DNA of 64,000 bases from Turritopsis dohrnii. Its lineage: Eukaryota; Cnidaria; Hydrozoa; Anthoathecata; Oceaniidae. Below, in pieces: positions 1 through 64,000 of the stretch. How positions within the stretch are numbered: the first letter of the stretch is position 1; each line of letters begins with the position of its first letter. Location: the NCBI GenBank assembly GCA_027922465.2, contig BQMF02000265.1, forward strand, positions 186,001-250,000, in the 5' to 3' direction. The notes under the pieces are model-generated. The model was not told the DNA's origin. It did not search any database and was given only the letters and a program-made list of their open reading frames with translations. The position numbers and the translations under genes are program-made.

Positions 1-117
1 ATCATTCTATAGGGAGTTTTTATAAAATAGGATAATTACTATGTAATTAAGTCAAACAATTGATAAAACAATGAAATGCATTAAAACGAGGTTGGATGTA
101 CTAACTAGGTCGAAACA

Positions 118-152
118 CGGTGTTTAAACAGAAATTCGGGAAAGGTCTATAT
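118..152 (+). repeat. 35-bp dispersed repeat, copy A
   Basis: This 35-base block begins CGGTGTTTAAACAGAAATTC and recurs identically and in the same orientation at 16445-16479, inside intron 8 of the DUF4806 gene of the large DNA transposon. The flanks of the two copies differ. An exact 35-base match in AT-rich DNA is not chance. It is probably the edge of a dispersed repeat whose remainder I could not delimit. Confidence 0.6.
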
Positions 153-950
153 ATATGCCCATTAAAACCATACCCTTCAAGGCCATTTGTTGCAATTTTA
201 CATTCAGTTAATTCGAAGGAAGTGTTGAATTATTTGTCTTGCTTTAACATTCCAGTTTCGCAAAATGTTACCACTGAAAATAAGGGGGCCAGCTGATGTG
301 ACTGCGCCGACAGGTGAAGTTGCATTTATATTAATAGAACCAAACGACCGACAAGAAATTTCTATAGTCTAAAGTCTTTAGACTTTCCTAGTCCCTTAGT
401 TACTTTTGACGTGTTCGAATTAAAATGTTGTTTTTTCTGTTATTTGATCTTACTATTTTACTTTTAGCATTTTCCACTAATTCGTTTTTATTAATTTTTT
501 TCAATGAAAACAGTCGTTCCTTATCGTTATATGTCCTCGCTATATTATCTGCCGGACTGAACGAAATGTTTTTATGTCACTTTGGTCCTAGTCGTTTTCT
601 CCGCTATACGGCCGGGAATATTTCACGGCATTTAGCCTGAATATTTTGCAAACGAAAACGACTAGCAAGCTAGTCTAGTGTTTTAGCAGCTACTTCTAGT
701 AGAAAAGCCAAGAAAAGGTCAGTTGGAAGCATTAGAACATCTTCTAAGACACCATCAAAGACAAACGGGTAAAAAGTGTCACTTAAGTTTTTGTCTATCT
801 GGAGAATCGAAATTATAATGTTTTCATTGGCTACGACACAATCAGCTTTATAAACTCTTGATGTCGAATACTACAAGCTAAAACTATTCAAAGTCGCAAT
901 TTTTGTACTGAGCATGCTCAAAAATCTTCTAAAATGACAACAGCTCCAAA
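153..950. other. No supported gene; short open stretches only
   Basis: The stretch holds a 35-codon reading frame at 266-373 just after a good acceptor (CATTCCAG), and an overlapping open frame at about 157-290. It also holds a hydrophobic 71-codon ORF at 425-640 with AT-driven composition, and a small palindrome around 370-387 (AAGTCTTTAGACTT). None has recognisable homology or a splice partner. I see no convincing feature. Confidence 0.3.
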
Positions 951-962
951 ATATGTTTCTTA

Positions 963-1192
963 CAAAAAATCTTTATTATTACAAAATGAGCTTGAGTCTT
1001 ATTACAAAACGCGGCAGCTTTTTTTTATTACAAAACGAGGCAACTTTTTATTACAAAACGCGTCGGGTGTGTTATTACAAAACCAGCCGTTTTTATTACA
1101 AAACTAGGCAGTTATTACAAAACCAGCCGTTTTTATTACAAAACGCGGCAGGTATTACAAAACCAGCTTTTATTACAAAATGCGGCACAACA
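963..1192 (+). repeat. Irregular array of TTATTACAAAACGCGGCA-like units
   Basis: About nine imperfect copies of a unit built on TTATTACAAAA followed by CGCGGCA, CCAGC or CGAGGCA, spaced roughly 15-27 bases apart. The open frame through it is a by-product of the repeat period and is not a gene. The constant 11-base core next to a variable GC-rich part looks like diverged internal repeats of a non-autonomous DNA element, but no terminal inverted repeat was found. Confidence 0.6.
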
Positions 1193-2046
1193 ACTATAAG
1201 GCTACACAAAAATGCTATACAGACAATTACAATGAGAAAGTTTACAAAATGTATATAAGTTTCTCCAGTGACGGATCCTCAAAAGGTGCAACCTTTGCAT
1301 TAATTAATACAGGATAAAATCTGGTGATAAATTTTTGGGATACTTATTTTTGCAAAATTGGTCCCAATTTGCAAAAATTAATCCAGAGAAATCTTTCGTA
1401 AACAAGCTTTCATAAAAATTTATCATGCAAAATTTTTTCAAATTTTTTCTTATCATAATTTTGATTAAGACAAAAAGGAAAAGTTTGATTAAGAAAGAGT
1501 CTACATTTACTTCTACAATATTGATAGGAATATTGTTAGAAACTGCTAATATAAAATGTTAAACGAGGATAACCTGAAGAAACACTGAAGAAACATAATA
1601 TTGTGAATGAGAATGTAGAACTTTGTACTCCATTCATATGAAATTACTTGCTGAAAATGCTTGAACATTCAACAAGCATGGCTGTGAACTCTCCCAGAAT
1701 AGTGGTATCATTAGGAAATCAATTATCATTAACATTTTAAAATTATGAGCATTATGTTAAGATCTTTGTACTCTTAGAAATTTGTTGAGTCACCAAGTGT
1801 TTGTAACCACACAAGAAGAATCAATGATTTTTCTATGGTTTAAAGAACAAATATAATTATTAAAGAAATATTTTCAAAACTGTTCCCCAAGAATGATGAT
1901 GTGCATGCAATTTTTATTTTTATACTAGAATCTTCATCATAATAATTTTTACTAATAAAATTGAATAAATTCATTTCTATTGTAAAAATGTTGTTAAATG
2001 TTGACCACCATTCTTTATGTTCATTAACAAATCCATTTAATAGACA

Positions 2047-2326
2047 TCATCTTCACCGAATCATTGCCAAATATATAAAATGATATAAATAGTGAAATGA
2101 CCAATTGCAACGGAATTCGGTTAAGGTTACCATCAAGACCATGTTGTTCAGATAGCAAAACATTTTGTCACATGTATACTGAATATCATCTTCAATGAAT
2201 CATTGCCAATATATAAAACGATATAAATAGTAGAAGTGACCAATTTCAACAGAATTCGGTTAATGTTACTGACAAGACCATGCCATTAAGATACTGCAAC
2301 ATTTAGTCACATGTATAATGATATTA
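2047..2326 (+). repeat. Tandem duplication, unit about 139 bp, two copies
   Basis: The unit starts near ATCTTCACCGAATCATTGCC and ends before the next ATCTTCAATGAATCATTGCC. It contains AATTCGGTTAA and TGTCACATGTATA in both copies. The copies differ by scattered substitutions and small indels, so the duplication is not recent. The surrounding 1260-2560 is AT-rich and holds no gene I can support. Confidence 0.7.
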
Positions 2327-2739
2327 AGTTCTGACAACATAGCAGGTAAAACAAGTAACACTTGTTTATTCATCTTCATTTCACAACCACAAGGAAGTGA
2401 AATTTTATAAATTGGTATCAATCAGTAACTGCAACATAACCCATATGAAAAATGAGTATTTCGCAAATCCCTTAATATTTTCCATGCAATACTTATTCTC
2501 TAAAAAGTAAATAAACTTATACAATTTCAGAGAAATTGACATGACATACTATGCAAAAACTTCAAAACCTATAAAATCAGTTTGTGTTTTATTTCAAGAA
2601 CTAAATCATTCATTCTGAATGGAAACCATAATAAATCTTGAGGAAAATGTTGTCTTAATTGTGCACAAAAGGCCTGTCTGGTATCTTTTTCATAGATACA
2701 TGTGTACTTTAAAGGAAGAAAGTGTTTGCGGTTCGTGGA

Positions 2740-3115
2740 AATGTATCCTTTTTGCAGGAAAAACTTTTGCGATTTACCAATATTACAATATTTTATGGGA
2801 ATAAACTTTTGTGGTTTATCAATATTACAATATTTCGCGGGAATAAACTTTCGCGATTCGAGCCAAAACCACAAAAAAACACAACACTTTCTTCTACAAA
2901 CACTTTCTTCGTTTAAAGTAGAAACTTCCGTAAACATCAACTTGCACAAACTTCAAAACTGAAAATGTTTGTGTACCTTAAGGGAATTAAATTTCGTGGG
3001 AATTAAGTTTGGGAATTTCGCATATTCTATTGTTTTACAACAAAAGACTATTGTTCCAGAACAATAGAAATCCGAAAATTCGCGAAATTTAACTCCCATA
3101 AGGTACATAAACTTT
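2740..3115. repeat. Repeat cluster: about 47-bp direct repeats plus a foldback
   Basis: First there are two to three copies of a unit of about 47 bases containing GGGAATAAACTTTYGYG and CAATATTACAATATTT (about 2757-2862). Then comes an inverted repeat with arms GTACCTTAAGGGAATTAAAT (about 2975) and its partner near 3090-3110, closing around a perfect small hairpin with arms CTATTGTT/AACAATAG. The ORFs across this stretch on both strands follow the repeat period and are not genes. It looks like a foldback-type non-autonomous element. From about 3160 to 4010 I see nothing else. Confidence 0.5.
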
Positions 3116-4016
3116 TGCGACACCATAACTTTGTAAATTTTTGAGAGCACAAACTTAGCAAACGACCAAATTTGAATTGAAATTCTGAGAGAATTTCAAA
3201 GATATATGCAGAATTTAAGAAAGAGACACTACTTAAATGATTCGGCACATTTATTTACATTCAAGTATTAGAGATGGAGATTTGTAGGCCATTTACCTGG
3301 GGAAATATTTTGTATTACAAAGGATAATTCTAATATTTTATAAGGACTAATATATATTTTCAACCTACTTGTTAAAGGCTTTACTTATCATTTATAATGG
3401 TGTTAGAAAAATACATTTGATAATAGGTATATCATTAAAAAATTCTGATTTCTTTTGCAACAAACTCTCGATTCAGTCAAATTGGAAGCTTTTGCGAATT
3501 GGGCTAAAATTCATGAAAATACTGAGAAAATGGTCTAAAGCATTCATTCTGAGATAAAAATCTTATAATGTGTATGAAAAGCGAGGCTAAGAGTACTTTT
3601 CTATATTGGACAAAAATTATTTACATTTCTTAATTTATTGAATATAAATAAAAGTATTTTGATATTTTTCATCAGCTTCACATAAAATATAAACCAAACT
3701 GTCATATAAATACAGAGTACAAGTACACATAAAAATTGTATTTCAAAAATCCGCTATCATTAACCTAGTTTCACTGCAATTACAAAATAATATTTAGTGA
3801 TTAAAACTTCATCTTCACAACAGTACATGCCCATCATCATTTCAAGTCAAGGGAATATTTAAGTAAACTGTTTACGACATCAATTCGAAGTCAGAATGGT
3901 TAATGTTTTGAGATGACATTGTGGTTTTGATGAAGTGCTGAACTTCAATTTGGTGGACTCAACAAGGTTTAAATTGTGGTGGAGTACATTGGGGTTATAC
4001 TTATGATATCATCTTT

Positions 4017-4880
4017 ATAAACTGCTCTTAAAATTATCGCCATGGTTCATAACTGCAAACAAGAAAGAATAACAAAAACCGACCTGAGAAAAAACAGCAA
4101 AAATATTGTGATGTATTGTGTTGTTATTTGCTAGGAATTCTATCATTAAAGATGGAATGAGTGTAGAGAACATGGTATGCAACCACACTAAATTTACTAT
4201 GTAGATAAATCTAGGCTTACGTGTGTTCACAAACCAAAAGAAAAGCAGGAAAAAGGCAAACATTGTGTTCCAACAGTTGCTACACTGACCACACAGTTGA
4301 GCTAATTATATGGTTATTTCATCCATATAAATATAAAAACTGCCCAGAAAAAATTCTATGATTTTAAGTACTTTTACATTAACCAATGAACTCTAGAAAA
4401 GTAGCTACAATACGGTAGAGCTATCAGTTAAAGTTAGCAAGTAAAAGAGTATTGTATATAATTTAATAAGTTTTCCCACAATCAAATTTAACTATCTATG
4501 GTGAAATGTCTGATTGCTTACATAACAGAGAATGGATCTTATCAGATAGAACAAAAATCCTGGACATCAATTATGGTAGAAAATATCCATGACAATACAG
4601 AGAACAAAACAGTTCAATCATCATTGATGGGGATGGCAATACTTGACTCCAGCCCCATCTCATCTTGATGGAGCACTCAGCAGTATTACGGTAACTAATT
4701 AAATTCAGGATCAAGCGTAACTCATAGAATTAATCAATTCATTGATAGAGCTCATAGACCAATACCTGGAGCACCCGTCAAAATTAAAATGCAAAAAGTT
4801 AACAACAAAAGTGAGTAGGAACAGGGCACAACGAAGACAGGAGGAAAATAGAGGATTGGATAGTGGTGCAAGAAGAGTAT
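4017..4880 (-). CDS. Possible exons of an unidentified membrane protein
   Basis: Two stretches on the minus strand could be exons. One (about 4769-4878) lies between a pyrimidine-poor acceptor and a donor CAG|GTATTG and translates to a hydrophobic segment including FVVPCSYSLLLLTFCILIL. The other (4017-4263) encodes alternating hydrophobic segments (MFAFFLLFFWFV, VNLVWLHTMFSTLIPSLMI) and ends in a stop after NFKSSL; an internal acceptor (TTTTTTCTCAG) could shorten it. I do not recognise the family, phases between the pieces are not proven, and AT-rich DNA can mimic membrane segments by chance. Confidence 0.2.
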
Positions 4881-5248
4881 CATTTGAGTCTTCTAAATGC
4901 AAGTAATGTCATATCTTTATCATATATCTTTCACATCCGTCAAAATAATTACAAAGATTTCCGGTTATGGTATCACAAATAATAATAATAATTATAATAA
5001 ATCGATCAATCGGCGCGAGGGATTGATTCGGCAGTGATCAGATTTACATAGAATTTTCATGAATAACAATAACGCTTAAACAGACAGTTATATCCATCAC
5101 AACACAAAAAAAGATCAAAACACAAATGATAAATATCCAAACTTGTGGAAAGCAGTAAATACAAACTAATTATATAAAACATATTAAGAAGTCAGCTGAA
5201 AATTTAAAAAAGAAAATGTTATTCTGAAAAACTTATGATTAGGTTTTT

Positions 5249-7244
5249 GGGTGGATTGCACCAAAACGGTACCGTCCCGTCCGTCACACTGTTTTGTTAT
5301 CCTGGGATGGACACATAAATATTTAAACTTACAGGCTGATGTTTTCCTGAAGGAAGTCCATTTTTATACGTATTTCTTTTACGTATTTGACACTGGATTA
5401 GTTTTGAATTTTTAAAAATGGTGAAAAAGTGTCAAAATGTTCAAAATTTTTGAAAATTTTGTGAAAAAATCATATTTTATCATGTGAGTTTTTTGTTTTA
5501 CTGTCATGCAAGACAACTTTGATGATTATTTTGTCATCTTTAGGAATTTAGCTTGACTTTTAGGATACATTTTGAAGATTTATGTATTCCACCTTCTGGT
5601 ACTCAAAAATTTTTATAAATCTATGTTTTGAAAACAAAATCTGTCCCGTCTGTCACACGGATGGTAAATAGTAGCATGTTGTGCAAATTTGACCCTTGTA
5701 TGTTTTATTTTGTAAACTTCAATGTGTTAGAGGGGAGTTAAAGTAGTTTTCAATTGAATATTATGTTTTTAGTTTTAGATATAGGTAGCAATCTCCAGGC
5801 AATTGGAATTGAAAACAAATTCTGTCCCGTCCGTCACAGCATTTAATCGCCAATATCTTGAGTTCTCTGAGGACTACCTAAATGAAATTATAGGATGATG
5901 TGGATGATATGATGGGTCTTTTAGAAAGTGTTTCATTTATTGATTTGAACGTTCTTTACAATAAGGGCAGCCCTTTGAAATTCATGTCCCGTCCGTCACA
6001 CAGTGTCCCGTCCGTCACACCAAATTTTCAAAATATGAAAAACAATGTTTCATGAATAGAATAGCATTTGCTATGATACTACGATACAAAATGGTTTGAA
6101 ATTTTCTTCTAACAGTCATTCTACATGCCCATCTTACCCTAATATTGCATGTAATAATTGCAGTACTTAATTTATTTCACTTTTTCAGCCATATTTTTCT
6201 TACCAGGCAAAAAGTGGCAATTTCCAATACTAAATAGATTTCAATTAACTTGGCTGATTTTTTAGACCTGAAAGTTTCCTTAGATAAAACCAACATCAAT
6301 ATACTGAAGCTTTATATAACTCATGAAATATTTACTTTTTCAATAACTAATTACCTGGCAAGGGATTCGAACCCTGACTTACTGGCTTCTACAAATCATC
6401 CTGATAATTAGCAGCTAAACATTTTAAGCTTTATTGAACTTATTATTTATTATGTATGAAATTATTAGAAATTAGAAATTATTAGAAGTTCCAATTTCGA
6501 GTTTTCTTATTATTTTTGTATTCTTTATATTATATTTCATGTAATTTATTCTGGCTTTTATTTATTCTAGATTTATTCTACGACATTAACTTAAGATATA
6601 TATATAGTTAGAAGATAGATTTTTGATTGAATGAGTATAGCAATGACTTTGGTGACCTTTACTTCCAGGGCAATCTTATCACAATGGACTTAAGAAAATT
6701 TGTCCCGTCCGTCACACTTTAGTTATAACAGTTTTTCTTAGCTCTGATATAGTTTTTAACATTGCTAGTGGTTTGGATATTTATACAACCTGATTGCAAT
6801 TATTCAGAGGTTAGTTTTGCTTATTTCTAATGATGATTTCTTGTAAAAAAAATTTAAAAAGAGGCCAATTTCATCAATTTTGTCCCGTCCGTCACACATT
6901 TTTCTTCACCTTTTGATTTTAGAATAATTTTTCATAGAAAGGGACTTGTTAGGTTGTTTTTGATTCCAAAAGGAGAAGAAAAAAGTATATGTGTCCAATG
7001 AGAAAATTTCTTCCTGACTAATAGAGAAACTTTAAGGTTTCTCTTGAAAATCAGTAATTTATCCTACCACCGGTCAACTGAGGGCATAAATTTAAGTTTT
7101 TGTCAAAAAAATTTGTTTTCGGTCATTTTTTCCAAAAACTAGACACAATGTAGTATCTTTTAAAAAAAAAATTGGGTTATTTTAAGCAACTTGAAAATTT
7201 AGTGTGACGGATGGGACATGGTACCGTTTTGGTGCAATTCACCC
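5249..7244. mobile_element. Non-autonomous DNA transposon with scattered TGTCCCGTCCGTCACAC motifs
   Basis: Terminal inverted repeats of about 40 bp: the left begins GGGTGGATTGCACCAAAACG and the right, read inward, begins GGGTGAATTGCACCAAAACG. Both continue through GGTACC into a TCCCGTCCGTCACAC motif. The flanks are TTTT on both sides, a possible 4-bp target duplication, although the run of T makes this uncertain. The 17-base motif recurs inside at about 5641, 5821, 5985, 6004, 6703 and 6880, as well as in both ends. No transposase reading frame is present. The motif layout suggests transposase-binding sites. The superfamily is not identified. Confidence 0.8.
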
Positions 7245-7310
7245 TTTTGCAGCAATGGATTGGTTCATTAGAGCATGTTCATAAATTATGATTCTCTTTA
7301 TTTATTTTAG

Positions 7311-7459
7311 TGCAACCTCCGAAAAATAGTAACGAGACATTTATTTGCGTGATCGCAGTTTTAGTAGTTCTTATTGTATTTTTAATGACGTTCTTATTTC
7401 GTCACCAATGTCTTTGTCTCAAGAAAAAAGAGCTTCAAGGCACTTTAAACTTAAATTAA
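7311..7459 (+). CDS. Terminal exon of a single-pass membrane protein (gene unidentified)
   Basis: A clear acceptor (TTTATTTATTTTAG) is followed by 48 in-frame codons and a stop. The translated piece has a short extracellular stub with a glycosylation-type NET site, one hydrophobic span (FICVIAVLVVLIVFLMTFLF), then a basic, cysteine-containing tail (RHQCLCLKKK) ending LNLN. This is the layout of the C-terminus of a type I membrane protein or receptor. Upstream exons would lie on the plus strand to the left, possibly outside the window; the 2-kb element directly upstream would then sit in the last intron. No family could be named. Confidence 0.5.
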
Positions 7460-8424
7460 CGTGCCATCTAATTCACACTGTTCTTAAATAACGAATTAAT
7501 TTCATATAGTATCAGTTCCTTTAAAATTAATCAAATATAAAATTTTATGTATGCACTTTTCCGATACACGCTTTTTTTATATAAGAACCAGTAAAATATT
7601 AGTATTAAAAATTATTAGTAAGAAGTCAAGCTTAATGCAACAATATGGTTCACATACGTGCAGAGTAGTGGTAGTAGTAATTTATTAATTCTTGACAAAT
7701 TTGCAATAGCTTAAATATACTTATTCAAGTCAGCAAGCACTATCTTTATCATATATATAAATAAAAACTTGGAGGAAATCAACACACAACTTAAAGTCCC
7801 TTTGCTGTGAACTTGTTTGATTATTCATAGTTTAAAAACAACGAAGGTTAACATTTCTTTACTAATTTCACGGCAAGCGAAAAGAAAACTCACAAAACAA
7901 TCTGTATTGAAATCAAAAGCAAACTGACTTGAATAGAATATGAACTTATCGAGAAAAAAAAATCACCCAAAACAAAACCCACTGACTTTATAATACTTTA
8001 TAATGAACATTCCTGCGTAAAGGCTTTCTACTTGGCATTTCGTGAGTATCCTTATAAATCGATGACATGACGCATAAACTAATGTTCTATAGAAAGAACA
8101 CTCTTGAGAATAAACAGGAGATGTCAGGGGAATTCCCAGGAATAGTCCTGACATATTCAATATTTGTATTCAAAAACGTTGTCAGCAAAATTTTGCAGTC
8201 GTAATTTTTAATTTCGGCAGCTTCACGACGGCAAATGCTGAATGCCGTCGTAAATTCAGGGGGCTGCATTAGTTATTTAAAGGAAGCTCCTTGAAAACTC
8301 TAAATCTAAATCAGGGTTTATCAAGCTAGTTTTACTTGTTTTGTACTGAAATACACTTCTGGCATTTTTCAGTTCAGTTCACGTATGGAATTAGTGTTCA
8401 ATAGCGATATTTTCTTTTTAATTA
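7460..8424. other. No gene seen
   Basis: AT-rich sequence with short ORFs on the minus strand (7963-8269) that lack homology, splice context or biased composition. If the exon ending at 7459 is real, the first few hundred bases would be its 3' untranslated region; TATAAATAAA at about 7756 could act as a distal poly(A) signal. Confidence 0.3.
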
Positions 8425-8836
8425 ATCGCTCAATAAAAGGTTTAAAATCACTAATGTGTATTTAGGTATATACAAAGGTAGAAAGGTGACGATGAATATT
8501 GCATTTAAAGTGTTGAAGATTATAATGAGAAGGAAAAACAGACTGTGGCAAAGAATTTCAGAGAGTGGAGGAGTGAGGAATGAAACTTTGTTGGTAAAAA
8601 GTTTTAGATGACTTGGGATGTTGACCAGTGTGATCATGGCAATTAGATGAATATCTTGTGTTTCGCTTGAAAGTTTTTAAAGCAGGAATGAGAAAAGAGA
8701 GCCCAGTTGAAGATTTTCCGTAAAAGTATTTATAAAAGAGGCAAAGAGAAGCCACAGATCTGCGATGGGAGAGTGTGTGAAGTTTACTTGCAAGTTTATC
8801 ACCAATAGCATGTAATATGTAAATCATAGTGATCAA
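8425..8836 (-). pseudogene. LINE reverse-transcriptase C-terminal remnant
   Basis: Read on the minus strand, the sequence gives the familiar end of LINE reverse transcriptases: a histidine-arginine-rich start (LSHRRSVASLCLFYKYF), then KTFKRNTRYSS, then SFIPHSSTLWNSLPQSVFPS and YNLQHFKCNIHRHL. One frameshift separates the HSSTL part from the WNSLP part. The rest of the element is absent, so this is a 5'-truncated, decayed copy. The same family tail recurs on the plus strand at 62553-62757 (YDLQSFKSKVNRHL) with its poly(A) retained. Confidence 0.8.
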
Positions 8837-9387
8837 AAGAGAGCCTTACCTTCTTGGTACGATACCAACATCATCTAAGAACGCGTTAAAGTGATTTTCT
8901 GTTCATAAATTTTACATAGTCATCCGTTGGGTCGCTGCAAAAGAGAAATAACTTTATCAAATCAGTTTGATCATGGGCCTCCACTTTGTTCATGCGCAAA
9001 AGATGAGTCTGACGGAATCCGTTAACGGACGGACGGACGGACGGACGTTAAAGATGGCGGAATCAAATATAAACAAATAACCGAAAATGAAATTTGTCAT
9101 TGATGCAATTATTCAAACAAGTGCATGAAGACACGATATCTGTTTTGGATAATAGTACTGGTGATTCTGAATCAGCATTTTCTGTTTATTCCATTTGAAC
9201 CGTACCGTCGATAACATCGGACTCTGTTTATAAAGACAGAAAGAAAAAAGAAACTGCAAAAGTACCCTTCATAAAAGCGATTCCTTTTCGAGATCTATCG
9301 GACGAAAGCTGTACAATAATTAATTACAGCGAAAACTCGACTGTTTGAACATAGGGGATTGAGAGGTAGAAGTTAATTGGGCCTCAA

Positions 9388-9911
9388 TTGACCCTTGTTC
9401 CGTCTAGTCATCTTCAAACTGCTTCTAGCAGCGAAAACGAGATGCAAAGCGACGTGAACCACGGCGATAACGTAAACGACAGTAACTTAAACGCATCGAC
9501 AATAACAATCATCGATCAACAATTAATGACACAATCTTCATCTCAAACTGCTCTACAATGTGATATTTGCGGTCGAATTTTGGGTTCAAAGAGTGGAAAG
9601 ACAAACCATTTGAAAAAATGTAGATCGAAAAGACTGGAAGGAAAACTTGAAGAAACCATTCCATTGACGTCAACGGAAATTTGATCAGAATTTCTAGTTG
9701 GATTAAACAATCTTCCACCTAAACCACCTGATCCACCAACAACAAAATTGTCACCAATATCAGCTTTCTTCAAGGATGTTACAGTTATATATGAAGAAAT
9801 TGTATATTGGAGAAAAAACGTCTTCTTACTACCATCAGGAAAACAGGGCAAAATCTTTATTGAAGAAACTAACAACCTTTTGAATGAATGGCTTACAAAC
9901 TCCGACCCGAA
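9388..9911 (+). pseudogene. Non-LTR copy 1: N-terminal zinc-finger segment
   Basis: This is the start of the single long protein of the element. A C2H2/C2HC-type finger (CDICGRILGSKSGKTNHLKKC) lies at about 9559-9621. An in-frame stop at about 9682 is followed by continued homology in the same frame (SPISAFFKDVTVIYEEIVYW, then WRKNVFLLPSGKQGK). Copy 2 has the matching pieces (CEKCDKRFRTLRGALQHQRQC; WKRNLFMLPKGSTGK). N-terminal zinc fingers of this kind are known from R2 and NeSL elements, where they help recognise the target DNA. The reading frame is cut at the insertion point of the DNA transposon. Removing that insert and one AA dinucleotide restores phase with the downstream part. Confidence 0.75.
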
Positions 9912-10075
9912 CCCAGTGGGCACAAGACGTCATGATGACGTCATGAATTGGTCATATTAAGGTCGTGACGTCTGGATGACCAATCCGTGACGTCGCATAA
10001 TGTCACGAACTATGACGTCAGAGGACTGACGTCTTATGGACGTCGCAGCGACTACTTCTCCAATGGACGTCATTT
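9912..10075. repeat. Left subterminal array of GACGTC palindromes
   Basis: Eight GACGTC hexamers occur within 164 bp, two of them extended to the full cyclic-AMP-response-type octamer TGACGTCA. A matching array lies at the right end. Arrays of short motifs just inside transposon ends are typical binding sites for element-encoded proteins. Here the motif is also a consensus site for host CREB/ATF bZIP factors. Confidence 0.85.
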
Positions 10076-10539
10076 TCAGGACCAAAATATGACATTTACC
10101 GAAAACTCACCAAGATTTTTCTTCCAGGAGATAGCTATACAAATCACATTTAAATTGTGTTGAAAACGTGAAAAAAGCATGGTTATTGTACATAAGGCGC
10201 GGTTCCTTGAATAACCATAATGTACATAAAAAAAGCGCACCACGAAGTTAAAGGCGGCGATTTGTGTAGCTAATTTACCGAACGCCTGCTGTATCCACTT
10301 TGTAAATTCTTAGCGCGGGAAAACTCAAAGTGTGTTGTGTGGTTGTGTTGGAGATGGAGTTGCAAGCCTGTATATCAATTGGTAACTTCTCTGTTTCACC
10401 TGTGATTTAATAATAGGATTATAAAATTTCTTAATTATTTAATGGTATGGTAGAATTTCTTTATTATATTCTTGCATCGATCCTGCTTTTGTAGCTACAT
10501 ATATACTAAGTAATTAGTAGTAAGTAGAATTATATTTAT

Positions 10540-12455
10540 TTATCATCATATGGTGGGAGACCACCCTAATAGCACAAGGCTAATCAGGAGGAGGCCACCC
10601 AACAAAAAAGAATTTGCAAGTTTCGTGAGACTATGCCAAGACAAACAAACAAAAAACAAACAAAAACAAGGAAACAAATAAACCAAACAAGAACCAATCC
10701 AAAAAAGCAAATAAATGTAGAGTGCCTGCTCCCCTTACCGCTAACTTTAATTATAATGTCGCAAAATTCGTCAATGCAAACGTAAAAACACAGTTAAATG
10801 GATTTAGCACCACAAATGGTCATCCTAGATACTAAATCAACAAGAACAAACAAGGAGAATAAGATTGATAACAAATACTGTAATCGTAAACATCATCGGG
10901 GTGATGTTCCTCTTTCCGCTAACTTGTTCCTCTTTCCGCTAACTAATTTCACGTTCGTCAAAAGTGATGCAAATAACAAAATTTTATGGAATTTAGTGTT
11001 CATAATAACAGTTTAATCCCTTTTCTCTCAATTTAAGTGCTTTCCTCCTTTGCTTCTGCAGATATAAGACAACCACAGGCTTAATAAAAATGCATGCCTT
11101 TACTGTTTACAAATCGAAGGCAGCCATATTTTTATGAGCGAAGTTTTTTAGAAAACAATAGTGCCGTCTCGACAAGTCAACTTTTGATCGCAAAAATCTA
11201 GACACGTGATGGGAATAGAATTGCCCTATTGTGAGCCTAGAGTAATTATACAGTAAACACAGACATCGTTAATTTGTTAAAAGCATGAACGGCGAATGTA
11301 ATTATCAACATGTATTGAATTATTTTTTACACTCGCAACATATGAAATCAATTGTTTCTACACTTGTGGTGGAGATTTTGAACATGCGGAGGATACACGC
11401 TAGAATGATCCTATAGAATTCAACGTAGTTGCAATTGCTAAACAGCGTTAACGCAATAAAAATTTTTTAATGACAGTTGGTGAAAAGGTTGGGTGAAAAG
11501 GTCTACGAAACAAGTTTCACGTTTTCTTGAACGATAAATCTATGGGTGATATTATCAACGTGGGATTTCACGCTAATTGAATGTCTGGAAAAAAAATTTA
11601 ACTGATTGAATAATCAAGCTGAAATCAGTGCTAACAAGAACAAATTTTGTTGCTATAGCGGAGAAAGGACACGTGGTTACAGAATTACCTTGCTGTAAAT
11701 TTTAGATGATTTGCTCGCGTATACGATATATACAAGAAAACTGTTTGTGTGGATAAAATCTCAGATGTTGGTAGCATTCAAGACAGCAGAGGAATAACAA
11801 GGAATCGATATGCTCCGTTATTTATGACACTGAATTTTGAAGCATTTATTTTTCGAGGAAGCCATTTTTAATATTATTTTCACAATGATCGCGACCCGGT
11901 GTTAGATTTTACTCTATTAATCAGTAAGTATTTGGCAATTCACTTTGAAACTTTCCATAATGATGGCTGAATGAATATGCTTTTAGATAATAATTAGTTT
12001 GGTTTGATTTGTTGTCTTTAAATGAAGTAAATAAACCATCAAACTCAAAGTTAGCGGCAAGCGGCACATAGCGGTAAGGGGAGCAGGCACTCTAAGTGAA
12101 AAATAATGATAAAAAAATTATATATAACGTTCTATGTATATTTTCCTAGATAGTGTGAGTATGTCAGTGATTTTAGTTTGGAGATAGACAAGTCAACAAG
12201 CCTAACAGAAGGAAATTTTAGCTGAAGGTTATTCCACTGTTGAATTGAAAGTCGAGTCAGGGAATTTAAACCAAAGGTTTTAGTATTGACATTAGATCGA
12301 TTTAGAAGGCCTAAAGTACTTCCTCTTGTTTCAATAGAGTGACAAATTTCATTAAAATTTATGGTTTGCAGAGTGTCTACGGGCAGTTTGCCATTTAAAT
12401 ATTGATGTACATAAAGAATATTCAGGACCTCAACTTGATCAAAAATTTTATATAC
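10540..12455 (-). pseudogene. 5'-truncated LINE inside the DNA transposon, itself interrupted
   Basis: On the minus strand, 12132-12455 encodes a typical RT C-terminus ending in a stop: VEVLNILYVHQYLNGKLP, then a stretch with NTKTFGLNSLTRLSIQQWNN, then SKLKSLTYSHYLGKYT. The 3' untranslated part resumes beyond an inserted element (10720-12092) at about 10717 and runs to about 10540. It ends with GGTGGTCTCCCACCATATG and an A/T-rich tail of TAAATAAATA type. The same GGTGGTCTCC-type 3' end recurs near 61350. The 5' end is cut at about 12455, as expected for target-primed insertion. Confidence 0.75.
10720..12092. mobile_element. TA-flanked non-autonomous DNA element
   Basis: The inverted repeats are GAGTGCCTGCTCCCCTTACC on the left and the same 20 bases read inward on the right, continuing GCTA. 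TA dinucleotides flank both ends, as for Tc1/mariner-type insertion. The interior has further CCGCTAAC motifs (about 10917-10945 and 12050) but no transposase. It splits the LINE remnant and is the innermost layer of the stack. The rest of the interior holds no supported gene. Confidence 0.8.
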
Positions 12456-12683
12456 TTATGTACTTAAAAAATAGTAACAGAAACTCACTATTTCTTAACC
12501 CAAATACAGATGAAATTTATTACTACTTCTACCAGTTTCTTGATATGAACATGTTAACAGTGATGGACTGATGAAATTTCTGCTGCTATCAAGCCCTATA
12601 TATAAGAATACACTGCCCCTGATTATTATCTTAGATATATTTTAACTAATATTTTAACTTTTTTAACCTAAAAAAGCATCTAT

Positions 12684-14594
12684 ATGTATCAACGTCAATG
12701 GAGAAGACGACTGTTAACAGAGAGATGGCTCTTACAATCTGATGTTGAACATGATGTTGAACATGATGATGTTGAGAGAGTCGGTGAAAGCAAAGAAAAT
12801 AATGATCTTGATCAGGAGGCTAACATTGGTTCAAATTCATTCATTGATTGTGATTCAAATGTTGAGGAATTGAGCAACCACTGGTTATCAAGCGATTCTG
12901 ATGATGAGTTAGACTTTAATCACAATAAATCTGATGATAATTTTGCTCAATGTCTTGCTGAATGGGCAACTCAAAACTCAATTACGCGCAATGCCTTAAC
13001 CTCTCTTCTGTCAATTCTACGTGAGTATGGGCATGATGATATTCCGAAAGATGGTAGAACACTCTTGAAAACCCCAAGAGAAATTGAAACAATAAAAAAA
13101 TGTTCTGGAGACTACATTTACTTTGGTATTGAGAAAACCATTAGAAGCAAAATTACCCTCAATGATATCCAAGGGCTGCAGGAGATAAGGTTATCAGTAA
13201 ATGTTGATGGATTGCCTTTATTTAAATCTTCAGGAAAACAAGTTTGGCCTATTTTAGGTTTATTGTTAGATACAAATACTAATCCATTTATGATAGCCTG
13301 TTTTTATGGTGAAAACAAACCAAAGGATAGTGATGAGTTCCTTAAAGATTTTGTAAATGAGTATTTGGAATTACAAGCCAATCATGGAATCGTTATTGGA
13401 GGGGCAAATGTTCCAGTAACTATTGTGGCATTTCTGTGTGATGCACCAGCTCGTCAATTCCTAAAGGGAATTAAGAGCCATAATGGTTACAATGCTTGTG
13501 AACGGTGTCAAATAAAAGGTGAAAGCATTGATAGTAGGATGGTATTTTCAGAAACTGACTGCTTACTTAGAACAGAAGAAGAATTTAGGAGGCATGCGTA
13601 TGTTGATCATCAAACTACAGAAAGTCCACTCTTGCGCATAACAGAAATTTCGCTAACTAAAGATTTTGCTTTAGACTATCTTCATCTGGTTTGTCTAGGA
13701 GTCGTGAGACGAATACTCATCTTCCTTAAAGAAGGACCAAGAGTATGCAGGCTGAGTTTGCAAGGAATTCATCTGATTTCTGAAAAGTTACTATCTTACA
13801 ATGGAATGCTGCCATCTGAAATTGCCAGGCAACCTAGAAGTTTAGTAGAAATTAAGAGATGGAAAGCCACCGAATTTCGATCTTTTGTTTGTTACACAGG
13901 AATAGTAGTATTGCGTTCTGAGCTCTCAAAAGAAATGTATATTAATTTTGTATCACTTTCTATTGCCGTAAGGGTAATGTTGAATGAAGATCCTGAATTT
14001 AGAAATCATTATCTGGAGTATGCAAGGAAGTTACTGGTTTATTTTGTAAAAATGGCTCCACAATTATATGGTTCTTATTTTGTGGTCTATAATGTACACA
14101 ACCTAATCCACTTACCTGATGATGTTCTGCATTTTGGCAAATCGCTTGATGAAGTTTCTTGCTTCCCGTTTGAAAATTTTCTGCAAATGCTCAAAAACCT
14201 TGTCAGAAATTCACACAATCCAATTGCTCAAGTTACCAAACGAATCCATGAGATAGAGCAGGTAGGAAGAAAAGACCATTCCAAAATAGTAACAAAAGTA
14301 TCATCATCAGTCAAAGATCGGTGGTTTATTTTGGAAAATGGGGATATCGTATGTGTTGTTGGGAAAGAAAATAATGACTTTGTATGTCATGTTACTGATT
14401 CGAAAAAGAAGACAGACTTTTTCAAGGAACCCTGTAACTCGTCAATGTTTGGTATATACTTTGTAGAAAGAAGGAATCTTGGGATTAAAAGAAAATTCAT
14501 CATTCCACAACTGCTGACAAGAAAATTGGTAGCAATGGAAACAAGAGATGGATATGTTTTTGTGGAACTTTTGCACAATGTTGACCATAGTTAA
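12684..14594 (+). CDS. Transposase, Tnp2/Transposase_21-like, intact
   Basis: One uninterrupted frame of 636 codons. An acidic N-terminus (residues about 20-90) precedes the conserved part: NVDGLPLFKSSGKQVWPILG with a candidate catalytic D175, then FYGENKPKDSDEFLKDFV, LCDAPARQFLKG with a second acidic candidate D253, a cysteine pair in NACERC (about 274-279), and DYLHLVCLGVVRR (D331). This pattern matches a family of animal transposases I know as Transposase_21/En-Spm-related. The third catalytic residue could not be assigned by eye. It should cut and rejoin element ends in the nucleus. The first ATG was taken; a second in-frame start is possible. The lack of stops over 1.9 kb, next to heavily decayed elements, suggests recent activity. 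Confidence 0.75.
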   Translation: MYQRQWRRRLLTERWLLQSDVEHDVEHDDVERVGESKENNDLDQEANIGSNSFIDCDSNVEELSNHWLSSDSDDELDFNHNKSDDNFAQCLAEWATQNSITRNALTSLLSILREYGHDDIPKDGRTLLKTPREIETIKKCSGDYIYFGIEKTIRSKITLNDIQGLQEIRLSVNVDGLPLFKSSGKQVWPILGLLLDTNTNPFMIACFYGENKPKDSDEFLKDFVNEYLELQANHGIVIGGANVPVTIVAFLCDAPARQFLKGIKSHNGYNACERCQIKGESIDSRMVFSETDCLLRTEEEFRRHAYVDHQTTESPLLRITEISLTKDFALDYLHLVCLGVVRRILIFLKEGPRVCRLSLQGIHLISEKLLSYNGMLPSEIARQPRSLVEIKRWKATEFRSFVCYTGIVVLRSELSKEMYINFVSLSIAVRVMLNEDPEFRNHYLEYARKLLVYFVKMAPQLYGSYFVVYNVHNLIHLPDDVLHFGKSLDEVSCFPFENFLQMLKNLVRNSHNPIAQVTKRIHEIEQVGRKDHSKIVTKVSSSVKDRWFILENGDIVCVVGKENNDFVCHVTDSKKKTDFFKEPCNSSMFGIYFVERRNLGIKRKFIIPQLLTRKLVAMETRDGYVFVELLHNVDHS

Positions 14595-14819
14595 AAGACG
14601 CTTCCTTATTGTATATATCAAGTAGAATAATAACCCCTTTATGTTAGTTTGAAGTTAAAAATCATGTTGCTTGGGATATTCCTTTTTTTTCTTGTAAAAG
14701 CTGAGGAATCATGAATTGTCTGGTAGTAACTTTGAAATGAATCTTTTAACCATTATTCATGTATTTTTCAAAATAATTTCTTTCCTATTTTCCTCCAAGT
14801 AAAACAGTGAAAAAGTGAA

Positions 14820-16933
14820 ATGACCAAAAAATATTCAAGAGTGAAGTTTCTTGAGGATGAAGAAATTAAAGTTTCTGTTGTCCCTACAAACTGGATCATT
14901 GGCGATAAGATGTTCTGGTCCAATGGAGTGAATGCAGTCAGGGATAAACTGCAATGCAAGCCGGTACAGAAAGGCTGGAAAGCATACCATATTGTGAAAA
15001 TTGTTTTTCAAGATGGTAAGGATTCAATTGATTTTGTTTGTTTTGCAGTATTTTATCAGTAGGAACTGAGTTTTTGGTATGTATTTGGTATGTATTGTAG
15101 ATGACATGGATCTGTGTGAAGAATACGAATTCAGTAGCACTGACTGTGAAGAGTCTACTCCAAAGAACAAAACAAAAACATCAGGTACTAGTATGATACA
15201 CATGATTATGTTTTGGAACATTTTCAGAGCTTTTGTTCTTATCAAAGTTTTTTTCTTCAGTTTCATCAAAACCAGCTCTCCCAACTCCGCCTTGTCAATC
15301 AGAGTCTGTTCCAAGAAAATCAGGTTGAATATTAAATCCCTTAAACTTATTAATTTTCGCGAAGATTTGATTTCGCAATTGTTTTTGGAAAATTCGTGAA
15401 ATTACATACTGTTGAATTATGTCGATATAAAAAAAACTACAGTTGAACAAGTTATGTTTTGAAACAGTCAAATGACATAAGAAATACTATTATTTCAGGT
15501 CTGGATGGTGCGGCAAATGATTGTGAGTGATATCTCCTTGATTTTGCATTTAATTTTTACTGAATTGCTTCATTTTGATTTATTTTGTATTTTTCAGCAT
15601 TAATTTCATTCAAAAAATCCAGTTCAAAAAGGTTAGGATTGGAAGAATTACCGACTCAGCAAGAAACAACAAAACGAAAAAGAAATCCTGGCTATGATGA
15701 GAATTTCATGTTTGAATCTAGTATGTATTATAGATAGATCAAACTTATTGTAATTGTGTCAAGATTTTAAATAGTAAGATTAAATTTAGGTTCTGAAGAA
15801 TCCTCCTCATCCCTGGAGCATACTGTAGGAGGTACATACTGTAAATCAGCAAAGTCTCCGGCAAAGAAGAAAAGAAATGGTGCAGAATATAACAAATCCA
15901 TGTACCCATTATCTGAATCTGGTATGTGTATAGCATTATGGTCATGAAAATTCTATCAAACTTCAATTACTTTAATTACATTTAATGTTTCCCAATTAGA
16001 CTTCCAGCGTAAAGTTCTTTCTGGTTTATCAGAAATAATTTCCTTTTTGAAATCAAATGCACCCCATGGCGATTCTTCACTGATAACAAAACGCAGTGAA
16101 ACTGTGGAAGAGTTAGAACAGTTTGATGAGGAGTTGCAGGAGAAGGAGAAATACGTTGAAGTTGTGAGTAAAATCATTGACCTAAACATTTGCCACTGCA
16201 AAAAGACTTTATACCATATGATTGATGTTTGATATAATAATTTAGGTGAAAAGACTATCAACCATTGGCGGAAAAGACATTAGGGAAAACGCGAGGAACA
16301 TTTTATCAATGTAAGCTCGTTGCTACGTTTTCTACTGTTTTAATAATTACAAATATCTATTAGTACTTAGTAATTTCCATTTATTATTTCTATTCCACAG
16401 TGGGATAATTAAAAATACTTATACTTAGTGACTTAGCCATAGCGCGGTGTTTAAACAGAAATTCGGGAAAGGTCTATATTTTTTTTTCTCGTTTTCGTTA
16501 CAATAATCCTTATATTCTTTTGTAAATACCTTTCCTTTTTTGTATTTTTACGTCACTTTCTTTTTAGACTAACTACCGATGAAGTATTGTCCTGTTATAG
16601 TATGTACGGCAAGAAAGGAAAGAGGGAGTTTGGGACTACAAAACTTTTTGCAGCTGTTTCTGGTTAGCCAATATTAAAGATTTTTTTTATTTAACCATTT
16701 AAGGGTTTTCCTCAACAGTGTTCCTATCATAGGGCTTTTAAGCTTCAGTGCCAATTAATCGGGGTTTTTTTATTGAATGACTGCAGCTTACATTTAGTGA
16801 TTTATCCATACCTAAATTTTGTTTAGATGCTATCCTCGTGAGTAAAAAGGATGCAACAGCAACCAAAGTGAAACGGTGTATGGTTGATGTCCTCAAACAT
16901 GCGCCAGAACGTGTGAAAAAGAATAACGTGTGA
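14820..16933 (+). CDS. DUF4806-domain protein of the DNA transposon, ten exons
   Basis: Ten exons join in phase with GT-AG borders: 14820-15015, 15101-15184, 15261-15323, 15499-15522, 15598-15720, 15790-15921, 16000-16163, 16246-16310, 16568-16662, 16827-16933. The product is 350 aa. The N-terminus (NWIIGDKMFWSNGV, about 21-40) is followed by a long low-complexity, serine- and lysine-rich middle. From about residue 222 comes a DUF4806 domain: VEELEQFDEELQEKEKYVEV, VKRLSTIGGKDIRENARNIL, YSMYGKKGKREFGTTKLFAA. The domain is known from proteins linked to transposons in insects and cnidarians, and its biochemical role is unknown. By analogy with CACTA TnpA, the protein might bind the GACGTC arrays; this is inference. 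No exon carries a stop or shift. Confidence 0.75.
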
Positions 16934-17904
16934 AAAAGACTGTATACCTAATGAAGTCAATGAATGACAATTGAGCATTCGCGTTACCTTGTTTATTCTT
17001 TGACAATTAGGTTTATTGTTAACGATTGTACTCTTTTGTGCTTAATTGTAGGGGGTGAGGGGGTCGAATAAGCAGGAGGGTAGGTATTCTGGGGGAGAAC
17101 CACAAAACGAGGGAGGAGGGTCAAAATAAAATGGCCTAAGGGAACATTCAAATATTTTACTTAATATTGCCAGGGAGTTGAAAATAAATTTTTGTAACTT
17201 TGTAAATTGTGATACTTCATACGTGCATTGCAAATCTCACTGTCAAATTAAGCACGATATGAGTATGATAAGTACCGATATTTAGGCTATATTTATATTT
17301 ATTTACTTATGGTTAAATTTTTGTCTTTTCTTAATTTTACTTGGCAGCTTAAATTCAAGAAGAAATAGTCGTTCGTACATAGTTTGTTAAGCCTATAAGC
17401 TACCTGTGTTTTTAAAAGGATTTCCCTAACATGTAATTAGCCAGAACACTAGTTGTAATGCTTTTGAAAGAGTTAGGTAGTGTAAACAAGAGACAAACGA
17501 CAATCTAAGAAATATTTTTCTCCCGTACTTTGGCAAAAGGAAGCAAGTAACTTTTCCGTAATTTTGAGAAAAACAGGAATATATATGCTTGAAAAGGTTA
17601 GCCTTCAAGTTCTATGTAAAGTATAGTTAGTCAACTAGTATTAAAGACGCGCAGCTTCCTCAAACGTCAAAATCTCATTTTGTCACACTTCCTTTTTGCC
17701 AAAGTAGGGTAGTTTTATAATTTTAAAATTATAAGTTAAAATTTTTATATAGTTCCTAAAACAATTTGTAATTTCCATTGTATTTATGTTTAATTATTTT
17801 GTCAAGATATTCGATTTTACTTACTTGATCTGTAGTTGTGTGTGCAGCTAACTCTGTTGACTGACATTTAATTTCCCGGGCCGTTCTCAAAATCTTGTTT
17901 GAGC
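16934..17904. other. Downstream region of the DNA transposon; no gene seen
   Basis: Lies between the DUF4806 stop codon and the right-hand GACGTC array. It holds a G-rich patch at about 17050-17130 (GGGGGTGAGGGGGTC and GGGAGGAGGG), otherwise AT-rich sequence. The short minus-strand ORFs have no recognisable content. The 3' untranslated region of the DUF4806 gene probably lies in the first few hundred bases. Confidence 0.4.
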
Positions 17905-18221
17905 TTGACGTCTTAGCGACGTTTCCCTGACTTTCCTTAATGTCATATAAGCGCTGTATTCCGACTTTAGACGTCTTGATGACGTCCTAACGACGTGCCT
18001 GTGACTAATATATGTCATGAATAGCTCTCATAATCACGACGTTTTGACGACGTTATAACGACGTCTTAATGATGACGTCTTAATGTCGTCATATAGACGT
18101 CACCAGATGACGGTCGTCGTACATTTCATCTGTGACCAACTACCGACGTCTTGGTGACCTCAATGTTGGTCACGTCTAGACGTTTAAATGACGTCATCAT
18201 GACGTCTTTGTGCCCGCTGGG
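17905..18221. repeat. Right subterminal array of GACGTC palindromes
   Basis: Nine GACGTC hexamers plus several GACGTT and GACGTG variants within about 317 bp, mirroring the left array. The last two fall inside the terminal inverted repeat (ATGACGTCATCATGACGTC). The array is longer and more degenerate than the left one, an asymmetry also known for CACTA ends. Confidence 0.85.
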
Positions 18222-21040
18222 AAGGCGATCGCCATTAAAGCAGCGATGATTATGCCAAGCTTGCTTCTTCAAAAGCCATCCAAAACTTCAAAAGCTAAAG
18301 ACCATGTTAAAGCTTTAGATAGAAGACTTAAGCTATGGCAAGAGAGAAACATCAAAGAACTATTTGAAGAGGCACAATCTATCCAAAAACAGCTGGTAAA
18401 TTCTAAAAGAACACAATCAATCCTCGAAACGTCGAAAAAATTTGTCCGGGAAATGGAAAAAGGGGATATCACAGGTGCCATCAAAATTCTATCAGAAAAC
18501 ACATGTAATGGTATCCTCCCACTAACCAACAAAACATTAGAAAAACTACAACTCAAACATCCAGACAAGAATACAGCTCTTCCAGAAATACTTCTTTCTG
18601 ATGAAATAAAGAAAACACACCCGATCAGATTTGAAGAGATCAATGAAGAATCAGTAAAAAATGCAGCGATGAAAACATCAGGAGGCGCCGGTCCCTCTGG
18701 ATTAGATGGAGGTTGGTGCAGAATCCTAACATCCAGAAGCTTTGGAAGTGCTTCAATAGATCTGCAAAAAACAATAGCGGAAATGGCCAAACGACTGTGT
18801 GCCGATGAAGAAAGTCACTTTGAAGCTCTGATGGCTTGCAAACTGATACCATTAAACAAAAATCCTGGCATTCGTCCTATTGGAATTGGTGAAATCTTGA
18901 GAAGAATCATCAGCAAGACCGTCATGATGAACGTTAAAAAGGATGTTTGTCAAAGTGTTGGATCCCTTCAAACTTGTGCAGGTCAAGAAGCCGGTATAGA
19001 AGCAACCATACACGCCGTGAGAGAGCTCTTTCAATGCGATTCTACTGATGGGATAATCCTTGTTGATGCGGCAAATGCGTTTAACGCGAGTGTGTTAACC
19101 TAACAAGATGCGATCATGCTATCTTTATGGTTAAAAGTCTGTTATTTGCGTTTGAAAGAACGAGGCAATAACAACAAGTTTTGCTCGTTTATCACAGACG
19201 TAAATAACAAAGTTTTGACCGCAAACTTTAATGATCGGATCTTGTTAGCTTAACTGTATGACGCAGTGAATAGAGAAGTTTTCCTTCACAACATCAAGAT
19301 CATCTGTCCACCTATAGCTACGTTCACTCATAGCTGATATTCCTTAAATGCCAGACTCTTCGTCATTGGAGGGCAAGAACTTAGTTCAAAAGAAGGGACA
19401 ACACAAGGCGACCCAATTGCAATGACAGTATATGCAACGGCTATCATTCCAATGATTCTCTCGCTGCTAGACGAGTTCGATGAACATAAAAATCCACTTC
19501 CTACAAAGATCGTTGGATATGCTGACGATGTTACGTCAGCGGGAGAAATCAATAAACTTAGATTATGGTGGGACAAATTGAAGGTGTTGGGACCAAAATT
19601 TGGATATTTCCCTGAAAGCGAAAAGTCGTGGCTAATTATAAAGCCGGAAAAATTGGAAGAGGCTGAAAAAATCTTTGACGGAACCAATATAAACATTATC
19701 ACCGAGGGAAGGAGATTTCTTGGTGGCTTCATTGAAGATGATATATTCAAAAATAAATACGCCGAACAAAAAACAATGGATCTTTGCAAGCAGTTAGAAA
19801 AACTCTCTGAGATTGCATTGTTTGAGCCTCAAGCAGCATACAGCGCATTTATCTTTGGCTTTAAGAACAAAGTCACCTATTTGATGAGAACTCTACCAAA
19901 CATTAGTGAACAGCTTGAGAAACTAGATGAAGTTATCACCAAAAAATTCATTTCAGCAATAGTTGGTGGGATAAACATATCAATAATGAAAGGAAATTAC
20001 TGGCACTTCCACCTAAACTCGGAGGTATGGGAATTCCACTGTTTGGAGAATCTTCAAAATTTGAACATCAAAACTTGATATTAATCACTAACAGTTTAAA
20101 ATCCAATATTAAAAACCAAAACCCACAATATGAAGTGGATAGTGACCTTAAAAAGAAAAAGATGCAAATCAAATCCGAAAAGCATGTCCGTCAAACTAAT
20201 CAGCTGCAGCAAATAAGGTCTCAAATGAATGAAATGCAGCTCAGATTAAACGACCTCGCAAGTGAAAAGCATGCATCACTTTGGCTTACAACACTGCCTC
20301 TAAAAGACGAAGGATACACGCTTACAAAGCAACAATTTTGGGATCTTGTCCGAATGAGATATGGCTGGCAACTCAAAAGACTTCCTGGAGTTTTTGAATG
20401 TGGTATTTCATCCACAGTTGAACATGCACTGAGCTGTAAAGAAGGAGGTTTCGTGTCTCTTAGACACATCCACATTCGTAACGTTACTGCTAGATGGTTA
20501 AGTGAATGCTGCAAAGACGTTCGAATAGAGCCTCAGCTACAGCCGCTGACAGGTGAGACTCTGACATCTACAAACACAAGCGATGAAGCAAGACTCGACA
20601 TATCCGCTAGAGGTTTTTGGGAATCATATCAACTGGCATTTTTAGACATAAGGGTCTTTAACCCGATGGCCAAGAGATATATGAACCACAACATGAAAAA
20701 AGCGTACGAGATCAATGAAAAAGAAAAGAAGCGGAATTACAACGATCGGATTTTGCAACTCGAACACGGAACTTTTACTCCTCTTGTGTTCGCCGCAACT
20801 GGTGGCCTTGGACGTGAATGTGAGAAATTCTACAATCGACTTGCATCCATTCTCTCTGAGAAAAGGGAATGTACATACAATATTACCGTAAACTGGATCA
20901 GACGTAAGCTTTCATTTTCACTAATTAACTCGATAACGACATGCATAAGAGGCAGCAGAGGTAACAGATCAGACCAGTTAAAATCCTCGACAGACCATGA
21001 CGTTGCCGTCAGTGAAATGCTGGCGACGAAAAATCAGTGA
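18222..21040 (+). pseudogene. Non-LTR copy 1: reverse transcriptase and RLE region
   Basis: Continues the protein split by the DNA transposon. RT landmarks: GPSGLDGGWCRIL, RPIGIGEILRRIISKTV, LVDAANAFN, EGTTQGDPIAMTVYAT-type (SKEGTTQGDPIAM) and the catalytic GYADDVTSAG. C-terminal landmarks: a knuckle region ending HALSCKEGGF, then RHIHIRN, EARLDISARGFW and LAFLDIRVFNP, which resemble the PD-(D/E)XK restriction-like endonuclease of R2-group elements, and finally GTFTPLVFAATGG. Breaks: an insertion at 19094-19254, a stop near 19333 and a frame change near 20030-20075. The family acts by nicking DNA and priming reverse transcription at the nick. This copy cannot make the whole protein. Confidence 0.8.
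19094..19254. mobile_element. 161-bp MITE inside the RT domain
   Basis: The inverted ends are GTTAACCTAACAAGATGCGA on the left and GTTAAGCTAACAAGATCCGA read inward on the right. It interrupts the reverse transcriptase exactly after LVDAANAFN; homology resumes with NREVFLHNIK just beyond its right end. Imperfect ACGCGAGTG/ACGCAGTG flanks may be a target duplication. It is non-coding, and the superfamily is uncertain. Confidence 0.7.
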
Positions 21041-21189
21041 AAGAAACATAAATTTATATATCCCAAATCAGTACGTAATAATTTTTGATATATTTCTATG
21101 TATTTACATTTATATTGATATGTAATTTTTGAGAATAAACCCGTTATTCATTTTTGGATTATGGTGGGTAAAAAAAAAAAAAAAAAAAA

Positions 21190-24100
21190 GACTGTATGGC
21201 TGAATGGCTTCCGAAGATGGCGGACGCAAAAACCGTCTAACGGAAATTTGACGTTGAAAAATAAAGGAGATTACGATTAAACTTATCTTTTTATGCAACA
21301 AATTGCAACAAAAAACAGAAGAGAATATATCCTAACTCCGCAGTTTGAGGAGTGGCACAAAAGAAATGGACATAACAGTTAATGCATCCGTTGTTGAACA
21401 AGTTGCAGAAGTTCCATGTGAAAAATGTGATAAACGATTCCGTACACTCCGAGGCGCATTGCAGCACCAGCGACAATGTAAAGCGATGTCGAACAGGGTT
21501 AATGTAACAGACATTGATCATCAACCTCTTTCATCTGTGGAGCATCCGGACGCGGGAAATGCGGAAAATGAAGATAATGGAGTTAATAAACCAGAAAGAC
21601 TCCACTGGGGTATCTCTAAAGCAATCAAGGACATCAATGACTGCTACGAAAAAATAGTGTTCTGGAAGCGCAATCTTTTCATGCTTCCGAAGGGATCTAC
21701 CGGCAAGGAATATATTAGAGAAATTAACAAGGCTACTGAATGCTTGGGTCGAAAAATCCCCATTGCGTGAATGTGCTATGACGGCTATGCACATCATGCC
21801 GGCGCTTTTTCTCCAAAAGCCATCGAAGGAATCAAAAAGCAAAGAACACGTTAATGCGCTAGAAAGACGATTAAAACTGCGGAAGGAGGGACAATTCATA
21901 AGGCTTTTTCGAGAAGCTGAAGCACTACAGAAACGACTTCCTAAACCCATAACCAAGAAAGACATGACATCGCTATCAAGGAAGTTTTGTGATTTGATGC
22001 AAAGGGGTAACATCAACGGCGCAATAAAGCTGCTGACAAATAATATGCAAAATGGAATTCTTCCATTGAACGAAGAAACGATTACTTCTTTGCGCCTGAA
22101 ACATCCTCAAAGAAAAATGCCAATGGAAGACTCTCTATTGGCCTGCAACCAACGGTCGAGCCAGTGATATTTGACGTTATAGATGAAGACATGGTAATGA
22201 TGAAAGCTGCACAGTTAACAAAAGGCGGGTCTGGTCCATCCGGAATGGACGCTGACGGTTGGCGACGAATACTGATTTCAAGAGTTTATGGAAATGCAGG
22301 AAGTGAACTCAGTAGCCATAGCATGTGTTATACGTTCAATCTGCACCGTTGAAATCGCAGATAATAGCATTGCAGCGCCTTGATGGCGTCAAGACTGGTA
22401 CCTCTAGATAAAAGACCAGGTGTTCGACCAATTGGTGTTGGAGAGGTCCTACAAAGGATCATGGGCAAAGTCGTCATGGGAGTTGTGAAAACTGACGTTG
22501 TGTGGTCAAAAATCTGTGGAGCAGCGATCCATGCCGTGAAGAAATTGTTCAATGACACTACTACAGATGCAGTCCTTCTGGTTGATGCAGCAAATGCTTT
22601 TAACAGTCTTAATCGGCAGGTATTTCTGCATAACATTGGAATAACATGTCCGATTATTGCCACCTACGTCAGAAATTGCTATTCGAACTCAGCACGACTA
22701 TTCGTAATAGGCGGAATCGAGATAAAGTCAGATGAAGGAACAACTCAAGGCGACCCATTGGGAATGGCAATTTACGCAATCGCAACAACTCCTCTACTTG
22801 ATTCAATATCAGAATCCACCAATGATGAAAAAGAGGTCGCCTTTGCCGACGACATCACTGCTACAGGGAAGCTCGATGCCCTTAAACATGGTGGGACCTG
22901 CTAATGGTAATTGGCCTCCAGTTTGGCTCATTTCCACAGCCGACGAAATCTTGGCTCATTGTTAAACCTGAAGAACTTGAAAAAGCCAATGCCAAATTTC
23001 AGAATAGTAACATCAAAATCACATCAGAAGGGAAGAAGCATCTGGGAGCAGTTATTGGAAGTGAGGAATGCAAAAAGAAATACCTTCGTGAAAAGGTCGA
23101 TGAATGGATCAAAGATATCCGTCTACTCTCCAAAATTGCAATCACCCAACCACAAGCAGCGTATGCATGTTTCATCAGCGGATACCAGCATTAAATGACA
23201 TACTTTATGCGCACGATTCCTGGATGCGATGAAGAACTTTCACGGATCGATGACGCGATGCGTCACAAATTCATTCCAGCAATAACCGGAGGCCACATCG
23301 TAAATGGTTCTGAACGCCAACTGCTGTCACTTCCACCAAGACTTGGAGGCCTGGGCCTGAGGATATTCAGTGAATGTGCTAATGAGGAATACAACAACTC
23401 GCAAAGTGTGACTATAGATCTCCAAGAGCAGATCTTAGGCAAGCACACAGTCAACCACGAGGCCAAGATGAAACAACATATAAAGAACGAACGACAGTAA
23501 CAGTTGAAGCAAAAACTTGATACACTGCTCAGTACAATGTCGGAAGAAGAAAAAAGACGAACAGAAGCAAACAGTCAGAAAGGCGTATCCAATTGGCTAA
23601 CATCTCTGCCAATCAAAGAATATAGTTTTGATCATCTGTCAAAACAAGAATTCAGAGACGCTATTCGCTTGCGTTATGGCTGGACTCTGGAAAGGCTCCC
23701 AATAACATGTGCATGTGGATCTCGATTCGACGTGTCACACGCTTTATCATGCAAAAAAGGTGGATTTGTCACACTACGACATAATGAGCTACGTAACATC
23801 ACCGCCGATCTTCTTAATGAAGTATGTCACGATGTCAAAGTCGAACCAATGTTAGGGGAATTAGATAGACGATGAACAATTGCGCGAAAGAATCGGCAAC
23901 ACAAGCAAAGAAGCGAGATTAGATGTCAGTGCATCAGGGTTCTGGGCTTCTGGTCAAAGAGCATTCTTCCGATATAAGGGTCATAGACCTGAACGCTCAG
24001 CGATACAAGAACCAGGAACTCTCGAAGTGCTTCTCAAGAAACGAATCGGAGAAAAAGCGACAATATAATGAACGAGTGTTGCAAGTTGAGAATGGCTCCT

Positions 24101-24500
24101 TTACGCCACTCGTGTTTTCGACGAATGGTGCGATGGCGAAGGAATGCATCATATTCTACAAAAGATTAGCTGAAATGTATGCCGACAAGAAAAAAATTTA
24201 GCGACACCACAAGCTCGATTCGAACGAAGACGCCATTTTCACTACTCCGCTCAATGATCAGATGCATTCGGGGTTCCAGATCGAGAAAGCCTTGTTTGCT
24301 GGAAAATCTGGACCTAATTCATGAAACATCGATGATTCAGGACGCCTGAACATAATCATCAGATTCGTTTTATCGAAGATAAAAGTCATGTAATATATGT
24401 ATTATTATAGATAAACTGATGAACGATGTAAACATTAGAATAGAAAGAAAAAAAATTAAAAAAAAAAAAAAACGGATCGAAACAAAAAAAAAAAAAAAAA
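21190..24500 (+). mobile_element. RLE-type non-LTR retrotransposon, copy 2
   Basis: Starts right after the poly(A) of copy 1 and runs in the same direction, with the same leader motif AAGATGGCGGA (about 21214) and the same domain order. It ends in two A-runs at about 24455-24500. It is less interrupted but more frameshifted than copy 1, and protein identity between copies is only moderate, so the two are separate insertions and not a recent tandem duplication. Confidence 0.75.
21345..24201 (+). pseudogene. Non-LTR copy 2: zinc finger, RT and RLE protein, frameshifted
   Basis: In order: CEKCDKRFRTLRGALQHQRQC finger (about 21417-21480), GPSGMDADGWRRIL, RPIGVGEVLQRIMGKVV, LVDAANAFNSLNRQVFLHNI, DEGTTQGDPLGMAIYA, the catalytic FADDITATG, SLPPRLGGLGLRI, a CCHC knuckle (CACGSRFDVSHALSC), RHNELRN, EARLDVSASGFW and GSFTPLVFSTNG. 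Frame changes or stops occur near 21770, 22165, 22350, 22900, 23194, 23500, 23875 and 24050. Between the RT landmarks near 22350 and 22520 homologous segments are missing. The protein is inactive. The CCHC knuckle just before the RLE-like block is the strongest sign of R2-group affinity. Confidence 0.8.
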
Positions 24501-24502
24501 GA

Positions 24503-24882
24503 ACTGTAAGAAATCGTGTCAGAATGGTCATGTAATAACTTGGATAATACTTTCAGGTAAGACAACACGAAAGCCGATGGTGTATTTGCATAAAGTGTCG
24601 AACTGCATATAAAGCAAATCCGAAATGTGTGGTACTGAAATAAAAAAAATACAATGCAAAAAAAAATATAATAATAATACAATTTCATCTTATCATAAAA
24701 TATAAACCATTGTAAACCTATAAAAATTTAATCCACTATGATTATTCCGTATTCTTTGTCCACAATAATACAAGGGGTTATTTCATGTGTTTTGTTCATG
24801 CGCAAAAAGACTGAGAAATCGTGTCAGAAATGATCATGTAATAAATTGGCTGATACTTCAGGTAAGATAACACGAAACCGTG
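24503..24882 (+). repeat. Direct repeat pair of about 75 bp flanking AT-rich DNA
   Basis: AAATCGTGTCAG followed by TCATGTAATAA and CTTTCAGGTAAGA occurs at about 24503-24580 and again at about 24808-24882. Just before the second copy lies TTTGTTCATGCGCAAAA (24791-24807), which also occurs immediately left of retrotransposon copy 1 (8985-9001). Confidence 0.6.
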
Positions 24883-24892
24883 GTCAAAGACA

Positions 24893-25022
24893 ATAGAGAA
24901 AAGACAACTAAGTTGGTTTGGTCATCTTGTCCGCTTCATTGTGAAAGATAACACACCTTCAACGCTGTCCTTTCTCTACAGTAGAGAATTTAAAACATCT
25001 AGACCATGTGGTAAACAAAAAC
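24893..25022 (+). pseudogene. LINE reverse-transcriptase C-terminal fragment
   Basis: A short frame reads TIEKRQLSWFGHLVRF then KTSRPCGKQKLTYG before a stop. The WFGH(L/V)VR and RPxGRxKxxW-type pattern marks the C-terminal end of many LINE reverse transcriptases. The element type differs from that of the neighbouring retrotransposon. Only about 45 codons are recognisable. Confidence 0.65.
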
Positions 25023-25930
25023 TCACATATGGGTGAGAATGATGGAGTTGTTTTTTTCGAAGTTAAGTCTAACCTACCTGGGAGGAGGCAACGATCCTCT
25101 AGCGAAGGACAGAAAGGACAGTGGAATAAGTCACAGCGTGACGGATGACGTTAATGACTTCATTACTCTTGGGATCCGAATAAACGTACATATGTACGTT
25201 TACTTTTTTGTTGCCTAATTTCACCCCTGTACGTTCCTTATTAGGTCCTGTACGTTTATTTTTTCAGAGCAATTTTTCTCTCCTGTACGATTACTGTATC
25301 CTGTACGTTTATTAATTTTGACTCGTTTTTTTGCGTAATTTCTTCCGATCTCTAAAGTGTAGATAGACCTTCTTTAGGTATGTTTCTAACGCTGAACATT
25401 CTTTTTCGGCTGCTTTCGAATGTTTCATTTGACAATCGAATGTTTTATTTGACAATCGATTGTTTATAACAATCGAACATGCACGAAAGTCGAGTGTTTT
25501 AGAAAACATACCAGTAAATGAACTAAGTACTAGAGTGGACGATACGATCTTTTGAAAAATTTCCTTGCTGAGTTCCTTTTTGTTCTTTAGTTTACTTTAA
25601 GTACTTACTTAGAAACTTTTTATATAATATTTCCTAAACGTTAAAGGAGTGGTGTCATGAAATTTGAAAAAAATTTTTTTCTTCGTATATCCCTTGTTTT
25701 AATGTAGATACTACAAAATAAATTTAATTTGGAAAAAAAAAGTCTTTTTTTCGCTATAAAATGCCACTTTAAAACATAGGCTTAAAACGCTGAATAAATT
25801 AGTAATAATTATGTGACGTCATTGAAGAAGTTACATTCAGTGTTGATGCGATGTTTTGCATTCAAATCGAGGAAGTATTCTTTGAAATTCAAGCAATAAC
25901 TAAGTATTTTTTTTAAATCTAATGAAAAAC

Positions 25931-26002
25931 ATGGTTATTTGTGCTGCTGTGGGATGTGACAGTGACTCAACCAAAGGACAGAACATTAGTTTGTTTAGAT
26001 AA
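25931..26002 (+). pseudogene. THAP zinc-finger N-terminal fragment
   Basis: The frame MVICAAVGCDSDST continues KGQNISLFR to a stop, followed by a codon for P. THAP domains begin with the same pattern (C-x2-x-GC, lysine, then a hydrophobic-FxxFP stretch). Only the first two zinc-binding cysteines are preserved; the stop lies where the FP motif should complete the first segment. It is probably the N-terminus of the transposase of the enclosing TTAA element. Confidence 0.5.
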
Positions 26003-26419
26003 CCTAAAATTCATATTTAAAAAATATATGCATTTCAAAGTTGAAGCGAGGCCAAATCTTCCATCTTTACGTCACTTTATTTTAAAGAATCATGTTTTGG
26101 AAGAAATTTGATGGAAAACATGTTATAAGGAGTTTTACTTTAATGTTTTATCTACACTTTTCGTTATACATAGGTGAACTTTTACTTTCTGTGTGCAAGT
26201 GTTTTTTCGATTTTTGTTTTCGTGTTTCTCTTCGAACTGGGCATTTGAATATTATTCCGTTTCACCGATTATTTCATTATTGTTTTCATAGAATGAGCTA
26301 TTGATTCTTGAACCCCTGCACGGAAAACGGAAAATTGGAAAAACGTTAACTTTCAATATATGAATTTTACTACGATCAATGATCAACTCAATATTGCATG
26401 TATTTTTTTTTCGTTTTGA

Positions 26420-26685
26420 TTTGTACAAAAAATTATTTTGAAATTTATCGTCTTCGATCGCATAAACTTCTTTGCAACACATTTGCATCACTGTTTGTTG
26501 CCAACTCTCTCCGGTAAAGCATTTTCGTCATCAAAATCATCATCCGGACTTCTTCATGTTCTTTACAGCAACTGGGTCAAAACCATATTGCTCAAACCGC
26601 TAAAATTCTCTGTGAAATCTTTGAATAAAACTCATTGCTACATTCTTCATCTTCGCTGAGAACATCTGATTCCTCTTCACTTGAA
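26420..26685 (-). pseudogene. Acidic-start, CC-motif protein remnant
   Basis: On the minus strand a start ATG opens MSENSSEEESDVLSEDEEC, then EQYGFDPVAV in another frame, then MQMCCKEVYAIED. This order (acidic leader, Y-x-FxP, CC-x-E-V) recalls a family of small cysteine-rich proteins resembling the C-terminus of P2X7 receptors that are common near THAP-type transposons. Stops and frameshifts show it is dead. It is antisense to the THAP fragment. The identification is tentative. Confidence 0.35.
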
Positions 26686-27255
26686 TTCTCACTCATAACT
26701 TTTGAAAACATGAGAAACTAATACGCTCCTTTGCACTGACATAATAACAAGTAAAAATAAAAATGAAACTTCTTCAATGACGTCACACGCTTTTCATCAG
26801 AAAAAAAGACGGGGGTTTATAAAAAAATTAAAAACTCAATATCTTCGGAAGTAAAACGTTTTTTAAAAAAGCTTTAAGGCAGGTTAACTATACATTTTTT
26901 AAACTATAATTTGTCATAAAATTTGAAATGACGATACCACTCCTTTAAGATATCATTCCTATCATCAAAAAAATAATTTGGCCCGATTTTTCCCCTGTAC
27001 GTTTATTATCTCCTGTACGTTTATTTTTTTAGAGCATTTTCCCTCTCCTGTACGTTTATTCCCTACTGTACGTTTATTCGGATCCCGAGAGTACGTTTTT
27101 CGACGTTTTCTTTTTTTTATGACAATTCTGTCTTGTATTACATATGTACTGAGTACGAACATGTTATTGATGATGATGATGATCTAAAGGCGAATTTACA
27201 GCGAATTTTTCGCGCTCGGTGGACCATTGTTTTGGAAAAGCGGATTGCGCAATAA

Positions 27256-27722
27256 AACTTCGCTTCATCGAATTTTTAGCCGTCTACAGAGTAGGAATGA
27301 GTAGTTCAACTTTTTCTTTTGTCAAAAATTCGCTTGCTTGAGAATTTTTCTATACTCTCCTCCGCAGGCAGCAATTTTGACTTAGAATTGAAAGAAAGTT
27401 TGTTAATCCGTAGGGACAAGCCTATCCTCAATCGGAATATAGCATCATTGCCATTATTTCTATTTTCGGATGGTTGCTTTTTGTCCCTGGTGGAATTTCT
27501 TGATCGTATGATCGTACGACCTTATCTTATCGTACGACTTCTTGTATATATTCTGTCACACTTGTATTGTTTTGCACTTGAAAATGGCCGTCGTACGGCC
27601 GAAACGTTGTTAAATATATTTTCACAAAACTTCGCTTCATCGAATTTTTAGGCGTCTACAGTACAGAGTAGGAATGAGTCCAACTTTTTCGCTTGTCAAA
27701 GATTCGCTTGTGGTAAGGCGGA
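27256..27722 (+). pseudogene. Penelope-like GIY-YIG tail framed by 85-bp direct repeats
   Basis: The frame at about 27319-27477 ends SNFDLELKESLLIRRDKPIL then NRNIASLPLFLF, matching the C-terminal end of GIY-YIG endonuclease domains in Penelope-like retroelements. Downstream is a hairpin GGCCGTCGTACGGCC followed by GAAACG (about 27582-27602), typical of the 3' region of such elements. On both sides lies an imperfect repeat of about 85 bp starting AAAACTTCGCTTCATCGAAT (27256 and 27626). The layout is a truncated insertion with an unusually long target duplication, or an insertion next to a local duplication. Confidence 0.65.
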
Positions 27723-27904
27723 TTTAAGCCGGATCTCCACTAGACGATTTTTAAGACGATCGTCTTAAATTTTCGCGACGACACATGCGCAGAAGAGTAA
27801 AACTGATCGTCGCGGTGAAGATATTCTCTCGACGAAAAGTAGAAATGACTTTAACTTTTCGTCATGCGAACGACGATCGTCAAATTCTAAACCAATTGGC
27901 ATTG

Positions 27905-29141
27905 TATGAAGTTATATCGGTGTCAAAATCAACAAGTCGATCTCGCGACCCAATGACTCGACGTTTCAATCAACAAGGCAATCAGCGGGTCGATCTCGCA
28001 ACTCGACTTGACGTTTTGATTGAAGTGTCAATCAATTGACCAAATCGATCAAAGTTTATCGATTTAACTCGAATGATCGACTTTAAAACCCAACTATTAA
28101 ATGCTGATTTCTTTGTGGTGGTAACGTCATAACAGCTTTATAGGATATGGGGAAAATTAAAAAACAAATAAATGCACATTTGGGACTGTGTTTATACTAC
28201 AGGAAAAGGAAAGAGGGTCACAATATGGTAAGAAAATGTAGTGGTATGTATACTGCAACATCAGTAAACTTCGATAATACAATGGTCAACGTTTATAAAG
28301 TACATGCACAAGAGATCATGTCTTAGCCACCCTTTCTATGGTATGGATTTAATAGATACAAGAAAAATATATACTTTTCAGAAACAAAGGCTGGTTGGCT
28401 TTCAATGATGTGGACAAATTAATTCACTTTAAAGCAGAACATAATAAAAAATGTTTTTCAGAAACGGTTTTGCAGGGATAATTTTTCCAACAGGCCTGAA
28501 AAATTTGTTGGGAAAAAAGCGAAAAAAAGGTTTCACAGGTTGACGTCAAAAGATTATAGCCAAACAATTTCTGCTGAGGCCTCTTTCAGATACTTTATAG
28601 CATTCTATATGATGTCCCCCATTTTTATTTTAACATCATGTTCTTTGAATGGAATACATAAGGGCTAGTTTAGATTTAGAAAGTATATTCTAAGAAACTT
28701 TTCAAAGAAAAAAACATTTATAATGAAAACCATACTTTACACACGTGCCTTATAAAACTATTGAGAATAACAATTAATTAAATTACAAGTGAGTGTGAAC
28801 TCTGAAACACGATCAACGATCCAACTTTCAACTTGAGGTTGCAACCTCAGAGTCGATGATCAAACCGATGATCGACCGTCAACATGAACATTTAGAGAAT
28901 CCGCTTCATCGTTTTACCATCTGAGTTCACTTTGTTGATTATCAAATCGATACTCGTTCATTGCTTGGTCGATTGAAAAGTGAAGATGTCGGTAAAAGGA
29001 TCGACTCGTTGATTGCTTTGTCGATTGAAACATTGAGTCGTTGGTTGCAAGATCGACTTGTTGGTTGCCTTGTTGATTCAAACATCGAGTCGTCGGGTCG
29101 CGAGTTCAGCTCGTTGATTTTGACACCCATATAACTTCATA
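27905..29141. mobile_element. Long-TIR foldback-type element with internal tandem repeats
   Basis: The inverted arms are about 150-200 bp and begin TATGAAGTTATATCGGTGTC on the left and TATGAAGTTATATGGGTGTC inward on the right. They are flanked by an exact 6-bp duplication GCATTG. Each arm holds two to four units of about 45 bp around GTTTCAATCAACAAGGCAA and GAGTCGATC. The centre is non-coding AT-rich DNA. Long repetitive arms recall foldback, Rehavkus or MULE-like designs, but a 6-bp duplication does not clearly assign a superfamily. Confidence 0.8.
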
Positions 29142-29492
29142 GCATTGCAGTAATTTCCAACTTTCCAACATAACCATTTCAAGATGGCTGACAATGTGGA
29201 AGACCACACTACTGTTGATATTAATTCTGTTAATATTAATATTCTTTTTCATTTTAAGAGTGATCTCCACTTGGCGATTTTTTCGTCGCGAAAAAAAGCG
29301 CTTCGCCGGCTTTACACCACACAGCGAATGTTTCGCACGAAGCGAACTTTTAGCGGCGAAAATATCGCCTCACCGATTTACATACACAAACAAAACTTTG
29401 GCGCTCGAATTACTGGTGTTGTAAACAAACAAGATGGATAAATTTAAGAAACTGTTACTTAATAAAAGAAATTATTGACATTAAAACTTATT

Positions 29493-29630
29493 AAAAGAAA
29501 ATCCGTTAAGAGGAAGATTAGTGAAAGACGTATGTGGGTTCGAAAGATCTACATGGAACGGAAGGAAAAAGGAGAATCTCACTTGTTAGCGAGAGATTTA
29601 CGTTTGCATGACCCAGGAGTACTTTTTTAG
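29493..29630 (+). pseudogene. PIF/Harbinger transposase N-terminal fragment
   Basis: A frame of 45 codons to a stop reads ERRMWVRKIYMERKEKGESH then LLARDLRLHDPGVLF. HARBI1-type transposases start with the same RR-x-WVR..ER...G..H.L..(D/E)LRL.D...F pattern. Downstream DDE parts are missing. The flanking 27720-27900 and 29260-29340 share a CTCCACT..GCGATTTTT motif and may belong to the same decayed element. From about 29640 to 29930 nothing else is seen. Confidence 0.65.
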
Positions 29631-29936
29631 ATACTTTCACATGTCACCATCACTTTTTATGAAGAGTTGTTATCTTATGTTATTATAAAGCAAAAACTCC
29701 ATAATTTCCAACACGTGCATTTTCATTTCTTAACGATCAAATAAAAGATGTGCAAACAATAAAATTAATTTTCAAAAACAAAAATAGTAGCATAACAATT
29801 TTTTTTTATCGCTTTCACTTTAACAAAGTCACGTTTCGCACGTTTGAATAAGTTTTACGTAAGCCATTGCTTTTGTCTTAATTGAGAGTCTCGAATATCA
29901 CATAATGGAAATGATTTTACACCTCCTCCAAAGGCT

Positions 29937-30550
29937 GATCATATGGAGTTTCCCGGCAGGGCGGAATGAAAATCGTCCCGGGACAGTTTTGCATTGTCAT
30001 CATATGAAATTTTTGTCCCGTCTTCTTGCGCCGGGATGAAAATCATCCCGGGATTAGTTTTTATGTCATTATTGTTTATATAAAATTTTTTATTAATGCG
30101 CACGCGTGGTGTGAAATATCATCTCGTCTTGCTGGGACGGGATGATATTTCACTAATTGTGACCCATATGGTGAAAATTACCCCATAGTTTTTATGTTAT
30201 TATCCGCAAACTTTCAGTGTCTATTTCTCATTGGGTCAAAATGTTGCGAAATTTACATCACAAGGAAGCCCTTTTCCGGTACTTTTGATTGATATAAAAT
30301 TTTCAAGAAAATGATTATTCTTCGGAAAGTTATTGAAAGAGAAGTTAATCAGAAAGAGCTTGAAAAGAGCTTGGTATGTAAATCGCAAAAATTTGACGAA
30401 TAATTTTTGAAAAAAGCGCATTGAAAGTTTGTGAATAAAACATTCTGAGACACGCTGTATAAGAATTGTAATTACTGCGCACGGTGTGAAATATTATCTC
30501 GTCCCCCGGCGCGCAAGACGGATAATATACTGTGATCATGTGGAACAACC
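29937..30550. mobile_element. Decayed CCCGGG-rich MITE, Harbinger-like
   Basis: Several inverted segments containing TGATCATATGG, CGTCCCGGGA and GTGTGAAATATCATCTCGTC face each other (29945, 30100-30150, 30470-30540). The CATATGGA...ATGAAAATC(G/A)TCCCGGG layout resembles the better-preserved Harbinger MITE at 37401. The exact ends could not be fixed. No gene. Confidence 0.4.
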
Positions 30551-31815
30551 ACCGGGATATGGTGACTTTTTTTGTTTTCCGTGCCGTATGATCAGAAAAA
30601 AAATCTAGTAAGAATTGTACAAAAGCTAGAATGTTCTTTTTTCAAAAGACTTAAAAGGCTGAGGTATGCACTCCCTTTTAAAAGGACGAATGTCTCGCAT
30701 CTACTATGGGTGTCTCTCTCAAGAGAAAATGATGAAAAAAATAACATTTTGTTCTTTTAATGAATTATTACGATTAAGGGTGTGTTGTAGTGTTGTCGGA
30801 TTCTCTGACGATAGCGAAACTATAATAGATATGGTCGTTAAAAAGAATCCGAACTAAAAAAATTAAACGAAATCAGTTGCCATGTTATTATTGCTTCCTT
30901 CTTATGAGCAGTTTCTAATTTAGGGCGGAAAAGATGTTTTGGGGGGCGTCGGGAACAAATTTTGAAAGTGGAAACATTACATCATTAATTGAAAGACCAA
31001 AGGCAAAGACCAAAACACAAACCATATTAGAGGTAATCGTTTCACTCTTGTGAAAGAAAAAAATGGACATACGAACATGAAATGAAATAGGATCAGATTA
31101 CTTTTTTCAGTTTACCATTTTTAACGATGTTAACATTACCAGAAAAGAGTTTTAAGAAAAATAAATAGGAAGTGTAGACACACCAGACACACCACAATAT
31201 CACATTTTCTTTAATTGAGATGCTGCGATGAAAAATTGTTTATGATGTAATAAGAGTGAGTAGTTAAAATTTCTCATTGCTTTTACTGATAATGAACATA
31301 GGTGAAATGATTATGATGAAGTATGAAATAAGAATATTTAGTATATAGTTCAAAAAAAGTTACAATCATCAACAGTACACTCTCCTATTACATCATAATA
31401 ATTATGCATCATTGCATAATTTGATATTTTTGAATTGAAATATCAGGGAAAGGAGAGGAAAAAATGTAAAAAGACTTGTTAATTAACTTGTCGAGCTCTA
31501 ATGTTACCAAATTTATCATTTGTCATCACAGGGATGCCTTTAAGCACAAACAAACTAAAGAAGAGGTATATACCATTTTTTGCTTGCATTTGTTGATGAA
31601 AAATAATTTTATGTAATATATAAAATGTAAAACTATCACATCTCTGTATTTAACTGTATATATATATATATATTGCACTGAATCCATGTATTAGATGAGT
31701 TTCGTGTTTACTGTGTATATATATACAATTTCTTATAAACTTATGTACTTTTATACTTTGTATACATATAATCTTATAATTCATAGGTCCTTAGAGATTC
31801 TCCCATTTTGAATTC
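30551..31815. other. No gene seen
   Basis: AT-rich sequence with a short TA-dinucleotide run near 31660-31675 and another near 31715. Short ORFs at 30572-30857 have no recognisable content. I looked for an upstream exon of the archaemetzincin gene; a small ATG-to-donor stretch at about 31531-31565 exists, but its phase does not fit the acceptor at 32672. Confidence 0.3.
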
Positions 31816-31817
31816 TT

Positions 31818-31869
31818 ACCACAAGCTGATGATTCCATTGTTGCTAATGCCGAAATATTAGTGTGTGGT
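31818..31869 (+). ncRNA. Hammerhead-like motif, probably a retroelement relic
   Basis: CTGATGA (31826-31832) and GAAA (31852-31855) are separated by a stretch that can fold CATT/AATG. The outer segments ACCACA (31818) and TGTGGT (31864) are complementary, as stem I would be. Penelope-like elements are known to carry such ribozymes with a very short stem III. The junction base pairs next to the core do not match the consensus, so activity is doubtful. Confidence 0.25.
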
Positions 31870-31921
31870 ATATAATGTATGTATCTAAGTTTTATGTTGA
31901 CGGGAATGTGTGCACTACACA

Positions 31922-32078
31922 GGGTGCTATTTCCTTTTCGCACCCCCCACTCTCCGTCCAGGGTCAGGGTTAGGGTAAGGGTTAGGATTAGGGTTATTCT
32001 TTATCACTGTGATGAAGAGTCAACTAGTAAAAAAATATGGCAGATACATTTAGGAGGTGCGAAAAGGAAATAGCGCCC
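31922..32078. mobile_element. 157-bp mini-element carrying telomere-like repeats
   Basis: The ends GGGTGCTATTTCCTTTTCGC and GGGCGCTATTTCCTTTTCGC (inward) are followed by ACC on both sides. They are flanked by an exact 6-bp duplication TACACA. The interior left part contains GGGTTAGGGTAAGGGTTAGG with variants, that is several copies of the animal telomere repeat. It is non-coding. Confidence 0.85.
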
Positions 32079-32687
32079 TACACAGTGCTGTAAATATTTT
32101 TTTTACACTAGCAGGTCATTGTGATCATTGAAAGTCAAAGTCTGATGGTCATATGGCTATATTGCCGGTCAAGTCAAACTTGAAAAATATAAAATTTCAT
32201 TTCATTTCTTTAAAAGAAGACTTGGGAAAGTATGTATAAGTTTTACAGCAGACAAAAGGTGTATATTCAAGGACACTCAGTTTTTATAAAAAATCCATAG
32301 GGATCTATACCTGCAGTTAATGTTTATTTAATTCTGAATTTTCTTTAAACAAACACATTATTAATTGTTTAATCCACAAAAGTCGAAAGCAATTAATCGA
32401 CTTGTCTATGTTGTTCGTTTTTAATTTTTTTCCTCGCTATCAATCAACCATCGTGTTTTACAAAATCTGATGGTCCTTTGATTTCAATGAAATTAATTTT
32501 GGTCAAGTTCAGGCATTAGAAAAAATACATGATCAAGCGCCTTAAATCCCCCGGTCAAGGTGGTGTTGGTTATAAAATATTATATATGCAATTCCAATCG
32601 CTATCTATCAAATAGTTATGTTATCATGGAATTCATCTATTTGTTATAATGTTTCTTGTTGTTTCTTGTTAGGGAAGTGATAAAAAA

Positions 32688-34909
32688 ATGGATAAACAAA
32701 GTAGAAATCTTCCTAAGCAAGAATGGAAAGTGTATCACCAAGCTGTTGATCTATTTGATGCATATTGTCCTCCACCAGCTGCTCACACTAATATGACCCA
32801 TGTGGAACCACCACAAAGTGTATCAAACTGGAAGCAATGTATTTTCAAAAATAAACTTAGATATCATACAAAATTTAAAAGACTTAAGAATCGCAAGATA
32901 TTCATATACCTAATTGGTCCATTTCCAAATTATTTAAATCCTTCTGGTGAGGTATGGGAAAAGCTAAGCCGAAATATTCGAGATTTCATTGAAAAATTCT
33001 TTCCTGGATTTACTGCTGAATTTTCTCCGATGATAATTGACCACAGACATATCAAATGTAGGACGAGAATTCATCCAAAATCAAAGCAAACCCAATTATT
33101 TTTACCAGGTATACATTGTAAAATCTTTTTCATAAGTTATAAACTTTTATTATGTATTATTATCTTCATTTTCTATTGTGAGTTTAATTGAAAGGTTGCT
33201 TGTCCTCAAATCGAGAAAATCATCTATGAAAAAAAAATTCTTATAATACTATTATAATTTTATTAAAATCTGTCATAAAATTTGACAAAACTTTGGCTAC
33301 TAACATCATTTTGATGTTTTTGAAAATTATTGATTTGTACACACATCTATGCATTGGCTCACATGGTTGTTATGTTAGAGAGTTTATATTTCCTAAATGC
33401 TAATTTAACATTTTGTTTACTTTTTCTCTTGTAGACATAAACTCATTTCTTATGAGGAAAAGACCAGCAGATGTGTATTGTGTTTGTGGCTTTAGTTGGT
33501 TTGATTTCTATCCATCAGAAGATTTAAACCACATCTTAGGAGAAGGTTCATTTCATAATGGCACAGTTGCTTTCAGTTTTGGACACTATTCAATCTTTAA
33601 GGAGATGGAAGCAAGACAGAAAGAATGGGAGAACGATTTTGTCATAGAGCCTTCTATTGAAATAAATGACAGTTTGGGAAAATCGAGTAACATGTCTACG
33701 TCAGGATCATATATCTATGTTACTCATAGTGAAAAAGAAGAGGCACAAAAACGTATCCAAAATCATGAACATAGTTGCCTTTCATCTCCGAAAACTGAAA
33801 AATGCACAAAGATTTTATCAAGATCATACTCTGATCGTCCAACAATGACAAAAGCTAAAGTTTTGACAAAGAAATTTCATTCTCTTGTTCACAGAAGTTC
33901 AAATAATGATTCATGCTCTCTGCATTCTAACATGTCACCTAGTAGCTGTGGTGATAACAACATTGATTACCTCACTGATACTGAATCAATGCTAAGTATG
34001 ACGAGTGTGGACTTGGATGATGTTAATAGTGTTGACTTGTGCCATTCTTTGGTTAATAATATTGAAGAGCCTGATTGGGATACCTGTGATGACGTTGAGG
34101 AAAGTTATCAAATATCGAATTGGAATTCCCTTAACCATGTTGTAACAAGTGAAGATTTGTTGCATGATGAGCTTACAAGCTCTGCAGTACCGCCAGGAAT
34201 AGAATTTGATTTAAACTGTACGGTATTGAGAAGAATCTATCGGGTAAGTTTACCTACAGTAGTTGGTAACAAACAGTACAGTATTTTCTATTCAAGATAG
34301 TTAAGCATTTGGATTAGTCTGGTTTCTGTCTCTTTCTTTACCTAAAATCCTCTTTCCCTGCTTGTCTTAAGAAATCAGCCTTTTCAGACATTCAGGGTCA
34401 ATATTTAAAAGGCAAATCCTTGAAACAATTTCTGTGATCATCAACTATTGAGTCCATTTAGAACTATCTCATCTCTATGATATTTAGAACAACAAATGCT
34501 GGTTGATCTATTTATCAGAACCAATGTTGATTGGTTCACAAATAAAAAAAAAGGTCAAATCGTTTTTCCCCAATAGATGACAGATATCTATCTTTTTTGT
34601 TTGCAGGTTATTTCACACGAGATCTGTCACGTGATGGGGATGATGCATTGTCAGTATTTCAACTGTACACTAAACGCGAGTGTTTCAATTCTACAAGTAG
34701 ATAAACAGTCACTGTTCTTGTGTCCGGTTTGTTTGAGGAAACTGCAGTTAGCACTGAAATTCCGTGTACTGGAACGCTATAAAGGCTTGGACCAGTTTCT
34801 GACAAGGCATATGGATGAACGATTTATCAGTACACCAAAGAACTCCGAGGAATGCCTACTGGAAAAAGATTTGGCGTTTGCAAGAAAAGCTATTGATTTC
34901 ATGACTTAG
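32688..34909 (+). CDS. AMZ1: Archaemetzincin-type zinc metalloprotease
   Basis: Exons 32688-33108, 33435-34243 and 34607-34909 join in phase to 510 aa. Archaemetzincins are zinc aminopeptidase-like enzymes of cytosol and nucleus. The metal site is HEICHVMGMMH (residues 414-424) with catalytic E415, followed by the family's own cysteine pattern C425-x4-C430-x18-C449-x2-C452 and LRKLQLALKFRVLERYKGL. Earlier, ADVYCVCGFSWFDFYP and GTVAFSFGHYS match the core of human AMZ1/AMZ2. Oddities: the methionine two residues after C430 is a leucine here, and about 190 serine/aspartate-rich residues separate the FSFGHYS strand from the zinc helix. The first ATG was chosen; the frame is open 15 bases further up to an acceptor, so an upstream exon is possible. 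AMZ1 versus AMZ2 orthology is uncertain. Confidence 0.88.
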
Positions 34910-36071
34910 TGATAATTGTTACCTTGAAATTCGAACATATTGACAGGCATGAAACAAATGGTTTTGAAGTGGTGCTGGTCACTCAAGTCTTACGCAAAGG
35001 ATAGACTTTTTCATAAATTACATCACTGAAAATATCGCCTCGTTTCTAAGTTTATGGATTATTACGTGTTTAACCTTAACAAAAGAATTTCGTGAAAAAA
35101 ATTTTCTCTGAGGTGTCGTTTCTCTTTGTATACAGCGCAAACGTCATTAATATTCAGTTTGACAACGAAACGTTGTTTGTTCTTTATGAAAAGGTTTATT
35201 ATCACAATTGTTTGTTTAAACGCCCTTTCTTTCTTTCAACACATCTGGAAGTTTATGGACTTTATTCATATAAAAGTATATTATTTTGTTTATAGTATTT
35301 ATACCTGAACTAATAAGTCGTTCAAACAAGGCCGATTGAAGGAGTGTCGAAACATAATTTACGTTTTACCTCTTTCATTATTTTCTTTGAAGTTCGACTG
35401 TTAAATTAAAATAGGGCGGATGATTGGGACTGGTGTTCAATTGCCCACCATTGATTGTTTTCCGTTTAAACTAAAATGTCTTACCATCTGCAATTGTCTT
35501 AAATTTGAATATTTTTTTGCGAACAGGAGTTCCTCAGAATTCTTTCCTAAATTCTTCGATTTCTTCATTCAACTTTTTTTTTTAAAGAAAGATTGTATAT
35601 TGTTTATTTTTTATTAAAATAGGATATTTAACCATGTCAATGATGTGAAATCTTGCTGTTTTTAAGAAAAAAAAGAAAAAACAAATCCACATGTTCAGTT
35701 TTGGTTTGCTATTTCTCATTCGTAAACATCCAAGCCTGCATCAAATTCTGACCGAATTGCTATTTGAGCACCTTGTAAATGCTTATTATTCAACTTTCGT
35801 CCGGTTTCTAAAGAGGGGTTTCGGTGTCGCAACTCGTTAATTATTCATGACCGCGCTGACTTTTGATGTTCAATTTAAATTTAAAGCCTTAAAACACCAG
35901 CTAAAAAGAATATTTTTTCAAAACTTTACGTGTAAACCCCCCACGTATTATTGTTAAACCATAATATAACTCACTTAAGGCATTGTACTGTAGCGTATTT
36001 GCCGTCTTTATTGCGGGCGTAAATGAGAATTCAGCGAGCATGAATAACGTATTAATAATCTTGTGTCATCA
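34910..36071. other. No gene seen
   Basis: Includes the 3' untranslated region of the archaemetzincin gene and AT-rich intergenic DNA with small ORFs (35092-35617) lacking any recognisable content. No clear AATAAA was found close to the stop codon. Confidence 0.3.
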
Positions 36072-36228
36072 GATGGAACAACGCAAGGGGATCCTATCGC
36101 GATGCGCTCTTACGGTGGTCTTTATGCTGTCATTTCTCAATGAGAAAAACAATGCGAACAAAATGAAGCTGGAGGAAGTAGAAATGTAAAACAAGCTGCG
36201 TACGCAGGGGAGGTGTAGGGCTTTTACG
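36072..36228 (+). pseudogene. Reverse-transcriptase fragment
   Basis: One frame reads SDGTTQGDPIAMRSYGGLYA and, after a stop, NVKQAAYAGE. The first matches the RT motif around TTQGDP seen in both retrotransposon copies further left, and the second aligns with the region of the catalytic YADD, where the aspartates are lost. It is a short, dead piece of a related element. Up to about 36680 nothing else is seen. Confidence 0.6.
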
Positions 36229-36687
36229 ATCCCTCAAACCTTGGTGGGATAGTATCGTTTCAACTGGTCAAACTTTGATAGGATAGTTTGGTTTCAACAG
36301 GCCCACTATCCGGATGGCTAACTCCCCCTCTACTTGGCTACACCTCTGGCTTTAATAATCAATGATTGGCGACAAATAGAAAACGAAATATCGCCAATGC
36401 CCGCAAAAACATCATTATTGTAATCTCTCTTTACTTAATTACTTAGTCATGATGCAATTGATACCTTCGATAGTGGTTAAGGATAGTCTCTAACCTATTT
36501 GCTCAAAAATACCAATTTTTTTTAGCGTTTCCTATGTAATTTTTATCATAGATGAAGTTTCTGGAGTCAAAGTAAATTTAGAAACACTTTATCCAAAAAA
36601 CACGTTTTTGTGTTCTACTCAACATTTTTTAAATAAATATCTTCTGTTCAAAACATGTGATCTTTTTCGAAGATTCAATAAACGTTG

Positions 36688-37118
36688 TGTTCCAACCAAT
36701 GTTGGGCAAACGTGCAATGTTGGGCAGAAATGCGCGACGTGCAATGTTGGACTGAAATGAACAATGTTCTCCCGGTGTTTTGGAAAAAGTGAGAGCAACA
36801 GACTGTTTTGTTTTTCCTGCAGACAGATAAAGCTGGACACATTTTTGTTATTCCGAAATTGGGATTCTGTAAAGCTAAATATTGTTATAACTTATTTAAC
36901 ATCTTTGTGATAAGAATTAGATTCTTAAGGCTCACGTAAACACGTGTTAGCATATAGATCGAAGAGCACATGGAACAAGATTTCCCATCTCGCTTCGCCT
37001 CGCTTACTCTTTGCAAAACCGGGAGTGCAAAGTTGGACAGAAACGCGCAATGTTAGGCGAGGCTATAGTTTTCTGATTTATGGAGAACATTGCACGTATC
37101 ACAACATTGTGTGGGACA
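36688..37118. mobile_element. 431-bp MITE with repeated CGTGCAATGTTG motif
   Basis: The ends TGTTCCAACCAATGTTG and TGTCCCACACAATGTTG (inward) continue into ACGTGCAATGTT in both arms. GTTG flanks both sides as a probable 4-bp target duplication. Further copies of GCAATGTTGG occur inside each arm. No coding sequence. The superfamily is not assigned. Confidence 0.65.
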
Positions 37119-37400
37119 GTTGCTAATCTTTATTCGTTTTTTTCTTTCAATCACGCGTTATTCGATAATTTCTATTCAGATATTATGTAAACACGTTTGA
37201 TCTTTGAAAAAACTTAAATCGTCGATATCTCGACAATGTTTTTTTTCGATGTTGTCCTGACTTTGCCGAGCTCCAAGTCCCCTAAACATCAATCGATGTC
37301 GATGGAATGACGTTTATTCGAGCCAATGGAATCTTAGGAAATTTATAGAGAGATAGATAAATAGAGAATTTATTTAGCGTTTAGAAAATGTATACTCTTA

Positions 37401-38676
37401 GGGGCTGTTTATATGGAGAATTTTCATCCCGGGATGAAATTTCCCACGTGTATCCGGGCTGTAGTTCCATCCCATCGTTTAATTGAAACACTTGAAATCA
37501 AAAAGTTGCGTTTACATGGAAGAAATTTCACATCCAGGCTGACCTCAGCCCGGACTGGAAATCCCATCTCGGCAAAGCTCTGCCTGAAAAAATTTACACT
37601 TTACTGCTTTGTTTGAGCAAAAAAGTAAATCAAAAATCAAAAATACAATAAGGATTATAACGTTGACAAGTACAAACAGAAGGAAAGCCATATGGCTGGT
37701 ATCTGTTCGAATGACATAAAATATTTTAGATCACCTAAGTTTTCATCTGATGAAGAAAATGCAACTCAAGAATACATACCGTATTTCCTCTTTTTAGCGC
37801 CCCCCTCTTTTAAGCGCCCCCCTCTAATAAGCGCCCCTGTTAATCCAAAAATAATTTTATAAGCGCCCCCCTCTAATAAGCGCCCGGGCGCTTATTAGAG
37901 TTACAATGTTAGAGTCAAAATCCTAGATAAGCGCCCGGGCGCTTATTAGAAACTAGCCAAAACAGTCAGCCAACTGCTTGTAGATCTTTTCAACGAGACA
38001 TGGAAGATGATCCAAACATTCTAATAGACTCCGATTAAGAAGAAGATGACGACATAGATATAGAGTTGGAAAACATTACATGAACCATACCTGATATTTC
38101 TTCTGTTTTCTGTACATAGTTTTTATAGAAAATAATAAAAGTGGAAATAAGTATTTATTTTTAACACCTCTCACAATTTTTTGTAGGGGTTTTTTGAAAT
38201 AATTTTATAAGCGCCCCCCTCTTTTAAGCGCCGACCTCCAATAAGCGCCCTCCTAATTTTCGAAAAAATTTTATAAGCGCCCGGGCGCTTAATAGAGGAA
38301 ATACGGTAAATTTGGAAACGATCTTATATAAAAAAGTATGCACTACATGCATTGTTGAGAAATTCGTCTGTTAACTTCTTTCCATTGTAAAAGAACGTCC
38401 CGGTAATTTCTATCTCAATAGAAACAACAAAGAAAATCTAAGTTCTAGTAAAACTTCTATAAAAACCGAGAATGTTAATTTTAAATTTTACGAGCCGGTA
38501 CATTTTTGGTGGACACACTGTAGTGCTCTGGAAAAATTAAAGAAATTCGTCATAATTTTTTGACTGTTATTTCATAACACCGGGCTGAACGTATCCATAT
38601 AAATGCTCTTATATTCCAGGCCGGTACCGAAATGAAATTTCAATCCGGGATGAAAATTCTCCATATAAACAACCCC
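37401..38676. mobile_element. PIF/Harbinger-type MITE, split by another MITE
   Basis: The inverted ends are GGGGCTGTTTATATGGAGAA on the left and GGGGTTGTTTATATGGAGAA inward on the right, continuing TTTTCATCCCGG. TTA flanks both sides. The 3-bp TTA duplication and GGG start are hallmarks of PIF/Harbinger insertion. About 750 bp remain after removing the inner element at 37779-38306. Non-coding; the small ORF at 37413 lies in the terminal repeat. Confidence 0.85.
37779..38306 (+). mobile_element. GCGCCC-rich pogo/Tigger-derived MITE
   Basis: The ends CCGTATTTCCTCTTTTTAGC and CCGTATTTCCTCTATTAAGC (inward) are flanked by TA. Multiple copies of AATAAGCGCCC and its complement lie near both ends. 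The centre keeps a short plus-strand frame reading EEDDDIDIELEN, like the acidic C-terminal tail of pogo/Tigger transposases, suggesting an internal-deletion derivative. A decayed relative in the opposite orientation lies at 55690-56010. Confidence 0.8.
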
Positions 38677-40033
38677 TTATAGGGAAAAAAATAAAAGTAT
38701 CTGAGATATTTCATTAAAACTGAACATGTGTTTAGAGGTTAGAAATTATTCTTAATTCTAGGAACTAAACTTCAATGGCCAATCTATGAAAGTGGTCACC
38801 CAACAGAGGCTAAATAAAAAAAAAAGATTCACCATGAAATATTCCATTGACAATAGACAACAGCTAAAACGAAGAATTGGCCTGATGGCAGACCTTCGTA
38901 ATATATAAAATCATATATTTTTTTCTTTTGATGGGAATAAAAACGTTTGAGATTCCATTGCATGGTTAAATGGTCCATAGGACAAATACAAATTATTTGG
39001 AGGTGACTGTTATATAGAGAGTTGGGCCACGAAAACGTTAGCGACCATTTCTTACTGGGTGTTGATTAAAAACTGGAGATGAGCGTCATCAGTGGATCTA
39101 CTGAACCATTACATTCCACAGAAAGATAATTGAAATTTATAAACGTGTTTGAACAGCTGTATATAGAAAAACGAAATAAAATGTAATGATATTTGTTGCA
39201 GAAATGAAAAGCATATTAAGAGGCTGAAAAATAAGATGGAAATAAGATGCTCTGAGCTCAAAAAATACCATGCTTAGAAAATAAAAGAGTGTATTGGCAA
39301 TTAGCCGTTTTTCGTTAAGGCTGAACACACACCACTTGCACTCCTTGAATTTAAAATTCCTCGCTTTTCTTCAAACAATTCACAAACCAGAAACTGATAA
39401 ACCACAGAAGCTGATAATGTGTGTGACTGAATTAAATTTAATATCTGAAGGATGAGAAGAACAAAGATTCCAAATTTCAGTCGTTTATGAATTTATTATA
39501 GAAATATAAGTCTATTTCAAAAAAAATAATAAAAAATTTAAAAACAAGGACACATATATACAAGCAAAAACCTGTGCAGAACAGATTGATCTCAAATATG
39601 TCATTTCGGGCAATACTTTACTATTGTATCGATTGGTCACAGAAAATATGGAGACAACCAACCATTTCTGAAGATAAATGTTCTAAAATTTCCCTATTGT
39701 TAAAACGTTTTTCTTGCAAATCACACCTTATCTCATCTCAAAGTGAGAAGTAAGAGCTAGGAAAATCTAAAGCTTATTGACAGAGAAGCATATCCTTTTT
39801 AGTTACAGAACGAACTAGATGATGAACCGTTCGGCTTGGTCTCAATGCAGCAAATAAGTTTTCAAGATAAAAAATGCAAAACAGATTCTGATATGAGGGA
39901 AATTTGCAGAGCCAGTTTCCATGCTGATCAAACAAAACAAAATTGAAGATTTTTTAATGGATCACAATTGAGTTCAAAAGACTAAGTTTTATATGAATTA
40001 TCTAGGTTGACTTTGGGACTGGTAAACACATTT
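38677..40033. other. Downstream of the reductase gene; no gene seen
   Basis: Sequence beyond the stop codon of the minus-strand reductase. AATAAA read on the minus strand near 39491-39496 is a plausible poly(A) signal, giving a 3' untranslated region of about 540 bases. The rest is AT-rich with no recognisable content. Confidence 0.35.
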
Positions 40034-43000
40034 TTACAGCTTGCTCGTATCACTTTCCAGATCGACTATGACCTTGCCTTTACTTTTTCGAGAATATAAA
40101 TGCTAAAACGGAAAAAAGTAACCAATGAGAAAAATATACATGATACTAAAAAAAAAACCCTTCCAAAAAAACATCAACTTTAGAAATTCAAATGAAGATT
40201 TCAATGAAAAAAGGCCATACTAACTTACATCAATAGCATCATAGACTGATTCCAAACCGCGGAAAGGTTTACCGGCTGAATTGTGAAAATCTGTTAGTAA
40301 TCTCAACTGGCCATTATCAACCATATCGACAAGTTTTTGTAGATGGGATTTGTAATCAGAGCCATGGTTCATTAAAAAGAAACCACCAACGCTGGAGGAC
40401 TTTAACAAAAGCTAGCAGAAAAATGAGGAACTCTCGTATCTCTCTGTTGAAAGAAAGAAAAGAACTCAATCTATTTCTCATTGTGAAGACAACAGAACAC
40501 TCTGTCAAGGTTAAGAAAAGATAAATTGTGAAAAAGATCACCGAATACAAAACGTTGACTTAGGTATACCTTCGTCATCAATGTTGCATTACGATGGCCA
40601 CGATCAATACCAGCTGGCGAAGTATAGCTGTTTATGTATCCAATAACAATCATGCGGCCGTGAACAGCTAACCTAACCATACACGTTAAGAATGAAGAAA
40701 TTTACACGATGAAAATCTATGGAACTTTGAAAATCAAGTTCACATATTCAATCTCCTTGGGGAACTCCCTGATCATATTTGATTCACTGAAATACACGAT
40801 CATTTTAAAATGATAAATGAGAAATGATATTTTTTTAATCCTTTAAAAAATGATTAGAACATTTGTTTACACGATCATTTATGATTACAACATTTTTATA
40901 AAAGTTCTATGGTAAAAGAGTACTTTTCAGTCATGGACTCCGGCGGCAGCAAACGTGGATGTTGCTGTTATGTCCAAATGACGAAAGAGGAAAAATGAAA
41001 GGCAGAAACGAAGACATTGGGTGAAACCTTGACTTCAAAAACGAAACTTAGCAATTTATAACACGCTTGTGACGGAATTTCAAGCAGAAGATCATTATGA
41101 ATATTCAAAGTTGTTAAGAATTTCGCCGGAAAATGTTGAAAAATATGAAGTTTAATAAGTCCATCTATCAAGATAATGCAATAATGCGTGATACTCTTTC
41201 CTCTTTGGTCCTTATGTTTGTAATTTGTGGACGAACTATTCCACAAAAACTCTTCTTCCTGCCAAAAATTATTAAATGGTCATTTGATGCTAACTAAACC
41301 AACGACATGTTTATTTAGTATGCAGATACTATCACTTTGTTTTTCTCCTTCATAAGCTGCAAAAACTCATCGCGTGACTATACTAAAGTGAGTAAAACAA
41401 TAGAACTGACGTAATTCAATAGAGAAATTCCATCATTTCTTAAATGAAAACTCAAACATGTTTGAGTTATCATTTTTAAATGATAGTTCAAAATGACGGG
41501 TACTTTTCGTCATGTTTTGAGCGTTTACATGATCAGTTTTAAGTGATCATTTAAAAAATGTCATTTTAAAATGATCGTGTATTTCAGCCTTTAGAAACTT
41601 AAAGCATACGACAGTGTGTCATCATACAGTTATCTAGTGACAACACACCTGTTAAGACACGTTTCAAACACTTCTCCACCAATTGATTCATATACGACAT
41701 CAATACCTTTCTAAAAATGAGAAATGTGTGAGAATGAGCAGCGAATTTCTTTGTTTAGCCAAAACAGTTGCTAGTTTTTGCAGTACTTGCATTATTCTGC
41801 TAAGAAGTAACTAAGGCCACATTTCGAACAAGTCAGATATTCGGACAAGTCAGATATATTAACAGCATAATATTGAAGTCCCGAAGTTTATTCGAGACAG
41901 CAAAGTCAAAGAACTTGGTTAGCAAATATATATTTCACTATGTGTAAGTTAAACATCCTCCATTCTCAATAAGTTAGTCAGAATCAAATTGGTATCACAG
42001 AACGTGAACATGGGTACAAGAAAATGATTTGTTTTGTAAATAACATGATATTTTAAATCAAGATTATTAATGTAGAATTAGTAATAACGATGAAGAGAAC
42101 CAGGATTGTGGAATGGTGAATAGTAAAAATGGTGAATTTTTCGAGTAAAAAACTTTCTGCTGGAAATGACTTACAGGATAGGACTGTTTAAGAATATCTC
42201 CCAGTTTCTTTTCTTTGTAATTGATCACATGGTCGCAACCAAGGCTCTTAAAATAACAGAATAAAAAAACAACAAATTACTCAATACTCATCATAGTAAC
42301 AAAAAAACAAGAACAATTTTAACGCTTTTTGGAGTTGATTTCACTTTTTTAATGGTAGAAGGCAAATTGAACAACATGACTACAAACTCATTTGTACCTT
42401 CAGAAGGTCTTCTTTCTCTTTACTTGAACATGTTCCAATTACATGGCAGCCTTTTGCTTTCGCGACTTGAACCTGGATGTAAAACACAAAATTAAACAAG
42501 TAACAACACATTATTCTTGAAAAATGTTATATATAGGTAAAATATTCATACCGCTATATGACCGGTGCCACCAGCCGCAGCTGAAAAACAAAACAAAAAC
42601 ATGAACAAGTTCTAAAAGCTTTTTCAAATACAGAAATATTCATGCAGTAGACAATATCATAAAAAAATCTTAATGATATATTCAAGCATGACGAAATAAA
42701 CTTCACCTAAAAGACAATGAGCTATTATATCAAGAACTGAGAGTTGCACGATGCTATGTCAGCAGAGATAGAAGAAATAGCAAAATGGTTTGGGAACAAG
42801 CAACTGCTTAGTATTAAAATATCAACTAAATGAGGTAACAGATGATTGGTTATCAACTAAATGAGGTAACAGATGATTGGTTATCAACTAAATGAGGTAG
42901 CAGATGATTGGTTCTCTCATGGAGATAAACTCGTAGAAAACTAGTGACAGGCTTTCTTCTCAATTATACGTCATTCTAACCTTTAAAAACAATGAATAGT

Positions 43001-46000
43001 TGAATAATACATTGTGTTTCAAAAAATTGGAATTAAAAAAAAATTATCGCAGTTTTTGGAGGAAGTATCCAATTAAATTTTATAAATTCTATATCGATGG
43101 AATCTGTATCTTTTGGTCTTTCTCATGATATATTCTTTGTAGGAAATAGAAAAGTAGAAAAAGAGAAAATTGAAAAAATAAGTTTGGAAAAACTCATTAA
43201 ATTCTTATCGATTCTAATTTTTACAAGCACACTGTATGTATAGAAAAGCATTAAGCATTGATCATTTAAACACTTACCAAGCATAAATAAAAACGAGCAT
43301 ACCTGTTATTAAAACTTTTTCACCAGTAGAAATGCGACCTACCTATTTAGCAAGAAAAAAGGATCAACACAACTCATGTTAAAAAAGAAAGACAAACACC
43401 TAAACATTGATGTGTTGATGTTATCTGTTAAAAGCATTTAACCTTTTCCAAACTGATGGATGCTGTTAAGCCACTGATTAAGAGTGGAACATATTCAGGT
43501 TTCAAGGCAGGAATAGGTAAACAAAAACGCGATGGGATTTTCTAAAAGGAGAGTGAATCATCAAAACAACAATCTTCCATGAAAAATAGGAGAGGATTAG
43601 TAGCTATGAGTCCATACACTCATGATGACTGTCACAACTTATAATTGTTGAAGTTTTATCAGCCATAACTGTAAGTAAAGTTTCCATACTATGTATTGAG
43701 CAAAACTCCCGTTGTATATGTAGGCAACAGGTTGACCAATCATACTCCTTGGTACGTTGCCACCAACATCTTCTATTTGTCCGATACCCTGATGAAATAT
43801 AATATTCCGGTGACCTCAATCCGCTAAATGATGCAAATATACTTCTTAAATAGCGAAAACAGTTCTTGTACCTAATGCTTAGGACTAGAAACCTCTTGAG
43901 TATATAAAAGAGGTAAACATAAAGCTTACTAATGATACCTTATCTAGCAATGATACCTTATCTAGCAATGATACCTTACCTGGAAATGATACCTTATCTA
44001 GCAATGATACCTTATCTAGTGAACGAATACTTTACTTCTAAACTACCACTACAACCACAAGTTACAGTTACAGAAAGAAAGTTATAAATGAAATATTGAC
44101 TGTGATACATGAAAGTCAGAGAAAGACAAATGTTATGAAAGGTGTTACAGCATTCTAATTTTAAGTTCAAATTGTTTTACTTCTAAACCAGCATCAAATG
44201 GAACACCACTGGAACCATAACGGCCTGCAGATACATTGATGTCTGTTGCATTAATACCGGCATATCTAAAAAAAGATTTTGCACAATAATAAGAAAAACC
44301 TTTATTAGTAAACACATCATTGGTTAATTTCTAATGCCTGGAGCAATATTAACGGATTAGTGGATTTGACGGATGGATTGAATGTTGTTAATCCTACCCA
44401 CGCTTTTTAAGGAATATCTTCAGGATATCCTCTTAATGCCGTTGTAATTTATGCAAGCGCAAACTATGTTAAAATCTCAACAGAAATGTCAAGAGTATTC
44501 AACAATCACCATTTTTCTGATTTTTCAGGAATGATTCTAACATCTTTGTTTAAACTGAAACTGATTGTAAAGAATTTTAATGCATTAGTTTTTTTGATGT
44601 CATCATCAGGACAACAAAATACACAGGTAGAACACTCGTTAAAATAGTCTAACCACATTGTTTGAAATTTGATCCACGTTTCTGCTTGGGTTAATCTGAA
44701 ATTTCTTGACAATTGGAAGTTTCCTGGCAAGCAAAAATATCAATCAAATTTCAACCAAGCCTGTGATAACCAAGAATAACATGGTTAAAAAAATAAAGCT
44801 AAGTCTGAACAAATTCATTTTTCTAATATTTCGATTTACAGCGAAATCATCATCAGAGTGTTTAACAAATTTTCGCAGTTCTAGCATTCAAAATAAACTC
44901 AATGCTGTTAGGACACAGTATTGCTTAATGCTTAGTGCTTCTTTGATAAATAAAATGATCCAATTATTACTTTTGTAAATTATCCGTACATTATCACGTA
45001 CCAAGTTGATGTGTGAACAACATACATGATTTTGCTAATTGGATGCTTTTATTCCCTAGATAAAGGATACCCTTAATAATACCTTTAATAATTAATAACA
45101 GTTATCACGTTCTTGTTTCTCTGAAGATGCGGTGTTGTTCAAAAATCGGGATAAAATCGAATTACTTATTTGTCTGGGGATACCATTCCATGATGCAAAT
45201 TATTTCATTTTAGTGACCTTGGTAGACAATTTGGACAGAGCACATATGCGCACAGCACAATTAACAAAACTGTCTAACCATGCAGTATGATATTGCCAGA
45301 GCACATAACTAGAAAAAGGAGTATAAAGACCCATGTTTGTATCTTTTCTGAAAATGGTGATTCCATCAGGACGCAGTTCTAAATCAAGAAAATGAGGAAC
45401 AACATCTTTGAAGTGATCAACAGTGAAACGTAAGCTAGGATCAAATTAATTCAACTTGTCATGTATCATCTACATATCGACCATAGAACTTGATGAATCC
45501 ACCTTTAACAAAATCGTTAATCATTGTTCTTTCCAACACAGTCATTATTGCATTTGCTCATTGCAAAGAAATGCAGTTTTTGTACCGTTGTCCAAAATAA
45601 GTTTCAAAATGACACGTATGTGTCATTAGTGAAAACAAACTGTGGTATAGAACATATCTTCTGAACAGCATCAAAATGAGTCTTTTATTGTGTAGCTATT
45701 AACGGTTAAAGGGTTCAAAAGGTTCGTTAAGAACTTGCCAACAGAATAATGAAATAAACCAGTGGTGTCGATAATTGGTCTTTGGTATACTTAGTATATA
45801 AGTAATAATTGGAACATTTTACTTATCAAAGAAGTGCTTCACATTAAGCAACTGTGCCCTAAATTAAATTGTGGATTAATAGATCAACATGGTTATTTGG
45901 TGAAATTTGGTGAAACTTGGTGCGATTCCCCTTGAAATTAATCCCAAATTTCCCTCAAAGCCATGTCATCACCAGAAATTTAATTGATGTTTGAAATTTC

Positions 46001-46548
46001 CTACGGATAAATCTGACATTTCCTCTCAAATTGTATAGAATATTCAAAAAGCTGAAATCGACAGCCATTTTAGAATTCTCTGATTTGTATTTTCCATGTG
46101 GTTAACTAGTAATAACATGATTCGTGAAACTTTCCAAAATACTCTGTAAATGTAAAAATAGTTTGCAGATGATGTATTTTGAAGCATTTTGTGGAGAAGA
46201 TCAATCACAATGGTCTATTGAAACAAAAATGAAACTTATACTGCAAACTCCAGAATTTTTTGAAGATTTAATTAGCACTATGAGTAATAAAAATCTTTTT
46301 GCATGAGATGCATACAACATACAAATATCGGAATATCGGATGCATCTACTGCTTTGGGAATGCCTTTATTTAGGATTTAACATTAGAATAAAAATTATCG
46401 AAATTAATTAACACTATTACCTTGCCTTAACTAGCACTTCATCATTCCCCAAGCTATCAATTCGGCCAGGAACAATTTGACATACTTTTCGAAAATCAGT
46501 CGACAGTGCTGTAACAATTATCTTCCGGAATGATCTGGCAGTAGCCAT
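40034..46548 (-). CDS. ZADH2: Prostaglandin reductase 3 / ZADH2-type oxidoreductase
   Basis: Twelve exons join in phase to 347 aa: 46421-46548, 44181-44265, 43690-43788, 43443-43541, 43313-43352, 42552-42580, 42398-42472, 42175-42246, 41649-41710, 40570-40672, 40229-40411, 40034-40102. The product is a medium-chain, quinone-oxidoreductase-like reductase using NADPH. It starts MATARSFRKIIVTALSTDFR; AGINATDINVSAGRYG is the substrate-domain signature, TAAAGGTGHIA (about 150-160) the Rossmann glycine loop, and GRMIVIGYI and GGFFLMNH follow the human ZADH2 order. The C-terminus is SKL, a type 1 peroxisomal targeting signal, in line with the family's peroxisomal location. Exon 6 is only 29 bp. An acceptor at about 46569 suggests an intron in the 5' leader. 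Intron 1 holds reverse-transcriptase debris. Confidence 0.93.
40787..41587. mobile_element. MITE in intron 9 of the reductase gene
   Basis: The inverted ends CTGAAATACACGATCATTTT are identical for 20 bases and continue AAAATGA. The right arm also contains ACTCAAACATGTTTGAGTTATCATTT. A related arm lies at about 50035-50160 in an intron of the phosphotransferase gene, so the family is dispersed. The target duplication is not clear. The antisense ORF at 40968-41246 is non-coding by all signs. Confidence 0.75.
42807..42906 (+). repeat. Tandem repeat, 31-bp unit, three copies
   Basis: The unit reads ATCAACTAAATGAGGTAACA then GATGATTGGTT. The third copy has one substitution. It lies in intron 5 of the reductase gene. 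Confidence 0.85.
43930..44020 (+). repeat. Tandem repeat, 18-bp unit, five copies
   Basis: The unit AATGATACCTTATCTAGC repeats with one variant copy (TTACCTGG). It lies in intron 2 of the reductase gene. Confidence 0.85.
44829..44856 (-). ncRNA. Hammerhead-like core next to RT remnant
   Basis: On the minus strand CTGATGA, one T, a 5-bp stem GATTT/AAATC with loop CGCTGT, then GAAA. This is close to the conserved hammerhead core with stem II. A second CTGATGATGACATCA piece lies at about 44592-44607 on the same strand. Penelope-like elements carry hammerheads in their terminal repeats. Stems I and III could not be closed, so this is probably a relic. Confidence 0.3.
45100..45720 (-). pseudogene. 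Penelope-like reverse-transcriptase remnant
   Basis: Minus-strand pieces in order: GKFLTNLLNPLTVNSYTIKD, FIKFYGRYVDDT (the catalytic YVDD, followed by a stop), HFLDLELRPDGITIFRKDTN then MGLYTPFSSYVLWQYHTAWL, and FASWNGIPRQISNSIL. The order and the FYxRYVDD, YRKDTNTG-type and SWNGxP blocks fit Penelope-like retroelements. Many stops and shifts are present. It lies in intron 1 of the reductase gene, in the same orientation as the gene. Confidence 0.7.
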
Positions 46549-46920
46549 GGAATTATTCTTATCAAATTCTATAAGAACAGAATGAGTATGGAAAACAATA
46601 GAAATGCTAAGATACAAATGCTACAACATTAATCTACGGCAAAAAAATGCTGTTACATTTTGAGCTAACATGTAACAAATATTGTAGTGAGATTTCCACG
46701 GAATCAATCAAAAACAATGAAGAAAATCATGAAGTAATGGTTGATGCATTCCGAACTATGAAATCAGAGTGCTCCTAATCAAATATGTTTATAAAGGAAA
46801 GGTTTTGATTACATTATATCATTGTATATCCAAATACAAAGCATTACAACATAAGTAAACAAATCCATGATCAGGATTTTCTGAAAGAAAAAATAAAAAT
46901 AAACATCTTTATTCTAATTT

Positions 46921-47178
46921 CAGGGTGGCCACTTTTTTTGCCTTACCATTTTCCCTGACTAACCCTGAGTCATTTTCAGTCATTTTCAATTGTCAGGCCA
47001 CTGACTTTCCTGTTAGCATCATAATAGCTAAGAAAGATTCTTCTAATAGGTAACACAAGCCTCAAAATTTCCCTGACTTTCCCAATTTTCTTGTTTTTCC
47101 CTGACTTTTCCCTGACTTTTTGGGCTGATTTTCATTTTCCCTGACTTTTCCAGGTTTTCCAGATCGCTGGCCACCCTG
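46921..47178. mobile_element. hAT-type MITE rich in CCCTGAC motifs
   Basis: The ends CAGGGTGGCCACTTT and CAGGGTGGCCAGCGA (inward) share CAGGGTGGCCA. The interior has about eight copies of TTTCCCTGACTTT-like sequence. AATTT follows the same edge on both sides, so the target duplication is partly preserved. The CAGGG start fits hAT. It lies upstream of the reductase start codon. Confidence 0.75.
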
Positions 47179-47454
47179 AATTTTCTCCGCTAATTTAACA
47201 CAGGTTTTTAAGTTTGAAATTTGCAATAATTTTCTTAAATAATTAATAATACAAAAGAATGCTATGAATAACGATAAAAAAAATCAATCATGTGAAGAAT
47301 TAAAAAACTGAAGCAAGAGTTGTTCAAAACTTGAAGAGGGTATCCTGAAGATATTCCTTAAAAAAAGCATGGGTAGGATTAACAACATTCAATCCATCCA
47401 CTAATCCAATAATATTGCTCCAGGCATTAGAAATTAATTGGAAGGAAATTTCAC

Positions 47455-47925
47455 TTTATATATTAATTTATGATATCTGTACACAATGTACCTTTCCAAT
47501 TGCAGCGCAAAGTTACAGACATTCACACATCGGTTTCAGTTACCTGACGGAAGATTGACATTTGTCTGAAACCGGGACTCTGTTGGGCTAACGCCTCTCC
47601 CCAATGTACTACACCTTCCTAGTTGGATCAAAGTTAACGAGTTGGTTGGAACTCGAATCACCTCTGAGCATCTATCCAATGGGATTCCACTGATTCATAA
47701 TCATTCAGGTTCAATTGAACGATTCGCTCCCTTCGTCTGCCACGAACTAGTGTGATCACAAGGGGTCAGCAACTTAGTGGTCAGAGCAATCGCACAGCAA
47801 GCCAGAGGTCATGGGTTCCAGTCCCACTCAATCAGATTAATTTGCACTGCCATTGGATAGTTACATTGTGTGCGGATATCATAAATTAACATATAAAATA
47901 CAGACATTCACACATTGGTTTCAGA
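47455..47925 (+). mobile_element. tRNA-derived SINE, composite, with retroposon-type target duplication
   Basis: A tRNA-like head at about 47762-47835 contains an A-box-like CAACTTAGTGGTCAGAGCA and a B-box-like GGGTTCCAGTCCC. It is followed by a tail (TTGGATAGTTACATTGTGTG, TATCATAAATTAA, CAGACATTCACACA). A reverse-complement copy of part of the tail lies at the left edge (47455-47510). GAAATTTCACTT occurs on both flanks, as a target-site duplication of about 12 bp. It was probably formed by insertion of one SINE into or next to another. Confidence 0.7.
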
Positions 47926-49148
47926 AATTTCACTTATTCAAATTTTAACAAGCTTTTAGTGAACAAATCCTAAGTGTTTTGTGTAAGAAGACTTTTTGTA
48001 ACAGTATAAAAATCAGGATTATGATTAGCTTTGTCACTGCATTGGCACTGTTAGAGACTCATGCACTTTGCTAATTTAGCAGAACTTAATGGAGGTTAAG
48101 AGCTAGGAGCTAAAAGCGTGGCATAGCAAAAATTAATTTAAATACATAAACCAGTTATAAGATAATAGATGGGAATCAGAAGTCAAGGGCTGGAAGCAGA
48201 GAAGACTCGGCAAGATTGCACTTCAGATAATACATTAAGTCAACATTTTGGATAGTAAACATTTGGTTGGATAAAAATACATAATTGTAATTAATCAGTT
48301 TTTCAAAATGTAAGATGTTTTAAGATGTTCAATATCAACCGAAATACTTTACAATGATCATTATAATTTTTGTATTTCCCAATCAAAGGTAAGGACTGCA
48401 AATATTCCACTTTTCACAAAAACAACAACAAAATAAAACTAAATAAAACATCAGCAAATATCAGCTTTATTTTCGCTGAAATTTGTATCAAGCCAGAACT
48501 GCAGATTACACTCAATAGTTTAATATAAATGCATACATTTATCAACTATACTTCATCCTGGTAACAAGGAAATCAAAAATAACAATCTTTATTATAGGTT
48601 GAAAACAAACACTATTTGTTTAAATTATCGCAGAATCTACCTTCAGATATCTCAGTATCTTCAAAGTCCAAACTAGTTGAATGGTTAAACATGACAAACA
48701 ATAAGAAAACAGAAGAATCAAAAAACGACAATGTGGGTTTCCATTTGGTTATATGTAATGTACAAAATGTGTATTATAAAAGGCCCACACCTTTCATACT
48801 GCAAAATAAGTATTCAAAAATGCTTCTAACTGCAATAAAACTGTTAATCATAAAACCAAACCATGTAATAAAATCTACATTATAATATCATGCTAATATC
48901 GATTTGAAACTGCAAAAACAAAAAGGCAATACAAAGACCATGGAAGTATGGAGGCAGATCAGAAAGGACAAGACACAGTTGCAAGTAAACACAATTGCTA
49001 AATCTCAAGAATATTTCTTTCTTAATAAGAGTAAATGGATGCGCATCGAAATGGTCAGTATAATTTAATAAACTACAAATGTTAAGGCGATTAAACATGC
49101 TGCTGTAAACAACAAAATAAAACATTGACGTCATTCATATGTTCACCA
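47926..49148. other. 3' side of the phosphotransferase gene; no other gene seen
   Basis: The 3' untranslated region of the minus-strand gene presumably runs into this stretch; minus-strand AATAAA occurs near 48588 and 48463. The plus-strand 89-codon ORF at 48616 is antisense to this, lacks splice or homology support, and is taken as chance. Confidence 0.35.
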
Positions 49149-52100
49149 TTAGTTGGACTTGTTTTCTTTATAAGGTATGGTAAATATATTCAAACCAAAA
49201 CTTTGGCTGATTTCCAAACATATGTTTATGCTGTAGTGACAAAAATGAATTGCACTGAATATCTAAAAAAAAAGAGATAATGTTAAGTTCACTCAGAGGT
49301 TGGATGTTAAATTAGATAGTAGTGAAACAGGTAGAATGAAATTAATGCATGATGAAAGAAGTTTGTGAAAGAAAAATGATTAAAAATTCCAAAAAAGGCA
49401 AATAACAATGCAAGGACATCATGACATTACATTGATGGCATCCCGAAATCTTACATGGGAGCACAAATAATTTTGAAATTTTTTAGACGTTAGTGAAGGC
49501 GCTTTTGCATAAATTTGAAATCAACTTACAAATGAGGCAAGCAGAAGATGATACTCTGTAATGAAGATATTAACTAAAGCCAACCAGTTTTGAATACCAA
49601 AGTAAATGAAGGAGGCTAATAAAATTGGTCCCAGCATACAAAGATCTAACATGTCCAGGTGGCTTTTAGACATCGCAGCAACCTGGAAAATAAAAATGGT
49701 TACTGGTTTCAGCAAGATTTATGTCTGTGGAAGTGAAAAGAGTTTTAACCAGTAGATTATCTTAGAATAGCCATTGCTTGCAACACTGAACAACATGCAT
49801 GAAAGTAATTCCAACTTACATAATTACTGAAACATACAATTTTATTACTGTATTGCTATAACCAACGAATTTTAAAAATATAAAAGTGAATTTTTGCAAA
49901 AGGAAATCCTTCTGCTAATACCTTGATTAGAATTATATTTTGAGAAAGAAAGGAAGGGAACACTAATACTCACATCACATAAAATATTATAATTTTGCAA
50001 TTTTTGGCTGAACAAGTTTCGTAAATGTCAGTCAATCATTTTTTAAATGAAAACTCAAATATGTTTGAGTTATCATTTATAAAATGATGGGTACTTTTTG
50101 TCATTTTTTTGCATGATCAGTTTTTAATCATACAAAAAAGGACATTTTAAGATGATCATAATGATAAAAAAACAAAACAAACACAAATAATAGAAGAAAT
50201 CAAAATCAACTTCAAAAAGAACATTATCAAAAATTTTACCACAAGATTGCAAGTGAGTTTAGCAGTGCATGTACCAAACATCATCATGAAAAGCCCGGGA
50301 CATTCGACAAAGACATTATCCCCACTGTGTTTGTAAACATAGAATGCACTTGCAACAACAATGCCAATGGGTACAACAGGAGACAACACACTTGTACGCT
50401 AAGAGAAAAGAAAATTGTGATCTAAAGCAATTCAAAAAAGTATAGATACAAGTATTCCTAAGCTCTGCTTACAAACACCTTGTATCAATGTCAAGATTTT
50501 TTAACACAATATCAATAATGGAACTTACAGCCACTGTTGTCCCATTCTTTCCACAACCTAGCTTGAAAATTTTTGCAAAAGCTTGAGTACAGTACCAAAC
50601 AGATCCCAATGCAATAACACATACAATTAACTTTGTAATTGAAACATTGAATGGCAAGAAATCCACCTTAGAAATAGAAAATAGTGATATAAATACAACA
50701 ATTCTAAATCAACGATATATAAAAAACATCACAAAGTGCAGATAACAAAAAACAAAGGGATATTATAATTGATGATTAAGTGTTACAGAGATTCATAAAT
50801 CAAATATTTTGTTGTCAGTATTATGTCACAGTTCCTAAAGTCTCCAATTGGGCCATTTCCGTGGTTAATGATAATTAATGAACATTTACAAAGATTTTGA
50901 GTGTGGGAAGATAAGTTTTAAATGAAAATGACTTAACCAATCCTAAAGGCAGCACATTAAGTCACTCAGGTAGAAGATAATAGCTTTTAAGAGTTGTTTA
51001 ACTGTCATATGTCATGTGTATACTAGATAATCATCCTAATTATCATCCATATCAAAGCCCTTAACTGTATTTGTGACGGTTTATGGGAAAAGGATAACAA
51101 GCGAAAAAGCGATTTGAAGCACTTAATCGCTTTTCCACTTCACAGAATCGCTTTTCTGCTTCACATGAATCGCTTTTTCGCTTCACATGAATCGCTTTTT
51201 CGCTTCACATGAATCACTTTTCCGCTTCACATGAATCGCTTTTCCGCTTCACATGAATCGCTTTTCCGATTCTAATGAATCGCTTTTTTGATTCTATATC
51301 ACTCACTCAAGTGTTGATTAAAGTTCTGATAAACATTCCCCCCAAGGAATATACCAAAATAACGATCGAACAACTCAAAAAAGAATCATAAGGGACGGTT
51401 CCTATTGGCAATAGCTTTAAAACAAACATTTTTTGTCTTTTTTCTTAAAGTGAATGTGAACCACGTTCATTTCACATAAAAGCGGTAGAACAACTTAAAC
51501 ACAAAAGAATTATAGCAGACGGTTTCTATTTGTAGCAACTTGAGAACAAACTGTTGTTTCCTTAATCTCTAACTGAATAAGAACCAGGTAATCAGTTCAG
51601 TATTAAACACTAACGCGTGCTACCTGTAATTATACATCCGTCACATTGAGTTTTCAAAATAATGCTGAAGTCGCGATAACAACAACATCTTTTGAGAGTG
51701 TAGACATCTTTATCAATGAAAAAATGTTTTTCATGAACTTTTTATTTTTATTTGGCAAAATAGCAATTAGATATAATACTCCCGGTTATCTTTCCACTTC
51801 GAAAACTGGCGCATGGGAATATGAAAAATATAAACATACACAGACGTTGAATGAACGAAACGTAGTGAGTAGGTGAATCCTACTTTTCATATTCTAACAA
51901 AATACCATTACTTTTTTTATTTATATCGTTTGACATCAAAATCCCTTGGATGGTCACATACATGAAACATGGAATCTACGATGTAAACAATCTTATTACG
52001 GCAATAGCAACGATTTTAAGTTTTTGTTTACATTAATTTTCTTTTCGAAAAATATTTTTTTTCTCTCTTGGCGCACATTTGTCTTTAAAATTATATTTTG

Positions 52101-55100
52101 CAGCTCATGCAAGTATATTTCTTTTGTTATAAATTCCGGTTATTAATTAAGCTACGTTTACATTAGCGAAAGACCCAATCACGTCCTTTCTCTAGTATTC
52201 GTCCGTTTCTTTCCGCATTAAATTTTCCAAAAGTGGAAAACAGCCTTTAGTCTAAAAATAAAATCTTTTTTTAGTTTTTGTATCTATTCATATTATTGCG
52301 CCAGTTTATAATACCGTTTTTCACCATTTGGTTCTTGTTTACGAATCATTTTTTATTCTTATTATTATATATCTTCCAAATCGATTTCGAAATCACTTTT
52401 CCGCTTCACATGAATCGCTTTTTCGCTTCACGTGAATCACTTTTTCGCTTCACGTGAATCACTTTTTCACTTCACTTGAATCACTTTTTCGCTTCAATAG
52501 AATCACTTTTTCGCTTCTAATGAATCGCTTTTTTGCAGCGATAAATCGCTTTTAAAGAATCGCTTTTTCACTTGTTATCCTTTTCCCATAAACCGTCACA
52601 TTTTAAAAACCAGTGTTGCCACTGCTGTTTTCTTATCTGGCCGAAAGTAATTTGCTTAGTTTAGTGGCTTCCGTAGGCACCACCACGGTTGGCGCTAAGG
52701 GAAAAATTTTGGATTTTAGGGTCTCCAGATCTTGGACAACTCTTCTTCTTGCAGGGACGATTCATTGAAAGTTTAATTTATTTTTGAACTAAAACAAACA
52801 AATTATGCTTTCAGGAGCTGTGACCGAGACGTGTTCCGTAAAAATGTATTTGACAATCTTTTAAAAAATGTGTTTGGAGAAAATTAAATCCCTAGAAAAA
52901 CCATCTGTGGAAGGGAGCATTGTTACAAGCTTGCAACGATTCCCGAAAATGGTCTCCTCCACAGATGGTTTTTTGGGACTTGATCCTGTGCTCCGGTCTA
53001 CATAAAAAATTATCAGAAGTCTATGAGGGCCATAAGGAATAAGCTAAAATTCCTCAGACAGGGCTGGAAGAGTGGCAACACTGAAAAACGGTTCTGAGAA
53101 AATCTTTTTCATGTTATTCCAGAATTGCCATTTCAACCTCCAAAAAACTTTCTTACAACATTCAGCTTTCATCAATAATTTACTTACAAAATGATATAAT
53201 CAGATGCAGTTCTATCAAAAACATTCTATGTGTGGCCTGTTAAGGAAGAGAGTGTTACGATTAAACTATTGTTACCATGAAAGTGATAGTCCCTATTGCA
53301 CATCCATGTTATTAATGTTTATGAGTTCATTATTCCACATATGTGACGGTTTATGGGAAAAGGATAACAAGCGAAAAAGTGATTTGAATCACTTAATCGA
53401 TTAAGTGATTATTTGAAGCTTAAAAGCGATTCTTTAAAATCGATTTTTAGCTTCAAATAATCGCTTTTCCGATTCACATGAATTGCTTTTCCGATTCTAA
53501 TGAATCGCTTTTCCGATTCTAATGAATCGCTTTTCCGATTCTAATTAATCGCTTTTCCGATTCTAATGAATCGCTTTTCCGATTCTAATGAATCGCTTTT
53601 CCGACTCTAATGAATCGCTTTTCTGATTCTAATGAATCGCTTTTCCGATTCACATGAATCGCTTTTCTGATTCTAACGAATCGCTTTTCCGATTCTAATG
53701 AATCGCTTTTCCAATTCTAATGAATCGCTTTTTAGATTCTAATGAATCGCTTTTCTGATTCCAATGAATCGCTTTTCCGATTCTAATGAATCGCTTTTCC
53801 GATTTTAATGAATCGCTTTTTTGATTCTATATCACTCACTCAAGTGTTGATTAAAATTCTGATAAACATTTTCCCCCAAGGAATAAACCAAAATATCGAT
53901 CGAACAACTCAAAAAAGAATTGTAAGGGACGGTTTCTATTGGTAGTAACTTTAAAACAAACTTTTTTTTCTTTTTTCTTAAACTGAATGTGAACCATGTT
54001 CTGTTATGTGAACAGCGGTGGAACAACTTAAACAAAAAAAGGAATTATAGCAGACGGTTTCTATTTGTAGCAACTTGAGAACAAACTGTTGTTTATTTTA
54101 TCTCTTAGTGAATAAGAACCAGGTAATCAGTTCATTATTTAACACGAACGCGTGCTACCTGTAATTATACATCCGTCACATTGAGTTTTCAAAATAATGC
54201 TGAAGTCGCGATAACAACAACATCTTTTGAGAGTGTAGACATCTTTATCAATAAAAAAACTTTTTATTTTTATTTGGCAAAATAGCAATTAGATATAATA
54301 CTCACAGTTATGTTCCAACCTCGAAAACTGGCGCATGGGAATATGAAAAATATAAACATACATAGACTTTGAACGAAACGAAACGTAGTAAGTAGGTGAA
54401 TCCTACTTTTCATATTCTAACAAAATACCGTCACTTTATTTTATTTATATCGTTTGTTATCAAAATCCCTTGGACGGTCACGTATATGAAACATGGAATC
54501 TACTATGTAAACAAACAATCTTATTACGGCGATAGCAACGATTTTTAGTTTTTATTTATATTTCCTTTTCGAAAAAGTTTTTTTTTTCTCTCTTGGCGCA
54601 CATTTGTCTTTAAAATATATTTTGCAGCTCATGCAAGTATATTTCTTTTGTTATAAATTCTGGTTATTAACTAAGCTACGTTTACATTAGCGAAAAATCC
54701 AATCACGGCTTTCTGTAGTACTCGTCCGTTTCTTTCCGCATTAAATTTTCCAAAAACAGCCTTTAGTCTAAAAATCTATTTCCAGATGTATGGTGTTTTT
54801 GTATCTATTCATATTATTGCGCCAGTTTTATAATGGCGTTTTTCACCATTTGGTTCTTGTTTATAATTTGAGGTTTAATGCTTCTATTCTATTATGATAC
54901 ATAGAGAATCTACGATGATGAAAATCTTATTAACTTATTGACTTTATTCTTATAATTAACATCACTTCTGACTTACAAATCAATTTTTTGAAATCACTTT
55001 TCTGATTCCAGTGAATCGCTTTTCCGATTCCAGTGAATCGCTTTTCCGATTCAAGTGAATCGCTTTTCCGATTCAAGTGAATCGTTTTTCCGATTCAAGT

Positions 55101-57986
55101 GAATCGATTTCGAAATCGCTTTTCCGATTATTTTGAATCGATTTTTTGCAGCTAAAAATCGATTTTAAAGAATCGATTTTTCGCTTGTTATCCTTTTCCC
55201 ATAAACCGTCACAATTAACATCACTTCTGACTTACAAATCGATTTTTTGAAATCGCTTTTCCGATTCCAGTGAATCGCTTTTCCGATTCCAGTGAATCGC
55301 TTTTCCAATTCAAGTGAATCGCTTTTCCGATTCAAGTGAATCGCTTTTCCGATTCAAGTGAATCGATTTCGAAATCGCTTTTCTGATTATTTTGAATCGA
55401 TTTTTTGCAGCTAAAAATCGATTTTAAAGAATCGATTTTTCGCTTGCTATCCTTTTCCCATAAACCGTCACATATATGCTTGGGAATGCTTCTTCAGGTT
55501 TTGTAATTTTCTTTTAGATATAATTACTTTAGGTGTAAAAACTTTTCCAAACAGAAACTGTTGTGAATAAAACAATTGTAAGAGGTGCTAAAAATAAATA
55601 ATTATTTGAACTTTTATAATTCAACTTCACTCCGAAAAACTATGCACAGTAAACAGAAGAAATATCAAGTACAGTTCATGTAGCGCTTTGCTAGTCTATG
55701 TCTATGTCGTCGTCTTCTTCTCGAACGGAGTCGATAACAAGATTAGGATCATCTTCAATATCAGATTCATTAAAAGATCCACAAGCGGCTGGCTGACCAA
55801 TTTCATTGCAGCTTTCAACCGTCAAAACCAGAGCTTAAGGGTTTCCCCTCGGCTAGTTTCTAATAAATGTCTGGGTGCTTATTTAGGACTTTGAACAAAT
55901 TATTGTAACTGTAATATTAGAGGGGTGCTTATAAAATAGTTTTCATATTAAGGGGGCGCTCATTACAGGGGAGCGCTAAAAAGAGTGGGGGCACCAAAAA
56001 GGTAAGTATTTTTTTGATCATGGAGACATTATGTATGTTGAATTAAGCTTCAAAAATTATCAGTATTTACTTTTGGTACAAGGTGGAAGGGTAATGACTT
56101 GTGTAGTAAATGGTAAGAAGGCTGCCATTTTACGCAAAGTATATAATTTACATTTTATTTTATTTATTCTTTATTTTCAGTTGGATATAAACTATAGTAT
56201 ACAATACTAATCAAGTCCAACATGCAACAAACTACATAAAAGCGATAGAAGAAATATAAAACAAACAAACAAAAAAGAAATAATAATAATAATAAGGAAT
56301 AAAAGAAAATATGAAGGTTAAAAGCTAAAGCGTATTAATTACAATTTTTGCATTTGCAATATATTTTCTGTCCCTTCAGTACATGCATGAACTTAGACAG
56401 GTCCTTTAATTCCTTCATGTTTGCAGGTAAGTGATTCCATGCTAAGAATGCACGAAATATGAAGGAATTCAGGGCTTTTGTTGTTTTTGCTTTAGGAACA
56501 AAAATAGAAGAACCTTGTCTAAGATGGTACATGCTTCCCTTTAAGATGAAAGCTTGTTAAAGAAGAATATACAGAACCAAAACTTTCGCAAATGCGTTAC
56601 AAGGATTTTTTTTGCAATACTGCCAAATTGGAAGTTTTCCTGAATTTAAATTTGTGAAAGTTTCCGTTTGTGAAAGTTTCTACACCTTAAGTGTATAGTA
56701 CATCTGATAGTTCTGTTTATATGTGTTTGTTGTTTGGAAAATTGTCAGGAAAATTTCAACCAGTGGAAGTCCTACTGAAGTCCTTAAGAAGTTTTTCTTT
56801 TTCTTCATCAATTTTTTCCTTTCTACAAATAGTCACACATGATAATAGAAGTTTAAAGATAACAAATGTTAACAATGATCGCATTAGACCAAAATTTTGT
56901 GGCCTGAATATATATTAATAATACCTTCTTTCGAAATACACTTGGTCCCATGGCACCAGCTACAACATATCCTATACATGCTTCAATTTGAGCCTCTGTC
57001 ACATCCAAGCTATATAAAAACAAAGTTCTAAATATCTCTATATGATACAGAGCAAGTGGTAAAAAACGGAATCAGGAATTACTCACGCTCCAAAACTCAA
57101 TTTTCCTGTACAATACGTTTGCCAATGGGCTAAGTAGAAAATGCAAACGTTGTTGATAAAAAAGAAGAAAAGAAAGTTTGGATAAGAACCAAGTGACAAG
57201 GCACATGCAATTGATACAGTCACAAGAATAGTGGACACAGCATCGCAACCATGATCAAACAGTTCTCCCATTGGTGAAGATGAGCCTGTTCGACGTGCTT
57301 GCTTCCCATCAATAGCATCCAGTGTTTGATAGATGAATAAACCAATTGCACAACAAAAGAAAACATAACCTGGCACCTAAAAAATATAAGCGATAGGAAA
57401 ACCTTTTATTCCTTAAGAAATGGGAAGATTTCGTATACATGAAGCCTACATGTTATTGTTAATAGTATTTTTCAGTATTTTCATGAGCAACAAGCAGACA
57501 CAAAAGCAAAGTCAAAAATTAGTAACTTGTTTTTAGACATGAAGAGTATGCTATAATAGATAGGGCTTAACCTCCAACATCAGAAAGCTAACCTAGGACA
57601 GGTAATCTAAATCCTCATAATGTATGCCCTATTCCTCACATAACTTTCTCTAAAGTTAATAGTGGCACAGCAATGCGTATTGTAGGTATATTATTTAACA
57701 GTTTGATTAAAATGCAAGTCAATTATTATGCGATCATCCCAAATTTTAACTTGATTTTTACCTGATCTCCAACAATTTTAGGGGAATATAGCAGTACCCA
57801 TACAGCAGTTGATGCATTAACAATTAAGCCAAGAATTGTGATAAGATTTGGTGCTAACCATAATGGCATTAAAGTCACTACCCAATTCCAAAAAGGTTGG
57901 AAAATGAATTCTGTTATTGATCTTCCCTCAGAGGCATATTTGTGTTGCTTTAAACGTTCCAATTGTCCCTCTGTTAAGATGGTCAT
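49149..57986 (-). CDS. CEPT1: Choline/ethanolamine phosphotransferase
   Basis: Seven exons join in phase to 387 aa: 57762-57986, 57087-57376, 56925-57009, 50529-50666, 50240-50398, 49530-49682, 49149-49262. The enzyme transfers phosphocholine or phosphoethanolamine from CDP to diacylglycerol in the endoplasmic reticulum, the last step of the Kennedy pathway. The CDP-alcohol phosphotransferase motif DG-x2-AR-x8-G-x3-D-x3-D is complete (D98 G99 A102 R103 G112 D116 D120). The N-terminus LKQHKYASEGRSI and the block GKNGTTVA then TSVLSP match animal CEPT1/CHPT1. About eight to ten hydrophobic spans are visible. Length is slightly under the human 406-416 because the C-terminal tail is shorter. Intron 3 is 6.3 kb and full of DNA-element repeats. 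CEPT1 versus CHPT1 cannot be decided by eye. Confidence 0.94.
51073..52599. mobile_element. GTGACGG-type DNA element, copy 1 (CEPT1 intron 3)
   Basis: The ends GTGACGGTTTATGGGAAAAG are identical on both sides read inward, and continue GATAACAAG. The flanks are an exact ATTT duplication. About eight tandem 22-bp units of AATCGCTTTTTCGCTTCACA type lie inside the left arm and a similar set inside the right. The core (about 51286-52380) is shared with copy 2 and holds no transposase frame; ORFs at 51646 and 51946 are short and unrecognised. A 4-bp duplication with this terminus is not assigned to a superfamily. Confidence 0.85.
52611..53083. mobile_element. hAT-like MITE between the two GTGACGG elements
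   Basis: The ends CAGTGTTGCCACT on both sides (inward) are flanked by AAAAAC, six bases of a probable duplication. An internal perfect inverted repeat AAAACCATCTGTGGA (about 52906) and its complement (about 52957) form a second hairpin. The left edge lies 7 bp from the target duplication of element copy 1. Non-coding. Confidence 0.7.
53343..55471. mobile_element. GTGACGG-type DNA element, copy 2 with duplicated right end
   Basis: Same termini as copy 1, flanked by an exact ATAT duplication. It has the same core (about 53816-54850), but a much longer left minisatellite. The right end is present twice in tandem: 54955-55212 and 55213-55471, each about 258 bp and each ending in CCCATAAACCGTCAC. 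Only the outer one matches the target duplication. The duplication therefore arose after, or during, mobility. No transposase is encoded. Confidence 0.85.
53456..53830. repeat. Hairpin minisatellite, 22-bp unit, about 17 copies
   Basis: The unit is GAATCGCTTTTCCGATTCTA plus AT, with few changes over about 375 bp. Each unit contains the inverted pair GAATCG...CGATTC, so every repeat can fold on itself. It lies in the left arm of element copy 2. Shorter versions occur in all other arms of both copies (51120-51290, 52380-52560, 54985-55130, 55240-55370). Confidence 0.9.
55690..56010 (-). mobile_element. Decayed relative of the GCGCCC pogo-derived MITE
   Basis: GTCTATGTCGTCGTCTTCTT followed by GGATCATCTTCAATATC is the reverse complement of the acidic-tail region of the element at 37779. 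GGGGTGCTTATAAAATAG and GGGGGCGCTC resemble its GCGCCC arms. The outer ends are not preserved. It lies in intron 3 of CEPT1. Confidence 0.6.
56155..56545 (-). pseudogene. 5'-truncated LINE 3' end in CEPT1 intron 3
   Basis: Minus-strand frame 56335-56532 reads MYHLRQGSSIFVPKAKTTKA and FIFRAFLAWNHLPANMKELK to a stop. This matches the LRxxxxxxVPxxxTxxxxxSFxFxxxxxWNxLP tail of LINE reverse transcriptases. It is followed by an A/T-rich 3' tail ending AATAAATAAAATAAAATG at about 56155. It is inserted in sense with the CEPT1 transcript. Confidence 0.75.
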
Positions 57987-58668
57987 GTCTTTGGTTGCAT
58001 TGATTTATACTTTATACTAAAAAATCATCAAAACATCTATCTTACTCAAACCTTGCAAAGAATCTTCCTATAAGTTATATTTATAAATGTTACTGTTCTT
58101 TGGTTGTATGCTAAAATGTTAAATGTTATTTATCAGTTCATGAACATTATAACACACACGTCTTTGAAGGTAATTAATTTTAAAGGCAAAAGAAAAGATT
58201 TCTTTTAATTATATACATGCTAGCTCTCAAAATCTATTTTTGTAAATTTGATTTGATTTTTATGTTTAAGTGGGGGTATTCATTGCCTATCAAACTTTTT
58301 ATAAGCTAGTCTCGAGCTGACTCCATATACTAGTACATCAATTTTGGAAGATATTATAATAGCTCTTTAACTTATGTTTGTGTTTTTAAAATCTCATTTT
58401 CAGAGTCCCTATCCAAAAAACTATACAGGTTCAAATTTTCAGCAGTGTAGCACTTGTAGATTACGAGATATTCACATTTAATTATTGCTAAGGCTGTTGT
58501 GTTAAGGAGAATGTTTGGAGAAATTGGGAGAAATCAGGAAGTTTCTTATGTTCAATATTTCAGACACCACTTATTTTAGGAACTGAAACTTGGTACACAT
58601 TGATTCCTACTACTTGATGGAACTCACATGGAATGATGGAGGACCCCTCCCCTCTATTTCTTGTCTTA
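57987..58668. other. Upstream region of CEPT1; promoter not identifiable
   Basis: Lies 5' of the CEPT1 start codon. AT-rich, with no convincing TATA box, initiator or conserved site visible by eye, and no other gene. The distance to the nearest transposon edge is 682 bp. Confidence 0.3.
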
Positions 58669-58879
58669 GGCTGATGGAAATTTTGTATTAGTTTAGCGTC
58701 ACCCACCCGCATCACTTTAAGTGCCCGCGTAAAAAAGTTCATTATTTTACAAAATTTCATTATTCCACACAAAATGACAATTCTTAACAAGAACATTTTG
58801 ACATTTGATTACGTAATCGAAGTAGACATTGCAGCGTTTTGGATAGAGTTATATATGGTTTCGATATCTATCAGATATA

Positions 58880-61611
58880 CCGTGGAATGGGGTGACTTGG
58901 GACGGAAATTACCGTGTACCTTTGAACCTCGAATACTCATTTTATGTCACACAAAAAGCTAGGAAACTTATAGCCATGTATTTCTAACTGCTTTCTTCTT
59001 ACTTCACCAAAATATCTAGGTAAAAAATATTTTCTTCAAAATCTGAACTAATTTATCATTTTTTTCATTTTCCCCACTTTTCGTTATGCCAACAAAAATT
59101 TACTGCACAAGGTTGAAATAACTTCATTGTTTTGTGTATTTTATTTCCCTGTGAAATTGTGACTGACATTCAAAATACACCTGTTCTTAGGGTGAAATTT
59201 TGCATTGAAAGCCAGCATATGTTACTATGGGGTGACTTGGGACAGCACGTTCAAGAAATTGAACCTAGCAATAGTCTTATGCAGGTGACTGGGGGAGGAA
59301 ACAATTATTTGTTTCAACATTATACCTGCTTCTGATGTTTCTCAGAATGGTTTTATACATATGTAAGATACAAATACATTTTTTTCAGGGTAAACAATAA
59401 TAGTAAAATGAGAAAGTACAAGCCAAAGGTTGGTTCGAAGAAAAAGAAATACATGAATTTTACTGAAAGTGTATTGGAAAAAGCAACCATAGCTTTTCAA
59501 CAAGGAACTTCATACAGAGAGAAGTGGAAGACCAATTTGGAGTTCCAAAATCTACTTTGCACAGGAGGATTAAAGATACTAACAAGAAGACTATGGGTGG
59601 TCAAACTGCTATAAACCGAGAGGAGGAGCAGACTTTTGATCAGCATCTAATTGTTGTATCGGAATGGGGATTTCCATTCTCAAATCTGGATCTCCGTTTA
59701 CTTGTCAAGGGCTACTTAGAAAGAACAAGTCGCAAAGTGAAGTGCTTTAAAGACAATACACCAGGAGAAGACTGGGCAAAAAGTTTTTTTAAGCAATGTA
59801 ATTGGACGGTAAAACTTCTAGAGCTGAAATGAGGAAAGATGATTTCATTAAATACTTTGAGAATTTGAAAGAAGTATTAAAAGATGTTCCACCAACTAAT
59901 ATTCTGAACTATGATGAGACAAACTTATCAGATGACCCTAGTAATGAAAAGTTGATCTTTAAAAGAGGTATTAAATACCCAGAACGCATCCAAAACTATA
60001 CGAAAAGGAGCACATCCGTCATGTTTTGTGGCACTGCTACAGGAGATCTGCTTGAGCCATATGTAGTCATATGTAGTCATTTTTTTAGTCATTTTTCTCC
60101 TGACATAATAAGACTTTGTGAAGAAAATAACATTCGATTTGTTTGTCTTGTGCCAAATAGCACTCATCTGTCACAACCCCTTGATGTCGCCTTTTACGGT
60201 CACATGAAAAGAAAATGGCGCAAAATCCTAAAAGAATGGAAAATGAAGAACCAAAGTTTGACTACCCTACCTAAGGACTCATTTCCAAATCTTCTGAAGG
60301 AACTGATGTATTCCTTGAATTTAGAAAATTTGTCTGGATTCAAAGCTTGTGGGATATATCCTATGGATCCAAGTGAAGTCTTAAAAAAACTTCCAGGAGA
60401 ACCCGCTGAAGAAATACAGCTTAATGTTTCTCAAGCCGTATTGCAGCAGTTACAAAACATGCGACATCAAGAGGAGCGACCGAAAATAAGAAGAAAGAGA
60501 GTTCAAGTGCAACCTGGGAAAAGTGTAACATCTGCTGATATTGAAAGTGACCAAGAGGAAGTTGAAGTTGAAGAATCTAGCTCATCAGACGAAGAAGACA
60601 TTAGTAATGAAACTGATACTGAGGAAAATGATGAAAATGTAGCAAATTTGAAACTCTTGCCTTATTCAAAAGTGAAGGAAGGGGATTGGGTTAAGGTGAT
60701 GTATGAAAGTGAAGTCTTCCTTGGGAAAACAATAAAAAAACAAGCAGGAGAAGTTCTGGAGAGGTGCTTAGAGAAACCGTTTGCAGTTGGTGGACCAAGC
60801 AATTTAGAGAGAGAGGATTCTGCCGTATTTTACGAACTGGTTTATGAAGCAAATGTTATTCCTGTACTTAAAAAATTTGGGAGAGCCTGGCAGTATACCT
60901 TTTGAGCTCATTATAACATTGCTATATATGGCTGTTCTGGACCATTGACATTTTTGTTACATTTCTTTTCAATTTATTCTGACACTTAGCTATTTTCACC
61001 TATTTTCTATAGTAAATAGCATGCTTGAAATTGAATCACACAACCTCTTTGTTTTGTTACCAAAGATGATTAATCATCATAAAATCATGATTAACCTTTA
61101 GGTTAGTTTGATGAAGGACTTTGTTTGAGTTTTGATAACCACTTTTTTTGTAATCTGCTCCCGGAGCTCATAAACCTTAAATTGTGACTCATGTAATTGG
61201 TTTGATAGTTTTATTTAGTGTATTTTAAAAAGGCATTGCTGTCCCAAGTAACCCCACCCATGTAACTGTTCCAAATCAGTTGATTTGAATTGAATTGTAA
61301 TTTATTCTGATAGATTATAGTACATTGCAATCATATAACTATTATATTGGAGACCACCAAATAGCAAAAACTAATCTAGTGATTTTGAGTATCGTCCAAA
61401 GTCACCCCAACCAGGGGTGACTTGGGACAGACATGTTTTTTTTAAAAAAAAGCTTGGAAACGAAAAAAATATTTTTGATGCTTATTTGTATATATGTATT
61501 CTGTGCGGTTTCATTCATAAAATGACATATGCTGAGACACGGCACAAAAAGGCATAGCCTAGATAATGTTTAACAAAGTTCAAAATTGTCCCAAGTCACC
61601 CCATTCTACGG
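58880..61611 (+). mobile_element. pogo/Tigger-type DNA transposon
   Basis: The ends CCGTGGAATGGGGTGACTTG and CCGTAGAATGGGGTGACTTG (inward) continue GGAC and are flanked by TA. The GGGGTGACTTGGGAC motif recurs inside at about 59229, 61240 and 61414, so there are subterminal copies near both ends. It encodes a degenerate DDE transposase. A LINE 3' end (GGTGGTCTCC type, minus strand, about 61290-61365) is embedded in its right part. Confidence 0.88.
59408..60905 (+). pseudogene. pogo/Tigger transposase, frameshifted and missing a catalytic block
   Basis: It starts MRKYKPKVGSKKKK. The helix-turn-helix part is split by a frameshift near 59540 (LEKATIAFQQGTSYR, then FGVPKSTLHRRIK), and a second frameshift lies near 59800. 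The DDE domain opens with NILNYDETNLSDDP (first aspartate near 59912) and ends with VPNSTHLSQPLDVAFYGHMK (third near 60184). The block that should carry the second aspartate, before SHFS, is missing: PYVVI runs straight into a short GTAGTCAT duplication (60065-60092) and then SHFSPDII. The C-terminus keeps an acidic stretch (SSSSDEEDISNETDTEENDE) and an intact tail to the stop. The copy cannot catalyse transposition. Confidence 0.88.
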
Positions 61612-61907
61612 TATAATATATATACATGCTGAAAAAGCCAACTTTGCGGTATACCTAATTTGCAAAAAATTCTTGAAACTTTCTTCTTTTTAAATGCAGT
61701 TGAAGAAAAAGCAGGTCTGAAGTAATTTGAAAGCTCGAGCTAGTACTGAATCTCCGACAGGAGATAATGCAAAATGGCGTATTTGATGTGTTCTCTGGCT
61801 ATGTATGACACTAGAACAAAATTAATGAATAATGAATAATGAAAACATGCCGCATGGCATTTTCAGGAGATAAGTGACGCTAAACTAATACAAAATTTCC
61901 ATCGGCC

Positions 61908-62552
61908 TTACCAGAACAGAAAAAACTTTTTTTATAAGCTCTGTGTGCCACACTGACTTGGATGGTCTCCTCTTAAACTTGTGAGAGAGAATAATCCAAT
62001 ATTATAAATTTGTAGTATGCACTGAAATAACGCTATAAGCAACAAGAAAATTATGTTGTTAATGTAATATCCAATAACTATAAATAAAAAGGGAAAAGGT
62101 AATGAAGCTATAATATGAAGTTGTGTCATAAATCTCATTAAACTTGTGCTACATTTGACTGTGTTTGGAGATAGATCTCCAGTTAATTTAAGTTAATTGT
62201 AAAACCAAACTTTTGAAGAAAATGTTTACGTAGCTACAAGTTTTTATTATCTGCAGCAGAATCGTGTACAATACTCCTCCACAGGTCAAAATTGATCATC
62301 AGATCTTTTATTTTAGACCACGTGAAAGTTCTACACGAAATCAATATGGTTAACATTTTAGACAAAACAAAACAAGAGCAACGCGGGAAAGAAAACACAT
62401 GAAATCGTTTTGGAAACGATTTTAGAAATATCAAAAACTCAAGTGCCATGCAGAGGTGTGGAAGGTTTTTCATTCTTCTTTTTAGCGTCAATCACTTTTT
62501 CGATTTCGTTTTAAATCAACCATACTAGTAGAGCATTAGAGCATTTAGAGCA
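61908..62552. other. No gene seen
   Basis: AT-rich, with a three-fold AGAGCATT run at about 62531-62560. Minus-strand ORFs at 61932 and 62234 have no recognisable content. Confidence 0.3.
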
Positions 62553-62757
62553 TTATAGAGTATGATCTGCAATCTTTTAAATCCAAGGTTAACCGCCACC
62601 TTGCTCTGTCTTTATAACTCTTCTTCCTTTTCTCATCCCTCTCATCTGTCTTTATAACTGTTCTTCCTTTTCTCATCTTGTAGCTTTCTGCCTAGTAGTG
62701 GCTTCGGCCTTGCAGCAGGGAGCAACTCATTTAAAAAAAAAAAAAAAAAAAAAAAAT
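62553..62757 (+). pseudogene. 5'-truncated LINE 3' end with poly(A)
   Basis: Opens with YDLQSFKSKVNRHL in frame, the last residues of a LINE reverse transcriptase of the same family as the remnant at 8425-8836. A 3' untranslated part follows with a 40-bp duplication (CTGTCTTTATAACTSTTCTT) and the conserved-looking GGCTTCGGCCTTGCAGCAGG, ending in 24 A (62733-62756). The intact poly(A) suggests a young insertion. Confidence 0.75.
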
Positions 62758-63257
62758 AGATAAAACCTGTTTTGAGTACCTTTTAAAGTGGAGTCAATTT
62801 TGCCACTATTTTAAAAATAACTTCCAATATACTAAACCATTACTCCTGAAACTTTTGAATCATTGCCTTATAGTCAGGGAGCTGATGGTCAAAAATATCC
62901 GCAAATAAGATGAGATGGACCTCAAACAGTATATAAATTTTTTTAGGTTTCTTATGTGATGTGAATTCCAAAAAGTTTTACTGGAAGTTCTAAAATTACT
63001 TGCGCCGCCCTTCCAGGGTAAATAAAGCACTTATACGTCACTAGTGGGGGCGTTATTTTAAAATTAGCTCTCAGTTCGAAATTTTTCATGGAATTATGTA
63101 GCTTGTAAAAAGTTAGAATATAAAAGTATCATTTGTTTTTCAAAAATCGCACCAAAACAAGATTTATGCGCATTTTCTCAACTAGGGCGTTGTGAGGGCG
63201 GTAAGAACTAATTTTTCTTCTTTTTAATTAAGATTCATTCAGTCCCTACCCGGAGAC

Positions 63258-63293
63258 ACGTGCGATCGCACGTGCACGTGCCAGCACACGTGC
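63258..63293. promoter_or_regulatory. Cluster of four CACGTG E-boxes
   Basis: CACGTG occurs at 63258, 63270, 63276 and 63288. The first two bracket the palindrome GCGATCGC. This is the site type bound by Myc/Max, USF, CLOCK and related bHLH factors. No promoter or gene start is visible beside it, so a regulatory role is only a possibility. From 62760 to 63250 I see no other feature. Confidence 0.3.
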
Positions 63294-63387
63294 AAATTTT
63301 TTAACACGAGTGAAATATCGCACCTGCAAGTAATGATATAAATCATTTCATTGCACATGCAAAAATTCATTAAGAACACAGAAATGT

Positions 63388-63591
63388 AAACTGTGGACTC
63401 TTAACGAACGCGAAGCTGTAATAAAAGATGCCGCAGAAAAATACGAGTGAGCAAAACGTTGTGTAAGGAAACTAGATGAGCCCCCTGAAAAGATCCCGAA
63501 GATCGATCTCAGTGACAATGCGGGCAGCACAAGCGAAGATGACGGAAAAGATGAGGATGAGTATGGTGTCAGTGATGAAGATGTATTGTAA
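63388..63591 (+). pseudogene. Acidic-tail remnant of an unidentified protein
   Basis: A 68-codon frame with a single internal stop reads LWTLNEREAVIKDAAEKYE, then RCVRKLDEPPEKIPKIDLSD, and ends SEDDGKDEDEYGVSDEDVL. An acidic end of this kind is common in transposase tails, but no family is recognised. It could also be the last exon of a host gene carrying a sequencing or real stop. Confidence 0.35.
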
Positions 63592-64000
63592 ATAAGTAAG
63601 AAACAAAAAGAAAGTTTAGTGGTTGCCCTCACGTAAACTCCTCTCATTTTTTCTGATTCTTTTAAGATAATACTGTTGACGATAGAGCAATTTCCTCAAA
63701 TAATTATTTCGTGAAAGATTACGTGCCACAAGTGCTATGATTTCAGAATATTACATAATCTACGGCAGAGCTGTACCATCATTGGTGAAATGATAAGGCT
63801 AACTTTGTTAGTTTCAGTGTTTAGGGTTCACTGATAACTAGCTGACTTTAGGACGCTAAGGTTGCTAGAATCGTCCCCTTCACCAATACTACATAAATTA
63901 TTTTCCCTTTCGACCTTCATCACATGTGCAATATTACTAAGGGATCGTCTCAAAATGTTCGTCCATATTCGTCTTTTTTGTTTTCGTCCTTTATTCGATC
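63592..64000. other. No gene seen at the right edge
   Basis: AT-rich sequence without ORFs, repeats or motifs that I can support. Confidence 0.3.

Follow-up and report, generated by a model that had tools for sequence, protein, structure and literature searches.

A two-gene DNA transposon of Turritopsis dohrnii carrying a DDE transposase and a DUF4806 gene

Why does a DNA transposon carry, downstream of its transposase, a many-exon gene for a domain of unknown function? The question is posed by an element within a 64,000-nucleotide stretch of the Turritopsis dohrnii genome (contig BQMF02000265.1), hereafter the window. A preliminary description had read it as a two-gene, perhaps recently active transposon whose DUF4806 protein might bind the ends as TnpA does. 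Having compared the element with its relatives across the genome, we consider a full two-protein reading, in which a DDE transposase works with DUF4806 as a TnpA-equivalent end binder, to be fairly probable.

Boundaries and coding content

The CCCAG and CTGGG termini lie at exactly 9912 and 18221, as previously placed. Both ends of this copy start with CCC, and the terminal ~34 bases of the two ends are nearly identical when inverted.

9910..9911: left target-site duplication AA (flank comparison and restored retroelement frame)
9912..9945, plus strand: left terminal inverted repeat, CCCAGTGGGCACAAGACGTCATGATGACGTCAT
18188..18221, minus strand: right terminal inverted repeat
18222..18223: right target-site duplication AA (flank comparison and restored retroelement frame)

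In silico excision of the element together with one AA restored a 368-aa open frame of the retroelement that it interrupts, whereas excision of the element alone, with the AA kept, did not join the two retroelement frames. The earlier claim of a two-gene element bounded by one set of inverted repeats is upheld. Since the DUF4806 gene sits inside an element that has broken into a retroelement frame, and recurs between the same ends elsewhere with different flanks, it is highly improbable that its exons are part of an adjacent or enclosing host gene. The interrupted frame (window 9370-9911 and 18222-19103) appears reverse-transcriptase-like by eye, as does a second, related but diverged retroelement stretch at 21658-22904, whose ORF aligns gap-free with the joined frame, also by eye.

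The first gene reads through, as described.

12684..14594, plus strand: transposase ORF, open, 636 aa

Residues D175, D253, C272, C275, H472, H476 and E497, assigned by motif, are invariant in all 41 aligned sequences, and these motifs together with a fold comparison support a DDE enzyme whose fold resembles that of RAG1 and Transib. The proposed assignment to Transposase_21 was not borne out: a Pfam profile search with the window transposase returned no match to that family at E<=1, its sole Pfam match being DUF4218 (E 0.038, below cut-off). At E<=1, Transposase_21 was matched by 2 and DUF4218 by 27 of the 41 aligned relatives, and the tie to Transposase_21 would be a remote relationship only.

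The second gene is spliced, with the following predicted structure.

14798..14799, plus strand: putative splice acceptor, 20 nt ahead of the DUF4806 start, pyrimidine fraction 0.93-0.94
14820..16933, plus strand: DUF4806 gene, ten exons, 350 aa
Exons 1-5: 14820-15015, 15101-15184, 15261-15323, 15499-15522, 15598-15720
Exons 6-10: 15790-15921, 16000-16163, 16246-16310, 16568-16662, 16827-16933
16000..16662, plus strand: exons 7-9, carrying the DUF4806 domain (residues 242-311)

All nine predicted introns are GT-AG and the exons join in frame, in agreement with the ten-exon gene first described. The spliced product matches PF16064 (DUF4806) at 1.5e-7, with 32 bits against a Pfam gathering cut-off of 25, whereas three unspliced frames of the gene show no DUF4806 match at E<=1; the joins of exons 7-9 are therefore directly supported by homology. 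The same exon structure is found in the copies. A segment of intron 8 (16445-16479) is an exact 35-bp match to window 118-152.

The acceptor at 14798..14799 suggests a possible leader splice to the DUF4806 gene. A strong acceptor lies upstream of 6 of 16 DUF4806 starts (background 18%), and AATAAA or ATTAAA occurs within 200 nt upstream in 10 of the 16. On these counts, a single, alternatively spliced transcript shared by the two genes is a weak proposal.

Copies and relatives in the genome

Across 436 Mb in 891 contigs, nine sites, the window included, carry the transposase DNA at 99-100% identity. The remaining eight copies were retrieved, and both ends were seen in seven (the left end of L024 is unmapped). 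At least part of both genes is present in all eight; no copy with ends excluding one of the genes, which the preliminary description had named as contrary evidence, was found in this sample, which was located via the transposase and from which derivatives without a transposase would escape. Divergence from the window copy ranges from 11/6,934 to 73/6,639 positions (0.16-1.1%). Both genes are intact in two of the nine copies (the window and L019); L021 retains an intact transposase, and L022 and L024 an open DUF4806 frame, without both genes being intact. Seven of the eight two-ended elements are flanked by 2-bp duplications (AA, GT, AG, TA, AA, AG, AC), and comparison of the flanks of L026, in which both ends are present, showed no target duplication. 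Among the 16 ends of these eight elements, one (L022, left) is CCTAG.

The window copy differs from its relatives upstream of the transposase.

10720..12092: nested insertion, 1.37 kb, with 24-bp perfect inverted ends (GAGTGCCTGCTCC...), TA-flanked

This segment is missing from all seven other copies in which the site is mapped (L024 is unmapped there), and the empty site can be read in L019; it is a later insertion, foreign to the family. The suggestion of recent activity consequently holds in part: the low divergence indicates that the family moved recently, with most copies now broken, but the activity of the window copy itself is doubtful, given the nested insertion ahead of its transposase. 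Intron 8 of the window copy is also short by ~172 bp that seven of the eight other copies carry, L023 having a different gap there. L022 and L024 share an identical right flank (AACGTTAGATTTAGC) and may represent a duplicated locus or two haplotypes.

We then turned to the pairing of the two genes outside these copies, using a purpose-written spliced protein-to-DNA aligner to detect DUF4806 genes. At six diverged transposase loci, with 36-54% identity to the window transposase over the aligned pieces, a DUF4806-like gene lies downstream on the same strand in every case, with scores of 157-420 against 85-138 for shuffled queries. Several of these models contain stops, and PF16064 was detected in 6 of 7 models (the six loci plus the window). 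When 3.5 kb downstream of a further 20 loci was scanned, 16 scored above the highest (145) of 50 controls, which comprised window pieces on both strands and antisense test pieces; ten of the 16 models were scanned for PF16064, which was present at E<=0.1 in eight and above the cut-off in seven. The systematic pairing proposed at the outset is thereby substantiated, with DUF4806 a recurrent, element-borne partner in copies and other loci alike. With this pairing repeated among related transposons of the genome, DUF4806 has the look of a regular component of their machinery. We regard both the anatomy of the element and the transposase-DUF4806 pairing as firm within the Turritopsis dohrnii genome.

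It could be argued that DUF4806 is mere cargo, a gene taken from the host in a single capture and transported ever since. In favor of this, no DUF4806 gene was found within 3.5 kb downstream at 4 of the 20 loci; a wider search there gave one candidate farther away, two marginal scores and one blank, so that at least C330 lacks the gene even in the wider stretch. Some transposase ORFs at these four loci are open, and the partner may therefore be dispensable in places. Against it, the gene recurs at the same place and on the same strand in 16 clusters of models (23 models, 13 of them stop-free), and 20 of the 23 models contain an exon of exactly 65 nt. The DUF4806 frame is constrained as well: the L033 gene shares 141 of 340 aligned residues with the window gene, and over 340 codons the two differ 149, 123 and 215 times at first, second and third positions, the excess at third positions being the pattern expected for a selected protein. 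On this evidence, we judge simple cargo improbable.

Related families share the layout of the ends. The C200 element, whose transposase is 47% identical to that of the window, begins CCCAGCGGGCACAAGACGTC, carries a GACGTC array at each end and is flanked by an AA duplication, and by coordinates holds its transposase and DUF4806 gene between these ends; its relative C10 has an AT duplication. L027 has the same end sequence, with 47 of 70 GACGTC sites falling between its ends, and no matching target duplication was found for it. A genome-wide count gave 573 occurrences of the 20-mer CCCAGYGGGCACAAGACGTC and zero of its reversed control, indicating that such ends far outnumber the coding copies seen.

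Several further observations concern these and other transposons. Long GACGTC arrays occupy L027:1-2400 and 7850-9050 and are partly repeated within the stretch as 63-bp inverted copies. On contig C481, transposases of two different families of the present kind (198753-200660 and 205376-207259) lie less than 5 kb apart. Another related family (for example C27:502433, C134:611915 and C483:66622) comprises numerous transposase ORFs of ~680 aa, nearly equal to one another and for the most part free of stops, and, judged from these reading frames, looks recently active. The window also contains a 367-aa open frame (59802-60905) that we take to resemble a piece of a pogo/Tigger-type DDE transposase.

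GACGTC arrays and the role of DUF4806

If DUF4806 binds the element that encodes it, candidate sites would be expected at the ends.

9926..10071: GACGTC array of the left end, eight copies in the first 200 bp, putative binding sites
17907..18207: GACGTC array of the right end, nine copies in the last 400 bp, putative binding sites

The arrays sit directly internal to both inverted repeats, and GACGTC is absent from the intervening 7,710 bp; the remaining 55,690 bp of the window contain five. Arrays at both ends without interior sites are what an end-binding role predicts, and they are also compatible with regulation. The main rival is accordingly a regulatory one, in which DUF4806 serves the element as an anti-silencing factor or a transcription factor and is unneeded for cutting, like VANC of plant VANDAL elements. 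VANC proteins are described as sequence-specific anti-silencing factors (PMC10398659), TnpA itself is reported to reactivate a methylated promoter (PMC1636069), and BANP and BEND3 are reported to prefer unmethylated CpG (PMC11472053), a dinucleotide contained in GACGTC. Weighing these precedents against the distribution of the arrays, we consider a purely regulatory role unlikely, though a good deal less so than cargo.

Whether DUF4806 is a DNA-binding domain was approached through its similarity to BEN, of which it has been called a subtype (PMC11075544, citing Pan et al. 2023). The window protein does not match Pfam BEN (PF10523) at E<=1; the best of the other models, that of L046, touches it at E 0.0019, with 18.8 bits, below the cut-off of 23.2. 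When 13 DUF4806 domains were used as a profile in a PDB sequence search, BEND6 (7yul) ranked third (E 0.21) through one collinear stretch of 66 positions (domain E 0.24). The two 14-3-3 entries ranking above it are pieced together from weak stretches, none of which passes, and a TetR entry also has one weak stretch. These profile similarities are weak; with the published subtype assignment, they make the DUF4806 protein probably a BEN-type DNA binder.

We therefore propose a model of two cooperating proteins. The transposase would cut at the CCC-ended inverted repeats, and insertion would duplicate 2 bp of the target. The DUF4806 protein, as the working equivalent of plant TnpA, would bind the GACGTC arrays inside both ends, assist the transposase by drawing the ends together and probably regulate the element's own promoter. 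Binding to the GACGTC arrays in aid of the transposase is the most likely function of DUF4806, and a TnpA-like end-binding role is our best inference; we likewise infer its DNA binding, its choice of site, the need for both proteins and the shared, alternatively spliced transcript.

Relation to known transposon systems

The element is best read as a cut-and-paste DNA transposon with two proteins, from the TRC branch of animals, which is related to CACTA and falls in the CMCT clade. According to DeMarco et al. (2006), SmTRC1 and other animal TRC elements have CCC-starting ends, for example the Aedes end CCCAGTCAAC, and 2-bp duplications, and encode one large CACTA-related transposase ORF and a smaller spliced product downstream, which those authors expect to act like TNPA (PMC1636069). 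Our element shares the CCC ends, the 2-bp duplication, a large transposase ORF and a spliced, smaller downstream gene. Further marks of TRC elements are a Transposase_21 domain, to which the tie here would be remote, and alternatively spliced products, for which this element offers predicted splice sites. It differs in that SmTRC1 is 4.5 kb long with 54-bp ends, and in that the small products PrA and PrB are stated to match nothing known, DUF4806 being unmentioned in the sections consulted (PMC1636069). The CMCT clade is characterized by 2-5 bp duplications and, in most cases, CA..TG termini (PMC12730594); the 2-bp duplication falls within this range, and the termini here are CC..GG, the CA..TG form being stated for most cases only. 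The CACTA ends and 3-bp duplication of CACTA/EnSpm proper are absent, the ends here being CCC and the duplication 2 bp.

The animal TRC/CACTA-like class is thus already known, and the DUF4806 partner, whose pairing is established within one genome, is the new part. In a search of published papers, Repbase and preprints aside, four named DUF4806 and none was found to tie it to a transposon. Genome papers report 69 and 54 DUF4806 genes in two Hydra species (PMC7642931), enrichment in a beetle (PMC13270666) and DUF4806 genes on zebrafish chromosome 4 (PMC11075544). We tentatively put forward a broader possibility, which we hold with somewhat less than even confidence: DUF4806 may fill the so far vacant place of TnpA in animal CACTA-like transposons, reading the palindromic, CpG-holding GACGTC; many "host" DUF4806 genes may belong to transposons or descend from them by domestication; and some BEN regulators of animals may trace back to proteins that bound the ends of transposons. 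The two-protein model gives DUF4806, so far without known function, a possible role and a ligand that can be tested. It puts a named domain to the second protein that DeMarco et al. anticipated, and it hints at a plan of two proteins common to the CACTA-like elements of plants and animals, each with its own DNA-binding partner. Caution is also advisable where animal genomes show expanded DUF4806 families, since these may be transposons.

Comparison with Transib and RAG1 concerns the enzyme: structural alignments with the window transposase show 8-11% identity, and these systems differ in their ends and duplication length, with no RAG2-like partner here. The Transib duplication is 5 bp long. 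Another comparison is with En/Spm, in which TnpA binds subterminal repeats and neither protein can be spared (PMC2613891). A single shared transcript is known for En/Spm, not for the window element. The two are alike in their 8.3-kb length, in a transposase ORF lying upstream of a many-exon gene (tnpA, with 11 exons, encodes the DNA-binding protein) and in subterminal repeat arrays at both ends (PMC2613891, PMC1636069).
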